Virus record (IMG/VR): IMGVR_UViG_3300047172_000045
Coordinates: 1-39,487 of that record
Direction: 5' to 3' (one strand)
Source: a virus
DNA: 39,487 nt
Made by a program: the position numbers and the translations under genes. Below the pieces are notes generated by a model. The model saw only the letters and a list, made by a program, of their open reading frames with translations, did no database searches and had not been told where the DNA came from. Positions 1 to 39,487 of this stretch are shown here, one piece after another; within the stretch, counting starts at the first letter, position 1, and every line of letters begins with the position of its first letter.

Positions 1-127
1 TGCGCGCCGCGCCCGGATCAACAATATCTGGCACGCCGTGGCGATGCTAGAGGCGCGCCGGACCTATCCGGCCCGAAGCGAATTTTTCGTCCGGGTTTCC
101 GCCTGCGGACTTCTCAAACAATGGGGA
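1..127. repeat. Left copy of 127-bp end repeat
   Basis: These 127 bases are identical to 39361-39487. An exact repeat at both ends of a contig is the usual sign of a circular or circularly permuted genome, and 127 is a common assembler overlap length. A small gene (39341 through the junction to 139) reads without interruption across it, which supports real closure. A genuine short terminal repeat cannot be excluded from sequence alone, but the P22-type portal argues for headful packaging. Confidence 0.9.
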
Positions 128-139
128 GTTATCAGGTGA
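1..139 (+). CDS. Small basic protein, 3' part of the junction-spanning gene
   Basis: This is the continuation of the 52-residue frame that starts at 39341. Because of the end repeat, bases 1-127 also appear at 39361-39487. The frame ends in TGA at 137-139, sharing bases with GTG at 136-138, the preferred helicase start. Such GTGA overlaps are typical of coupled phage genes. No function is recognised. Confidence 0.6.
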   Translation, partial: ARRARINNIWHAVAMLEARRTYPARSEFFVRVSACGLLKQWGVIR

Positions 140-1773
140 AACTACGTCCATATCAACGGGAAGCCTGTGACGCCTTCTATGGCTATTTAGGAGAGGGTGG
201 CCGCGCGGCCATCCTCGAGCTTGCCACAGGGCTTGGGAAAAGTCTGGTTGCCGCCACGATCTGCAAAGAATTGATCGAACGCTATCCATCGGTTCGGATA
301 GTTGTCACGGCTCACGTCAAGGAACTGATCGAGCAAAACTTTGGCGAGATGATGCGCCTGTGGCCCCAAGCGCCGGCTGGCATCAACTCCGCCGGGCTTG
401 GGCGCCGGGATTGGCGCTCGCAAATCCTCTTTTGCGGAATTCAATCGGTCCACCGCCATGTCGCGCTGATTGGCGCCGTCGACATGATTATAGCCGACGA
501 AGTTCACATGATAAGCCGGGAGGCGACGAGCACCTATCAGAAACTCATAAACGAGCTTCGCGACCTGACGCCAGACATGGCGCTACTCGGCCTTTCCGCC
601 AGCCCGTACCGTCTTGACAGCGGGCGCGTGGACGAGGGCGAGGACCGGCTATTTGACAAGACCGTCTATGTCTATGGCATCGCGCGGGGCATTAAGGACG
701 GCTATCTCTCTCCGCTCATTTCAAAGGCCATGCTCGCGGAGATCGACACCAAGGATGTGACGATCAGGGGCGGCGAATTCGTGGCTGGCGAATTGGAGCA
801 CGCAGCAATGGCCAGCGATAACGTCGCGCGGGCCGTTGACGAAATGATCCGCTATGGGGCTGAGCGGCGCTCCTGGCTTGCATTTTGCGCGGGCATCAAA
901 CACGCGGAGGCGGTCACTGACGCCCTGATGGCGCGCGGGATCGCGGCCAATATCGTGACAGGAGACACGCCAAAAAGCGAACGTGACGCTCGCATCGCTG
1001 CTTTCAAGCGCGGCGATCTGCGATGCTTGGTGAATGTGATGGTACTCACGACCGGCTTCAATGTGCCCGGCGTGGATATGATCGCGTTACTTCGCCCCAC
1101 GCAATCGCCGGGTCTTGCTATCCAGCAAATCGGGCGCGGCACTCGCCTGGCCGAAGGCAAGGACAATTGCCTCATTTTGGATTTCGCTTCGATCCTCAAA
1201 ACTCACGGCCCCGTCGATCAGATGGCGCCGCCCTCGCGCGAGGGGAAACGCAAGCGCGATCCCAAGGCAGGCTTGCCAGTCAGGATATGCCCGGAATGCA
1301 ACGGGATCATGCCTATCTCCGCCAAGGTCTGCGAGCAGTGCGGCACGCCCTTCCCGCGCGCTGTCTCGGCTGAGCCTCCGAACGAGAGTGCGGCGGATGC
1401 CGAGAGCGTTGTTCTAAGCACTCAGGCAAAGCCGAAGTGGGTCCTGGTGCATAGCTGGGCATTCTCGATCCACAAGAAAGAGGGAAAGCCTGACAGCCTT
1501 CGTGTCCGGTATCGGTGCGGGCTGACCTCTTCGATCAATGAATTTTGGTGCTTCGATCATGGCGGCCGAGCGACGGCCATCGCCGTGCGCCGATGGAGTG
1601 AGCTTAGGAAATATCAATATAGCCAGTCGTTCTTTGCGCCTCAGTCGACTGCGGAGGCATTCGAGAACGCGGACAAATATCTGGAATGTCCGCTCGAAAT
1701 CATGATCCGGCAGAATGGGAAATATTTCGAGGTGGTCCAGGTGAGTAGGGGAGAAGAAGCAAATGCAGCGTAA
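136..1773 (+). CDS. RadD-like superfamily 2 DNA helicase
   Basis: This is an ATP-dependent helicase of the DEAD/DEAH superfamily, resembling RadD-type repair helicases, and probably works with the neighbouring annealing protein in phage recombination or replication. Numbering from GTG 136: Walker A ATGLGKS (about 30-36), DEVH box (121-124), SAS motif III (154-156), and motif VI QQIGRGTR (330-337). A Cys4 zinc ribbon follows (C385, C388, C399, C402), then a C-terminal domain of about 130 residues. GTG 136 is preferred over ATG 121 because GGGGAG lies 7 nt upstream, the stop of the previous small gene overlaps it, and the protein then begins KLRPYQREA as in the family. ATG 121 would add 5 residues. 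The length of 545 aa is close to RadD. Confidence 0.88.
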   Translation: MKLRPYQREACDAFYGYLGEGGRAAILELATGLGKSLVAATICKELIERYPSVRIVVTAHVKELIEQNFGEMMRLWPQAPAGINSAGLGRRDWRSQILFCGIQSVHRHVALIGAVDMIIADEVHMISREATSTYQKLINELRDLTPDMALLGLSASPYRLDSGRVDEGEDRLFDKTVYVYGIARGIKDGYLSPLISKAMLAEIDTKDVTIRGGEFVAGELEHAAMASDNVARAVDEMIRYGAERRSWLAFCAGIKHAEAVTDALMARGIAANIVTGDTPKSERDARIAAFKRGDLRCLVNVMVLTTGFNVPGVDMIALLRPTQSPGLAIQQIGRGTRLAEGKDNCLILDFASILKTHGPVDQMAPPSREGKRKRDPKAGLPVRICPECNGIMPISAKVCEQCGTPFPRAVSAEPPNESAADAESVVLSTQAKPKWVLVHSWAFSIHKKEGKPDSLRVRYRCGLTSSINEFWCFDHGGRATAIAVRRWSELRKYQYSQSFFAPQSTAEAFENADKYLECPLEIMIRQNGKYFEVVQVSRGEEANAA

Positions 1774-2248
1774 GACGCCATTCGGAGAAGGCGCACCGAT
1801 TGCGCCGGGTGTGATCGCGAAGCTTGTTGAACGCGTCGAAAGTCTTGAGAAAAGAGTCGAAGAGCTGGAGGGCGACATCTACCCGAAGATGCAATTTAAG
1901 CTCCAGGAAGAGGTTGAGGCATCGGAGTACACAGCGGTTGCCCGAATCGAAAGCTGGCTATTAAAGCAGTGCAAAACGAATGGCACAAACATCGTTCCCA
2001 GGGGCGAGCTTCAACAGTACGGACCCTTCGGGCTTCGGGACAAAAAAACCATTGATGCGGCCATTGCTGAATTAAGCGAACTTGGGCGCGCTCGTTATGT
2101 TCAGAACGGCAAAAGGCGAGAAATTCACATCAATCCGGCATTGTTAGATGACGGCTCAAGCATTGATGACGGCTCAAGCATTCAAGAGCTTGGAGTTGAG
2201 GTATGGAATGATTTGCTTCTCAAGCATAACCGCAAGCAAATCGCCTAA
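1763..2248 (+). CDS. Stand-alone winged-helix protein, primase-tail-like
   Basis: A 161-residue protein. Residues about 20-50 form a short predicted coiled coil (LVERVESLEKRVEELEG). Residues about 60-125 resemble the winged-helix tail of DUF3987/YfjI-type phage primases, with the recognisable stretch YGPFGLRDKKTIDAAIAELSE followed by GRARY. Here that domain stands alone rather than at the end of a primase. The gene overlaps the helicase by 11 nt, suggesting coupled translation. The C-terminal part contains a duplicated DDGSSI unit. It may be a DNA-binding accessory factor for the helicase or for the primase encoded at 2898. That role is inference. Confidence 0.72.
   Translation: MQRKTPFGEGAPIAPGVIAKLVERVESLEKRVEELEGDIYPKMQFKLQEEVEASEYTAVARIESWLLKQCKTNGTNIVPRGELQQYGPFGLRDKKTIDAAIAELSELGRARYVQNGKRREIHINPALLDDGSSIDDGSSIQELGVEVWNDLLLKHNRKQIA
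2147..2182 (+). repeat. Two tandem 18-bp repeats inside a gene
   Basis: The 18-bp unit GATGACGGCTCAAGCATT occurs twice without a gap (2147-2164, 2165-2182) and encodes DDGSSI twice. It looks like a recent in-frame duplication that lengthens a linker. Confidence 0.9.
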
Positions 2249-2277
2249 AAAATTTACCATCAAAGAAAGTCTTCGAA

Positions 2278-2697
2278 ATGCAGCCTAACCTCTTCGCCCC
2301 CGCGCCATCGCGCAAACCGGCAACGACGCCCCCCTCCCATCTCGCCCGCCTCTCCACCCCCACGCCCGTCTTCTGCGCGTGCTGCCGGCGGAAAGCCGGG
2401 GCCTGCGGCTATAGCCCCAAGGGCTTCCCCACGCTGTGGATGTGCGGGGACGATGACTGCAAGGAAATCATATTCAGGAAGGGAAGGATTTTTCATATGA
2501 CGACGCCCGACTTTGAGGCCATTGAGCAGGACGCCCTGAGAGCGGGTGGCCGCGCTGGCTATGCGTACCTGGATAGCATCGACAAGGAAAACGTGTTCGA
2601 GCTTGAAGAGCATGAAGCCGTGGAGTTTTTCGAGCGGATCATTGACGGCTTCGGCGCGTGTATGAGGGTGCGGTTATTGGCGCCACGGGATGCTTGA
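2278..2697 (+). CDS. Small Cys-rich, probably zinc-binding protein
   Basis: A 139-residue protein with a disordered Pro/Thr-rich start (1-30). A Cys cluster follows (C33, C35, C36, C43, then C56 and C61 in the motif CGDDDC), suggesting a treble-clef-like zinc site. An acidic helical C-terminal half (about 85-125) follows. It resembles phage zinc proteins of the DUF6511 type, but I recognise this only loosely. It sits in the replication operon between the winged-helix gene and the RHH gene and overlaps the start region of the latter. Function unknown. Confidence 0.7.
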   Translation: MQPNLFAPAPSRKPATTPPSHLARLSTPTPVFCACCRRKAGACGYSPKGFPTLWMCGDDDCKEIIFRKGRIFHMTTPDFEAIEQDALRAGGRAGYAYLDSIDKENVFELEEHEAVEFFERIIDGFGACMRVRLLAPRDA

Positions 2698-2746
2698 CAG
2701 CAAAAATGTAGGTATGGTACGCACGATAACTATGAAGGCGAAAAAA

Positions 2747-2893
2747 ATGTCTAAGAAATTCAACATGCACATGTCCGAGGACGTTGAGCGGAAGCTCAAC
2801 GAGCTACGGAAGCATGAGCCTTCGCTTCCGAACCAGTCAGAGATGGTCCGGCTTCTCATTGAACGAGCCTTCGAGGCTATAAAAAAAGGCTAA
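2747..2893 (+). CDS. Ribbon-helix-helix DNA-binding protein (48 aa)
   Basis: A short protein with the shape of an Arc/MetJ-type repressor: a beta strand (KFNMHMS), a helix (EDVERKLNELRKH), and a second helix (QSEMVRLLIERAFEAI). The ATG at 2747 is preferred because GAAGGCG lies just upstream. In-frame ATGs at 2690 and 2732 would extend it. A TTGACA hexamer at 2694-2699 may belong to its own promoter, but no convincing -10 sits at the right distance. The motif SEMVRLLIERA nearly repeats in the second RHH protein at 8017 (EMIRRLIERA). It could regulate the primase gene that begins 4 nt after it. Confidence 0.68.
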   Translation: MSKKFNMHMSEDVERKLNELRKHEPSLPNQSEMVRLLIERAFEAIKKG

Positions 2894-2897
2894 ACAC

Positions 2898-5006
2898 GTG
2901 GCACCACTTGGGTATCGTCATATCGCTGGTTCATACGGGACCGGCGACGTTGAGCCTCTCACTCGTTTTAAGGAAGAGGAAAAATTCAGAGAGTTCCTGA
3001 ATTCTCTCGATATCGTTCCGCCTGCAATCCTATGCGACCGCAGGGCGAACAATAACAAGGTCCCCAGGTGCCCGACGCGCGATAGGCCAAAAAGCAAAAA
3101 CGGTGCTTTTGAGTTTTATCAGGATGACGGTATTGCCGCCGGGTGGGGCCAAAATTTCAGGATCCATGACGCCCCTATTCCGTGGTGCATAAAGTCAGCA
3201 ATCGATATGAGCCGCGAAGAGCGCGCGAAATACAATCATTTTATCGAGAGCAAAAAGAAAGAGCGGGAAGAGGACGAAGAGCTTGGACGGGAAGGCGCCA
3301 GAATTCGAGCGCAAGAAGAAATGGAGCGCGCGAGCTTAAATTTTTCGAGCCATCCATACCTGAAAAAAAAGGGCGTCCAAAAGCATCATGCCAAGCTGTT
3401 TAACGGTAAGCTGAAAATCCCGCTTTACGATCAGTCTGGCGATCTTGTGAACGTGCAGACAATTCATCCGAACGGAGATAAGCGCCCTATTACAGGCGGT
3501 CAATACAAGGAGATATATTCAGTTTTTGGCGATCCCGCAGAAGCCCCAGCCATTTACATTGGCGAGGGCTTCGCGACGTGCGCCACGATCCATGAGGCGA
3601 CCGGCGCGCCCGTTTATATGTCCGTACAGTGTCATAACCTCCCCTGGATGGCCTCACACGTCAAGGCGAAGCATCCGGGCGCCCGGATAGTTATCTGCGG
3701 TGACATAGACGAGGAAGGCCAGAAGAGGGCCAAGGAAGCCACTAAGCTGTGCTTTGGTGAGGTTGCCTTCCCGTGCTTCCCAGGTGGCACGCCAGAGGAT
3801 CAAAACGATTTTAACGACATGGCAGCCCTGGCGGGCATAGAGGCTGTCAGGGCGCTCCTGATTGGCAAGAAGGAAGCCGTTTCGGCGGAAGATATTCAAA
3901 AAGCCCTGACGGCTATGGGCTACTATCTTGAAGGCGATCCCGCGCCCTCCCGGCGAATAGCCATAATCAAGAAAATGCTTCCTCGCGACGGGACCGGCAT
4001 AATAGGCGGACAGTCTGGTGCGGGGAAATCCTTCATTGCGATAGACCTTGCCATCGCAATAGCGGCAGGGCAGTCTTTTTTTGGAAAACCCACACGCACG
4101 CGAGTCGGTACGATATATTATGCTGCGGAAGGCGGCGGAAGCATCGCTTACCGGATCGAGGCGGCGAAACGCGCTCGCGGTATTACGGAACGTATTCCGA
4201 TTTTTCATCACATCACTGTCGGGGACATGATGGATGAAAAGAACATTGAAGAAAAAATATCCAGCATATTAATGGCAAAGTCAGTCTCCGAAAAATTTTT
4301 TGGAGTTCCCGTCGGTCTTATCGTGTTCGACACAATAAGCGCTTGCTTTCATATGGACGATGAGAATTCCAATGCGGAAGCAGCGCAGATTTGCCGCATC
4401 CTGAAGCAGATAGCGGACGCTACGGACTGTTTTGTTATCGCGGTCCACCACTACGGCAAGGATCGCGAGCGTGGCCTGCGCGGCGCTTCCTCCTGGCGCG
4501 GCAACGTGGATCAGGTATTCGCCGTGGTCGGCGACGTTGACGAAAACCGGGCTTGGAAAGACCGCACGCTTATCCTCAACAAGAACAAAGAAGGTGAAGA
4601 GGGGCGCATAGGGGCATTCGAGTTGGACCGTGTTGAGGTTGGCCGGGATGAAGACGGCGAGCCGATCACGTCGATGACGGTGCGCGCGATGCTCGAAAAG
4701 GTTTTGAAGAAGCCCTCCAAGAAAAACATGTCCCAGGCTGAAAGGACGTTTATGAAGGCCATAGAGATATGCTTTCGGGAATGCGCTTTCGATCATCAAA
4801 CCGCCGATGGCGAGACCATCAGCGTCGTGCTGAATGAGTCGATCAGACAGAGGTTTTATAGCATCTATGAGCTTGACCAGCCGGACCCGGCGAAGCGCAA
4901 GGATGCGCTCAGACGGCAATTCTCAAATGGCCGGGACGCCTGCATAACGGGCGGATCGATATGCTGTGAAACATCGCTCGATGGGGGGGTTGTTTGGCTC
5001 GCGTAA
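2898..5006 (+). CDS. Toprim primase fused to RepA/DnaB-like helicase
   Basis: A bifunctional replication protein of 702 aa. The N-terminal region (1-200) is of DnaG-associated phage type. The Toprim domain follows, with GEG at 222-224, GDID at 268-271 and DFND at 304-307, the usual acidic residues for primer synthesis. A RecA-fold helicase domain (AAA_25/RepA type) carries Walker A GGQSGAGKS at 370-378, Walker B ending in D478, and the VHHYGK motif near 516-521. The likely start is GTG 2898, 4 nt after the RHH stop. No other in-frame start is better placed. It is the last gene of the rightward replication operon and is followed at once by the iteron field. It should unwind DNA and prime phage replication. 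Confidence 0.88.
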   Translation: MAPLGYRHIAGSYGTGDVEPLTRFKEEEKFREFLNSLDIVPPAILCDRRANNNKVPRCPTRDRPKSKNGAFEFYQDDGIAAGWGQNFRIHDAPIPWCIKSAIDMSREERAKYNHFIESKKKEREEDEELGREGARIRAQEEMERASLNFSSHPYLKKKGVQKHHAKLFNGKLKIPLYDQSGDLVNVQTIHPNGDKRPITGGQYKEIYSVFGDPAEAPAIYIGEGFATCATIHEATGAPVYMSVQCHNLPWMASHVKAKHPGARIVICGDIDEEGQKRAKEATKLCFGEVAFPCFPGGTPEDQNDFNDMAALAGIEAVRALLIGKKEAVSAEDIQKALTAMGYYLEGDPAPSRRIAIIKKMLPRDGTGIIGGQSGAGKSFIAIDLAIAIAAGQSFFGKPTRTRVGTIYYAAEGGGSIAYRIEAAKRARGITERIPIFHHITVGDMMDEKNIEEKISSILMAKSVSEKFFGVPVGLIVFDTISACFHMDDENSNAEAAQICRILKQIADATDCFVIAVHHYGKDRERGLRGASSWRGNVDQVFAVVGDVDENRAWKDRTLILNKNKEGEEGRIGAFELDRVEVGRDEDGEPITSMTVRAMLEKVLKKPSKKNMSQAERTFMKAIEICFRECAFDHQTADGETISVVLNESIRQRFYSIYELDQPDPAKRKDALRRQFSNGRDACITGGSICCETSLDGGVVWLA

Positions 5007-5132
5007 GCAAGGACCATGCCAAACCGTTAGAAAATTTCTCTCAAAAGTCAGGAAAATGGCGAAAAATTATTCTACAAATTTTGTGCTTAAGTCTTAGCTC
5101 GTGAAAAAAAGTGGCAAGTTTCACAAAAGATT

Positions 5133-5157
5133 CCGGGAATGGGTGTCATATTCCCGG
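5133..5157. repeat. Inverted repeat CCGGGAAT / ATTCCCGG
   Basis: Perfect 8-bp arms (5133-5140 and 5150-5157) flank a 9-bp centre. The arm is the same sequence as the iterons 45 bp downstream, so this is probably an outlying binding site of the same protein. It lies in AT-rich DNA (5040-5200) that contains no credible gene. Confidence 0.8.
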
Positions 5158-5200
5158 TTTTCGGTCAAAAACCGTTGATTTTATTGAGTTTTTTAGTAAC

Positions 5201-5312
5201 GGGAACGAGCGGGAATTACCGGGAATTACCGGGAATATTCCCGGAGCGGGAACGGGAATGAGCGGGAATCTCCCCTAAGGGGAGAGATTCCCGCTCATTC
5301 CCGGAAGTTCCC
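5201..5312. other. Iteron field, candidate replication origin
   Basis: GGGAA(T/C) starts at 5201, 5211, 5221, 5231, 5248, 5254 and 5264. It occurs inverted at 5237, 5287, 5297 and 5307. Most neighbours are exactly 10 bp apart, placing them on one face of the helix. A perfect 16-bp palindrome, CCGGGAATATTCCCGG, occupies 5229-5244. The field follows the primase-helicase gene and is preceded by AT-rich DNA, as expected of an iteron origin. It also lies between convergent genes, so a terminator role is a competing explanation. Within the gap 5007-5337 I see nothing else apart from the repeat at 5133. Confidence 0.6.
5253..5303. other. Large hairpin inside the iteron field
   Basis: The left arm 5253-5275 and right arm 5279-5303 pair along almost their full length, with TAA in the loop and two extra bases in the right arm. 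The arms contain two iterons each. No T-run follows on either strand, so it is not a classic intrinsic terminator, although it could still slow convergent transcription. Confidence 0.75.
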
Positions 5313-5344
5313 CGCTCAAGCGTTTTGGAGGTGTGACGTGAAAC

Positions 5345-5416
5345 ATGGAACAGAGGGGGCCGCGATGGACCATACGGAACTGCAAGGCCATGCTAGAGGA
5401 CGATCTGGAGAGCTAG
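5345..5416 (+). CDS. Possible 23-residue peptide
   Basis: A short frame beginning MEQRGPRWTI and ending with a stop that overlaps the stop of the leftward gene at 5413. GGAGG at 5327-5331 is a very strong ribosome-binding site. It is ideally placed for GTG 5338, which opens another frame running antisense into the leftward gene, and is a little far from ATG 5345. It may be a remnant of a deleted gene. Weakly supported. Confidence 0.25.
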   Translation: MEQRGPRWTIRNCKAMLEDDLES

Positions 5417-5961
5417 GCCGTACGTTTTCTCAGTGCGCCATAGATGGAGTCCATCGGCACGCCCAGGGAATTAGCGATATACTGATATGTTGCGCCGCTA
5501 TTGCGCATTTCCAGGGCAATAGCGATTTGATTCTCGGTTATGCGGTGCCGTGTTCTCCGTTTAGGGAGGGCGCCAGTGAGGCGAACCTGATGGACACGGC
5601 CCCGGCTCACGCCACAGGCTAGAGCTATTTCCGCGTCCGATTTCCCGTCGGATTGCATCTGTTTCGCGAGAGCAATCCAGTTTGCGGCGTTTCGGCGCGC
5701 TGCGGTTGCGATTTTCCAGCGGAGAGGCGCCGGGTTGCCGTTGCGTAGGCACTCCAACAGCTCAATGATCCATACGACCTCCAGGGGGATATTTTTACCG
5801 GCCATCCAATCCTCGACAGACGTATGGCCACGCTCGAATAGCTCCTGCATTTTGGGAACGAGACGATCATGCCCAAACAGACGCTCGCAGCGACCGCGAA
5901 AATCAGCAACCGCCTCACGGCGGCTGCTACGGTTTGCCATCAATCGTGACGGCCTACGCAT
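5413..5961 (-). CDS. DNA-binding protein with two helix-turn-helix motifs
   Basis: A basic protein of 182 aa. It carries two HTH-like segments in its C-terminal half: SDAEIALACGVSRGRVHQV (about 108-126) and ATYQYIANSLGVPMDSIYGAL (about 157-177). The N-terminal region is helical with no known domain. It is the last gene of a leftward operon, and its ATG 5961 lies inside the end of the preceding gene, so translation may be coupled. ATG 5940 (175 aa) is an alternative, and neither start has a clear ribosome-binding site. It is a plausible regulator, possibly acting on the iterons beside it or on the palindromic operators at 6672 and 7915. Both ideas are inference. Confidence 0.72.
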   Translation of the reverse strand: MRRPSRLMANRSSRREAVADFRGRCERLFGHDRLVPKMQELFERGHTSVEDWMAGKNIPLEVVWIIELLECLRNGNPAPLRWKIATAARRNAANWIALAKQMQSDGKSDAEIALACGVSRGRVHQVRLTGALPKRRTRHRITENQIAIALEMRNSGATYQYIANSLGVPMDSIYGALRKRTA

Positions 5962-6220
5962 CCTGGAACGCTTCGTAGTAGGCTATTGCGTTTTCAATGG
6001 CCTGCACCTGGCCCAGAACCCACTCGGCGGCGTCGATATTCCATGCCTCCATGTCGCCGGCATCTGGAGTGTCAGTCCGGCAGTTTTTGATATCGTCAAA
6101 AGCACAGTCATTGGCGCACGCCTCGCCAAACGGCGTAAACGGGTTCCGGTCAGACCCGTACAGTTTCGCGGTAAACCCGAGTGCGAGCGCTTCTTCGTAT
6201 TGCTGAGATGTGAGTTTCAT
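5954..6220 (-). CDS. Small acidic protein, unknown function
   Basis: An 88-residue acidic protein beginning MKLTSQQYEE. ATG 6220 is chosen because GAGGA lies 9 nt upstream. ATG 6229 touches that sequence directly and is unlikely to be used. The middle holds two Cys (ACANDCAF) and another Cys shortly after, and the C-terminal half looks helical (VLGQVQAIENAIAYYEAF). No family is recognised. It overlaps the start of the two-HTH gene and belongs to the second leftward operon. Confidence 0.65.
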   Translation of the reverse strand: MKLTSQQYEEALALGFTAKLYGSDRNPFTPFGEACANDCAFDDIKNCRTDTPDAGDMEAWNIDAAEWVLGQVQAIENAIAYYEAFQDA

Positions 6221-6255
6221 ATCGGTCATTCCTCGTTGGTTGGTTGATTTTGCTG

Positions 6256-6423
6256 TTATAGTGATCGCAGCAAAAAACTACAACAAAAAAATCCATGAAT
6301 CGGATTGAAGCCCCGCCGGCTGTAACCCGCATGGCGCGACCGTCTCCGGTCGTACACGATTATACGCGGGCCATTGAAATACCAGAGCCTACGAAATTCA
6401 GCCTCCGCGATCATATCATCCAT
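6256..6423 (-). CDS. Small basic protein, unknown function (55 aa)
   Basis: Starts at ATG 6423 with GAGGA 8 nt upstream, inside the end of the preceding gene (8-bp overlap). The product is rich in Arg and aromatic residues (LWYFNGPRIIVYDRRRSRH) and ends in a short hydrophobic stretch (HGFFCCSFLLRSL). No domain is recognised. The good ribosome-binding site and operon position are the main support. Confidence 0.55.
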   Translation of the reverse strand: MDDMIAEAEFRRLWYFNGPRIIVYDRRRSRHAGYSRRGFNPIHGFFCCSFLLRSL

Positions 6424-6637
6424 GAAATTGATCCTCGCTGGGATCGAACCCGTCGAGCACCTCAATCCGTATGAGGCGGCATTTTTCCCCGCATTCTTTC
6501 AGCCTGTTGAAATACATGCGAGATGTGCTTTCCCTCGATGAACCCGAATGGCGCACCCAATGGCCGTCAACCACCGATTCCACTACGTAGGAAAAATACC
6601 CTCTTTCGTGCATGTCCTTGTTGCTAATTGTTGTCAT
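6416..6637 (-). CDS. Small protein, first gene of leftward operon 2
   Basis: A 73-residue protein beginning MTTISNKDM. GGAGA lies 8 nt before the ATG. It shares a general plan with the products at 6968 and 7683: a start strand with Tyr, a central Trp, a helical middle with Ser/Thr/Asp, and a closing strand of the form R-L/I-V/I-R (here CRLIRIEV). They may be distant copies of one small fold, judged by eye only. The promoter at 6682-6710 overlaps a palindromic operator. Confidence 0.7.
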   Translation of the reverse strand: MTTISNKDMHERGYFSYVVESVVDGHWVRHSGSSRESTSRMYFNRLKECGEKCRLIRIEVLDGFDPSEDQFHG

Positions 6638-6671
6638 TTTGATATCTCCAGTGTGTGTTGTGCGTCCGATA

Positions 6672-6710
6672 GGTATTACATGTAGTACCTAATAGCTAAT
6701 AAAAGGTTAA
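6672..6710 (-). promoter_or_regulatory. Promoter and palindromic operator of leftward operon 2
   Basis: On the minus strand, TTAACC (6710-6705) is followed after 17 nt by TACTAC (6687-6682). The -10 lies within the near-perfect 18-bp palindrome GGTATTACATGTAGTACC (6672-6689), followed by the sequence TATCGGAC. The same arrangement recurs at 7915-7953, which makes a chance match unlikely. Confidence 0.65.
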
Positions 6711-6734
6711 CAAAAAAACTTTTTTTTGGAAAAT

Positions 6735-6968
6735 CTATATTTCACCCTGTACCATCAGCTCGAACACATAGTTGGCGCGCCGGAAATGCCGGGTGCAATA
6801 GATGATCGTCCCCGATGTGCGGTCCACAATCGCGTAGCAGCCCGCGCAGGGGCCGTGCCGCCAGAACTGGAGAATGTAGTCTCGTTCTGGCGGGCGGGCT
6901 TCCTGGCTTTTCCTTTCGGCGCTGGCAACGTAGATGACGTTGCCCTCCACCCTCACAATAGACAGCAT
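6735..6968 (-). CDS. Small protein, unknown function (77 aa)
   Basis: Last gene of leftward operon 1. Its ATG overlaps the stop of the gene before it (TGATG), so it is probably translated by coupling; no strong ribosome-binding site is visible. The product looks like a small beta-rich protein (MLSIVRVEGNVIYV, then YAIVDRTSGTIIYC) ending in a basic helix (RHFRRANYVFELM). Two nearby Cys occur in GPCAGCY. No family is recognised. Confidence 0.65.
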   Translation of the reverse strand: MLSIVRVEGNVIYVASAERKSQEARPPERDYILQFWRHGPCAGCYAIVDRTSGTIIYCTRHFRRANYVFELMVQGEI

Positions 6969-7153
6969 CAGTGCACAGTGACCCTGACGATTGTGACCTG
7001 GCCGATGATGGCCGCTTTCGAGATCGCGGCCATGGCGTCGAGCCGGGAAGCGAAAAAAGCGCTATCAAAACTATCGCCCGTCCACCGGCCCTTGGTGTTG
7101 AGCCATAGCTGGCCCCTGTAGCCCTCTTCGGTGCAAATAACGAGGTAGCGCAT
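6968..7153 (-). CDS. Small protein, unknown function (61 aa)
   Basis: ATG 7153 is preferred, with GAGGGG 8 nt upstream; an adjoining GTG at 7156 would add one residue. It overlaps the stop of the preceding gene (TGATG). The plan is a strand (RYLVICTEEG), a Trp-containing loop, a helix (SRLDAMAAISKAA) and a closing strand (TIVRVTV). It is similar in outline to the products at 6416 and 7683. No known family. Confidence 0.68.
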   Translation of the reverse strand: MRYLVICTEEGYRGQLWLNTKGRWTGDSFDSAFFASRLDAMAAISKAAIIGQVTIVRVTVH

Positions 7154-7527
7154 CACAGTAACCCCTCGTTGAACCGGTCAAATATGGCGAGGGCGCGGGC
7201 GCGGCTCTTTCTGGCGTAGCGGATCGTTCGCTCTCCCCTGGCTGGCTGGAGCGTGCTGGACGATTCTACGACAGCGTGCCGGCCCTTGAGGCTTCCGCGC
7301 CGGATGGTGCGCAGGAAATAGACCAACGGCTTCGCTGGCCGTCCGCGCGGCCTCTTTGGCGCGGCGTGGTGCTCGCAAATCTCATAGGCCCACGTGACAG
7401 GCTGAGCCTGGATAAGCCGGGCCGCGAGGTCCTTGCGGCTGAATGTCCTTATCCGGCCCTTAGGCGTTTGGAGCGTGCCCACGTAGTGGTGTGTGGCGTG
7501 CTCATAGATGGCGACTTGGTAACGCAT
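7153..7527 (-). CDS. Basic protein with AT-hook-like motif (124 aa)
   Basis: ATG 7527 is chosen because AGGAGA precedes it by about 10 nt; an upstream in-frame ATG at 7566 would overlap the stop of the preceding small gene. The N-terminal half looks like a strand-rich small domain (RYQVAIYEHATHHYVGTLQT). Near residues 69-80 it carries KRPRGRPAKP, which fits the AT-hook core RGRP, and the C-terminus is strongly basic. It may bind AT-rich DNA. It sits third in leftward operon 1. Confidence 0.68.
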   Translation of the reverse strand: MRYQVAIYEHATHHYVGTLQTPKGRIRTFSRKDLAARLIQAQPVTWAYEICEHHAAPKRPRGRPAKPLVYFLRTIRRGSLKGRHAVVESSSTLQPARGERTIRYARKSRARALAIFDRFNEGLL

Positions 7528-7562
7528 GGCAGATTTGTCTCCTGTGATGCGTGTGTCATACC

Positions 7563-7670
7563 TCAATCACACGTGTGATAATTCTGATGGGTAGCCATCA
7601 GGCATCCCCGGTCCTCTGTGACTGCTAACGCGAGCACGAGAAACGCAAGACAAAGAAACGCGAGGCGCAT
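7563..7670 (-). CDS. 35-residue membrane or secreted peptide
   Basis: This small gene opens at ATG 7670 with AAGGAG 8 nt upstream, a near-ideal ribosome-binding site. The peptide starts MRLAFLCLAFLVLALAV, a single hydrophobic segment of about 16 residues, followed by a short polar tail with two Cys. The frame fits exactly between the genes at 7683 and 7527. The hydrophobic part could be a signal anchor or, with C7, membrane tethering. Its size and shape recall toxic or membrane-altering phage peptides, but no family is recognised. Confidence 0.55.
   Translation of the reverse strand: MRLAFLCLAFLVLALAVTEDRGCLMATHQNYHTCD
7566..7579. repeat. 14-bp perfect palindrome ATCACACGTGTGAT
   Basis: It overlaps the end of the 35-residue gene, just before the next gene in leftward operon 1. 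A second small hairpin with 7-bp arms (CTGATGG / CCATCAG, 7584-7601) lies inside the same small gene. Together they could modulate transcription or translation within the operon. No T-run follows. Confidence 0.6.
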
Positions 7671-7682
7671 TAGCGGAACTCC

Positions 7683-7883
7683 TTACCGCTTGGTGACGTC
7701 TTCTTTGAATCGAACCAGCCTCACGTCGCTTAGCGGAAAGACGAGCTTGTACGTCCTAGCGGCATCGATGGCGTCCGCGTGCGTGTTGTAAAAATTTTGT
7801 CTTTCCCAACGGGCGTCCGCTTTTGGTTCGCGAGCCTCCAGGAGGTATTGTTCTCTGCGCTTTATCCAACCTGTCGTTGTCAT
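7683..7883 (-). CDS. Small protein, first gene of leftward operon 1
   Basis: A 66-residue protein beginning MTTTGWIKRR. GGAG lies 6 nt before ATG 7883. The plan is N-terminal basic, then YLLEAREP, a Trp, a helix (THADAIDAARTYKLV) and a closing strand (VRLVRFKE), matching the outline of the products at 6416 and 6968. The leaders of operons 1 and 2 are also similar in length and sequence. Function unknown. Confidence 0.7.
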   Translation of the reverse strand: MTTTGWIKRREQYLLEAREPKADARWERQNFYNTHADAIDAARTYKLVFPLSDVRLVRFKEDVTKR

Positions 7884-7914
7884 TTTCATCTCCGTTGGTT
7901 TAATCTGTCCGATA

Positions 7915-7953
7915 GGTGTTACAAGTAACACTGATTTGTTTCCAAGTCGTTAA
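7915..7953 (-). promoter_or_regulatory. Promoter and palindromic operator of leftward operon 1
   Basis: On the minus strand, TTAACG (7953-7948) is followed after 17 nt by TGTTAC (7930-7925). The -10 is part of the palindrome GTGTTAC-AA-GTAACAC (7916-7931), followed by TATCGGAC as at 6672. The predicted start near 7918 leaves a leader of about 35 nt. The site lies 50 bp from the divergent RHH promoter, so the RHH protein is a natural candidate for the binding factor. Confidence 0.65.
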
Positions 7954-7980
7954 CGCCAACATCTTTTTTCAAAAAAAAGT

Positions 7981-8010
7981 TTGACCTCGCGTCTAAAATC
8001 GTCAGATAAG
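7981..8010 (+). promoter_or_regulatory. Promoter of the second RHH gene
   Basis: TTGACC (7981-7986) and GATAAG (8005-8010) are 18 nt apart. The predicted start lies about 7 nt further on, at or next to the ATG 8017, so the transcript may be leaderless. No good ribosome-binding site precedes that ATG, which fits. Confidence 0.5.
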
Positions 8011-8016
8011 TGCGGT

Positions 8017-8226
8017 ATGACATACAACCTGACATGCACATTCAAGTGGAACCAGGCGCTCAAGGACAAGGTAAGCCGCCTCGCCGACGCCGAGGGGGAG
8101 CGCATGGTGAGCGAAGGCGAGATGATCCGGCGGCTAATAGAGCGGGCGCCCGATCCCGCCGAGGCCAAGGAATCGCCACGTCCAGCCAAGCAACGCGCGC
8201 TAGGGCTGGACAAGATCGCGAAGTGA
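8017..8226 (+). CDS. Ribbon-helix-helix DNA-binding protein (69 aa)
   Basis: A strand (MTYNLTCTFKW), then a helix (NQALKDKVSRLADAEG), then a helix with EMIRRLIERA. This matches the Arc-type fold and resembles the RHH protein at 2747. A Pro/Lys-rich tail follows. TTG 7981 would add 12 residues but is the -35 box of the promoter, so ATG 8017 is preferred. It is transcribed divergently from leftward operon 1. Its neighbours suggest it represses the two palindrome-bearing promoters or its own; this is inference. Confidence 0.7.
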   Translation: MTYNLTCTFKWNQALKDKVSRLADAEGERMVSEGEMIRRLIERAPDPAEAKESPRPAKQRALGLDKIAK

Positions 8227-8265
8227 TGATAGTTGTTTTGGAGCAACATCAAGGGTTATTGAGCG

Positions 8266-8568
8266 ATGGCTTTAATAAAAGTCAAACAAAAGCGAGGCCC
8301 TGGAAAGCCTATCCAGAAGGGCCAAGTCCTTAATCCTTTGGGGCGTCCAAAAGGCTCGAAGTCCAAACTCGGCGAGGACTTCATCCAGGCTGTCTATGAG
8401 CGTTTCCAAGCTCGAGGTGTCGATGCAATTAACGATATGATCGATATCGATCCCGGCGGATTCGTGAAGGTCTGCGCGGGGCTGGTCCCCAAAGACATCA
8501 GTGTGAACTTGACCGGAGCAGAGCAGTTCGTGCAGGCCTGGAAGGCCATATCGGAGAAAGCCGCGTAG
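8266..8568 (+). CDS. DUF5681-like protein, candidate small terminase subunit
   Basis: A 100-residue basic protein. Its N-terminus has the pattern GKPIQKGQ..NPLGRPKGSKSKLGEDF, typical of DUF5681-like phage proteins encoded next to large terminases. The middle is helical, and VKVCAGLVPKDISV matches the usual end of that family. It would bind phage DNA at the packaging start site and hand it to the large subunit at 8640. It opens the late operon. It lacks the long coiled-coil of classic small terminases, so the role rests on family habit and position. Confidence 0.68.
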   Translation: MALIKVKQKRGPGKPIQKGQVLNPLGRPKGSKSKLGEDFIQAVYERFQARGVDAINDMIDIDPGGFVKVCAGLVPKDISVNLTGAEQFVQAWKAISEKAA

Positions 8569-8639
8569 GTTGAGTTTTATGAACAGGTTCCATAAGACAA
8601 CTTATGCGAATGACTTAAGCGCTTGATATAAGGCAGAAA

Positions 8640-10070
8640 ATGAGCGCACCCGGCATCCTAGAACCATGGGCGCGCGCCTGGATAGATAGCCCCAACGATC
8701 CCCTACGATTTGTAACCGGCGTTCTTGGCTACGCCCCGTATGGCACGCCGGGCGCGGATCGCGCGCTGGAGGGATGGCAAGAGACCGCGCTCAAGGCCCT
8801 CCGGGATGGTAGGAAGCGCATCTCGATCCGCAGCGGCCATGGCGTCGGAAAGACCACGTTCCTGGCCTGGATGGTTCTTTGGGGCCTTCTTACGCACGCC
8901 GATTGCAAAATCCCCGTCTCGCACGCATCCCAGGACCAGCTCCGAAGGACGATCTGGCCGGAAATCCGCAAGCAAATGCAGTTTTTGCCCGATGCGCTGC
9001 GCCAGCAAATCGATTTCCAGGCTGAGACCGTTCACATCAAGGCGGCGCCGGAGCTTTCGTTCGCTGTCGCCCGGACCGCCGCCAAGGAAAAACCCGAGGC
9101 GCTTGCCGGTTTTCACGCGAGGTTTCTGCTTTTCCTGATCGATGAGGCCTCCGGCATCGATGATGCGATATTCGAGACGGCCATGGGCGCTTGGTCAACC
9201 GAGGGCGCGATTGTCATCCTCACGAGCAACCCGACGCGGCGTTCGGGGTTTTTCTACGACACTCACAACACGGCGCGCGACCGTTGGCATACGATGCGCG
9301 TCAACTGCGAGGATGTTCCCCGTGCGCGCGGGCACATCGAAGACGTTGTCGCCTCCTATGGCAAATCCTCAAACAAATATCGCGTTCGCGTCCTTGGTGA
9401 ATTTCCAACCGCCGACGACAGCACATTCATACCGCTCGACGTGGTGGAGGCCGCAAGAGGCCGAGAGGTCGCTAAACTTAACCTTGCTCCAATTTGGGGC
9501 GTGGATGTCGCCAGATTTGGAGACGACTCTTCAGCGCTTGCCAAGCGCCAAGGCAACCACCTTTTGGAGCCGGTTAAGGAGTGGCTGGGCAAGGACGTGG
9601 CTCAACTTACGGACCTGATAGGCGCGGAATATAATCGCCTGGATGAGGATGAGCGCCCGCACGCGATCATGATTGACGTGATCGGCATCGGGGCTGGCGT
9701 TGTCGACAATCTAAAGCGGCTCGGCTTGCCCGCTTATGGCGTCAATGTCGCCGAGAGCGCGTCGAATGACGATAAATATTTCAAACTTCGGGATGAACTG
9801 TGGGGCAAGGGCCGGGACTGGTTTATGTCGAAGAACTGCCGGATACCGCCCGATGAGAAGCTCATCGCCGAACTGGCCAGCCCGTTCTACGACTTCAACG
9901 CGCATGGTCAGATTGTGATCGAGCCGAAGAAGGAAATGAAAAAGCGCGGGCTGCGTTCACCAAATAAAGCCGATGCTTTTTTGAATACGTTCGGGCGTCC
10001 AGAGAAGCAAATCCAGAAGATTAACAGAACTCGCAACAAGGACAGGGGATATTCGTCATGGGCCGCTTAG
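8640..10070 (+). CDS. terL: Terminase large subunit
   Basis: The DNA-packaging motor and nuclease, 476 aa. The ATPase domain has Walker A SGHGVGKT (65-72) and Walker B LLFLIDEA with D168/E169. The RNase H-like nuclease domain has D289 (IWGVDVARFGDD), D346 (IMIDVIG) and D445 (KADAF). It drives DNA into the procapsid through the portal encoded at 12469 and cuts the concatemer. The P22-type portal partner suggests headful cutting. A 71-bp gap before it contains a small ATAAG/CTTAT hairpin and an AAGCGCTT palindrome but no gene. Confidence 0.93.
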   Translation: MSAPGILEPWARAWIDSPNDPLRFVTGVLGYAPYGTPGADRALEGWQETALKALRDGRKRISIRSGHGVGKTTFLAWMVLWGLLTHADCKIPVSHASQDQLRRTIWPEIRKQMQFLPDALRQQIDFQAETVHIKAAPELSFAVARTAAKEKPEALAGFHARFLLFLIDEASGIDDAIFETAMGAWSTEGAIVILTSNPTRRSGFFYDTHNTARDRWHTMRVNCEDVPRARGHIEDVVASYGKSSNKYRVRVLGEFPTADDSTFIPLDVVEAARGREVAKLNLAPIWGVDVARFGDDSSALAKRQGNHLLEPVKEWLGKDVAQLTDLIGAEYNRLDEDERPHAIMIDVIGIGAGVVDNLKRLGLPAYGVNVAESASNDDKYFKLRDELWGKGRDWFMSKNCRIPPDEKLIAELASPFYDFNAHGQIVIEPKKEMKKRGLRSPNKADAFLNTFGRPEKQIQKINRTRNKDRGYSSWAA

Positions 10071-10270
10071 AAATATTGGAAGTCATCGATAAATGGCACA
10101 AGAAAGAGGAGGATGATTTTCAGGCTATAGTTGGTACGATAGACCGGCCAGCCAAAGAAAGACTTGCGCGTGAACTCAAAATGTTGTTTGATGCGCAAGC
10201 ACAAAGCGATGGCGGTGTCAACGTAATTAATGAAAAGCCTCGCCGTGGTAGACCTCCGAAGAACAGATAG
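10058..10270 (+). CDS. Small protein with GRP-rich basic tail (70 aa)
   Basis: Overlaps the end of the terminase gene by 13 nt. The product is a charged helical protein (ILEVIDKWHKKEEDDFQAIV, then ERLARELKMLFDAQ) ending in RRGRPPKNR, an AT-hook-like tail. Such small genes next to terminases are often packaging or head accessory proteins, but nothing identifies this one. Confidence 0.65.
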   Translation: MGRLEILEVIDKWHKKEEDDFQAIVGTIDRPAKERLARELKMLFDAQAQSDGGVNVINEKPRRGRPPKNR

Positions 10271-10280
10271 CGAGGGTTTG

Positions 10281-10487
10281 ATGATTAAAATCGCGGTCTA
10301 TGCCCGTAATCCGGCGATTGTCCTGCATCCTGTTCTTCGTGTTGAGGTGGTTCGCTCGATGGATGTTTTCCAGAAGGCGCTGGATGACGATCTCGCCGTC
10401 GATATTTCGGATCATAAGCATTCCGGCGACATCGATAATGCTTGGTTCTGGCACGACGAGCACCAAGATTTCGTGAGGGGCGCCTAG
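10281..10487 (+). CDS. Small protein, unknown function (68 aa)
   Basis: ATG 10281 follows GAGGG by 4 nt. The product begins MIKIAVYARNPAIVLHPVLR, is strand-rich at its start and His/Asp-rich at its end (DISDHKHSGDIDNAWFWHDEHQD). The His/Asp run could bind metal. It directly abuts the next start (TAG-ATG). No family is recognised. Confidence 0.6.
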   Translation: MIKIAVYARNPAIVLHPVLRVEVVRSMDVFQKALDDDLAVDISDHKHSGDIDNAWFWHDEHQDFVRGA

Positions 10488-10799
10488 ATGGACCCGAACC
10501 TTCCGTTTCAGTCAAATCCCGGATCGACACAGGCGATTAGCGTCTCCACGGCTTCGGCGCTTACGGCCAACGCGGTCAATCCAGCTTCCCCGCAGGCCGT
10601 TCAGGTGATAGTCACTTCGCCTTCCACCAATCCGCTTATCTTTATCAGGTTTGACGGATCGGGCGCCGTGGCTACGAGCGCGGACATTCCGATATTGCCC
10701 GGCAGCGTGCAGACCTTCAGCGTCACCGAGGCTTATGCGGCGGCTCTGGCTGCTACTGGTACCGGCACGCTTTATGTGACGACAGGAAGGGGCGTTTGA
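10488..10799 (+). CDS. Probable small virion protein (103 aa)
   Basis: A Ser/Thr/Ala-rich, probably all-beta protein with strands such as AVQVIVTSP and LIFIRFDG, no Cys and few charges. That composition is common in phage surface or decoration proteins. Its stop shares one base with the ATG of the fibre-like gene that follows, so the two are likely co-expressed. No known family. Confidence 0.6.
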   Translation: MDPNLPFQSNPGSTQAISVSTASALTANAVNPASPQAVQVIVTSPSTNPLIFIRFDGSGAVATSADIPILPGSVQTFSVTEAYAAALAATGTGTLYVTTGRGV

Positions 10800-11953
10800 T
10801 GCTGAGGGCGGCATCGCTTGGGAGTGGCGGCGGTGGCACGCCTGGCGGAACGAGCGGTCAGATACAGTACAATAACGGCGGTTCCTTTGGCGGTCTCACC
10901 ATCGGCGGCGACGCAACGCTAAATTCGGGGACCGGCGCGCTGACGGTTACGCGGTCGAACGGCGTTGCGTTCGGGACTCTCGCGTTTGCCAATTCGGTCG
11001 CCGGGTCCGCGCTGACAGGCACATCGCTCGCGAGCGGCATTACATCGTCATCGCTAACGAGTTTCGGGGCTGCTCCCGCTCTGGGCGCGGCTACCGGCAC
11101 ATCTCTTGCCCTTGGCGGCGCTACGCTGGGGGCTAATGCCCTTGCGGTGACGGGCACGGTTGCGCTTGGCGGGGCGACAATCAGCGGAAGCGGTACAGGA
11201 TCGTTTCTGTCGGTTTCCGGCACATGGAACACCAGTGGCGTTGTCGATGCCGCACTCCTTGTTAATGTAACCAATACAGCCAGCGGCGCAAATTCACTAC
11301 TCGCCGATTTCCAAGTCGGCGGCGCAAGCAAAGTAAATATTACCAGCACAGGACGCATATTTTCTGTGGATGGTGGGTTTTTCTATGCCTCAACACTGAC
11401 TGGAATGTACGCATCGGGTGCTACGCTCCTCTTCTACGCTAACGGCACAACCGCCCTACAATGTGATCCCTCGCAAAATGTGTACTTATCTCAAGCAGCA
11501 TCTTGGTTTGGAATTAGCACTGATACGTTTTTAACGCGCCCGGCAGCCGCTACGTGGCAACATGGGAAAGCCGATGCAGCGGCTCCCGTTGCTCAAACCC
11601 TGCAAGTCCAAAGCGTTGTCGCGGGCACAAGCAACACGAGCGGCCAAAATTTGACGGTAAACGGCTCCCGCTCCACCGGATCGGGAACGTCCGGCGATAT
11701 TGTTTTTCAGACTGGCGGGACTGGAGCGGGCGCTACTGCGCAAAACTCTCTTGTGCCGGCGCTGACGATCAAGGGTGCCACGCAACTCGTTTACACGAAT
11801 TCCGCAACGCAAATTCTCGGTACAAAAACCACGATCACGGGAGGGCCTACGAGCAACGTTCCGACGCTTACCTCAGGCCCGGTCAACGGCAATCCGACAA
11901 AATGGCTGCCTTATGACGATAATGGCACCACCCGCTATATCCCAGCTTGGTAG
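10799..11953 (+). CDS. Fibre-like structural protein (384 aa)
   Basis: A Gly/Ser/Thr-rich, low-charge protein with repeated short beta motifs. It has GTSGQIQYNNGGSFGG near the start, repeats such as LALGGATLG and VALGGATISG, and a C-terminal WLPYDDNGTTRYIPAW. These are typical of long beta-helical fibre or spike proteins. GGAAGGGG lies upstream of ATG 10799. Its location between terminase and portal is unusual for a fibre, whose main counterpart here is at 26606. It could be an accessory head fibre or a second receptor-binding protein. Confidence 0.68.
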   Translation: MLRAASLGSGGGGTPGGTSGQIQYNNGGSFGGLTIGGDATLNSGTGALTVTRSNGVAFGTLAFANSVAGSALTGTSLASGITSSSLTSFGAAPALGAATGTSLALGGATLGANALAVTGTVALGGATISGSGTGSFLSVSGTWNTSGVVDAALLVNVTNTASGANSLLADFQVGGASKVNITSTGRIFSVDGGFFYASTLTGMYASGATLLFYANGTTALQCDPSQNVYLSQAASWFGISTDTFLTRPAAATWQHGKADAAAPVAQTLQVQSVVAGTSNTSGQNLTVNGSRSTGSGTSGDIVFQTGGTGAGATAQNSLVPALTIKGATQLVYTNSATQILGTKTTITGGPTSNVPTLTSGPVNGNPTKWLPYDDNGTTRYIPAW

Positions 11954-11962
11954 GAAACAGAC

Positions 11963-12253
11963 ATGGCAACTTTGCAACACGCATGGACTCTCAGCGACGG
12001 CACCACCGGCACAGTCACCGCGACGATTGCGCCGGCTGCGGAAACGGCTCTAACGGCCTGGATGCAGGCAACGCTCCCGCAACAAAACGACGCCAGCGGC
12101 AACCCGATAGCCCGGACGGAGGCCAATCTTCTCCGCCAACTCTTCGAGGGCACGTTTGTCGATCTTATGAACCAGGTTAGCAGCTGGGCCGCTCAACAGG
12201 CGGCTGCTCAAGCCGCTGCTGCGGTTGCTCCAGTTTCACCAGCTTTTTCGTAG
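11963..12253 (+). CDS. Small Ala-rich protein, unknown function (96 aa)
   Basis: The start is strand-forming (LQHAWTLSDGTTGTVTATI). A helical middle (NLLRQLFEGTFVDLMNQVSSW) and an Ala/Gln-rich tail follow. It is encoded 9 nt after the fibre-like gene, so it may help assemble or attach that protein. No family is recognised. Confidence 0.6.
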   Translation: MATLQHAWTLSDGTTGTVTATIAPAAETALTAWMQATLPQQNDASGNPIARTEANLLRQLFEGTFVDLMNQVSSWAAQQAAAQAAAAVAPVSPAFS

Positions 12254-12262
12254 GGGGAAAAT

Positions 12263-12460
12263 ATGACCGAAGAAACCATCTCCAAGACAGAAGCCCAGGA
12301 CCTCGTGAATGCCGTCGCCCGGCAGCGGGACGATGCGCTTAATCGCGAGGCTCAGCTTATGGCTGCACTTGCAAAGGCTCAGCGCGATCTCGAAGCGCTA
12401 CGGGCGGTCGCCCAGGAACCTGTAGCGAAGGCGAATGTCTTTCCGTTTGAAGCTGCATAG
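12263..12460 (+). CDS. Small coiled-coil protein (65 aa)
   Basis: Nearly all helical. Residues 8-50 show regular Ala/Leu heptads (AQLMAALAKAQRDLEALR), ending in KANVFPFEAA. GGGGG precedes the ATG. It lies directly before the portal gene and may be a small head-assembly or packaging accessory. Function unknown. Confidence 0.6.
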   Translation: MTEETISKTEAQDLVNAVARQRDDALNREAQLMAALAKAQRDLEALRAVAQEPVAKANVFPFEAA

Positions 12461-12468
12461 GCTCTTGA

Positions 12469-14469
12469 ATGATCCCGCAAACTCAGGACATCGTTCCTAA
12501 TCCGCAGGCCAATGAAGTCCAAGAGCCTTCCCGGCTGAGTGACGATGATTTATTTGGTGTGCTTCAGGACTGGTTCCGGGCGGCGCGGGACCATTCGAGC
12601 GATTGGCGCACTCAGGCGCGGGCCGATTTCGATTTTGCCGCTTTGGAGCAGTGGAAGGAAGAGGACAAGAAGCGCCTGGAAGCGCAGGGGCGCCCGGTTA
12701 TCACCTTCGACAGGACCGGGCCGATTATCGCATCTGTTTGCGGTCTCGAAATCAATTCCCGGCATGACACGATTTTTATACCGCGCACTACTCAGCCGGG
12801 CGTTGTCGAAGCCAATGAGGTTTTAAGCGCGGCCAGCCAGTGGATGGCCGATTGCTGCGATGCCTCCGATGAGCAGAGCGAAGCGTTCGAGGATTGCTGT
12901 GTGGCGGGCATGGGCTGGACAGAGCAGCGCATTTCCTATGATGAAGACGCACAGGGCATGTATGCCGAAGAGAAGGTCGATGCGCTCGAAATGTATTGGG
13001 ACCCGGCTGCCCGGAAGAAGAACCTCGTAGACCGCCGTTTCAACTTTCGTGTCCGCGAGATGAAGCTCGGCGAGGCCCGCGATTTCGCGAAGGAAAGCGG
13101 GTGGGGGAATATCTCGGATTCGGACCTCAACGCCTCATGGGCGGCGCCAGAGCTTGACGACAGGGCGCCCCCGAAGAGCTATGAGCAGAAGATGATCCGG
13201 GATGGCGAGAATAGTGAGTTGGACCAGTTTGATCCGAAGAGCATGGTTCACCTGGTCCATGCTCAGTGGATTGAGAGGGAACCCTATTTCAAGGTGGTCC
13301 ATCCTCAGACCGGGCAGCTTGTCGACCTGGGCCAAGTGCAGCACCAAGCCGCGCAGGAGATGGCAAAATCTCAAGGATTACCGCCGCTTAAGTCGGTCCA
13401 GCTGATGCGCCGGGTTTACAAGCAATGCTATATCGGTTCGCGCATCCTTGGCCAAGTTACGCCGAGCCTGTCCAGGGCTGGATTCACCTATCAGTGTGTC
13501 ACCGGGCGCCGGAACAGGAATAAGGGCACCTGGTTCGGGTTGATAACGGCGATGCGTGATCCGCAGATGTGGGCGAATAAATGGCTGAGCCAAAGCTTAC
13601 ACATTCTCAACACCACGGCCAAGGGCGGCGTCCTCGCGGAAAGCTCAGCATTCAAGGACATTCGCGAGGCGCAGGAGACCTATGCCCAGCCGGACGCCAT
13701 AACCGAGGTTGAAGATGGCACGATATCTGGCAACAAGATCATGGCGAAGCCTGGCCAAGGTTTTGCACAGGGCCACATGCAGTTAATGGAATTCGCGATT
13801 TCCTCCATCCGCGACGTGACCGGGATCAATATCGATATTTTGGGGATGAGCGAGCAGGATCAAGCCGCGCAACTGGACCGCCAGCGCAAGCAAGCGGCGA
13901 TGACGATACTTGCCCCGATGTTCGATAGTCTTCGCCGTTTTCGCAAGGAAGTAGGGCGCAACCGGCTTTGCTTTATTCAGGACTATTTCAGTGACGGGCG
14001 CCTTGTTCGCGTGGCCGATGTGGACCCGCGCGGCTCCAAGATCATGAAGACTGTCCAACTGCTTCGAGACAAGACGGCGGGCGAATATGAGGTTGTGGTT
14101 GACGACGCCCCGACCTCGCCAAATCAGAAGGAGCAGACGTGGAGCATCCTTCAGCAGATGATGCAATATCTCGCTCCGTTCATGACAAATCCGCAAGTTA
14201 TCCTGACAATTCTTGAGTATAGTCCGCTTCCAAGTGAAGTTGTGTCAGCTTTCCGGCAGATAGCAAGCCAAGGTCCGACGCCGGAACAGCAAGTCAAAGA
14301 CAGCCTTCAGGCGCAGCAGGCTGTCGCGAATATTGAGAAGACGAAAGCGCAGGCCGCCAAGGATGAAGCTTTGGCGGCTACGCATCACACGCAAACCACG
14401 CTCGAAATCTTGAGGGATACAGGAGCGTTCCGGCCAGCGATGCCGGTTACTACAAGGGGGAATAGATGA
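12469..14469 (+). CDS. Portal protein, P22 type
   Basis: The dodecameric ring at the capsid vertex through which DNA enters and leaves, 666 aa. The N-terminal part is characteristic of the P22-like portal family: DWRTQARADFDFAALEQW, then FDRTGPIIASVCGLEINSR. The middle contains the conserved WMADCCDASDEQSEAFEDC region and later DVTGINIDILG. A Gln/Ala-rich helical tail (about 605-650) may form the barrel. It overlaps the scaffold gene by 4 nt, the classic portal-scaffold-capsid order. Confidence 0.9.
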   Translation: MIPQTQDIVPNPQANEVQEPSRLSDDDLFGVLQDWFRAARDHSSDWRTQARADFDFAALEQWKEEDKKRLEAQGRPVITFDRTGPIIASVCGLEINSRHDTIFIPRTTQPGVVEANEVLSAASQWMADCCDASDEQSEAFEDCCVAGMGWTEQRISYDEDAQGMYAEEKVDALEMYWDPAARKKNLVDRRFNFRVREMKLGEARDFAKESGWGNISDSDLNASWAAPELDDRAPPKSYEQKMIRDGENSELDQFDPKSMVHLVHAQWIEREPYFKVVHPQTGQLVDLGQVQHQAAQEMAKSQGLPPLKSVQLMRRVYKQCYIGSRILGQVTPSLSRAGFTYQCVTGRRNRNKGTWFGLITAMRDPQMWANKWLSQSLHILNTTAKGGVLAESSAFKDIREAQETYAQPDAITEVEDGTISGNKIMAKPGQGFAQGHMQLMEFAISSIRDVTGINIDILGMSEQDQAAQLDRQRKQAAMTILAPMFDSLRRFRKEVGRNRLCFIQDYFSDGRLVRVADVDPRGSKIMKTVQLLRDKTAGEYEVVVDDAPTSPNQKEQTWSILQQMMQYLAPFMTNPQVILTILEYSPLPSEVVSAFRQIASQGPTPEQQVKDSLQAQQAVANIEKTKAQAAKDEALAATHHTQTTLEILRDTGAFRPAMPVTTRGNR

Positions 14470-15407
14470 GCGAATTTGAAGATGAGGCGTTGACCTCGGA
14501 AGAGCAGGGCTACTTTCAAAGCGGCGGCGAGAAGACGGAAGGGCTTTCGGGTGGCGGCGAACCGTCGAAGACCGAACCAGCCGGGGAAGCGGGCGCTCAG
14601 ACCGAAACGAAAGGCGAGGAAGGCAAGGAAGGCGTAGACGCCACCAAGGAGGCGGGATCGAAGTTTGTCCCGCATCAGGCTTTCCATGAGGAGCGCGAGC
14701 GGCGGAAGGCTGTGGAGGTTGAGGTCCGGGAGCTTCGCGAGCGCTATGGCCGGACCGATGAACGGCTGAAGCTGTTGAATGAGCTTTTGGAGCCGGAAGG
14801 CAAGAAGGCTGGCCAGCAGGAAGAGCAGATCGACCCCGAAAAGGATATATTCGGGGCGTTCAAGCAGGCTGTTGCGAAGATAAGCGCGCTGGAAAGCAAG
14901 CTTTCGGAGACGGGCACGAAGTTCGAGCAGCAGACGGCGGATCAGCAGCTTATTTCGAGCTATCAGAATGACGCCCGGCAATTCCAGCAAAAAGAGCCTG
15001 CTTTTTTTGATAGCTACAAGCATCTGCTTTCGGTGAGGGATGGCGAACTTAAGCAACTTGGTGTAGATGACGCCAAGGAACGAGCGGCGATTATCTCTGA
15101 CGAGGAAAAGAAACTCGTTGCGACGGCTGCAAGGCGCGGTCAATCTCCTGCTCAGACCATATTTGAGCTTGCAAAGCTTCGCGGATTTACTCCGAAGGCC
15201 AAAGAAGAGCCAGCAAAGTCGGAGGCTGAAAAGCAGCTAGAGACAATACAGAAGGGCGTCACTGCTTCGCAAAGTCTATCGCGCGCAGGTGGATCACCTT
15301 CGGAAGGCTTGACGGCTGCAAAGCTTGCTGATATGAGTGAAGATGAGTTCGGAGAATATTTTTCGAAGCTTTCGAAAGCAGAGCAGAGAAGGCTTATGGG
15401 GTCTTGA
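14466..15407 (+). CDS. Capsid scaffolding protein
   Basis: A highly charged, mostly helical protein of 313 aa with no Cys. It has an acidic, disordered start rich in Glu, Gly and Lys (1-65), coiled-coil segments (ERERRKAVEVEVRELRERYG), and a basic C-terminal helix (FGEYFSKLSKAEQRRLMGS) of the kind that binds coat protein. Composition and its place between portal and major capsid genes support a procapsid scaffold. No protease domain is visible. ATG 14466 overlaps the portal stop. Confidence 0.82.
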   Translation: MSEFEDEALTSEEQGYFQSGGEKTEGLSGGGEPSKTEPAGEAGAQTETKGEEGKEGVDATKEAGSKFVPHQAFHEERERRKAVEVEVRELRERYGRTDERLKLLNELLEPEGKKAGQQEEQIDPEKDIFGAFKQAVAKISALESKLSETGTKFEQQTADQQLISSYQNDARQFQQKEPAFFDSYKHLLSVRDGELKQLGVDDAKERAAIISDEEKKLVATAARRGQSPAQTIFELAKLRGFTPKAKEEPAKSEAEKQLETIQKGVTASQSLSRAGGSPSEGLTAAKLADMSEDEFGEYFSKLSKAEQRRLMGS

Positions 15408-15622
15408 TTGCAACAGGGCTTTGTTTGCCGATCTGCTTTATAGTTGAGTTTGTAACTTAATTGGACTTGCGATAGTCCTTAAACGCGCTTCGGCTGGCCA
15501 CCGTTAGATGGCCCTCCCTTCGTCTCCAAGGAGTAAACTAGGGACTTCGGTAGCCAACCCCGTCAGCGGAGCCGCCGCGCTGCGATTGCGCGAAATCCTC
15601 CAAACCAACTGACGGTGATGTT
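15408..15622 (+). other. Structured 215-nt leader before the major capsid gene
   Basis: No gene is visible. The region can form several hairpins: GGACT/AGTCC near 15463-15478, GGCCA/TGGCC near 15494-15512, and a long-range stem CCGTCAG (15560-15566) with CTGACGG (15609-15615) that encloses an inner GCGC hairpin. The last stem ends 7 nt before the capsid ATG and would cover its weak ribosome-binding site. A separate capsid promoter or translational control is possible. I found no convincing -35/-10 pair. Confidence 0.45.
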
Positions 15623-16699
15623 ATGTCTACAACCAACTTCGGCTTGAATGACGCCTTTGCGGTAAAGCTGTGGGAGAAGAATCTCGCAGTCGCAATGCGC
15701 GACTACCTCCATATCAAAGACCTGATGGGCGAAAGCCCCAATAGCGTTATTCAGGTCAAAACGAACACTTCCAAAGGCCCCGGCGATCAGTTGACCTACG
15801 GTCTGCGCGCTCGCCTGCAAGGCAGTGGTTTCACCGAGAACCAGATCGCGGAAGGCAACGGCGAGTCTCTCTCGATCTACTCTGACAAATTGACCATCAA
15901 CGAGCTTGGTCATGTCGTCGGCGTGAAATCGAAGAACACGATTGACCAGCAGCGCGTCCCCTTCGATCTTCGCGAGGAAGCCCGTGACGGCCTTACGCAA
16001 TGGTGGGGCGACCGGCTGTCCGCTTGTTTCTTCAATCAGGTATGCGGCAATACGGCTATAACTGACGTGCGGTATAGCGGTATGACGCTCCCGACCGCTC
16101 CGACGGCTAACCGCTACGTGGCCGAAGGCGCAGTCGCGAATGACCAAAGCCTTTCAAGCTCCAACACCTTCGATCTGACGCTGATCGACAAGGCGGTTGA
16201 GCTTGCGCGCATCGGTGACAACCAGCAGATCGTGAACCCGATCAAGGTTGGCGGACAGGACAAATACATTGTCTATCTGCACCCCAAGCAAGTCACTTCG
16301 CTGCGCACGAACACGGCCACAGGTCAATGGCTGGATATCACCAAGTTCGCGCTTTCGAGCGGAACTTACACGAAGGACAACCCGATCTACACGGGCGCCC
16401 TCGGTGAGTACAATAGTTGCATTCTCCGCAGATCGCAGGATATCCCCTACGGCGTGAACAGCGGCACCAACGCGGCGATCACCACGGTTCGCCGGGCTGT
16501 CCTGCTTGGCTCTCAAGCCTGCATGATGGGCTACGGGCAGAAGGGTGGCCGTCCGAACAAGTTCCGCTGGAACGAAGAGCTTTTTGACCACAAGCGGCGC
16601 CTGGAAGTCTCGGCGTGGTGCATCTTCGGCATGAAGAAAGCAGTCTTTAACAACGAAGACTTCGGCACCGTAGTCATGTCCTCCTATACGGGCGGCTAA
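15623..16699 (+). CDS. Major capsid protein, N4-gp56 family
   Basis: Builds the icosahedral head, 358 aa. The start MSTTNFGLNDAFAVKLWEKN and the following LMGESPNSVIQVKTNTSKGPGDQLTYGLR are characteristic of the N4-gp56 major capsid family (HK97-like fold). Further family-like segments are LGHVVGVKSKNTIDQQRVPFDLREEA and the tyrosine-containing end VMSSYTGG. It follows the scaffold gene after a structured leader, and a terminator-like hairpin follows it. Confidence 0.92.
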   Translation: MSTTNFGLNDAFAVKLWEKNLAVAMRDYLHIKDLMGESPNSVIQVKTNTSKGPGDQLTYGLRARLQGSGFTENQIAEGNGESLSIYSDKLTINELGHVVGVKSKNTIDQQRVPFDLREEARDGLTQWWGDRLSACFFNQVCGNTAITDVRYSGMTLPTAPTANRYVAEGAVANDQSLSSSNTFDLTLIDKAVELARIGDNQQIVNPIKVGGQDKYIVYLHPKQVTSLRTNTATGQWLDITKFALSSGTYTKDNPIYTGALGEYNSCILRRSQDIPYGVNSGTNAAITTVRRAVLLGSQACMMGYGQKGGRPNKFRWNEELFDHKRRLEVSAWCIFGMKKAVFNNEDFGTVVMSSYTGG

Positions 16700-16712
16700 T
16701 TCAGAAACAGAC

Positions 16713-16737
16713 TGAGCCGGTTAATCCGGCTCATTTT
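16713..16737 (+). terminator. Intrinsic terminator or attenuator after the capsid gene
   Basis: TGAGCCGG (16713-16720) and CCGGCTCA (16726-16733) form a perfect 8-bp stem with a TTAAT loop, followed by TTTT. Downstream genes lack an obvious promoter, so it probably reduces rather than stops transcription and keeps capsid mRNA in excess. Confidence 0.75.
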
Positions 16738-16765
16738 CCAGTCTTTCCCTTTAGGAGAATGAAAA

Positions 16766-17191
16766 ATGGCTACAAATACCGCTGGCGATGTCGCCAGAGA
16801 CCTGAACAAGCAGCTTGTGCATTATCTGCGCAAGACGATCAACTACAACGACGCGCTCCAGGGCAATCCAGAGCCTTTCGCGGCGTTGCTCCCGGCTGGT
16901 TCGCAAATCCTCTTTGCGATTGTGAACGTGGTCACGGCGTTCAACGGCGGCGCTTCCAACGTCATCAAATGCGGCACGGCTACCGGGTCTTATGCCGATG
17001 TGGTCGCGGGCGCAGACGTTTCGGCCACGGCTACGGGATCGGCTCTTGTGGTTCGCGGTTCGGACCTCAATCCGAACACCACGCTCGCTGCCGATACTCA
17101 GCTTTATGCTGAATATACCTATTCAAGCACGGCGCCGACCGCAGGGCAGGCGGTCTTTGTTGTCTGCTACGTCCCGAATAACGATCAGTAA
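16766..17191 (+). CDS. Probable virion decoration or accessory protein (141 aa)
   Basis: AGGAG lies 8 nt before the ATG. A short helical start (DVARDLNKQLVHYLRKTI) is followed by a strand-rich Ala/Gly/Thr domain (SQILFAIVNVVTAFNGG, then QLYAEYTYSSTAPTAGQAVFVVCYV). Size, composition and position right after the capsid gene suggest a head decoration or stabilising protein. No family is recognised. Confidence 0.65.
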   Translation: MATNTAGDVARDLNKQLVHYLRKTINYNDALQGNPEPFAALLPAGSQILFAIVNVVTAFNGGASNVIKCGTATGSYADVVAGADVSATATGSALVVRGSDLNPNTTLAADTQLYAEYTYSSTAPTAGQAVFVVCYVPNNDQ

Positions 17192-17216
17192 CCGCTAGCG
17201 CGAAGGGAAACTTCAA

Positions 17217-17717
17217 ATGGCTAAAATCGTGGCTAGCGGCATTGCCGCAATCACCGATAACTCAGGGGGCGCGGCAAACGCTGCAGCCGGCATCGGGGCA
17301 ACTCTTGCAACCGAAGTCAGCCCTCTTTTTATCACGCTGGCGTCTTTGGCAAACTCGCAAGTCTATTCGTTCGATCCCGGCTTTAACGGCTACGTGAAAG
17401 CTATCAGCTTCCGCGTTCGGACAGCCGCCTTGACAGCGGGCAAGGCTGCCACGCTTCAGGCTCAGGCGAACGGCGTCAGCACTACTGGCGGCGCTGTTGC
17501 GTTGACTACGGCGGCTTGCAATGCCATCGGCAACCAGGTCGCGGGTTCATCGATCACTGGCGCCAACACCTTCACGTCCGCTCAGACTATCGGTTTTGCG
17601 GTCTCCGGCGTGACGGCATTCGCTGAAGGTGACGGCTTCGTCCAGCTCACGCTTGTGAATACCGATTTGGCGAATTCGATTGCAACCATTCTGGTGCCGC
17701 TCAATTCGCTGGCATAG
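17217..17717 (+). CDS. Probable virion decoration protein (166 aa)
   Basis: An Ala/Thr/Gly-rich, low-charge, probably all-beta protein. Strands include YVKAISFRVRTAALTAG, TIGFAVSGVTAFAEGDGFVQLTLVN and ATILVPLNSLA. It follows the similar-sized gene at 16766 and is closed by a strong hairpin, so the two may form a small head-surface unit. No known family. Confidence 0.65.
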   Translation: MAKIVASGIAAITDNSGGAANAAAGIGATLATEVSPLFITLASLANSQVYSFDPGFNGYVKAISFRVRTAALTAGKAATLQAQANGVSTTGGAVALTTAACNAIGNQVAGSSITGANTFTSAQTIGFAVSGVTAFAEGDGFVQLTLVNTDLANSIATILVPLNSLA

Positions 17718-17757
17718 AGCTTTGCGGGGCTGCCCAGCCTTTAGAACCGCAAGGAAA

Positions 17758-17787
17758 GGGAGTGGCCTATTCCTCCTGGCCACTCCC
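17758..17787 (+). terminator. Strong hairpin, possible attenuator
   Basis: GGGAGTGGCC (17758-17767) and GGCCACTCCC (17778-17787) form a perfect 10-bp stem with a 10-nt loop, followed by GATTT. The T-run is poor for a classic terminator. The loop contains CTCCT, complementary to AGGAG in the ribosome-binding site 5-10 nt after the stem, so a pseudoknot that hides that site is possible. Confidence 0.6.
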
Positions 17788-17803
17788 GATTTAAGGAGCC
17801 GAA

Positions 17804-18520
17804 ATGTCTGAGCCTGACGAACCAAGCGGCCCATTCAGTCTTACTGATATGTACGGCAGAATAGCCGATGAAATCGCGCGCTCCGATCTTACAAGCCAGA
17901 TTCAGAATGCAGTAAATGATGCGATTGTTGCTTATCAGGATGAGCGTTTTTCTTTTAATGAATCGATTTTTAGCTTTCAAACTAACGGCAATATCCCTGC
18001 AGGGTCTACATATCAGGAATTCTATTCATCGATAGACACGACCACGCCAATTATCGGGGGCGCCGGGATCACGAATGCTATCGGGTTATTGAATAAAATC
18101 GATTGGATGTTTCTTTACAATGGAGGCCCTACGCCCTGGACGCTCGATCCGCGTGAGCCTGAATATGGCGAATGGGCGAGCCAGAGCGGCACCTTCGTCG
18201 GACAGCCCTATGAATATTCGTACTATTCCTACAACATCCGGCTTTTCCCGGTCCCCAATAACGTCTTCACGATCCGTGTCGGCGGGGCGCTCCAATATCC
18301 GGTTCCTGGCGTGAGCGACACGACTTCGCCCTGGACGAATATTGCGGAACGGCTGATTAGATCGCGCGCTAAATTCGAGTTGGCCATGCACGTCCTGAAG
18401 GACGACGAAATGACCACGAATATGGATAAAGCCCTCACCGAAGCTTACAAGCAACTGAAGAACCGGACGAACACGCTAACCAAGATGGGGCGCGGCTACG
18501 TCAGGCCGATGTATTTCTGA
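17804..18520 (+). CDS. Head-tail adaptor protein
   Basis: A 238-residue protein preceded by AAGGAG. The N-terminal helix (FSLTDMYGRIADEIAR) and the C-terminal helical region (ERLIRSRAKFELAMHVLKDDE) ending in basic residues match the outline of podovirus adaptors that sit under the portal, as P22 gp4 does. Its position between the capsid group and the gp10-like gene is that of an adaptor. The assignment rests more on position than on motifs. Confidence 0.68.
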   Translation: MSEPDEPSGPFSLTDMYGRIADEIARSDLTSQIQNAVNDAIVAYQDERFSFNESIFSFQTNGNIPAGSTYQEFYSSIDTTTPIIGGAGITNAIGLLNKIDWMFLYNGGPTPWTLDPREPEYGEWASQSGTFVGQPYEYSYYSYNIRLFPVPNNVFTIRVGGALQYPVPGVSDTTSPWTNIAERLIRSRAKFELAMHVLKDDEMTTNMDKALTEAYKQLKNRTNTLTKMGRGYVRPMYF

Positions 18521-20241
18521 TGAGCCTGATCCCCTTCGGCGCATGGGCGCCCGATCTTGGCGACCTCAATCAGGCGACTTCCAGCCTTCTCTCTGGCGCC
18601 ATTCCGCAAGCGGACGGCTACGGCCCGTTTCCGAGCCTAAGCGCCCTTACGGCTTCTCTGCCGAGTCAGTGCAGGGGGATTTTCTTCGCGCATAATAACG
18701 ATGGCAGCGCGAGCATATTTGCCGGGACCGCGACGAACCTTTATTTGCTCAATAACGTGACCTTCACATGGACGAATGTGAGCGCGGGCGGCGGTCCTTA
18801 TGTTGGCGTGGGTGTGAACGCGAATTGGACATTCGAGCAGTTTGGCGATGTGGTGCTCGCCACTCACGCCAATGTGGTTCTGCAGGAATATATCATTGGA
18901 ACGAGCTCGGCGTTTGCCGCGACAGCCGGAAGCCCTCCGCAGGCCGCTTATGTCGCAATTGTCAATCAGTTCGTGGTTTTGAGCGGCTTACAAGCCTATC
19001 CCTTCCGCATTCAGTGGAGCGGCGTGGACGACCGCACGCAATGGACACCGGGGGTGGAAAGTTCCGATTACCAGGACATGCCGAACGGGGGCACAGTGCG
19101 CGGCGTCACGGGCGGCGAGCAGGGCTTTATCATTCAGGATCAGGCCATCAGGCTTATGCTGTTCGTGCCGGGATCGCCATACATTTTCCAGATCACTCGC
19201 ATTCAGCGCGACATTGGCACGATTGCGCCCTACTCGATAGTGACTTGCGAAAGTTCGATTTTCTTTCTTTCAGCCAAGGGCTTCATGCAAATGGACGCCG
19301 CGAGCGGCGCACTAACGCCGATTGGCAACGAGATTGTGAACCGGACCTTTCTGGCGAATTACGATAGATCATATCCCAATCTCATGATCGGATGCGGCGT
19401 CCCTGAAAGTGAGATGGTGATTTGGGGTTATAAATCGCTGGCTAGCGCGGTTACAACGGCCTTTGACACGATTATCGGCTATAATTTCACGCTCTCGCGC
19501 TGGTTCACGGCGCCGGTTTCCGGGCAATACGTCGCCTCGCTGGCCATTCCCTCGATAACCCTGGAAAGCCTTGATGGCGTTGTTCCCACGCCGGCGCCGA
19601 TCTTGGGCGCCGCGAACAATGGAAGCGGTTTGATCCGGCTCACGGTCGGCTCTACGGCGTCATTTTCGACGGGTTTCAAGATTGCCGTGCAAGGGGTGGT
19701 TGGCACTGTCGAAGCCAACACACAGCCCACGGCGACGGGCAAGCCGTCATGGTGGACGATAACCGTTGTGGATGGCGCGCATCTCGATTTACAGGGATCG
19801 ACTTTCACGCACGCCTACGTGAGCGGCGGCATTATTGGCGGCTCGCTGGACGCTTATCTGACTTCCCTTGACGATATCAGTTCGGTTGCCGTTCCGAAGT
19901 TCGCGGCGGTCAATTCGGCGGGGGCGGTGGGCTTTTTCACTGGCGCCACTCTTGAGGCTGACATTCAGACGCCGGAACAGGGCGACATGCAGCAACGGCT
20001 ATGGGTATCCGGCTTTTATCCCGATACGGATGCGCAGTCGCTTTATGGCTCGATTGCCGTTCGCGAAGGCTTGCAGGCGTCTCCAGCCTACAATGGCGAG
20101 CAGCCCATGGATGTCCGGGGCTTCGTTCCGGCCCGCGCGGATTGCCGCTATGCTCGCGCGAAAATCAGAATTCCAGCCGGAACGACGTGGACTTATGTGC
20201 GCGGGATCAATCCGGTTTTCAAAAAGACGGGGCGCCGCTGA
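18520..20241 (+). CDS. Head-completion / DNA-stabilisation protein, P22 gp10-like
   Basis: A 573-residue protein. It starts MSLIPFGAWAPDLGDLNQAT and is made of repeated beta segments (LYLLNNVTFTWTNVSAGGG, FIIQDQAIRLMLFVPGSPYIFQI, SIFFLSAKGFMQMDAASGALTP), fitting a beta-propeller. Such proteins plug the portal-adaptor stack and hold packaged DNA, as P22 gp10 does. The middle-to-C-terminal part adds further beta domains. The ATG overlaps the adaptor stop by one base. Confidence 0.8.
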   Translation: MSLIPFGAWAPDLGDLNQATSSLLSGAIPQADGYGPFPSLSALTASLPSQCRGIFFAHNNDGSASIFAGTATNLYLLNNVTFTWTNVSAGGGPYVGVGVNANWTFEQFGDVVLATHANVVLQEYIIGTSSAFAATAGSPPQAAYVAIVNQFVVLSGLQAYPFRIQWSGVDDRTQWTPGVESSDYQDMPNGGTVRGVTGGEQGFIIQDQAIRLMLFVPGSPYIFQITRIQRDIGTIAPYSIVTCESSIFFLSAKGFMQMDAASGALTPIGNEIVNRTFLANYDRSYPNLMIGCGVPESEMVIWGYKSLASAVTTAFDTIIGYNFTLSRWFTAPVSGQYVASLAIPSITLESLDGVVPTPAPILGAANNGSGLIRLTVGSTASFSTGFKIAVQGVVGTVEANTQPTATGKPSWWTITVVDGAHLDLQGSTFTHAYVSGGIIGGSLDAYLTSLDDISSVAVPKFAAVNSAGAVGFFTGATLEADIQTPEQGDMQQRLWVSGFYPDTDAQSLYGSIAVREGLQASPAYNGEQPMDVRGFVPARADCRYARAKIRIPAGTTWTYVRGINPVFKKTGRR

Positions 20242-20558
20242 TGCCTATCAACTCGATCCTGCCCACTGAAAAAAATCCGATCAAAATCTCGCAGATGCTT
20301 CGTGACCTGGCCAGCGGGCGCTCGAACGCCAACAGCACATTCAGTCTTCCGGCCGATGGCACGTCAACGTCCTGTACGGTGTCTGCACAGAATTGTGGGC
20401 CGCTCTCGCATATCAGTATTGAGGCGACTAACGCAGCCGGAGCGCAAGAAAAGGCGAGCGGCAGCTTTTACGTTACTGCAAAAGCTCAAGGAAGTTTTAC
20501 GGTAGCCTGCCGGGCAAGCTCCACTTTAAGGACTTTTAGCTATGGCATCCAAGGATAG
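20241..20558 (+). CDS. Small probable virion protein (105 aa)
   Basis: ATG 20241 overlaps the gp10-like stop. A helical start (PIKISQMLRDLASGRSNANS) is followed by an Ig-like beta domain (TSCTVSAQNCGPLSHISIEATNAAG, GSFTVACRA). It may decorate the neck or assist head completion. It overlaps the following gene by 17 nt. No family is recognised. Confidence 0.65.
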   Translation: MPINSILPTEKNPIKISQMLRDLASGRSNANSTFSLPADGTSTSCTVSAQNCGPLSHISIEATNAAGAQEKASGSFYVTAKAQGSFTVACRASSTLRTFSYGIQG

Positions 20559-20967
20559 AGTTGAGATAATCCTTGTAAACTACTTGGAACTTGCGCAATA
20601 TTGGCACGAAGCGGAGCCTTTTATTGTGAAAGGGCTTAGGGCCGATACGATAAGAACGCTCGGATGTGTTATCGATAAACTTTGGAACGGCCTGGAAAGC
20701 CTTTGGGTTATCAGAGTTGACGGCAGGACGTGCGCGGCTTTCGTGACCGGCTTTTATGAGGGGCGTCTGTGCATGTCGAATTTGGGCGGTTCGGGCGTAC
20801 GGATTTGGCTGGATTATCTTTTGGAGCGGCTGATTGATTTCGCGCGGTGGAACGAATGCGAGGCGGTCCGCTGCTATGGACGCAAGGCATGGACCCGGCT
20901 TTTTCCCTGCGATTGCAAGGTCATCGCTGTGAGCGGCGCGAATTATCTCTTTGAAAGGGCCGTGTGA
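20542..20967 (+). CDS. GNAT-fold-like phage protein
   Basis: A 141-residue protein resembling a group of phage proteins with an acetyltransferase-like fold encoded among podovirus tail genes. Features are LWVIRVDGRTCAAFVTGFYEGRLC (central strands), LLERLIDFARWNECEAVRCYGRKAWTRL (helix, strand and GR motif), and a terminal strand. The acetyl-CoA loop R/Q-x-x-G-x-G/A is not obvious, so enzymatic activity is doubtful. AAGGA lies upstream. Confidence 0.62.
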   Translation: MASKDRVEIILVNYLELAQYWHEAEPFIVKGLRADTIRTLGCVIDKLWNGLESLWVIRVDGRTCAAFVTGFYEGRLCMSNLGGSGVRIWLDYLLERLIDFARWNECEAVRCYGRKAWTRLFPCDCKVIAVSGANYLFERAV

Positions 20968-22046
20968 TGGGTCTCAGCTTCGGCGATATCAACAAGACGA
21001 CGAACAGCAGTCAGAACACGAGCACCACGTCGAACCCTTGGGCGCCCGCGATCCCGGCGCTAACCGGGCTTATCAACACGGCGTCTTCCACGCCGACCGG
21101 CGTGACGCCAGCGCAGACCGGCGCTTTCAGCACTCTTTTGAGCAATGCGGCGCAGGGCGATCCGGGCGCGGGGCTTATCCAGCAGAACGCGAAAACCCAA
21201 CTCGGAACGGGCAACCAGACGGGCACGGTCAATAACGCACTCTCTGCCGAGACTGCGGACCTGACGCCGATTGCCAACGGGAGCGAGACGAACCTTGCGA
21301 CAAATCCGCAAGTGCAGGGACTGCTCAACACGATCCAGCAGCAAACCACGAACGCGGTTAATCAGCAATTCGCGGGTGCCGGGCGCTCGAATTCCGGGCA
21401 GAATGCGGAAGCCATCGCGCTCGGCCTATCGCAGGGCGAGGCGGCTCCGCTCTTGAACGAGTACAACGTCCTTCAGGGCAATCAGATCAACGCGGCTGAG
21501 GGATTGGGCAACGCGACGAACGCGGCGACGGCGACAAATGCGGGGCTGACTGCCGCGCAGATCGGCGCGCAGGACGCGGGCGTTGCGACGGATCAAGCGG
21601 GCATCCAGGCGGCGAATTATGCTCCCACGCAAGCGCTGAATATCGGCGAGCAGCAAACGGCTTTGCCCTTTCAAAACATGGGGCTTCTGGCGAGCATCCT
21701 GGCGCCACTCGCCGGGCTTGGCGGAACGAGCAATTCAAACAGTCAGGGAACGAGCGTCACGAACGGAACGAGCTTTGGCGGCAACACTGCCTCATTTTCA
21801 GATGAGCGCCTGAAAGAAGACAAGCGCGAAGTTGGAATGCTTCACGATGGCACGCCTATCCATAGCTGGCGGTACAAGGGCGATCCCGTCACGCATGTAG
21901 GCCCGATGGCTCAAGAGGTTGAGAAGCGAGCGCCCGAAGCTGTTGGCGAGGTGGCTGGCTATAAAACCGTGGACATGAAGAAGGCGACAGACCGCGCGGC
22001 GGCTATCGTCCGCGAGCGCGCCGCTAAGCGCAGAAAGGCGGCCTAA
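20967..22046 (+). CDS. Virion protein with C-terminal S74-type chaperone domain
   Basis: 359 aa. Residues 1-260 are Asn/Gln/Thr/Ala-rich and helical, typical of internal or ejected virion proteins. The C-terminal segment from S278 (SDERLKEDKREVGML, then VTHVGPMAQEVEKRAPEAV) matches the Peptidase_S74 intramolecular chaperone. S278 and K283 occupy the Ser-Lys positions used for self-cleavage, so about 82 residues may be released after trimer assembly. ATG 20967 overlaps the previous stop. It begins a block of three large genes before the transglycosylase. Confidence 0.78.
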   Translation: MGLSFGDINKTTNSSQNTSTTSNPWAPAIPALTGLINTASSTPTGVTPAQTGAFSTLLSNAAQGDPGAGLIQQNAKTQLGTGNQTGTVNNALSAETADLTPIANGSETNLATNPQVQGLLNTIQQQTTNAVNQQFAGAGRSNSGQNAEAIALGLSQGEAAPLLNEYNVLQGNQINAAEGLGNATNAATATNAGLTAAQIGAQDAGVATDQAGIQAANYAPTQALNIGEQQTALPFQNMGLLASILAPLAGLGGTSNSNSQGTSVTNGTSFGGNTASFSDERLKEDKREVGMLHDGTPIHSWRYKGDPVTHVGPMAQEVEKRAPEAVGEVAGYKTVDMKKATDRAAAIVRERAAKRRKAA

Positions 22047-22047
22047 G

Positions 22048-23502
22048 ATGGGAATGCTCGATGGGGTGTTAGACCCTTCTTATTCGGAAGCATTGGCTCC
22101 CGATGGTCAACCCAAGAAGCCGTTTAACTGGCAATCTCTGTTTGACGGCGTAAACGCGGCGCCATTGCTTGCGCAGGGCACGCCGGAACAGGCTGCCATC
22201 TCAACGGCTGAGCCAAAGAGAGAGCGTAACCTTCAGGAAATGGCGCACGATGCCGCGTTGTCGGACCTGGTTTCACAGGTTGGCGGCGTTTCCCCTATGG
22301 TGTCATCCGGTTACGATCCGTCTTTGCAGCCGCAGCCCGCTCAAGCCCCACAGGCGCCAGCAGCGCAACCCTGGACGGCTCAGACGGCGGACGCCCCCCA
22401 ATCGCCGCAGCCGCTATCCATGGCGCCTCCTGCCGCCGCTCCACAGCCTCAGGCGCCCGTAGCGGCCCCGCAGCCTGCTCCAGCGCCCGCTCCGCAAGCT
22501 GCCGGACCGTTTAAGCCGGACTTCATTGACCGGCTGTCGGCGTTTGGGCGCGGTCTCGCGGACAATCACGGTTTATTTGGCGCCATCGGGGATGCGGCAG
22601 GGGCGCAATCTCCGCTCGCCATCGAGCAGCAAAACCAGACCTATCAAGCCCTTGTTAATAAGGGCATCGATCCGAACGTGGCCAAGGCTGCCGTTCTCAA
22701 TCCTGAAATCCTGAAGCAAGTGCTTCCACTGGCCTTCCCGCCCAAGGCGCCCGCTATCGAGAAAATCGGGCCGGACGATAGGCTTATCAATACGGTTGTC
22801 GGACCGGATGGCCGCGCCACGGCAACGGATGTCACGCCGTCAGGCGATACGCTTTCCGGCAAGACCGTGCAAAGCCGTCAGGTTTTGGCGCCTCGCTATG
22901 GGCTTAAGCCGGGAACGCCTCAATATCAGGCTTACATTTTGAACGGGAAGCTTCCCGATGTGGTGCCGGATCATAAGGCGATCCTTGAGGCCGATAGTCA
23001 GGTTTTACAGTCTCAGCATCTACAGGAAGACCTTGAGCACGCGCTTCAATTGAGCCAAAGCGCTTATGCTGGCCCCGGCGCCGAAACGCGCGCTTCGATT
23101 GCCGCTCAATTACTCGGCCAGCACCCGGACGCTAACGCCACAAGCGAATACGCAAATGTGGTACAAAGCTCGATATTGCCGGGCCTCAAGACTATTTTTC
23201 CGGGCCGCGTCACAAATGCCGATTTGAAGCTTATGACCGAATTGCAAGGTTCGGCCAGTCAGCCTCAAGCCGTTCGCGAGGAAATCCTTCGGCATGGCAT
23301 TGCGCGCGCCAAGGAAATTCGAGCTGAAAAGCAAGCGCAGGCAAAAAGCTTGCGAGATGGTGTTTATTATAAACCGGGTGGCGAAGCACAGCCGCAAGCG
23401 CAGTCTTCGCAAACCAAGCAGCAATTTAGTGAAGGCCAGACAGCCACGGGGCCAAACGGCCAGAAGATCGTATTTCGCAATGGCGCATGGGCGGCACAAT
23501 GA
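22048..23502 (+). CDS. Probable internal virion / ejection protein (484 aa)
   Basis: The start is polar, and residues about 90-155 are a very Pro/Ala/Gln-rich linker. A mixed helical region follows (PFKPDFIDRLSAFGRGLADN, then a long helix near HLQEDLEHALQLSQSAY). The end is FRNGAWAAQ. The gene lies inside the block of large genes between the S74 protein and the transglycosylase, where podoviruses encode proteins ejected with the DNA. No enzymatic motif is seen. Confidence 0.68.
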   Translation: MGMLDGVLDPSYSEALAPDGQPKKPFNWQSLFDGVNAAPLLAQGTPEQAAISTAEPKRERNLQEMAHDAALSDLVSQVGGVSPMVSSGYDPSLQPQPAQAPQAPAAQPWTAQTADAPQSPQPLSMAPPAAAPQPQAPVAAPQPAPAPAPQAAGPFKPDFIDRLSAFGRGLADNHGLFGAIGDAAGAQSPLAIEQQNQTYQALVNKGIDPNVAKAAVLNPEILKQVLPLAFPPKAPAIEKIGPDDRLINTVVGPDGRATATDVTPSGDTLSGKTVQSRQVLAPRYGLKPGTPQYQAYILNGKLPDVVPDHKAILEADSQVLQSQHLQEDLEHALQLSQSAYAGPGAETRASIAAQLLGQHPDANATSEYANVVQSSILPGLKTIFPGRVTNADLKLMTELQGSASQPQAVREEILRHGIARAKEIRAEKQAQAKSLRDGVYYKPGGEAQPQAQSSQTKQQFSEGQTATGPNGQKIVFRNGAWAAQ

Positions 23503-25706
23503 GTGAACTTCCAGAAGGCTTCACACTCGATCCGCCGCCATCATCTCAAGGCTACGGTGCTGCATTGCCGTCCGGTTTTACGCTGGATAGTCCAAACAAA
23601 GGTGTCGCGAAGACTGGCCCGGATGTGCCTGATCTTAGTCATATCGATGATGAGAAGCAGCTTTTGGGGGAACTCGACAAAATCCCAACCGATCAACGTC
23701 AAGCCGCCCTTGATAAATGGGCGTCTGGCCGCGTTGCGCTTGATCGTCAGGGGTTTAGTTCTTTTTCAAAGCGCGTCGGGGATGCCATCGGGCGCATATC
23801 TCAAGCTGTTCCCGTTCTTGGCGGCTTAACCGATGAAGGTGAGGCTGCGCTTCACAGCATGAACGGCGGCAATTACGATGTGCAGCTTGCCTATAGCCGC
23901 GCACGAAACAAAGCTCAAAACGAAGCGGAAACGCCCAAAATATCAACTCCGTTCGGGGACATTTACGAAAGCGGCATAGAAAAGGCAGCCGGTACTATAG
24001 GCGGAGCGATGGCCGCGCCCATGATGCGCTTGATTGGCGGCACCGGTGCGCTTCCTGGCGCTGTGAACACAACGGCAAATTTTGTGCCAGCAGCGGCGGC
24101 TGACGCCTTCTCTCGCGGCGAGGGCGGCATAGATAAGCGAGCAGAGGCGGCTTCCGATGCTGTTGGAGGTCCCGGCATTGTCACGCCTTACGCGCTCACG
24201 GATGCCGCGCTTCTTGGTGCCGGAGCCGGAAGGCTGGAGCGCTCGGCGCAAAATGCAGCCAATGCGCGCCCCCCCGCGCCAACCAGCCCAACGCGCAATC
24301 AGATCGTTGCGACCGCAGACCATGAGGGCGTGACGGTGCCCGACTTTCTGGCTTCAGATAGTCAGGCGAAAAAGAATGTTGCGGGCGCCCTGGCCAGCCA
24401 GCCTTTGACAGGGCCGATAATCAGAAATGCAGCCGATGACGCAGCTTCGCAGATCGGGGACAGGCTTCGCGCGATTTCCGACGAATACAGCAATCAGGGA
24501 ACCGGCCACGTCAGCGGAACATTTGACCCTACGGCGGCGGCAAATTCGGCTGGCGGTCAAGTTCGTGAATCTCTCCAAAATTGGATGGAGCACGAAAGCG
24601 CTAACGATCTAAGCAATATTTACGGCAATCTTTTCTCGCAATTGTCGACCAATCGCACATGGCAAATTCCGCACACGGTCAACACAATTCGCAATATTGT
24701 TCAACAGGAAGACCTGGCGTCGACGCCTATCGGGCGTCAGATTTTGGCGCGCCTTGGTGAGGCAGCGGACCCCCAGGCAAGACCGAACGGCTTTGACGCC
24801 GGAAGCCTTCGCAGACTTCGGACCTATGTTGGCAATATGATCGATGACAGTCTTTTGCCTGATGCGGGGACGATCAAGCCAGCATTGAAACAGGTGTATG
24901 GTGGCCTTAGCCGCGACCTTGACAGCATCTTTCGCCGGAATAATCTCCTGCCCGAATGGCAAAACGCAAACGCGGTCGCGCGCCAATATTCCGAAGAGCG
25001 TGAGGCCCTTACAAGGGTCATCGGGCTTGATGGTAGCGCGCCAGCGGAGCGCGTAGTTGACCGTCTTTTGACGATGGCCGGAACGAAGAGCGGCGCCGAT
25101 ATGCAGCAACTTATGTTGGCCAAGCAGCGCGCGTCTCCGCAAGTTTGGAATGAACTCGCGTCGGCGGCTGTCCGGCGCCTTGGGCAAGGCAATGCCTCTC
25201 AAATGGGATCGCCGGGCATGACTGCCGGATTTTCCCCGGACAAGTTTCTAACCTCATGGAATAAGCTTTCGGAAAACGGTAAGGCGACATTGTTCGGTCC
25301 CGGCGTGAGCACACTCAGAAATTCGCTCGATAACATCGCCACGCTTTCTGATCGCTTCCGAGATATCCGAAAATTCCAAAATCCATCAGGAACCGCGCAA
25401 GTGACGGGTGCGACGACGCTACTGGCTCAATTGGCTGGCGCGCTCGCCGGGCATCCCGTCGCGGCGGCAACCGCCGTGGCCCAAGTGTCCGGCGCTGGTA
25501 TCCTGTCTTATTTGCTTTCCCGGCCAGCCACTGCGCAAGCGGTTAGCCGCTTCGGAAGTGCTTACGTTAATCATTTGGCGACAAATCACAGTCAAGCGGC
25601 CATGAAGCTCGCGGCCATTACTTTGGCGAAACATGTCTCCGATGTGACAGGTGAGAATAAAAAGCAAATTGAGCAACGGCTTAATGCCATGGCGGGGGCG
25701 CAATAA
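23499..25706 (+). CDS. Large internal virion / ejection protein (735 aa)
   Basis: ATG 23499 overlaps the preceding stop. Near the start it carries two copies of the motif LPxGFTLD, common in large podovirus ejection proteins. Most of it is helical. Two Ala/Gly-rich hydrophobic stretches (AAGTIGGAMAAPMMRLIGG, and LLAQLAGALAGHPVAAATAV near residue 650) could insert into a membrane. It probably helps form a channel across the host envelope during injection. No catalytic motif is visible. Confidence 0.72.
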   Translation: MSELPEGFTLDPPPSSQGYGAALPSGFTLDSPNKGVAKTGPDVPDLSHIDDEKQLLGELDKIPTDQRQAALDKWASGRVALDRQGFSSFSKRVGDAIGRISQAVPVLGGLTDEGEAALHSMNGGNYDVQLAYSRARNKAQNEAETPKISTPFGDIYESGIEKAAGTIGGAMAAPMMRLIGGTGALPGAVNTTANFVPAAAADAFSRGEGGIDKRAEAASDAVGGPGIVTPYALTDAALLGAGAGRLERSAQNAANARPPAPTSPTRNQIVATADHEGVTVPDFLASDSQAKKNVAGALASQPLTGPIIRNAADDAASQIGDRLRAISDEYSNQGTGHVSGTFDPTAAANSAGGQVRESLQNWMEHESANDLSNIYGNLFSQLSTNRTWQIPHTVNTIRNIVQQEDLASTPIGRQILARLGEAADPQARPNGFDAGSLRRLRTYVGNMIDDSLLPDAGTIKPALKQVYGGLSRDLDSIFRRNNLLPEWQNANAVARQYSEEREALTRVIGLDGSAPAERVVDRLLTMAGTKSGADMQQLMLAKQRASPQVWNELASAAVRRLGQGNASQMGSPGMTAGFSPDKFLTSWNKLSENGKATLFGPGVSTLRNSLDNIATLSDRFRDIRKFQNPSGTAQVTGATTLLAQLAGALAGHPVAAATAVAQVSGAGILSYLLSRPATAQAVSRFGSAYVNHLATNHSQAAMKLAAITLAKHVSDVTGENKKQIEQRLNAMAGAQ

Positions 25707-26596
25707 TGGCCCTTCTCGATCAAATCATCTCAGCCGAGAGCGGCGGCAATCCCACGCTCACGAATCCGCGCTCTTCCGCTGGCGGTCTCGGCCAGTTTCT
25801 GAACAGCACATGGTTGAGCACGATCAAAAGGGATTTTCCGCAGATCGCGGACGGCAAGACCGATGCGCAGATCATCGCCCTAAAAACAGACCCTGCGCAA
25901 GCCGATCTTCAACGGCAAGCGCTTGCGGCCTTCACCAAGGGCAATCAGGATTATCTCACGTCGAAGGGTATCGATCCGACGCCGGGCAACACTTATCTTG
26001 CTCACTTCGCCGGGCCGGGCGGTGCCGTCGCGGCTCTCTCAAATCCAGACGCCCCGGTTGAGAAAATTCTCGGCCAAGCGGCGGTTGACGCCAATCCGCA
26101 AATTAGGGGCATGACCGGCGCGCAACTGGCGCAATGGGCTGACAACACAGTCAACAAGCAATCAGGAGGCCGCATGGCTGCCGACCTTTCCCAGCCTCAG
26201 CAGACCGGCCTATTAGGCTTGCTGGGTATTCAAAACCAGTTTGGCGCGGCGCCGCAATCATCTTGGGCGCCACAAACCGCCGACACGTTCGGGAATCAAA
26301 CGGCTGCCTCGCAGCCCTTGAGTATGTCAACGCCGCTTGGCGATTTCTCGATAGGCCAGACGCCCGGCCAGAATGGTCAGCCATCGCCGGGCGTGACTAT
26401 CGGAACGCCGCTCGGAAGCGTCAATGTGTCGGGGGGCGCCCAGTCCAACCCGGCGCTGGCCGCGCTGGCTGATCCTCCGCAACAGCAGCAGCAACCGTTT
26501 TCCATGGCGCCGCAATCTCAGCCGCAAAAGGCGCCGGTCAATCTGGCGGCCCTCGCTCAACTGGCGCAAATTCCCAAGCTTGGCCTTTTGGCATAG
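25706..26596 (+). CDS. Virion lytic transglycosylase
   Basis: 296 aa. Residues 1-110 form a goose-type/SLT-like transglycosylase: catalytic E11 in IISAESGGNP, then SSAGGLGQFLNSTWL and a later YLAHFAGPGGA segment. This should cut peptidoglycan locally during DNA entry. Residues from about 155 on are Gln/Pro/Ala-rich and probably disordered. The gene begins at the stop of the ejection-protein gene. No signal peptide is present, consistent with delivery inside the virion. Confidence 0.85.
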   Translation: MALLDQIISAESGGNPTLTNPRSSAGGLGQFLNSTWLSTIKRDFPQIADGKTDAQIIALKTDPAQADLQRQALAAFTKGNQDYLTSKGIDPTPGNTYLAHFAGPGGAVAALSNPDAPVEKILGQAAVDANPQIRGMTGAQLAQWADNTVNKQSGGRMAADLSQPQQTGLLGLLGIQNQFGAAPQSSWAPQTADTFGNQTAASQPLSMSTPLGDFSIGQTPGQNGQPSPGVTIGTPLGSVNVSGGAQSNPALAALADPPQQQQQPFSMAPQSQPQKAPVNLAALAQLAQIPKLGLLA

Positions 26597-26605
26597 GAGA
26601 AGACT

Positions 26606-28312
26606 GTGACCGAATATCTCTGGAGCCAGACGGCCCTCACAAATCAAACGTCAGACCCGACCGTGAATTGGCAGGAAGGCCAAGCGCCCTCGACGGTAAA
26701 CGACAGCGCCCGCGCGATGATGGCCGCGTTAGCCAAGAAGCGCGACGATGACGGCGGCTTGCTGGTAACGGGCGGAACATCGACAGCTTATACGCTAACC
26801 AGCAATCAAAATCTTGGCGCCGCTTCCTCGCCCGCGAACGTGAACGGCTTCAAGATCACTTTCCAGCCGAACGTAGCAAACGGCGCGGGCGCCACGCTTT
26901 CAGTCGATAGCCAGACCGCCGCGCCGCTCTACATGAACGGAACAACCGCGCTCCCGGCCGGATATTTTCAGATCAACGGGATTTACACAGCGGTCTATGA
27001 AGCCAGCATTCCAGCCTGGATCGTTCACAATGTCTTCGTCCCGCCTATCGCCATAGGCTCGGCGCAGGCCGCTGGCACGGCAAATGCTCAGACCGTCACG
27101 GCGCCCGGCTTCTCGCTTACGGCTGGCTCTGGCGTGATCTGGCTGCCTGGCTATGCGAATACGGGGGCGCTCACGCTCGCTGTGAATGGCGGCTCGGCGA
27201 AGAACGTCTATATCCAGACGGCCAACGGCCCGATTGCCTGCATCGGCGGCGAAGTGACCTCGAGCCAATATGCCATTTGCGTCTACGACGGAACGCAATT
27301 CGAACTTATCGATCCCTCGCCGAGACCGGGCTTCGGACCTCAAGCAACCCTGGCCAGCGCGTCAACCACAGACCTTGGCACGATCTACAGCCATAACATC
27401 TCGATCACGGGAACAACCACGATCACGTCCTTCGGATCGAGTGCGAACTCGGCGGCGCCGGTCTATCTTGTGACCTTCGCGGCTTCCCTGCTTCTCACCT
27501 ACAATGCCACGTCTCTTATTCTGCCGGGCGCGGCGAATATCCAGACACAAGCCGGTGATTATTGCCTTGCGCAATATCTTGGCTCTGGAAACTGGCAAGT
27601 GCTGGAATATGTCCGGGCGGCAATCCCGCTTACGATGTCGATGCCCGCTGTCCAGGGGCTTGTGGTCAAGAATGACGGAACGACGCCGAACTCGAAGATC
27701 GATGTCAGTTGCACATCGGCGATCCTGACGGTTGGCGGCATCGCCGGTGCGGCATTTAACATCGGCTCGCAGTCCCTTGTCATCAACCTGGGAACGACCG
27801 GCGCGAATGCCCTCGACACGGGCACGGTTGCGGCTTCTACCTTCTACTTTATTTATATAATTTATAATCCCGCCACGAATACGGTTGCGGGACTGGCTTC
27901 ACTTTCCTCGACGGCTCCAACGCTTCCGAGCGGATACACGCATTACATGCGCGTGGGGGCGATGCAGACGGATGGAAGCTCTAATCTGCGGCGCACTTAT
28001 CAGAAAGGTAAGCGGCTTTCGTTTACGTCTTCACCGCCGGCGACAGGAACGGGAACGGTGACTATCGCAACCTACGTTCCGTCAACTTATGAAAGTTTTT
28101 ATATGACTGTTTCCACAACATCGTCCAACACTTACGCCAACATAACAGACTCGAACGGACTCAATGTTGGCCAAGTTATTGACTCCACAACGGGTAGCCC
28201 CGTAACTATGTCAAATATAGCCAATTCAGGCGGTACAACGATCACGACAGCTACGGGTGGCACTGCGGCTTTTACGGTTGAGGGCTGGGTTGACAGCGTT
28301 AATGCGGTTTAG
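26606..28312 (+). CDS. Tail fibre / receptor-binding protein
   Basis: 568 aa. GTG 26606 follows AGGAG by 6 nt. The N-terminal segment (SDPTVNWQEGQAPSTVNDSARAMMAAL) is the widespread tail-attachment motif of phage fibre proteins. The remainder is a Gly/Ser/Thr-rich beta structure, with a C-terminal domain (from about 430) rich in Ser/Thr strands, probably the receptor-binding tip. Its stop overlaps the stop of the opposite-strand gene at 28309. Confidence 0.82.
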   Translation: MTEYLWSQTALTNQTSDPTVNWQEGQAPSTVNDSARAMMAALAKKRDDDGGLLVTGGTSTAYTLTSNQNLGAASSPANVNGFKITFQPNVANGAGATLSVDSQTAAPLYMNGTTALPAGYFQINGIYTAVYEASIPAWIVHNVFVPPIAIGSAQAAGTANAQTVTAPGFSLTAGSGVIWLPGYANTGALTLAVNGGSAKNVYIQTANGPIACIGGEVTSSQYAICVYDGTQFELIDPSPRPGFGPQATLASASTTDLGTIYSHNISITGTTTITSFGSSANSAAPVYLVTFAASLLLTYNATSLILPGAANIQTQAGDYCLAQYLGSGNWQVLEYVRAAIPLTMSMPAVQGLVVKNDGTTPNSKIDVSCTSAILTVGGIAGAAFNIGSQSLVINLGTTGANALDTGTVAASTFYFIYIIYNPATNTVAGLASLSSTAPTLPSGYTHYMRVGAMQTDGSSNLRRTYQKGKRLSFTSSPPATGTGTVTIATYVPSTYESFYMTVSTTSSNTYANITDSNGLNVGQVIDSTTGSPVTMSNIANSGGTTITTATGGTAAFTVEGWVDSVNAV

Positions 28313-28611
28313 GGTGCCTCGATAGAGTGGCCGAACCAATACAGGCAATCGCTGTACTGCTCGGCATATCTCATGTCGTGGCTGAGTGCGACCTGGCGGC
28401 AGTATGCCCAGCCGTTGGCCGATGGCATCCCGATCAGCCAGAGCGGGCGGCGCTTGCCGTCGCACGCGGCCATGGTATCGCCAAGCGCGCCAAGCAGACC
28501 GCCGCTGTTCACATTGTGCCCAAAGGTGCTCAAGGCTTGCCCGGTTGAACACTCGGCAAGCGCTGGCATCGCGAGCGCGGTCAAGGACAAAATCGCAAGT
28601 AGCCGTTTCAT
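28309..28611 (-). CDS. Secreted small Cys-containing protein, candidate moron
   Basis: ATG 28611 gives MKRLLAILSLTALAMPALA, a clear signal peptide, with likely cleavage before ECSTG. The mature part has about 81 residues with several Cys (possible disulphides) and the segments GGLLGALGDTMAACDG and RRPLWLIGMPSANGWAYC. It is the only leftward gene inside the late region and has its own sigma70-like promoter, the arrangement of a prophage-expressed cargo gene. It could alter the periplasm or exclude other phages. No family is recognised. Confidence 0.68.
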   Translation of the reverse strand: MKRLLAILSLTALAMPALAECSTGQALSTFGHNVNSGGLLGALGDTMAACDGKRRPLWLIGMPSANGWAYCRQVALSHDMRYAEQYSDCLYWFGHSIEAP

Positions 28612-28638
28612 TGTGATTCTCGCTAAAGTTGTAGTTAA

Positions 28639-28668
28639 ACTAAAAGCAAAATTACGTCCTCCTGTCAA
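28639..28668 (-). promoter_or_regulatory. Promoter of the secreted-protein gene
   Basis: On the minus strand, a perfect TTGACA (28668-28663) lies 18 nt before TTTAGT (28644-28639), about 28 nt upstream of ATG 28611. The -35 matches fully; the -10 matches three of six bases. Confidence 0.55.
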
Positions 28669-28756
28669 CTTTTGAAAAGCTACAATGACCTCAAGTTGTT
28701 AGGCTGGACAGGTCATGCAATCGATGCTATCCGTCAAGTAATCACGCGGGGCTTCG

Positions 28757-30097
28757 ATGAATTACGGGTTCGATCAACTTCAGCCGGAATATGAAAAGCT
28801 TTTTGGGCTAATGAAAATAACCCAATTTGCTGCCATTCAGGCTGATGCTGTCCGGGTCCTCAAGTCAAAAGACCGCTATGTTGCTGTCTCGCGAAAAACA
28901 GGCGTTCCCATTGTTCTTCTGATGGCGCTCAACGAGCGCGAGGACGGTGGACGCTTTGACTGTTATCTTGGCAACGGCGAGCCTCTAAACCGCGTCACTC
29001 GCCTTGTTCCGCAGGGCCGGGGGCCGTTTAGCTCGTGGGATGCTGGCGCCGTTGATGCCCTAACCTTTGAGCATCTTTGCGGCATCTCCGATTGGACTTG
29101 GGCGCTTGTGGCCTATCATGCCGAGGCGTGGAACGGTTGGGGCTACAGGATGCACGGCGTCCATTCGGCTTACCTATGGGCCGGATCGAATGTCTATACG
29201 GGCGGCAAATACATCTCGGACGGCCACTTCGACGCGACGGCCATGGATAGCCAGATTGGCGTTATCCCGCTCATGCGCGCGATTGTGGCCCTCGATCCCT
29301 CGCTAGGCTTGCCCGGCTGGCCAGAAGACGAGATTCCGGTCCCTCAGCCCGTGCCCGACGAAATCTCGAAGGCGATTGCACCGAAACCGTTGGCCTTGTT
29401 CACGGCGGCTCCGCAGCCTTCCTCCCTTATCCTTGACCGCGACATAGCCGAGCTTTGCCAAGGGGCTTATGCTTATCCTGGCGACGATCCCGTGACTTGG
29501 GATTATGTGGACGATGGCGCCGGCACGGGCGTCAAACTCATGGTCAAGGAAGTGAACGGCATCAGCGTCCTGATTTTTCCAGGGACCGAAAACATTCAGG
29601 ATTGCATTCGCGATCTTGAGGCTGTTGCCGAGACGCCCCTGGACGATCCGGCCTTCGGCCCGGTCCACTGGGGCGGCCATCAGGGCGTGGCCGTCGCGAT
29701 CAAGCGGCTTAACAATGTCTTTGGGCCTCGTTTTATTGTGGCTGGCCATTCTCTTGGCGCCATGCGTGCGGACAACGCCGTGGGCTACCTTATCCAGGCC
29801 GGAACGCCTCCGCTCGCCCGTGTCGTCTTTGGCGAGCCACGGCCCGGCTTTCAGAAGTTTGCGGACTATATCGCAAGCGTTCCGGCGCGGGCTTACCGGA
29901 ACGAGGCGGGCATTGTTGGCGATCCGGTTACGGCTGTTCCGTTCAAACTCTCCAACATGCCTTACGTTCACCCTTCCAAGCAAATCGGCTTCACGTCCGA
30001 TCCCTCATGGAACGATCTATGGGGGCCGGTCGCGCCACATCGAATTCAATATTACGTTGACGGCCTAAAGGGCGTCGCCACGGGGACACAGCTATGA
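28757..30097 (+). CDS. Endolysin: lysozyme-like domain fused to class-3 lipase
   Basis: 446 aa, two domains. Residues 1-180 match a phage glycosidase (lysozyme-like) family: TGVPIVLLMALNERE with likely catalytic E62, LGNGEPLNRVT, WNGWGYRMHGVHSAYLWAGSN, and GGKYISDGHFD. A Pro-rich linker (190-215) follows. Residues 225-446 are a Lipase_3 domain: FPGTENIQDCIRDLE, the nucleophile elbow GHSLG with S332, D389 in GDPVTAVP, and H428 in PHRIQYY. All three catalytic residues are in the expected order. It is the first gene of the lysis group and has no signal peptide, so it needs a holin. It may cut peptidoglycan and lipids at lysis. Confidence 0.85.
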   Translation: MNYGFDQLQPEYEKLFGLMKITQFAAIQADAVRVLKSKDRYVAVSRKTGVPIVLLMALNEREDGGRFDCYLGNGEPLNRVTRLVPQGRGPFSSWDAGAVDALTFEHLCGISDWTWALVAYHAEAWNGWGYRMHGVHSAYLWAGSNVYTGGKYISDGHFDATAMDSQIGVIPLMRAIVALDPSLGLPGWPEDEIPVPQPVPDEISKAIAPKPLALFTAAPQPSSLILDRDIAELCQGAYAYPGDDPVTWDYVDDGAGTGVKLMVKEVNGISVLIFPGTENIQDCIRDLEAVAETPLDDPAFGPVHWGGHQGVAVAIKRLNNVFGPRFIVAGHSLGAMRADNAVGYLIQAGTPPLARVVFGEPRPGFQKFADYIASVPARAYRNEAGIVGDPVTAVPFKLSNMPYVHPSKQIGFTSDPSWNDLWGPVAPHRIQYYVDGLKGVATGTQL

Positions 30098-30528
30098 TTA
30101 AGGTAATCCTGGCCGCAACAGCCGCGCTCATCCTCATGTCTGGCGCCATTGCTCAGCAAAAACCGGGGACCATCGCGGCCAGCCCGGCGCGCGCCTTGAA
30201 TGCCCTGGACAAGATCGTGCTCGCGGACCTCTTGAACGCCGACGCCATCGCGGTCGCGCAGGGGAATGACATCAATCATCAATGCTGGACGGCGCTGATC
30301 GATATCATCAAGAAGAAGCAGGCCACTCCCGCGACACCGCTTCCCACGATCCACCTTATCACCGATTTCCAAAACCTTTCAGACTTCGCCAACGCCTTGC
30401 AGCCCACCAGTAAGCTGAGCGTGGCGTGTGCTCCGATGGCGAACGCGGTCAAAGTGAGTGTCCTCCAACTTATCACGGGCATAGCTACTGGCCAGCTTAT
30501 GGGCCTGGTTCCAATTCCGGGGCTTTAA
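30094..30528 (+). CDS. Small exported protein of the lysis group
   Basis: 144 aa, overlapping the endolysin by 4 nt. MIKVILAATAALILMSGAIAQ is a typical signal peptide cleaved near residue 20. The mature part is mainly helical, has two Cys, and ends in a mildly hydrophobic segment (VLQLITGIATGQLMGLVPIPG). It may reach the periplasm and help envelope disruption, possibly as a spanin-like or lipase-partner protein. The evidence for a specific role is weak. Confidence 0.66.
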   Translation: MIKVILAATAALILMSGAIAQQKPGTIAASPARALNALDKIVLADLLNADAIAVAQGNDINHQCWTALIDIIKKKQATPATPLPTIHLITDFQNLSDFANALQPTSKLSVACAPMANAVKVSVLQLITGIATGQLMGLVPIPGL

Positions 30529-30530
30529 TC

Positions 30531-30863
30531 ATGACAGACGCAGAACCACAGGCGATGGACGTAAAGGACCGCGACAAGGAGCAATCATCGGCGGTCGCCG
30601 ACGACGCCAGCAAGAATGTCGTCATCACGCTCAGCCCTCACGGCGTCACGGTGGACGTTTCCGAAATCGCCATCCAGGCTGGGGTTGCGGCGATCCTGGC
30701 GTGGCTAGCGGCCAAGAGTGGCGTTCAAATTACGCCAGAGAGCGCGGCGGGGCTGCTTGGCACAATCGCCATGGTCGGGAACATCTGGCGGCGCCTGCGC
30801 GGCTCCAATGATGTGACCAAGGAAGTTCTCAAAACTCTGAATGTGAAGGACATAGTGCAATGA
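30531..30863 (+). CDS. Candidate holin with short membrane segments (110 aa)
   Basis: The charged N-terminus (MTDAEPQAMDVKDRDKEQSS) is followed by two hydrophobic helices (EIAIQAGVAAILAWLAAKSG and SAAGLLGTIAMVGNIW) with a short loop, then a basic-to-mixed tail. Two membrane helices plus a charged end is the layout of many holins, and the position after the endolysin fits. No holin family is recognised by sequence. Confidence 0.55.
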   Translation: MTDAEPQAMDVKDRDKEQSSAVADDASKNVVITLSPHGVTVDVSEIAIQAGVAAILAWLAAKSGVQITPESAAGLLGTIAMVGNIWRRLRGSNDVTKEVLKTLNVKDIVQ

Positions 30864-31180
30864 GCACTCAACAGGTCGAGCGAGACCGCAGAACGGGGCG
30901 TTTTATGTCTGGTGGCAATGGCCAAGGCGGCGAGCACAAAATATCCAGCGCTGCGCCCGCGCGCCCTGAAAAGCCTTCACACGACATCACCAAGACGGTT
31001 ATCCCGTTCATGAGTGCCCTTGTACTCTGTGTCGCGATCTTCGGCGCCGGAACAGCGGTTGGCCGCTATCTCACCGGGACCGATGATCGTATTGGCGGGA
31101 TCGAGAAGGATATCGGCGACATTAAGGGCGATATCCGGGATATCAAGCGGGCGGTTTCGGTTCGGAAGGCGCGGACTTAA
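30860..31180 (+). CDS. Single-pass membrane protein with coiled-coil tail (106 aa)
   Basis: The polar, basic start (1-45) is followed by one transmembrane helix (VIPFMSALVLCVAIFGAGTAVG) and a heptad-like tail (GGIEKDIGDIKGDIRDIKRAV). This resembles an inner-membrane spanin or an accessory holin. It is the last gene of the late operon, and its end overlaps the convergent leftward gene at 31143. Confidence 0.65.
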   Translation: MSTQQVERDRRTGRFMSGGNGQGGEHKISSAAPARPEKPSHDITKTVIPFMSALVLCVAIFGAGTAVGRYLTGTDDRIGGIEKDIGDIKGDIRDIKRAVSVRKART

Positions 31181-31466
31181 GTGTGGCGCGCATACGTTCA
31201 TGCCACAAGCCAGCAACTCCGTTATCAAGCATTGCCTGTAATAGCTCATCAAATTCGGCGATGCGAGCCTTCATGGCCTCGATCTCTGAAACAGGGATCG
31301 TCACATAAATGCTAGTCACGTGAGCGTAGACATCCGCCGAGATTTTGCGTTGCTCTTCTTCCGTCATCTTTAGAACCTTTCGTGAACCGCGTGTGCCATT
31401 TTTGGGCTTGCGGCGATAAGTTTTTTCTCTGCGCGTCAGATAGTTACAATGTTCTGCGTTGCCCAT
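31143..31466 (-). CDS. Small charged helical protein beyond attP
   Basis: 107 aa. The basic N-terminus (YLTRREKTYRRKPKNGTRGSRK) is followed by a helical region (EEEQRKISADVYAHV, then PVSEIEAMKARIAEFDELLQAML). No family is recognised. It reads in the same direction as integrase but on the other side of attP, so integration would separate it from that operon. Two short repeats CTATAACCCC precede the start. Confidence 0.6.
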   Translation of the reverse strand: MGNAEHCNYLTRREKTYRRKPKNGTRGSRKVLKMTEEEQRKISADVYAHVTSIYVTIPVSEIEAMKARIAEFDELLQAMLDNGVAGLWHERMRATLKSAPSEPKPPA

Positions 31467-31470
31467 TCTA

Positions 31471-31673
31471 TAACCCCCTGCTATAACCCCAAGCCTTCGC
31501 GTTCTGTGTGTGTTCTGCGTTTTTCCCCTGAAAGTTTTTTAACCCTTAAAAGTGAAAAACGATTATTTTCAGCGATTTAGCGATTTTTGGGGCTTGGCGG
31601 AGAGGGAGGGATTCGAACCCTCGATACGCTTGCCAATTCTAGCTAACCCCTGGAAACATTAGGTTTTCCCCTG
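31471..31673. repeat. Four CCCCTG motifs around attP, possible integrase arm sites
   Basis: The motif (T/A)(A/C)CCCCTG occurs at 31471-31480, 31521-31530, 31644-31652 and 31665-31673, two on each side of the tRNA-like core. Tyrosine integrases bind short repeated arm-type sites flanking the crossover core, so these are candidates. The motif is short and some matches could be chance. This stretch contains no gene. Confidence 0.4.
31595..31628 (-). other. attP: attP core, 3' end of a tRNA-Ser gene
   Basis: On the minus strand this reads as the end of a tRNA-Ser gene: the T-arm GAGGG-TTCGAAT-CCCTC, the acceptor strand CCTCTCC, then GCCA. The 5' two-thirds of a tRNA is absent, so it is not a tRNA gene but the piece that restores the host gene after integration. 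It lies 68 bp after the integrase stop. The phage therefore probably integrates at a host tRNA-Ser locus. Confidence 0.85.
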
Positions 31674-31695
31674 GTATTCGCTTACGCCGTCACCC

Positions 31696-32778
31696 CTATC
31701 TATAACCTTCGTCTTTGTTTGACAAAGCCAATTTTTCGGTGCGCTCAATCATCCTCTTCAGATTATCCACCTTGAGGAAGGCGTAGACGCGCTCCGTTGT
31801 CGTGATCGAAGCGTGGCCAAGCCACCGCTGAACAGCTTCCATGGAAAGCTCCCTGTCTTGCAAAAGCCGGCACCCGCATGTACGGCGAAGGTCATGCCAA
31901 TTGAGGTTATTTATGTTGGCGGTCTCGGCAATCGCCTGCAGCCCTCTCCATATGTTCGGACTATTCCAGGCGAAGCGCTCCCCATCGGGGCGCGGGCAAA
32001 CCCACTCGCTGCCCTTGACGCGCATTTGTGTCGCGGCCTGTATAGCCCTGGCAGTGAGCGGCACGAAGCGCTCTTTACCATTCTTGGCCATCTCGGCAGT
32101 TATCCGAAGGTGTTTAGCCTTTAGATCGACTTGAGACCATGGGAGACCGAATTGCTCTTCCTTGCGCAGGCCGGTCTCGATAGCAAAGACAATCCTCCAC
32201 TTCCATGCTTCCGGCGCCGCGAGCAATAGCGCGCGCTCTTCGTCGTGAGTGAGATAACGGTTTCTCTCGTTCCTCGATGAAATGTCGCGCCGTGCGACCT
32301 TGGCGCGCCGCTTGTAACTCTGGACCGGATTCTTATCGTGCCAGCCCCAAGCATCACAAAGGCCATAGAGCACGCTAAGCACCCTTAATTCAAATCCAAT
32401 GGTCGCCGGGGAGACGGATTTGCGTCTTCTTTTTTCATATTCATATATTGCGGCTGTGTCGATTTGATCGAGCCGTTTATCGTCGAATTCGTCAGTCATA
32501 ACATCTAAAACTGAGCTATATCTAATTTGAGTTTTATATTTTCTATGGGGTATATGCTCCAAGATCATTTTTTCGGCAGCTTCGGCAAACGTCTTGCGCG
32601 GCTTCTCCCCGAAGCTATCGGCTATTAAGCCCTCTACCCAGGCTTGCGCGCGTTCCGCCGCAAGTCCTTTAAGGCTTGTTTCACAGTCAAGATACTTGTC
32701 GGGATGACCTTTTCGCCTTTTCCGCGCCCAATACGCCCCGTTTTGTTTGAAGAGGAAGAAGGGTCTTTTTCCTGACAT
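31696..32778 (-). CDS. int: Tyrosine-type site-specific integrase
   Basis: 360 aa. The N-terminal arm-binding region starts KRPFFLFKQNGAYW. A core-binding domain lies around 65-155. The catalytic domain has R205 (ETGLRKEEQ), H295-x-x-R298 (WHDLRRT), H322 (WLGHAS) and nucleophile Y332 (RVYAFL). It joins attP (31595) to the host tRNA-Ser gene. Its first 145 nt overlap the end of the excisionase-like gene in another frame. It is at the end of the leftward operon controlled by the repressor. Confidence 0.93.
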   Translation of the reverse strand: MSGKRPFFLFKQNGAYWARKRRKGHPDKYLDCETSLKGLAAERAQAWVEGLIADSFGEKPRKTFAEAAEKMILEHIPHRKYKTQIRYSSVLDVMTDEFDDKRLDQIDTAAIYEYEKRRRKSVSPATIGFELRVLSVLYGLCDAWGWHDKNPVQSYKRRAKVARRDISSRNERNRYLTHDEERALLLAAPEAWKWRIVFAIETGLRKEEQFGLPWSQVDLKAKHLRITAEMAKNGKERFVPLTARAIQAATQMRVKGSEWVCPRPDGERFAWNSPNIWRGLQAIAETANINNLNWHDLRRTCGCRLLQDRELSMEAVQRWLGHASITTTERVYAFLKVDNLKRMIERTEKLALSNKDEGYR

Positions 32779-32981
32779 TTCCGGGCAACCTTAATTGTGA
32801 ATGATTTCCACCATTCGTTGACTTCTTCTCTCGAAAACTTGTACTCAGGCTTTTGACCGTTGCCGAGCCGGACATGCGGAATTTTCCCCTCGCGGGCCAT
32901 GCGCCTAAAAAATTCAGGGCTGCGCTTGTACTCGTTGGCCAGCGCGGCGCAACTCAGGCTGTATTGCTCAGGATCGATCAT
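32634..32981 (-). CDS. Excisionase-like winged-helix protein
   Basis: 115 aa from ATG 32981. The start (SCAALANEYKRSPEFFRRMAREGKIPHVRLG, then FSREEVNEWW) is a MerR/HTH_17-type DNA-binding motif as in phage excisionases. The Lys/Ser-rich tail after residue 60 is encoded within the overlap with integrase. Xis directs excision and controls integrase expression; that role is inferred from motif and neighbour. The overlap of 145 nt is unusually long. Confidence 0.7.
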   Translation of the reverse strand: MIDPEQYSLSCAALANEYKRSPEFFRRMAREGKIPHVRLGNGQKPEYKFSREEVNEWWKSFTIKVARKCQEKDPSSSSNKTGRIGRGKGEKVIPTSILTVKQALKDLRRNARKPG

Positions 32982-33250
32982 TGGGCGGCGTCCGCTGGCG
33001 CAAGCTCTTTTGAAACCAAAGTCGAGTATCCGGCGATATCGTCCCAATGATCTGCGTGGTTCGGATTTCCGTTTAGGATGCGACCAATTTTATGTTGGAT
33101 CATATCCAGGGCTTCGCGCTGGCTATGGGTTAATCGCTCCCATCCAGGCATTGAGCGCATAATCTCTTTCAGGCTTTGGCTTATGTTGGCGTGAGTTCTG
33201 AAGACGCCATGCGTCTTTCCTCGTTCCGCCAGAATCTGCTCAGTGCTCAT
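32978..33250 (-). CDS. DUF6378-like phage protein
   Basis: 90 aa from ATG 33250. It matches a common phage family by eye: ILAERGKTHGVFRTHANISQSLKEIM, then QREALDMIQHKIGRILNGNPNHADHWDDIAGY. The biochemical role of the family is unknown, though the helical His/Asp pattern recalls nucleotide-pyrophosphatase relatives. It overlaps both neighbours by 4 nt in the leftward operon. Confidence 0.78.
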   Translation of the reverse strand: MSTEQILAERGKTHGVFRTHANISQSLKEIMRSMPGWERLTHSQREALDMIQHKIGRILNGNPNHADHWDDIAGYSTLVSKELAPADAAQ

Positions 33251-33528
33251 TCCTCGCTCCCATCCGGCACAACAGCCATGACGCAATAGCCCGGCTGGAG
33301 GCCCTTGAATTCCCTCAAGATGTAGGTGACGCGAACGCGCTTGATATGCTTTGGAGGTGCCCCGAACGATCCCCGCATGGATCGCGTGAGCCGGAGAATG
33401 TCGCCAACGATATAGTTGCGATCATCGATCCTGATCTCGAATGTCTTTGGACCGTCAGGCGGCAGAGAGTCGAAAAATTCGCTCTCGCAGTTCAGGTCAT
33501 GGATCACGGGTTGGCGGGCATTGCTCAC
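33247..33528 (-). CDS. DUF3850-like (PUA/ASCH-fold) protein
   Basis: 93 aa. GTG 33528 overlaps the previous stop (GTGA) and follows AAGGAAGG. The pattern HDLNCESEFFDSL, KTFEIRIDDRNYIVGDIL and a final GYCVMAV strand is that of DUF3850, a small beta-barrel related to ASCH/PUA RNA-binding domains. It could bind RNA or a modified nucleotide. GTG 33573 would add 15 residues and is less likely. Confidence 0.78.
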   Translation of the reverse strand: MSNARQPVIHDLNCESEFFDSLPPDGPKTFEIRIDDRNYIVGDILRLTRSMRGSFGAPPKHIKRVRVTYILREFKGLQPGYCVMAVVPDGSEE

Positions 33529-33836
33529 GGCTCTGTGCCTTCCTTGTCGAGAGCGCGGATAGCTTTGACGCACTCTTGAACTTGGTGAACTGCTCCGTCA
33601 TCCTTGCCACGCGAGTAGGCGTCGTCGCCCTCATGCTTCCAGGCCGCTTGTCCGGCAGCAAGTGCGCATTCCTCTATCGTCTCCGCCCTTACTACTGCGG
33701 CGACGGCGTCGGCGGCGGCTTGCCATGCCTCCATTTCAGTCACAGCATAGCCACCCATGATCGGCCATACGCCAGCATTGCCTTTTCTGGCGTTGTAATT
33801 CTTATAAGCGATCTGGCCTAAGCTCTTGCGGGTCAT
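33525..33836 (-). CDS. Small phage protein, unknown function (103 aa)
   Basis: GGGGAG precedes ATG 33836. The N-terminus is basic with Tyr (SLGQIAYKNYNARKG). The rest is Ala-rich helix (EAWQAAADAVAAVVRAETIEECALAAG) with the commonly seen TIEECA and CVKAIRAL segments of phage proteins of unknown role. It overlaps both neighbours by 4 nt in the leftward operon. Confidence 0.7.
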   Translation of the reverse strand: MTRKSLGQIAYKNYNARKGNAGVWPIMGGYAVTEMEAWQAAADAVAAVVRAETIEECALAAGQAAWKHEGDDAYSRGKDDGAVHQVQECVKAIRALDKEGTEP

Positions 33837-34078
33837 GATGTCTCCCCTTTAGGTTTGAGGGCGGCGATTCTGAGGCGCTGAAATGGCTTTGCAAAAGGAC
33901 AATCCCAATCGCAAAACTCAGTGCCCGCTAATTGGCAGTCGTGCCAAGAAAACCGTCCATTAATCCAACCGCCGCATTCATCTGCCGGATCACCGTCTTC
34001 ATAATTAAGCATCTCCGCGTCAATGCGATCCTGCGGCCAGTCTCCAGACATCACCCCTGCTATCGTATCTTTTGACAT
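33833..34078 (-). CDS. Small Cys-containing protein (81 aa)
   Basis: Contains four Cys (DECGGW, WHDCQL, EFCDWDC), also Trp and Asp rich, which suggests a small metal site. GGAGAGAGGG precedes the ATG. It is followed by a basic tail (FQRLRIAALKPKG). No family is recognised. It is separated from the HTH gene upstream by 59 nt. Confidence 0.68.
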   Translation of the reverse strand: MSKDTIAGVMSGDWPQDRIDAEMLNYEDGDPADECGGWINGRFSWHDCQLAGTEFCDWDCPFAKPFQRLRIAALKPKGETS

Positions 34079-34137
34079 CCCTCTCTCCCGTCTTTATGTC
34101 CTTCATCGGATTTATCGTCTGGGGGCGCAGTCCATGG

Positions 34138-34320
34138 CTATTTCCTGGAGCTTCCCCGGTCGATTTTAACGCCTTCGCGCTTCGCCCATTTAGAGACAGT
34201 CGCCGCAGAGACCCCAAGCGTTAAACCTATATCAATTGCCCGCTCGCCGTTCGATGCCATTGCTATGAGCATTTTTATCTTGCGATCTGTTATCTTTGCC
34301 GTTGTGACTTGTCCGTTCAT
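34138..34320 (-). CDS. Small helix-turn-helix protein (60 aa)
   Basis: Residues about 27-50 (GERAIDIGLTLGVSAATVSKWAKREG) form a clear HTH with the phage/resolvase-like pattern IGLTLGVSAATVSKW, followed by a basic end. It probably regulates genes in the leftward operon or helps nucleoprotein assembly near attP. It overlaps the gene upstream by 4 nt. Confidence 0.75.
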   Translation of the reverse strand: MNGQVTTAKITDRKIKMLIAMASNGERAIDIGLTLGVSAATVSKWAKREGVKIDRGSSRK

Positions 34321-34550
34321 CGTTTCAGCCTCTCGACCAGCGCAATCAAATCCCTGAAATGCTGGACTTCCAGCGCCACGTTATGACGATGCGCTACAAC
34401 GGCGCTGGCCGGCTGTTCTGGAAGGCGCTGGATCGTAGCCCCGAACGCGACAAAGGGCGCCACAGCTTTTAGAAAATCAGCCTTGAGCCGTTCTATATCG
34501 GCGCGGCTGAATGCGATCTGCTCGCGAAGAATTTGCTCTTGGGTGGTCAT
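34317..34550 (-). CDS. Small helical protein, unknown function (77 aa)
   Basis: Mostly helix (EQILREQIAFSRADIERLKADFLKAV, then VALEVQHFRDLIALVERLKR) with a short middle linker, suggesting a helical hairpin or coiled coil. 4-nt overlaps on both sides. No family is recognised. Confidence 0.65.
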   Translation of the reverse strand: MTTQEQILREQIAFSRADIERLKADFLKAVAPFVAFGATIQRLPEQPASAVVAHRHNVALEVQHFRDLIALVERLKR

Positions 34551-34729
34551 GCCGCAATCTCTACGTTTTCCAAATCGGCATATCGCACGAAGCGATTAAG
34601 GTGCTTACGCGCGGCATCCTGCGCGGCGCGATCATCGCCGCGCTTCACGGCACCGCGCCAAATCTGATGGAGGTCCGAATATTTGTAAGGCGTTTTGCCT
34701 TTAGCACCGCAGCCTTTGCCCTGCCTCAT
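34547..34729 (-). CDS. Small basic protein, unknown function (60 aa)
   Basis: Lys/Arg-rich start (MRQGKGCGAKGKTPYKYSD) followed by a helical region (AVKRGDDRAAQDAARKHLNRFVRYAD). It may bind nucleic acid. It is linked to both neighbours by ATGA-type overlaps. Confidence 0.65.
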   Translation of the reverse strand: MRQGKGCGAKGKTPYKYSDLHQIWRGAVKRGDDRAAQDAARKHLNRFVRYADLENVEIAA

Positions 34730-34929
34730 GCTCGGACCTCGCGAGCGCGAAGCATGGCATCCGCAACCATATAGGCCCGCTCGGCCATAACAGCCGCGTC
34801 ATCCTTGTTTCGGACGCCGTTGACAGCCACAAGAGCCATCGCGCGGGCAGCGAAGTAGTCGCGAAGGGTCACGGCTTGAGCATCGAAGCCTACGCCGTTA
34901 AAAACTGCCTTTCTCGCCCGCTCGCTCAT
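34726..34929 (-). CDS. Small phage protein, unknown function (67 aa)
   Basis: ATG 34929 overlaps the preceding stop (ATGA). The segment TLRDYFAARAMALVAV occurs in many small early phage proteins of unknown function. The rest is Ala/Arg-rich helix. An in-frame start at 34938 would add three residues. Confidence 0.7.
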   Translation of the reverse strand: MSERARKAVFNGVGFDAQAVTLRDYFAARAMALVAVNGVRNKDDAAVMAERAYMVADAMLRAREVRA

Positions 34930-35132
34930 GACGCCCACTCGATCACTTGCGAGGCGAGCTGTTCAGTGGACACCTGGCGCCGCACTTGCCATGCCTTGGC
35001 ATCCCGGTAGCCCTGCGCGAATATCTCAAGCAGGCGATCCGCCATCGCCTCGGCGTCGAGCGTGCGCCCGGCCTTGGCGTCGTCGCGCCCGGCGCAATAG
35101 ACGGCGATTTCCATGGAATTGTTTAGTTGCAT
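34926..35132 (-). CDS. Small protein, first gene of the leftward operon (68 aa)
   Basis: ATG 35132 follows AAGGGGA by 5-6 nt. The product starts MQLNNSMEIAVYCAGRDDAK and is mainly helical (DAEAMADRLLEIFAQGYRDAKAW). No family is recognised. It is the first gene after the repressor-controlled promoter at 35246-35288, whose transcript would have a leader of about 105 nt. Confidence 0.66.
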   Translation of the reverse strand: MQLNNSMEIAVYCAGRDDAKAGRTLDAEAMADRLLEIFAQGYRDAKAWQVRRQVSTEQLASQVIEWAS

Positions 35133-35245
35133 TGGCTTCCCCTTGGGGAGGCTAGAATCAATAGGGAGTGACGTGTTGCGTGCGCCACTCCCTACTACCT
35201 GCCCCCATTCGCGTCGCGCCGCATATCCGCGCCGCATGGGAATGC

Positions 35246-35288
35246 CTTATAATGCGATAATCGCAAACCTGTCAATGCGATAATCGCA
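35246..35288 (-). promoter_or_regulatory. Leftward early promoter with two operators (PL-like)
   Basis: On the minus strand, TTGACA (35275-35270) and TATAAG (35251-35246) are 18 nt apart, or TTATAA with 17. The 13-bp palindrome TGCGATAATCGCA occurs at 35253-35265, inside the spacer, and at 35276-35288, touching the -35. A third copy is at the cro-like promoter (36090-36102). Bound repressor would block polymerase directly. Confidence 0.85.
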
Positions 35289-35310
35289 TGACCGGGAATT
35301 TTTTCTCAGA

Positions 35311-36090
35311 CTATTCAATATAGTTGGCGCAACCGATAACAAGCCTCTCGATTACAATTGATTTGTCATTTGAATTGTAGGAAATCTCTTTAAGGGAAGA
35401 GGCCGGATCGATTGGCCGGAAAACGAAACCATGCTCGTCTTTGCCTACAACCATAATGAGGTTTTCGTATTTTATGAGGTCGCCACGGGAGAAATGAAGG
35501 GGATGGTATTTTTTAATTATCACCATGTCATTTTCTGTTAGGTGATCCCGGCTCTGCTCATAGTCCACGACGATGACGAATGCTCCTTTTGGGGCAAACG
35601 GCTCGCCAGAGTTGTCCTTCATCAGCCAAGCCTCTTGGCGTTTCCCAGCCCAGCGATCAAAGGGATTGCCTGCTATTTCAATGGCTAAGGCACTTTTTTT
35701 CAATTTTTCCCCCCAAAGAACGGCTGATATAGTCTCGCCTAATTCCGCAATTTTGAGTGGTTTATTGAGTAAATCAAGCGAATTGCTAAGGTTACCGTTT
35801 CGTTCATGGGTATTTCCCGCAAATCTGAATCGCTCGCTGAATAGCTCTTCCATCTTCTTGACTTCCTCGGATCGGAACTCCCTGACACTTTTTAGCGCCT
35901 TACTCACCTTGTCCGACTTTTCAAAACCCAAGTAGCGGGCGAGCGCGATCTTGCTCATGCGGCGCTTTTGCATGTGCGCCTGCACCCACTTAATCAGGGC
36001 GAGATTGTATTCCGATGACATGCGCTCGCTTTGGCGCATTTTCTTTTTGATTCCTATAGCGATTTTCGCGCTTTGGTCTATTGACTTCAT
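35311..36090 (-). CDS. CI-like lysogeny repressor
   Basis: 259 aa. The basic start contains an HTH (MSKIALARYLGFEKSDKVSKALKSV, about 45-69). The C-terminal half (about 150-250) has a LexA/S24-like outline: EAWLMKDNSGEPFAPKGAFVIVVD, where the Ser may be the S24 nucleophile, then SRGDLIKYENLIMVVGKD. It should bind the three TGCGATWATCGCA sites and may self-cleave on DNA damage, though the Lys partner is uncertain. ATG 36090 sits at the edge of an operator. ATG 36021 (236 aa) is an alternative. Confidence 0.82.
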   Translation of the reverse strand: MKSIDQSAKIAIGIKKKMRQSERMSSEYNLALIKWVQAHMQKRRMSKIALARYLGFEKSDKVSKALKSVREFRSEEVKKMEELFSERFRFAGNTHERNGNLSNSLDLLNKPLKIAELGETISAVLWGEKLKKSALAIEIAGNPFDRWAGKRQEAWLMKDNSGEPFAPKGAFVIVVDYEQSRDHLTENDMVIIKKYHPLHFSRGDLIKYENLIMVVGKDEHGFVFRPIDPASSLKEISYNSNDKSIVIERLVIGCANYIE

Positions 36091-36109
36091 GCGATTATCG
36101 CATTATCCC
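36081..36109 (+). promoter_or_regulatory. Cro-like gene promoter with operator (PR-like)
   Basis: TTGACT (36081-36086) and TATCCC (36104-36109) are 17 nt apart, with TGCGATTATCGCA at 36090-36102 in the spacer. The predicted start (about 36116) is next to ATG 36117, so the message would be leaderless. On the other strand GATAAT (36107-36102) may be the -10 of the repressor gene. Confidence 0.75.
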
Positions 36110-36116
36110 TAAGTAC

Positions 36117-36401
36117 ATGAAAAGCAACGACATCCAAAAACTCGATCCAGCGGCGGCGGTAATCGCTCTCTTTTCGACACCAACAGAGAGCGGCGCTGCG
36201 GTTATCGCAGAGTTTTTGGGTTTAAGCTATTCGTCAGTTTACAGGTGGCAGCTGCCAAAAGCTCACAATGGCGGCCTTGGCGGTTATGTTCCTGGCAGGC
36301 ATTACAACGGCCTACGGGAGCTTGCTGCGCAGCGAAATATCGATTTGCCATGGGAAATGCTGACCGGCGCTCTTGTCGAACGGAGAAAGGCCCATGGCTA
36401 G
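36117..36401 (+). CDS. Cro-like regulator
   Basis: 94 aa, divergent from the repressor. The central region (SGAAVIAEFLGLSYSSVYRWQLPKA) is a helix-turn-helix with the recognition helix SSVYRW, followed by GRHYNGLRELAAQRNIDL as in small phage regulators. ATG 36117 is preferred, because the frame further upstream lies in the promoter. No ribosome-binding site is visible, consistent with a leaderless message. By position it is the lytic-side regulator competing for the operators. Confidence 0.76.
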   Translation: MKSNDIQKLDPAAAVIALFSTPTESGAAVIAEFLGLSYSSVYRWQLPKAHNGGLGGYVPGRHYNGLRELAAQRNIDLPWEMLTGALVERRKAHG

Positions 36402-36918
36402 GCATTTGGCGCCAACTCCAGCCGTTGCGCCGGGGAACGGTCACAGCCTGGATATGCGAAAGCAGCCACGGGCGCCGAAAGCATGTGACGTGGCAATCCA
36501 GGTCCCCGGTTATGATCTTTTGAACGAGCATCAAATCCAGGCCGCGCTCTTCCGGGCCTATAAGGCCCGCAGAGTGCCTGGGGCGGTTATGTTCGCGATC
36601 CCCAACGGCGGAGCGCGAGATGCTGTGACGGGGCGGCTCATGAAGGATGAGGGCGTCACGCCCGGCGCTCCCGATCTATTCTGCGCTCCGTTTGGCGAGC
36701 GCTGCTTTTTTATCGAGCTGAAGGCCGTTGGTGGTTCGCTGTCGAAGGCTCAGAAAGAGTTCCATGCCTCACTGGTTGCAGCCGGTCAGGACGTGGTGGT
36801 GTGCAGGGGTTTTCTGGAGGCAATCGCCATTCTGGAAAGCCGGGGCGTCATCAGGGCGCCAAAAGTAAGGCAGGGAAGCCATGCAAAAGAAATCGGTTGC
36901 CGGAAAGGTTCGCCATAA
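36394..36918 (+). CDS. VRR-NUC domain nuclease
   Basis: 174 aa from ATG 36394. The core fits the VRR-NUC family of PD-(D/E)xK nucleases: HQIQAALFRAYKAR, FAIPNGGARD, EGVTPGAPDLF with D94, and FFIELKA with E108 and K110, then SLSKAQKEFH. It probably cuts branched or damaged DNA during phage recombination together with the annealing ATPase. It overlaps the cro-like gene by 8 nt and the next gene by 38 nt. Confidence 0.88.
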   Translation: MARHLAPTPAVAPGNGHSLDMRKQPRAPKACDVAIQVPGYDLLNEHQIQAALFRAYKARRVPGAVMFAIPNGGARDAVTGRLMKDEGVTPGAPDLFCAPFGERCFFIELKAVGGSLSKAQKEFHASLVAAGQDVVVCRGFLEAIAILESRGVIRAPKVRQGSHAKEIGCRKGSP

Positions 36919-37141
36919 GGGAATTCAGGATTTCGATCCTGTCGCGGAGATAGTCGAACTATTCGACGGCATACCGTTCACGGCTGAAGAATTCAACGCG
37001 GAACTTTCAGAGTTCTGCGCTCTAAAAGGTTGTCGCGTGATTACGCCTGTGCAGCTTGGGCTTAGGCTCAAGGCGATGGGCTATCTCAGTGAGAAGGTGC
37101 GGCTCTATACTCAAACCACACCTGCCCGGATGGCGGCATAG
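36881..37141 (+). CDS. Small protein, unknown function (86 aa)
   Basis: The ATG follows AGGCAGGGAAG. A basic start is followed by DPVAEIVELFDGIPFTAEEFNAELSEFC and a winged-helix-like end (TPVQLGLRLKAMGYLSEKVRLY). The end resembles small DNA-binding domains attached to phage primases. It overlaps the nuclease gene and is followed by a terminator. Function unknown. Confidence 0.65.
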   Translation: MQKKSVAGKVRHKGIQDFDPVAEIVELFDGIPFTAEEFNAELSEFCALKGCRVITPVQLGLRLKAMGYLSEKVRLYTQTTPARMAA

Positions 37142-37468
37142 AAGGAACTGATTATTGGTTGAGAAACTGCTCGCAGCCTAATTTTTTTTCTCCGTCAGCG
37201 TCTATCGAGTAAGCCCCAATATCCCAACCGGATTGCAGTCCGGCTGGGATTTTAGACCGCAGAATTAAGTCAGATTTGGCCTAAACCAGACCCTTCCTAA
37301 TTGGCAGGGAAGCCTTTCCGCGCGCCCATCGAATAGCACTTTTTGGGGCCTTGAAAAGAGCTTTCTGACTTTTCGTTTGAGTTCAGAGCGTTAACCGATG
37401 CGTTGAAATTAACTTTTCGCTGACTTTTCAAAAAAAGGCGGCGAATCACCAAGCGGAAAGGTTCAAAA
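37142..37468 (+). other. Intergenic region with terminator and AT-rich repeats
   Basis: 327 bp without a credible gene. It holds the terminator at 37221-37253, a weaker CTTCC/GGAAG hairpin near 37290-37311, and two similar AT-rich stretches containing TTGAAA..CTGACTTTTC (near 37351 and 37402). Those may be promoter or binding elements for the repeat-protein gene. I could not place a clear promoter. Confidence 0.5.
37221..37253 (+). terminator. Intrinsic terminator after the nuclease operon
   Basis: ATCCCA-A-CCGGA (37221-37232) pairs with TCCGG-C-TGGGAT (37239-37250) around a 6-nt loop. TTT follows, with the last stem T extending the run. One A-C mismatch interrupts the stem. Read-through or antitermination would be needed to reach the recombination genes. 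Confidence 0.75.
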
Positions 37469-37858
37469 ATGACGAAATTGGCATTGAGTGAAGCGTGGTC
37501 GCGGCGGATCAAGCTGCGGGCCGAGGGCGGCAAGCTGCGGGTCGAGGGCTACAAGCTGCGGGCCGAGGGCAATAAGCTGCGGGCCGAGGGCGACAAGCTG
37601 TGTGCCGAGGGCGACAAGCTGCGGGCCGAGGGCGGCAAGCTGTGTGCCGAGGGCGACAAGCTGTGTACCGAGGGCGGCAAGCTGCGGGCCGAGGGCGGCA
37701 AGCTGTGGGCCGAGGGCGCCAAGCTGTGGGCCGGGGCGATTATTGAGCTTTACGGCAACGTGACGCTTTCGTGGTCTTGGAAAACAGAACACGGCGAATG
37801 CACGCTCGAAAATGGCGATGTGTACGGCGCGGAAAAGCAAGAATGTGAGGCAGTTTAA
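37469..37858 (+). CDS. Heptad-repeat protein (KLRAEGx repeats)
   Basis: 129 aa. Residues 15-84 are ten head-to-tail heptads of the form K-L-x-A-E-G-x, with a partial eleventh. The variable positions are R/C/W and G/D/N/Y/A. The periodicity suits an extended helix or coiled coil. A C-terminal strand region (AIIELYGNVTLSWSWKTEH) with two Cys follows. GGAAAGG precedes the ATG. It overlaps the annealing-protein start by one base. Function unknown. Similar repeat proteins occur in other proteobacterial phages. Confidence 0.7.
   Translation: MTKLALSEAWSRRIKLRAEGGKLRVEGYKLRAEGNKLRAEGDKLCAEGDKLRAEGGKLCAEGDKLCTEGGKLRAEGGKLWAEGAKLWAGAIIELYGNVTLSWSWKTEHGECTLENGDVYGAEKQECEAV
37511..37738 (+). repeat. 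Tandem 21-bp repeat array
   Basis: Ten units of 21 bp starting AAGCTGCGGGCCGAGGGC plus three variable bases occupy 37511-37720, with a partial eleventh to 37738. Units differ mainly at codon 3 (CGG/TGT/TGG) and codon 7. Such an array can change copy number by slippage or recombination while keeping the frame. It is not CRISPR, having no spacers. Confidence 0.92.
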
Positions 37859-38655
37859 TGCCCTCACTGCACGATATCAAAAGGGTCACCGCGACCGAGC
37901 CGCCCCGGCTCGTGATCTATGGACCGCCGGGCGCTGGCAAAAGCACACTGGCCAGCGAGTTTCCCACGCCGGTATTTATTCAGACAGAGCGCGGCAACGT
38001 TGCCGGGCTTGAGTTCGACAGCTTCGGCCACATCGAGAGTTGGACCGCGGTTCTCGAAAGCCTGCGGTCCCTGGCTGACGCCGGCCACGATTACCAAACC
38101 GTTGTTCTCGACAGCCTGGACAAGCTCGAGCCGCTTATCTGGGATCACGTCTGCGCTTTCCATGACGCCGAAGGGCACCACGAGCGCCGGGAGCATTGGG
38201 AGAGCATCGAGGCGCCCGGCTACGGCAAGGGATATGTCGAGGTTGATAAGGTCTGGCAGAAGTTTTTTGCCGCCCTGGACTATCTCAACACCGAAATCAA
38301 GATGAGCGTGGTCTTGATAGGTCATTCCGCAATCGTGAATTGGCCTAATCCTGCCGGGGCTGAGTTTCCGCGCTGGGACATAAGACTTCACAAGCGCGCT
38401 CATGCAATAGTGGAGGATAGCGTTGACGCTATTCTTATGCTCAACTTTGACGATTCTGTCACAAAAGACAAAACAACACAAAAGGTCAAGTCTAGCGGCA
38501 GCAAACTCCGCTGGATAAACTGTGAAGGGTCGCCCGCCCTTAACGCCAAAAATCGTTACAAGATGCCGGCGAAGATTATGTATCAAGAGAATGAAGGCTA
38601 TAGTGCGTTGCGTCAGTATTTCCCCAACGGCAACAGCAAACACATCGAGGAATGA
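37858..38655 (+). CDS. Sak4-like single-strand annealing ATPase
   Basis: 265 aa, RecA-fold. Walker A GPPGAGKST is at 22-30 with K28. Walker B is TVVLDSLDKLE with D85. A basic C-terminal part follows (TQKVKSSGSKLRWIN, then ALNAKNRYKMPAKI). This size and pattern match Sak4-type phage recombinases that anneal single strands. The DUF669 gene follows within 1 nt of the stop, and the RadD-like helicase after that, the usual recombination trio. Confidence 0.83.
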   Translation: MPSLHDIKRVTATEPPRLVIYGPPGAGKSTLASEFPTPVFIQTERGNVAGLEFDSFGHIESWTAVLESLRSLADAGHDYQTVVLDSLDKLEPLIWDHVCAFHDAEGHHERREHWESIEAPGYGKGYVEVDKVWQKFFAALDYLNTEIKMSVVLIGHSAIVNWPNPAGAEFPRWDIRLHKRAHAIVEDSVDAILMLNFDDSVTKDKTTQKVKSSGSKLRWINCEGSPALNAKNRYKMPAKIMYQENEGYSALRQYFPNGNSKHIEE

Positions 38656-38656
38656 A

Positions 38657-39241
38657 ATGGCAAAACTTGGCTATACTCATATCAAAGGCGAATACGGCGA
38701 AGATGTACCTCGTGCACCGGTTCCGCCCGGCGAATATGTAATGCAAATCGTGAGATCGGAAATCGATCCTTCCGACAATGGCGAGCTTCATATCGCCAAG
38801 CTTCAGGCTCAAATCATCGAAGGGCCAAGCGCCAATTCAATTGTGTTTTTGTCTTATTGCATCCAGCACCCCGACGAAGGCAAGGAAGTGGTAGGGCGGC
38901 GCCTCTTTGATCGCATCGTCACTGCGGCCGGTCTTGAGGTCTGCAATGACACAGAAGAGCTTCACGGGCGCCCTTTCCTTGGCACGCTGTCCATTGTCAA
39001 GGGCAAGCCTGACACTCGCGGCGGTCATTACCCCGACAAAAACGAGTTAGCCAAATGCAGGCCATACACGGCAGCCGCCAAGGCTGCGCCAGCGCCAGCG
39101 AAGAAGCCCGCGAGCAGCTATCGCAACGAGAGCGATAATCTGGCTGAGCAGGCCATGAACGCGGCCACGGAGGCTCGCATCGCCGCTCAGAACGGCGCCG
39201 CGAAGGACACGGGCCGCGCATCACGCAAAACGCCGTTCTAA
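38657..39241 (+). CDS. DUF669 protein, probable single-strand DNA-binding partner
   Basis: 194 aa from ATG 38657, immediately after the annealing gene. The start (YTHIKGEYGEDVPRAPVPPGEYVMQIVRSEI), the central strands and a disordered Ala/Lys/Pro-rich tail match DUF669, a family encoded beside Sak4-type recombinases and thought to bind single-stranded DNA. In-frame starts further upstream lie inside the previous gene and are not credible. A hairpin follows the stop. Confidence 0.8.
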   Translation: MAKLGYTHIKGEYGEDVPRAPVPPGEYVMQIVRSEIDPSDNGELHIAKLQAQIIEGPSANSIVFLSYCIQHPDEGKEVVGRRLFDRIVTAAGLEVCNDTEELHGRPFLGTLSIVKGKPDTRGGHYPDKNELAKCRPYTAAAKAAPAPAKKPASSYRNESDNLAEQAMNAATEARIAAQNGAAKDTGRASRKTPF

Positions 39242-39250
39242 AAGCCGTGA

Positions 39251-39275
39251 GGGCGCCTGTCAATCGCCGGCGCCC
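39251..39275 (+). terminator. Terminator-like hairpin after the DUF669 gene
   Basis: GGGCGCC (39251-39257) pairs with GGCGCCC (39269-39275) around an 11-nt loop and is followed by a pyrimidine-rich TTCTCTCTCC. It probably acts as a partial attenuator before the junction gene and helicase. The loop also allows other pairings. Confidence 0.5.
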
Positions 39276-39340
39276 TTCTCTCTCCAAATCACCAAACACA
39301 GCCCGGCAAAGTCTGGCGTAGCCGGCAAAAAGGCTATGCC

Positions 39341-39487
39341 ATGCTCCATCGATACAATAATGCGCGCCGCGCCCGGATCAACAATATCTGGCACGCCGTG
39401 GCGATGCTAGAGGCGCGCCGGACCTATCCGGCCCGAAGCGAATTTTTCGTCCGGGTTTCCGCCTGCGGACTTCTCAAACAATGGGGA
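39341..39487 (+). CDS. Small basic protein, 5' part of gene spanning the contig junction
   Basis: An ATG at 39341 follows the ribosome-binding sequence AAAGG with 7 nt spacing. The frame stays open to base 39360, continues at base 1 and stops with TGA at 137-139, giving 52 residues. The product begins MLHRYNNARR, is rich in Arg and Ala, and has no recognised domain or membrane segment. It lies between the DUF669 gene and the helicase gene, and its stop overlaps the proposed GTG start of the helicase, so the two are probably translationally coupled. Function unknown. Confidence 0.6.
   Translation, partial: MLHRYNNARRARINNIWHAVAMLEARRTYPARSEFFVRVSACGLLKQWG
39361..39487. repeat. Right copy of 127-bp end repeat
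   Basis: Exact copy of bases 1-127. It should be counted once, giving a unique circular length of 39,360 bp. Confidence 0.9.

Follow-up and report, generated by a model that had tools for sequence, protein, structure and literature searches.

The fusion gene and its surroundings

The window analyzed here is the whole 39,487-base virus contig of IMG/VR record IMGVR_UViG_3300047172_000045, which is classed as linear. The contig carries terminase, portal, and integrase genes, and we therefore regard it as belonging to a temperate tailed phage. The N-terminal ~150 amino acids of its tail-fiber protein are 43 to 50% identical to Bradyrhizobium prophage proteins. Because this similarity and the relatives of the N-terminal domain described below point in the same direction, the host is probably a Bradyrhizobium-like alphaproteobacterium, as judged from sequence.

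Downstream of the tail-fiber gene lies a gene that joins a putative peptidoglycan glycosidase domain to a class-3 lipase domain through a Pro-rich linker (Table 1). An earlier note on this DNA had described one uninterrupted frame carrying the motifs of two enzymes, and both points held. The gene translates into 446 amino acids without a stop, with NERE at residues 59 to 62 (ending in E62), WNGWGYR at 125, YLWAGSN at 139, FPGTEN at 274, GHSLG at 330 (S332), GDP at 388 (D389), and HRIQYY at 428 (H428). The two domains show no sign of having been brought together by a frameshift or an assembly join, since the linker is coding-like in composition (GC of 0.67, 0.48, and 0.72 at the three codon positions), is free of stops, and has no start led by a ribosome-binding site in or near it. 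The fusion protein has no signal peptide and also no lipobox, the mark of an outer-membrane lipoprotein of the spanin type.

Table 1. Features of the fusion gene and of the surrounding window
Feature	Position	Strand	Basis or remark
Virion-type transglycosylase	25706..26596	+	Upstream of tail fiber; second putative cell-wall enzyme of the phage; phrog_4067 E 1e-18, PF06737 below cut-off
Tail-fiber-like protein	26606..28312	+	Upstream of lysis region; N-terminal similarity to Bradyrhizobium prophage proteins
119-aa signal-peptide-like protein	28309..28668	-	Between tail fiber and lysin; no confident family match
Endolysin-lipase fusion gene, 446 aa	28757..30097	+	Single open frame; composition coding-like throughout
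N-terminal domain, residues 1-186	28757..29314	+	Putative peptidoglycan glycosidase, unmodeled family
Pro-rich linker, residues 187-214	29315..29398	+	PGWPEDEIPVPQPVPDEISKAIAPKPLA region; no RBS-led internal start
Class-3 lipase domain, residues 215-446	29399..30094	+	PF01764, phrog_21992, PDB profile, Foldseek, triad
Key codons E62, E123, S332, D389, H428	28940-28942, 29123-29125, 29750-29752, 29921-29923, 30038-30040		Within fusion gene
144-aa protein	30094..30528	+	Signal-peptide-like N-terminus, two Cys; start overlaps fusion stop (ATGA)
110-aa small membrane protein	30531..30863	+	Holin candidate; one hydrophobic segment (hydropathy)
106-aa membrane protein	30860..31180	+	Coiled-coil-like tail, one hydrophobic segment; holin or inner-membrane spanin candidate
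129-aa frame	37469..37858	+	Short tandem array of a KLRAEG-type unit

Three small genes follow the fusion gene. By eye, the 144-aa protein resembled proteins of related loci L172 to L174. It aligned weakly (hhalign, 81%; pairwise E of 1e-5) with the secreted portion of the protein encoded after the lipase at these loci, and phmmer detected no similarity between it and the proteins there. Neither the 110-aa nor the 106-aa membrane protein had a confident family match. When we scanned 27.8 to 32.0 kb for an o-spanin-like lipoprotein, none was recognized; the sole candidate was antisense inside the 144-aa gene and was judged to have arisen by chance.

Identity of the two domains

By fold and family, residues ~215 to 446 are a class-3 lipase of the Ser-Asp-His type, for which ester hydrolysis is predicted. 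The domain matched Lipase_3 (PF01764) with 23.8 bits (E of 4e-5) against a curated cut-off of 22 bits, and its relatives score up to 61 bits. It also matched the esterase/lipase family phrog_21992 (E of 2e-16) and, as a single sequence searched against the PDB, the Penicillium lipase 1tia (E of 1.5e-5); a profile built from 56 phage relatives matched PDB lipases with an E of 6.5e-31. The earlier note had assigned a Lipase_3-type domain from the order of its residues, and an AlphaFold model (pLDDT of 88.1) ruled out the absence of a lipase fold. Foldseek placed class-3 lipases at the top of its matches (E of 3e-8), and the nearest folds were acylglycerol lipases, feruloyl esterases, and phospholipases A1. 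S332 and D389 are present in all 56 phage relatives and H428 in 54 of them, and in the alignment with 1tia, D389 falls on the Asp of its NDPV motif. Together, the modeled fold and the alignment imply that the three residues would share one active site.

Comparison with known lipases places the domain more precisely. It has in common with other PF01764 enzymes (fungal 1tia and 3ngm; phospholipase A1 7x0d) the fold, the GHSLG nucleophile elbow, and the order of Asp and His. Unlike those enzymes, the fusion is phage encoded, lacks a secretion signal, and carries its lipase behind a putative cell-wall domain. Members of phrog_21992, including proteins of Shewanella phage QDWS, Burkholderia phage BgManors32, and P-SSM2, have a homologous lipase domain and are often encoded near the end of the late genes, but they are stand-alone proteins of ~200 aa with no endolysin attached. 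Homology of the LysB or cutinase type was not found, the domain having matched only class-3 lipases and phrog_21992.

The N-terminal domain had no sequence match in Pfam, PHROGs, NCBIfam, or the PDB, and the two matches returned by a PDB sequence-profile search were both spurious. Its model was of high quality (pLDDT of 94.3), and all 28 of its PDB matches in Foldseek were goose-type lysozymes, lytic transglycosylases, or related glycosidases, each of them individually nonsignificant (E of 2.4 to 9.5; query TM of 0.34 or less). A search of BFVD gave one clear match, the "Peptidoglycan binding-like" protein A0A6J5MUJ5 (E of 8e-9), with the others weak. Across 63 aligned sequences, E62, N126, G127, G129, Y139, K151, D155, and Q166 are invariant and E123 is conserved in 62; E62 sits within a helix spanning residues 52 to 63 of the model, as an invariant Glu near the helix end. 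In relatives, PG_binding_1 follows the domain, or the domain is fused to Peptidase_M15.

The earlier note had called this domain lysozyme-like and likened it to phage glycosidase endolysins. The invariant E62 and the weak likeness to lysozyme-superfamily folds agree with that description, but by sequence the domain matched no known glycosidase family. Because of this, the label rests on fold likeness, the invariant Glu, the partner domains, and the gene position. We infer an undescribed, divergent family of the lysozyme superfamily and regard the domain, more cautiously than the lipase, as a putative peptidoglycan glycosidase. We confirmed the domain at 249 places in genomes, those listed being mostly from Bradyrhizobium, and at 369 places in viral contigs. 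It thus represents a widespread family of putative cell-wall enzymes in phages, plasmids, and bacteria that has no model in Pfam, PHROGs, or NCBIfam. The modular prophage endolysin of Bradyrhizobium phage ppBjS10J-1 (WAX24463.1) has the same N-terminal domain (36% identity) and occupies the same place after the tail genes, but it ends in PG_binding_1 where the fusion ends in a lipase. An unusual architecture was seen on a Sinorhizobium meliloti plasmid (L006:811-3564), where the domain forms the C-terminus of a 917-aa protein beside trypsin-like and DNA/RNA endonuclease domains.

Rarity of the fusion and separate lipase genes in relatives

The fused form is known from a single example on a metagenomic contig. 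No second fusion was present among 171 related N-domain frames in the fetched loci, among 87 lipase frames, or in ten further records. With the lipase as query, none was detected in 392 genomes of the family set and 385 of the class set; with the whole protein as query, none was detected in 397 genomes of the order set. These sets amount to about 1,170 genomes, although some genomes may be present in more than one sample. In viral contigs, too, no close relative of the full fusion protein was found, and a second scan with the lipase of locus L131 as query retrieved that lipase alone. The suggestion in the earlier note that such a fusion would be unusual is therefore borne out.

In contrast to the fusion, the lipase of alphaproteobacterial prophages is, as read from their gene order, normally a separate gene behind endolysins of unrelated types. 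At L172, an N-domain endolysin with PG_binding_1 (6923-7798) is followed 208 bases later by a lipase (8007-8672) and then by genes for a membrane protein and a secreted protein. At L253, in a genome (G221) from the family of Bradyrhizobium, the stop of an endolysin of the same kind overlaps the ATG of the lipase gene (ATGA). The lipase of the fusion groups with these lysis-linked lipases in one clade (support of 99/91), further members of which lie behind GH19-like lysins (L171, L173, and L254, with an M15 peptidase also preceding the lipase at L173) or a GH25 lysin (L174). Two lipases outside this clade (L256 and L257) also lie behind GH25-like genes. Given this arrangement, the fusion is one step removed from an existing gene order. 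Since the lipase occupies the position of PG_binding_1 in the endolysins of L172 and L253, an endolysin gene and the lipase gene beside it may have fused, the binding domain being lost in the process. The fusion thus probably originated from neighboring endolysin and lipase genes, with the lipase replacing a C-terminal peptidoglycan-binding domain.

Association with lysins of unrelated types is what a lysis function predicts. Among 108 genes upstream of ~50 lipase genes, Pfam identified ~18 cell-wall hydrolases, comprising 11 Phage_lysozyme, two GH108, and two GH19 proteins and one each of GH25, M15, and glucosaminidase. No recognizable endolysin was found among the near upstream genes of the lipase at L175 and in several Burkholderia-type prophages, and in T4-like cyanophages the lipase relative is located away from the lysis genes. 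The Burkholderia-type relatives stand last in the late operon, where a small lipoprotein gene directly precedes the lipase gene and overlaps its start by 4 bases. This overlap recurs in many prophages, as at L185 (7549-7995) and other such loci, and the lipoprotein and lipase could be a working pair.

Possible role in lysis

We consider it reasonably probable that the temperate phage uses the fusion as a bifunctional enzyme for lysis, released by a holin and predicted to cut both glycan strands and envelope lipids. Because relatives carry both enzymes as adjoining genes, it is probably a natural two-in-one lysis tool for a double-membraned host. Without a signal peptide, the protein would accumulate in the cytoplasm and should need a holin, for which the 110-aa and 106-aa proteins are candidates, to open the inner membrane and give it access to the periplasm. 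There, the N-terminal domain would cut glycan strands, a reaction in which E62 probably serves as catalytic acid, and the C-terminal domain would hydrolyze ester-linked envelope lipids, of which phospholipids in the membranes adjoining the wall are the likeliest. Both activities at one place could weaken wall and membranes alike, and lipid hydrolysis may aid rupture of the outer membrane or release of virions. The earlier note had left open whether envelope or storage lipids are the target; we favor the envelope because of the late gene position and the missing signal peptide.

Two known systems resemble the fusion. LysB, a mycolylarabinogalactan esterase, is the third lysis enzyme of mycobacteriophages and is required for efficient release (PMC5707550). 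It is likewise a lipolytic alpha/beta-hydrolase of a lysis cassette with a third lysis function, but it belongs to another family, is a separate gene, and serves phages of hosts with mycolic acids, whereas the fusion carries a class-3 lipase in a phage of an apparently Gram-negative host. The engineered chimera ELP-E10 (PMC12173070) has the same order of an N-terminal peptidoglycan hydrolase, a linker, and a C-terminal phage lipase. In contrast to the natural fusion, ELP-E10 is man-made, from a gp144-type lysin and a GDSL lipase that are unrelated to the two domains described here. The GDSL lipase gene comes from a likely phage lysis cassette. The chimera kills a Gram-negative host, and against Pseudomonas syringae both of its active sites were needed for optimal activity (PMC12173070). 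The fusion would thus be the natural equivalent of endolysin-lipase chimeras that are being engineered as antibacterials. In a literature search of incomplete coverage, we found neither natural endolysin-lipase fusions nor class-3 lipase genes described as lysis genes. Endolysins and phage lysis lipases were already known.

Breakage of the outer membrane is credited to spanins, yet a survey of 677 phages could find none in 91 of them (PMC6139136). The missing o-spanin lipoprotein in the 27.8- to 32.0-kb interval is no more than compatible with a spanin-like role for the fusion. A lipase that sits in lysis cassettes, and in one case is joined to the lysin, suggests an enzymatic means, open to testing, by which phages of Gram-negative hosts could achieve this breakage. 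More tentatively, class-3 lipases might be a general third lysis function in alphaproteobacterial, and perhaps Burkholderia, phages, a counterpart of LysB that would replace or assist spanins and that is fused here to an endolysin of a putative, undescribed glycosidase family.

Other explanations attribute a different role to the lipase. It might act after lysis or outside the cell on acylated exopolysaccharide, lipopolysaccharide, or debris, so that virions are freed, and be joined to the lysin for corelease only. The authors of the engineered chimera weigh exopolysaccharide or lipopolysaccharide as the target and point to phage enzymes that are released and attack exopolysaccharide (PMC12173070), mycobacteriophage lacking LysB remains in debris (PMC5707550), and the position of the Burkholderia-type relatives behind a lipoprotein gene at the close of the late operon would fit. 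However, the fold relatives are lipases, esterases, and phospholipases rather than polysaccharide depolymerases, and the fusion protein contains no carbohydrate-binding domain, leaving this explanation unlikely in our view. Somewhat less likely still is a chance joining by recent deletion or sequence error, with the lipase encoded by a passenger, or moron, gene that is unconnected with lysis and serves the lysogen or counters competitors. The single fused case, the partners of the N-terminal domain on the S. meliloti plasmid, and the cyanophage lipases outside lysis regions are in its favor, but the Pro-rich, coding-like linker, the repeated placement of the lipase beside unrelated endolysins, and the lipase's want of a signal peptide argue against it. 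That the lipase is catalytically dead and positions the lysin as a lipid- or cell-wall-binding module, as its place in lieu of PG_binding_1 and a Gly at position 307 (Phe in 54 of 56 lipase sequences) might suggest, is very improbable given that S332, D389, and H428 are all retained.
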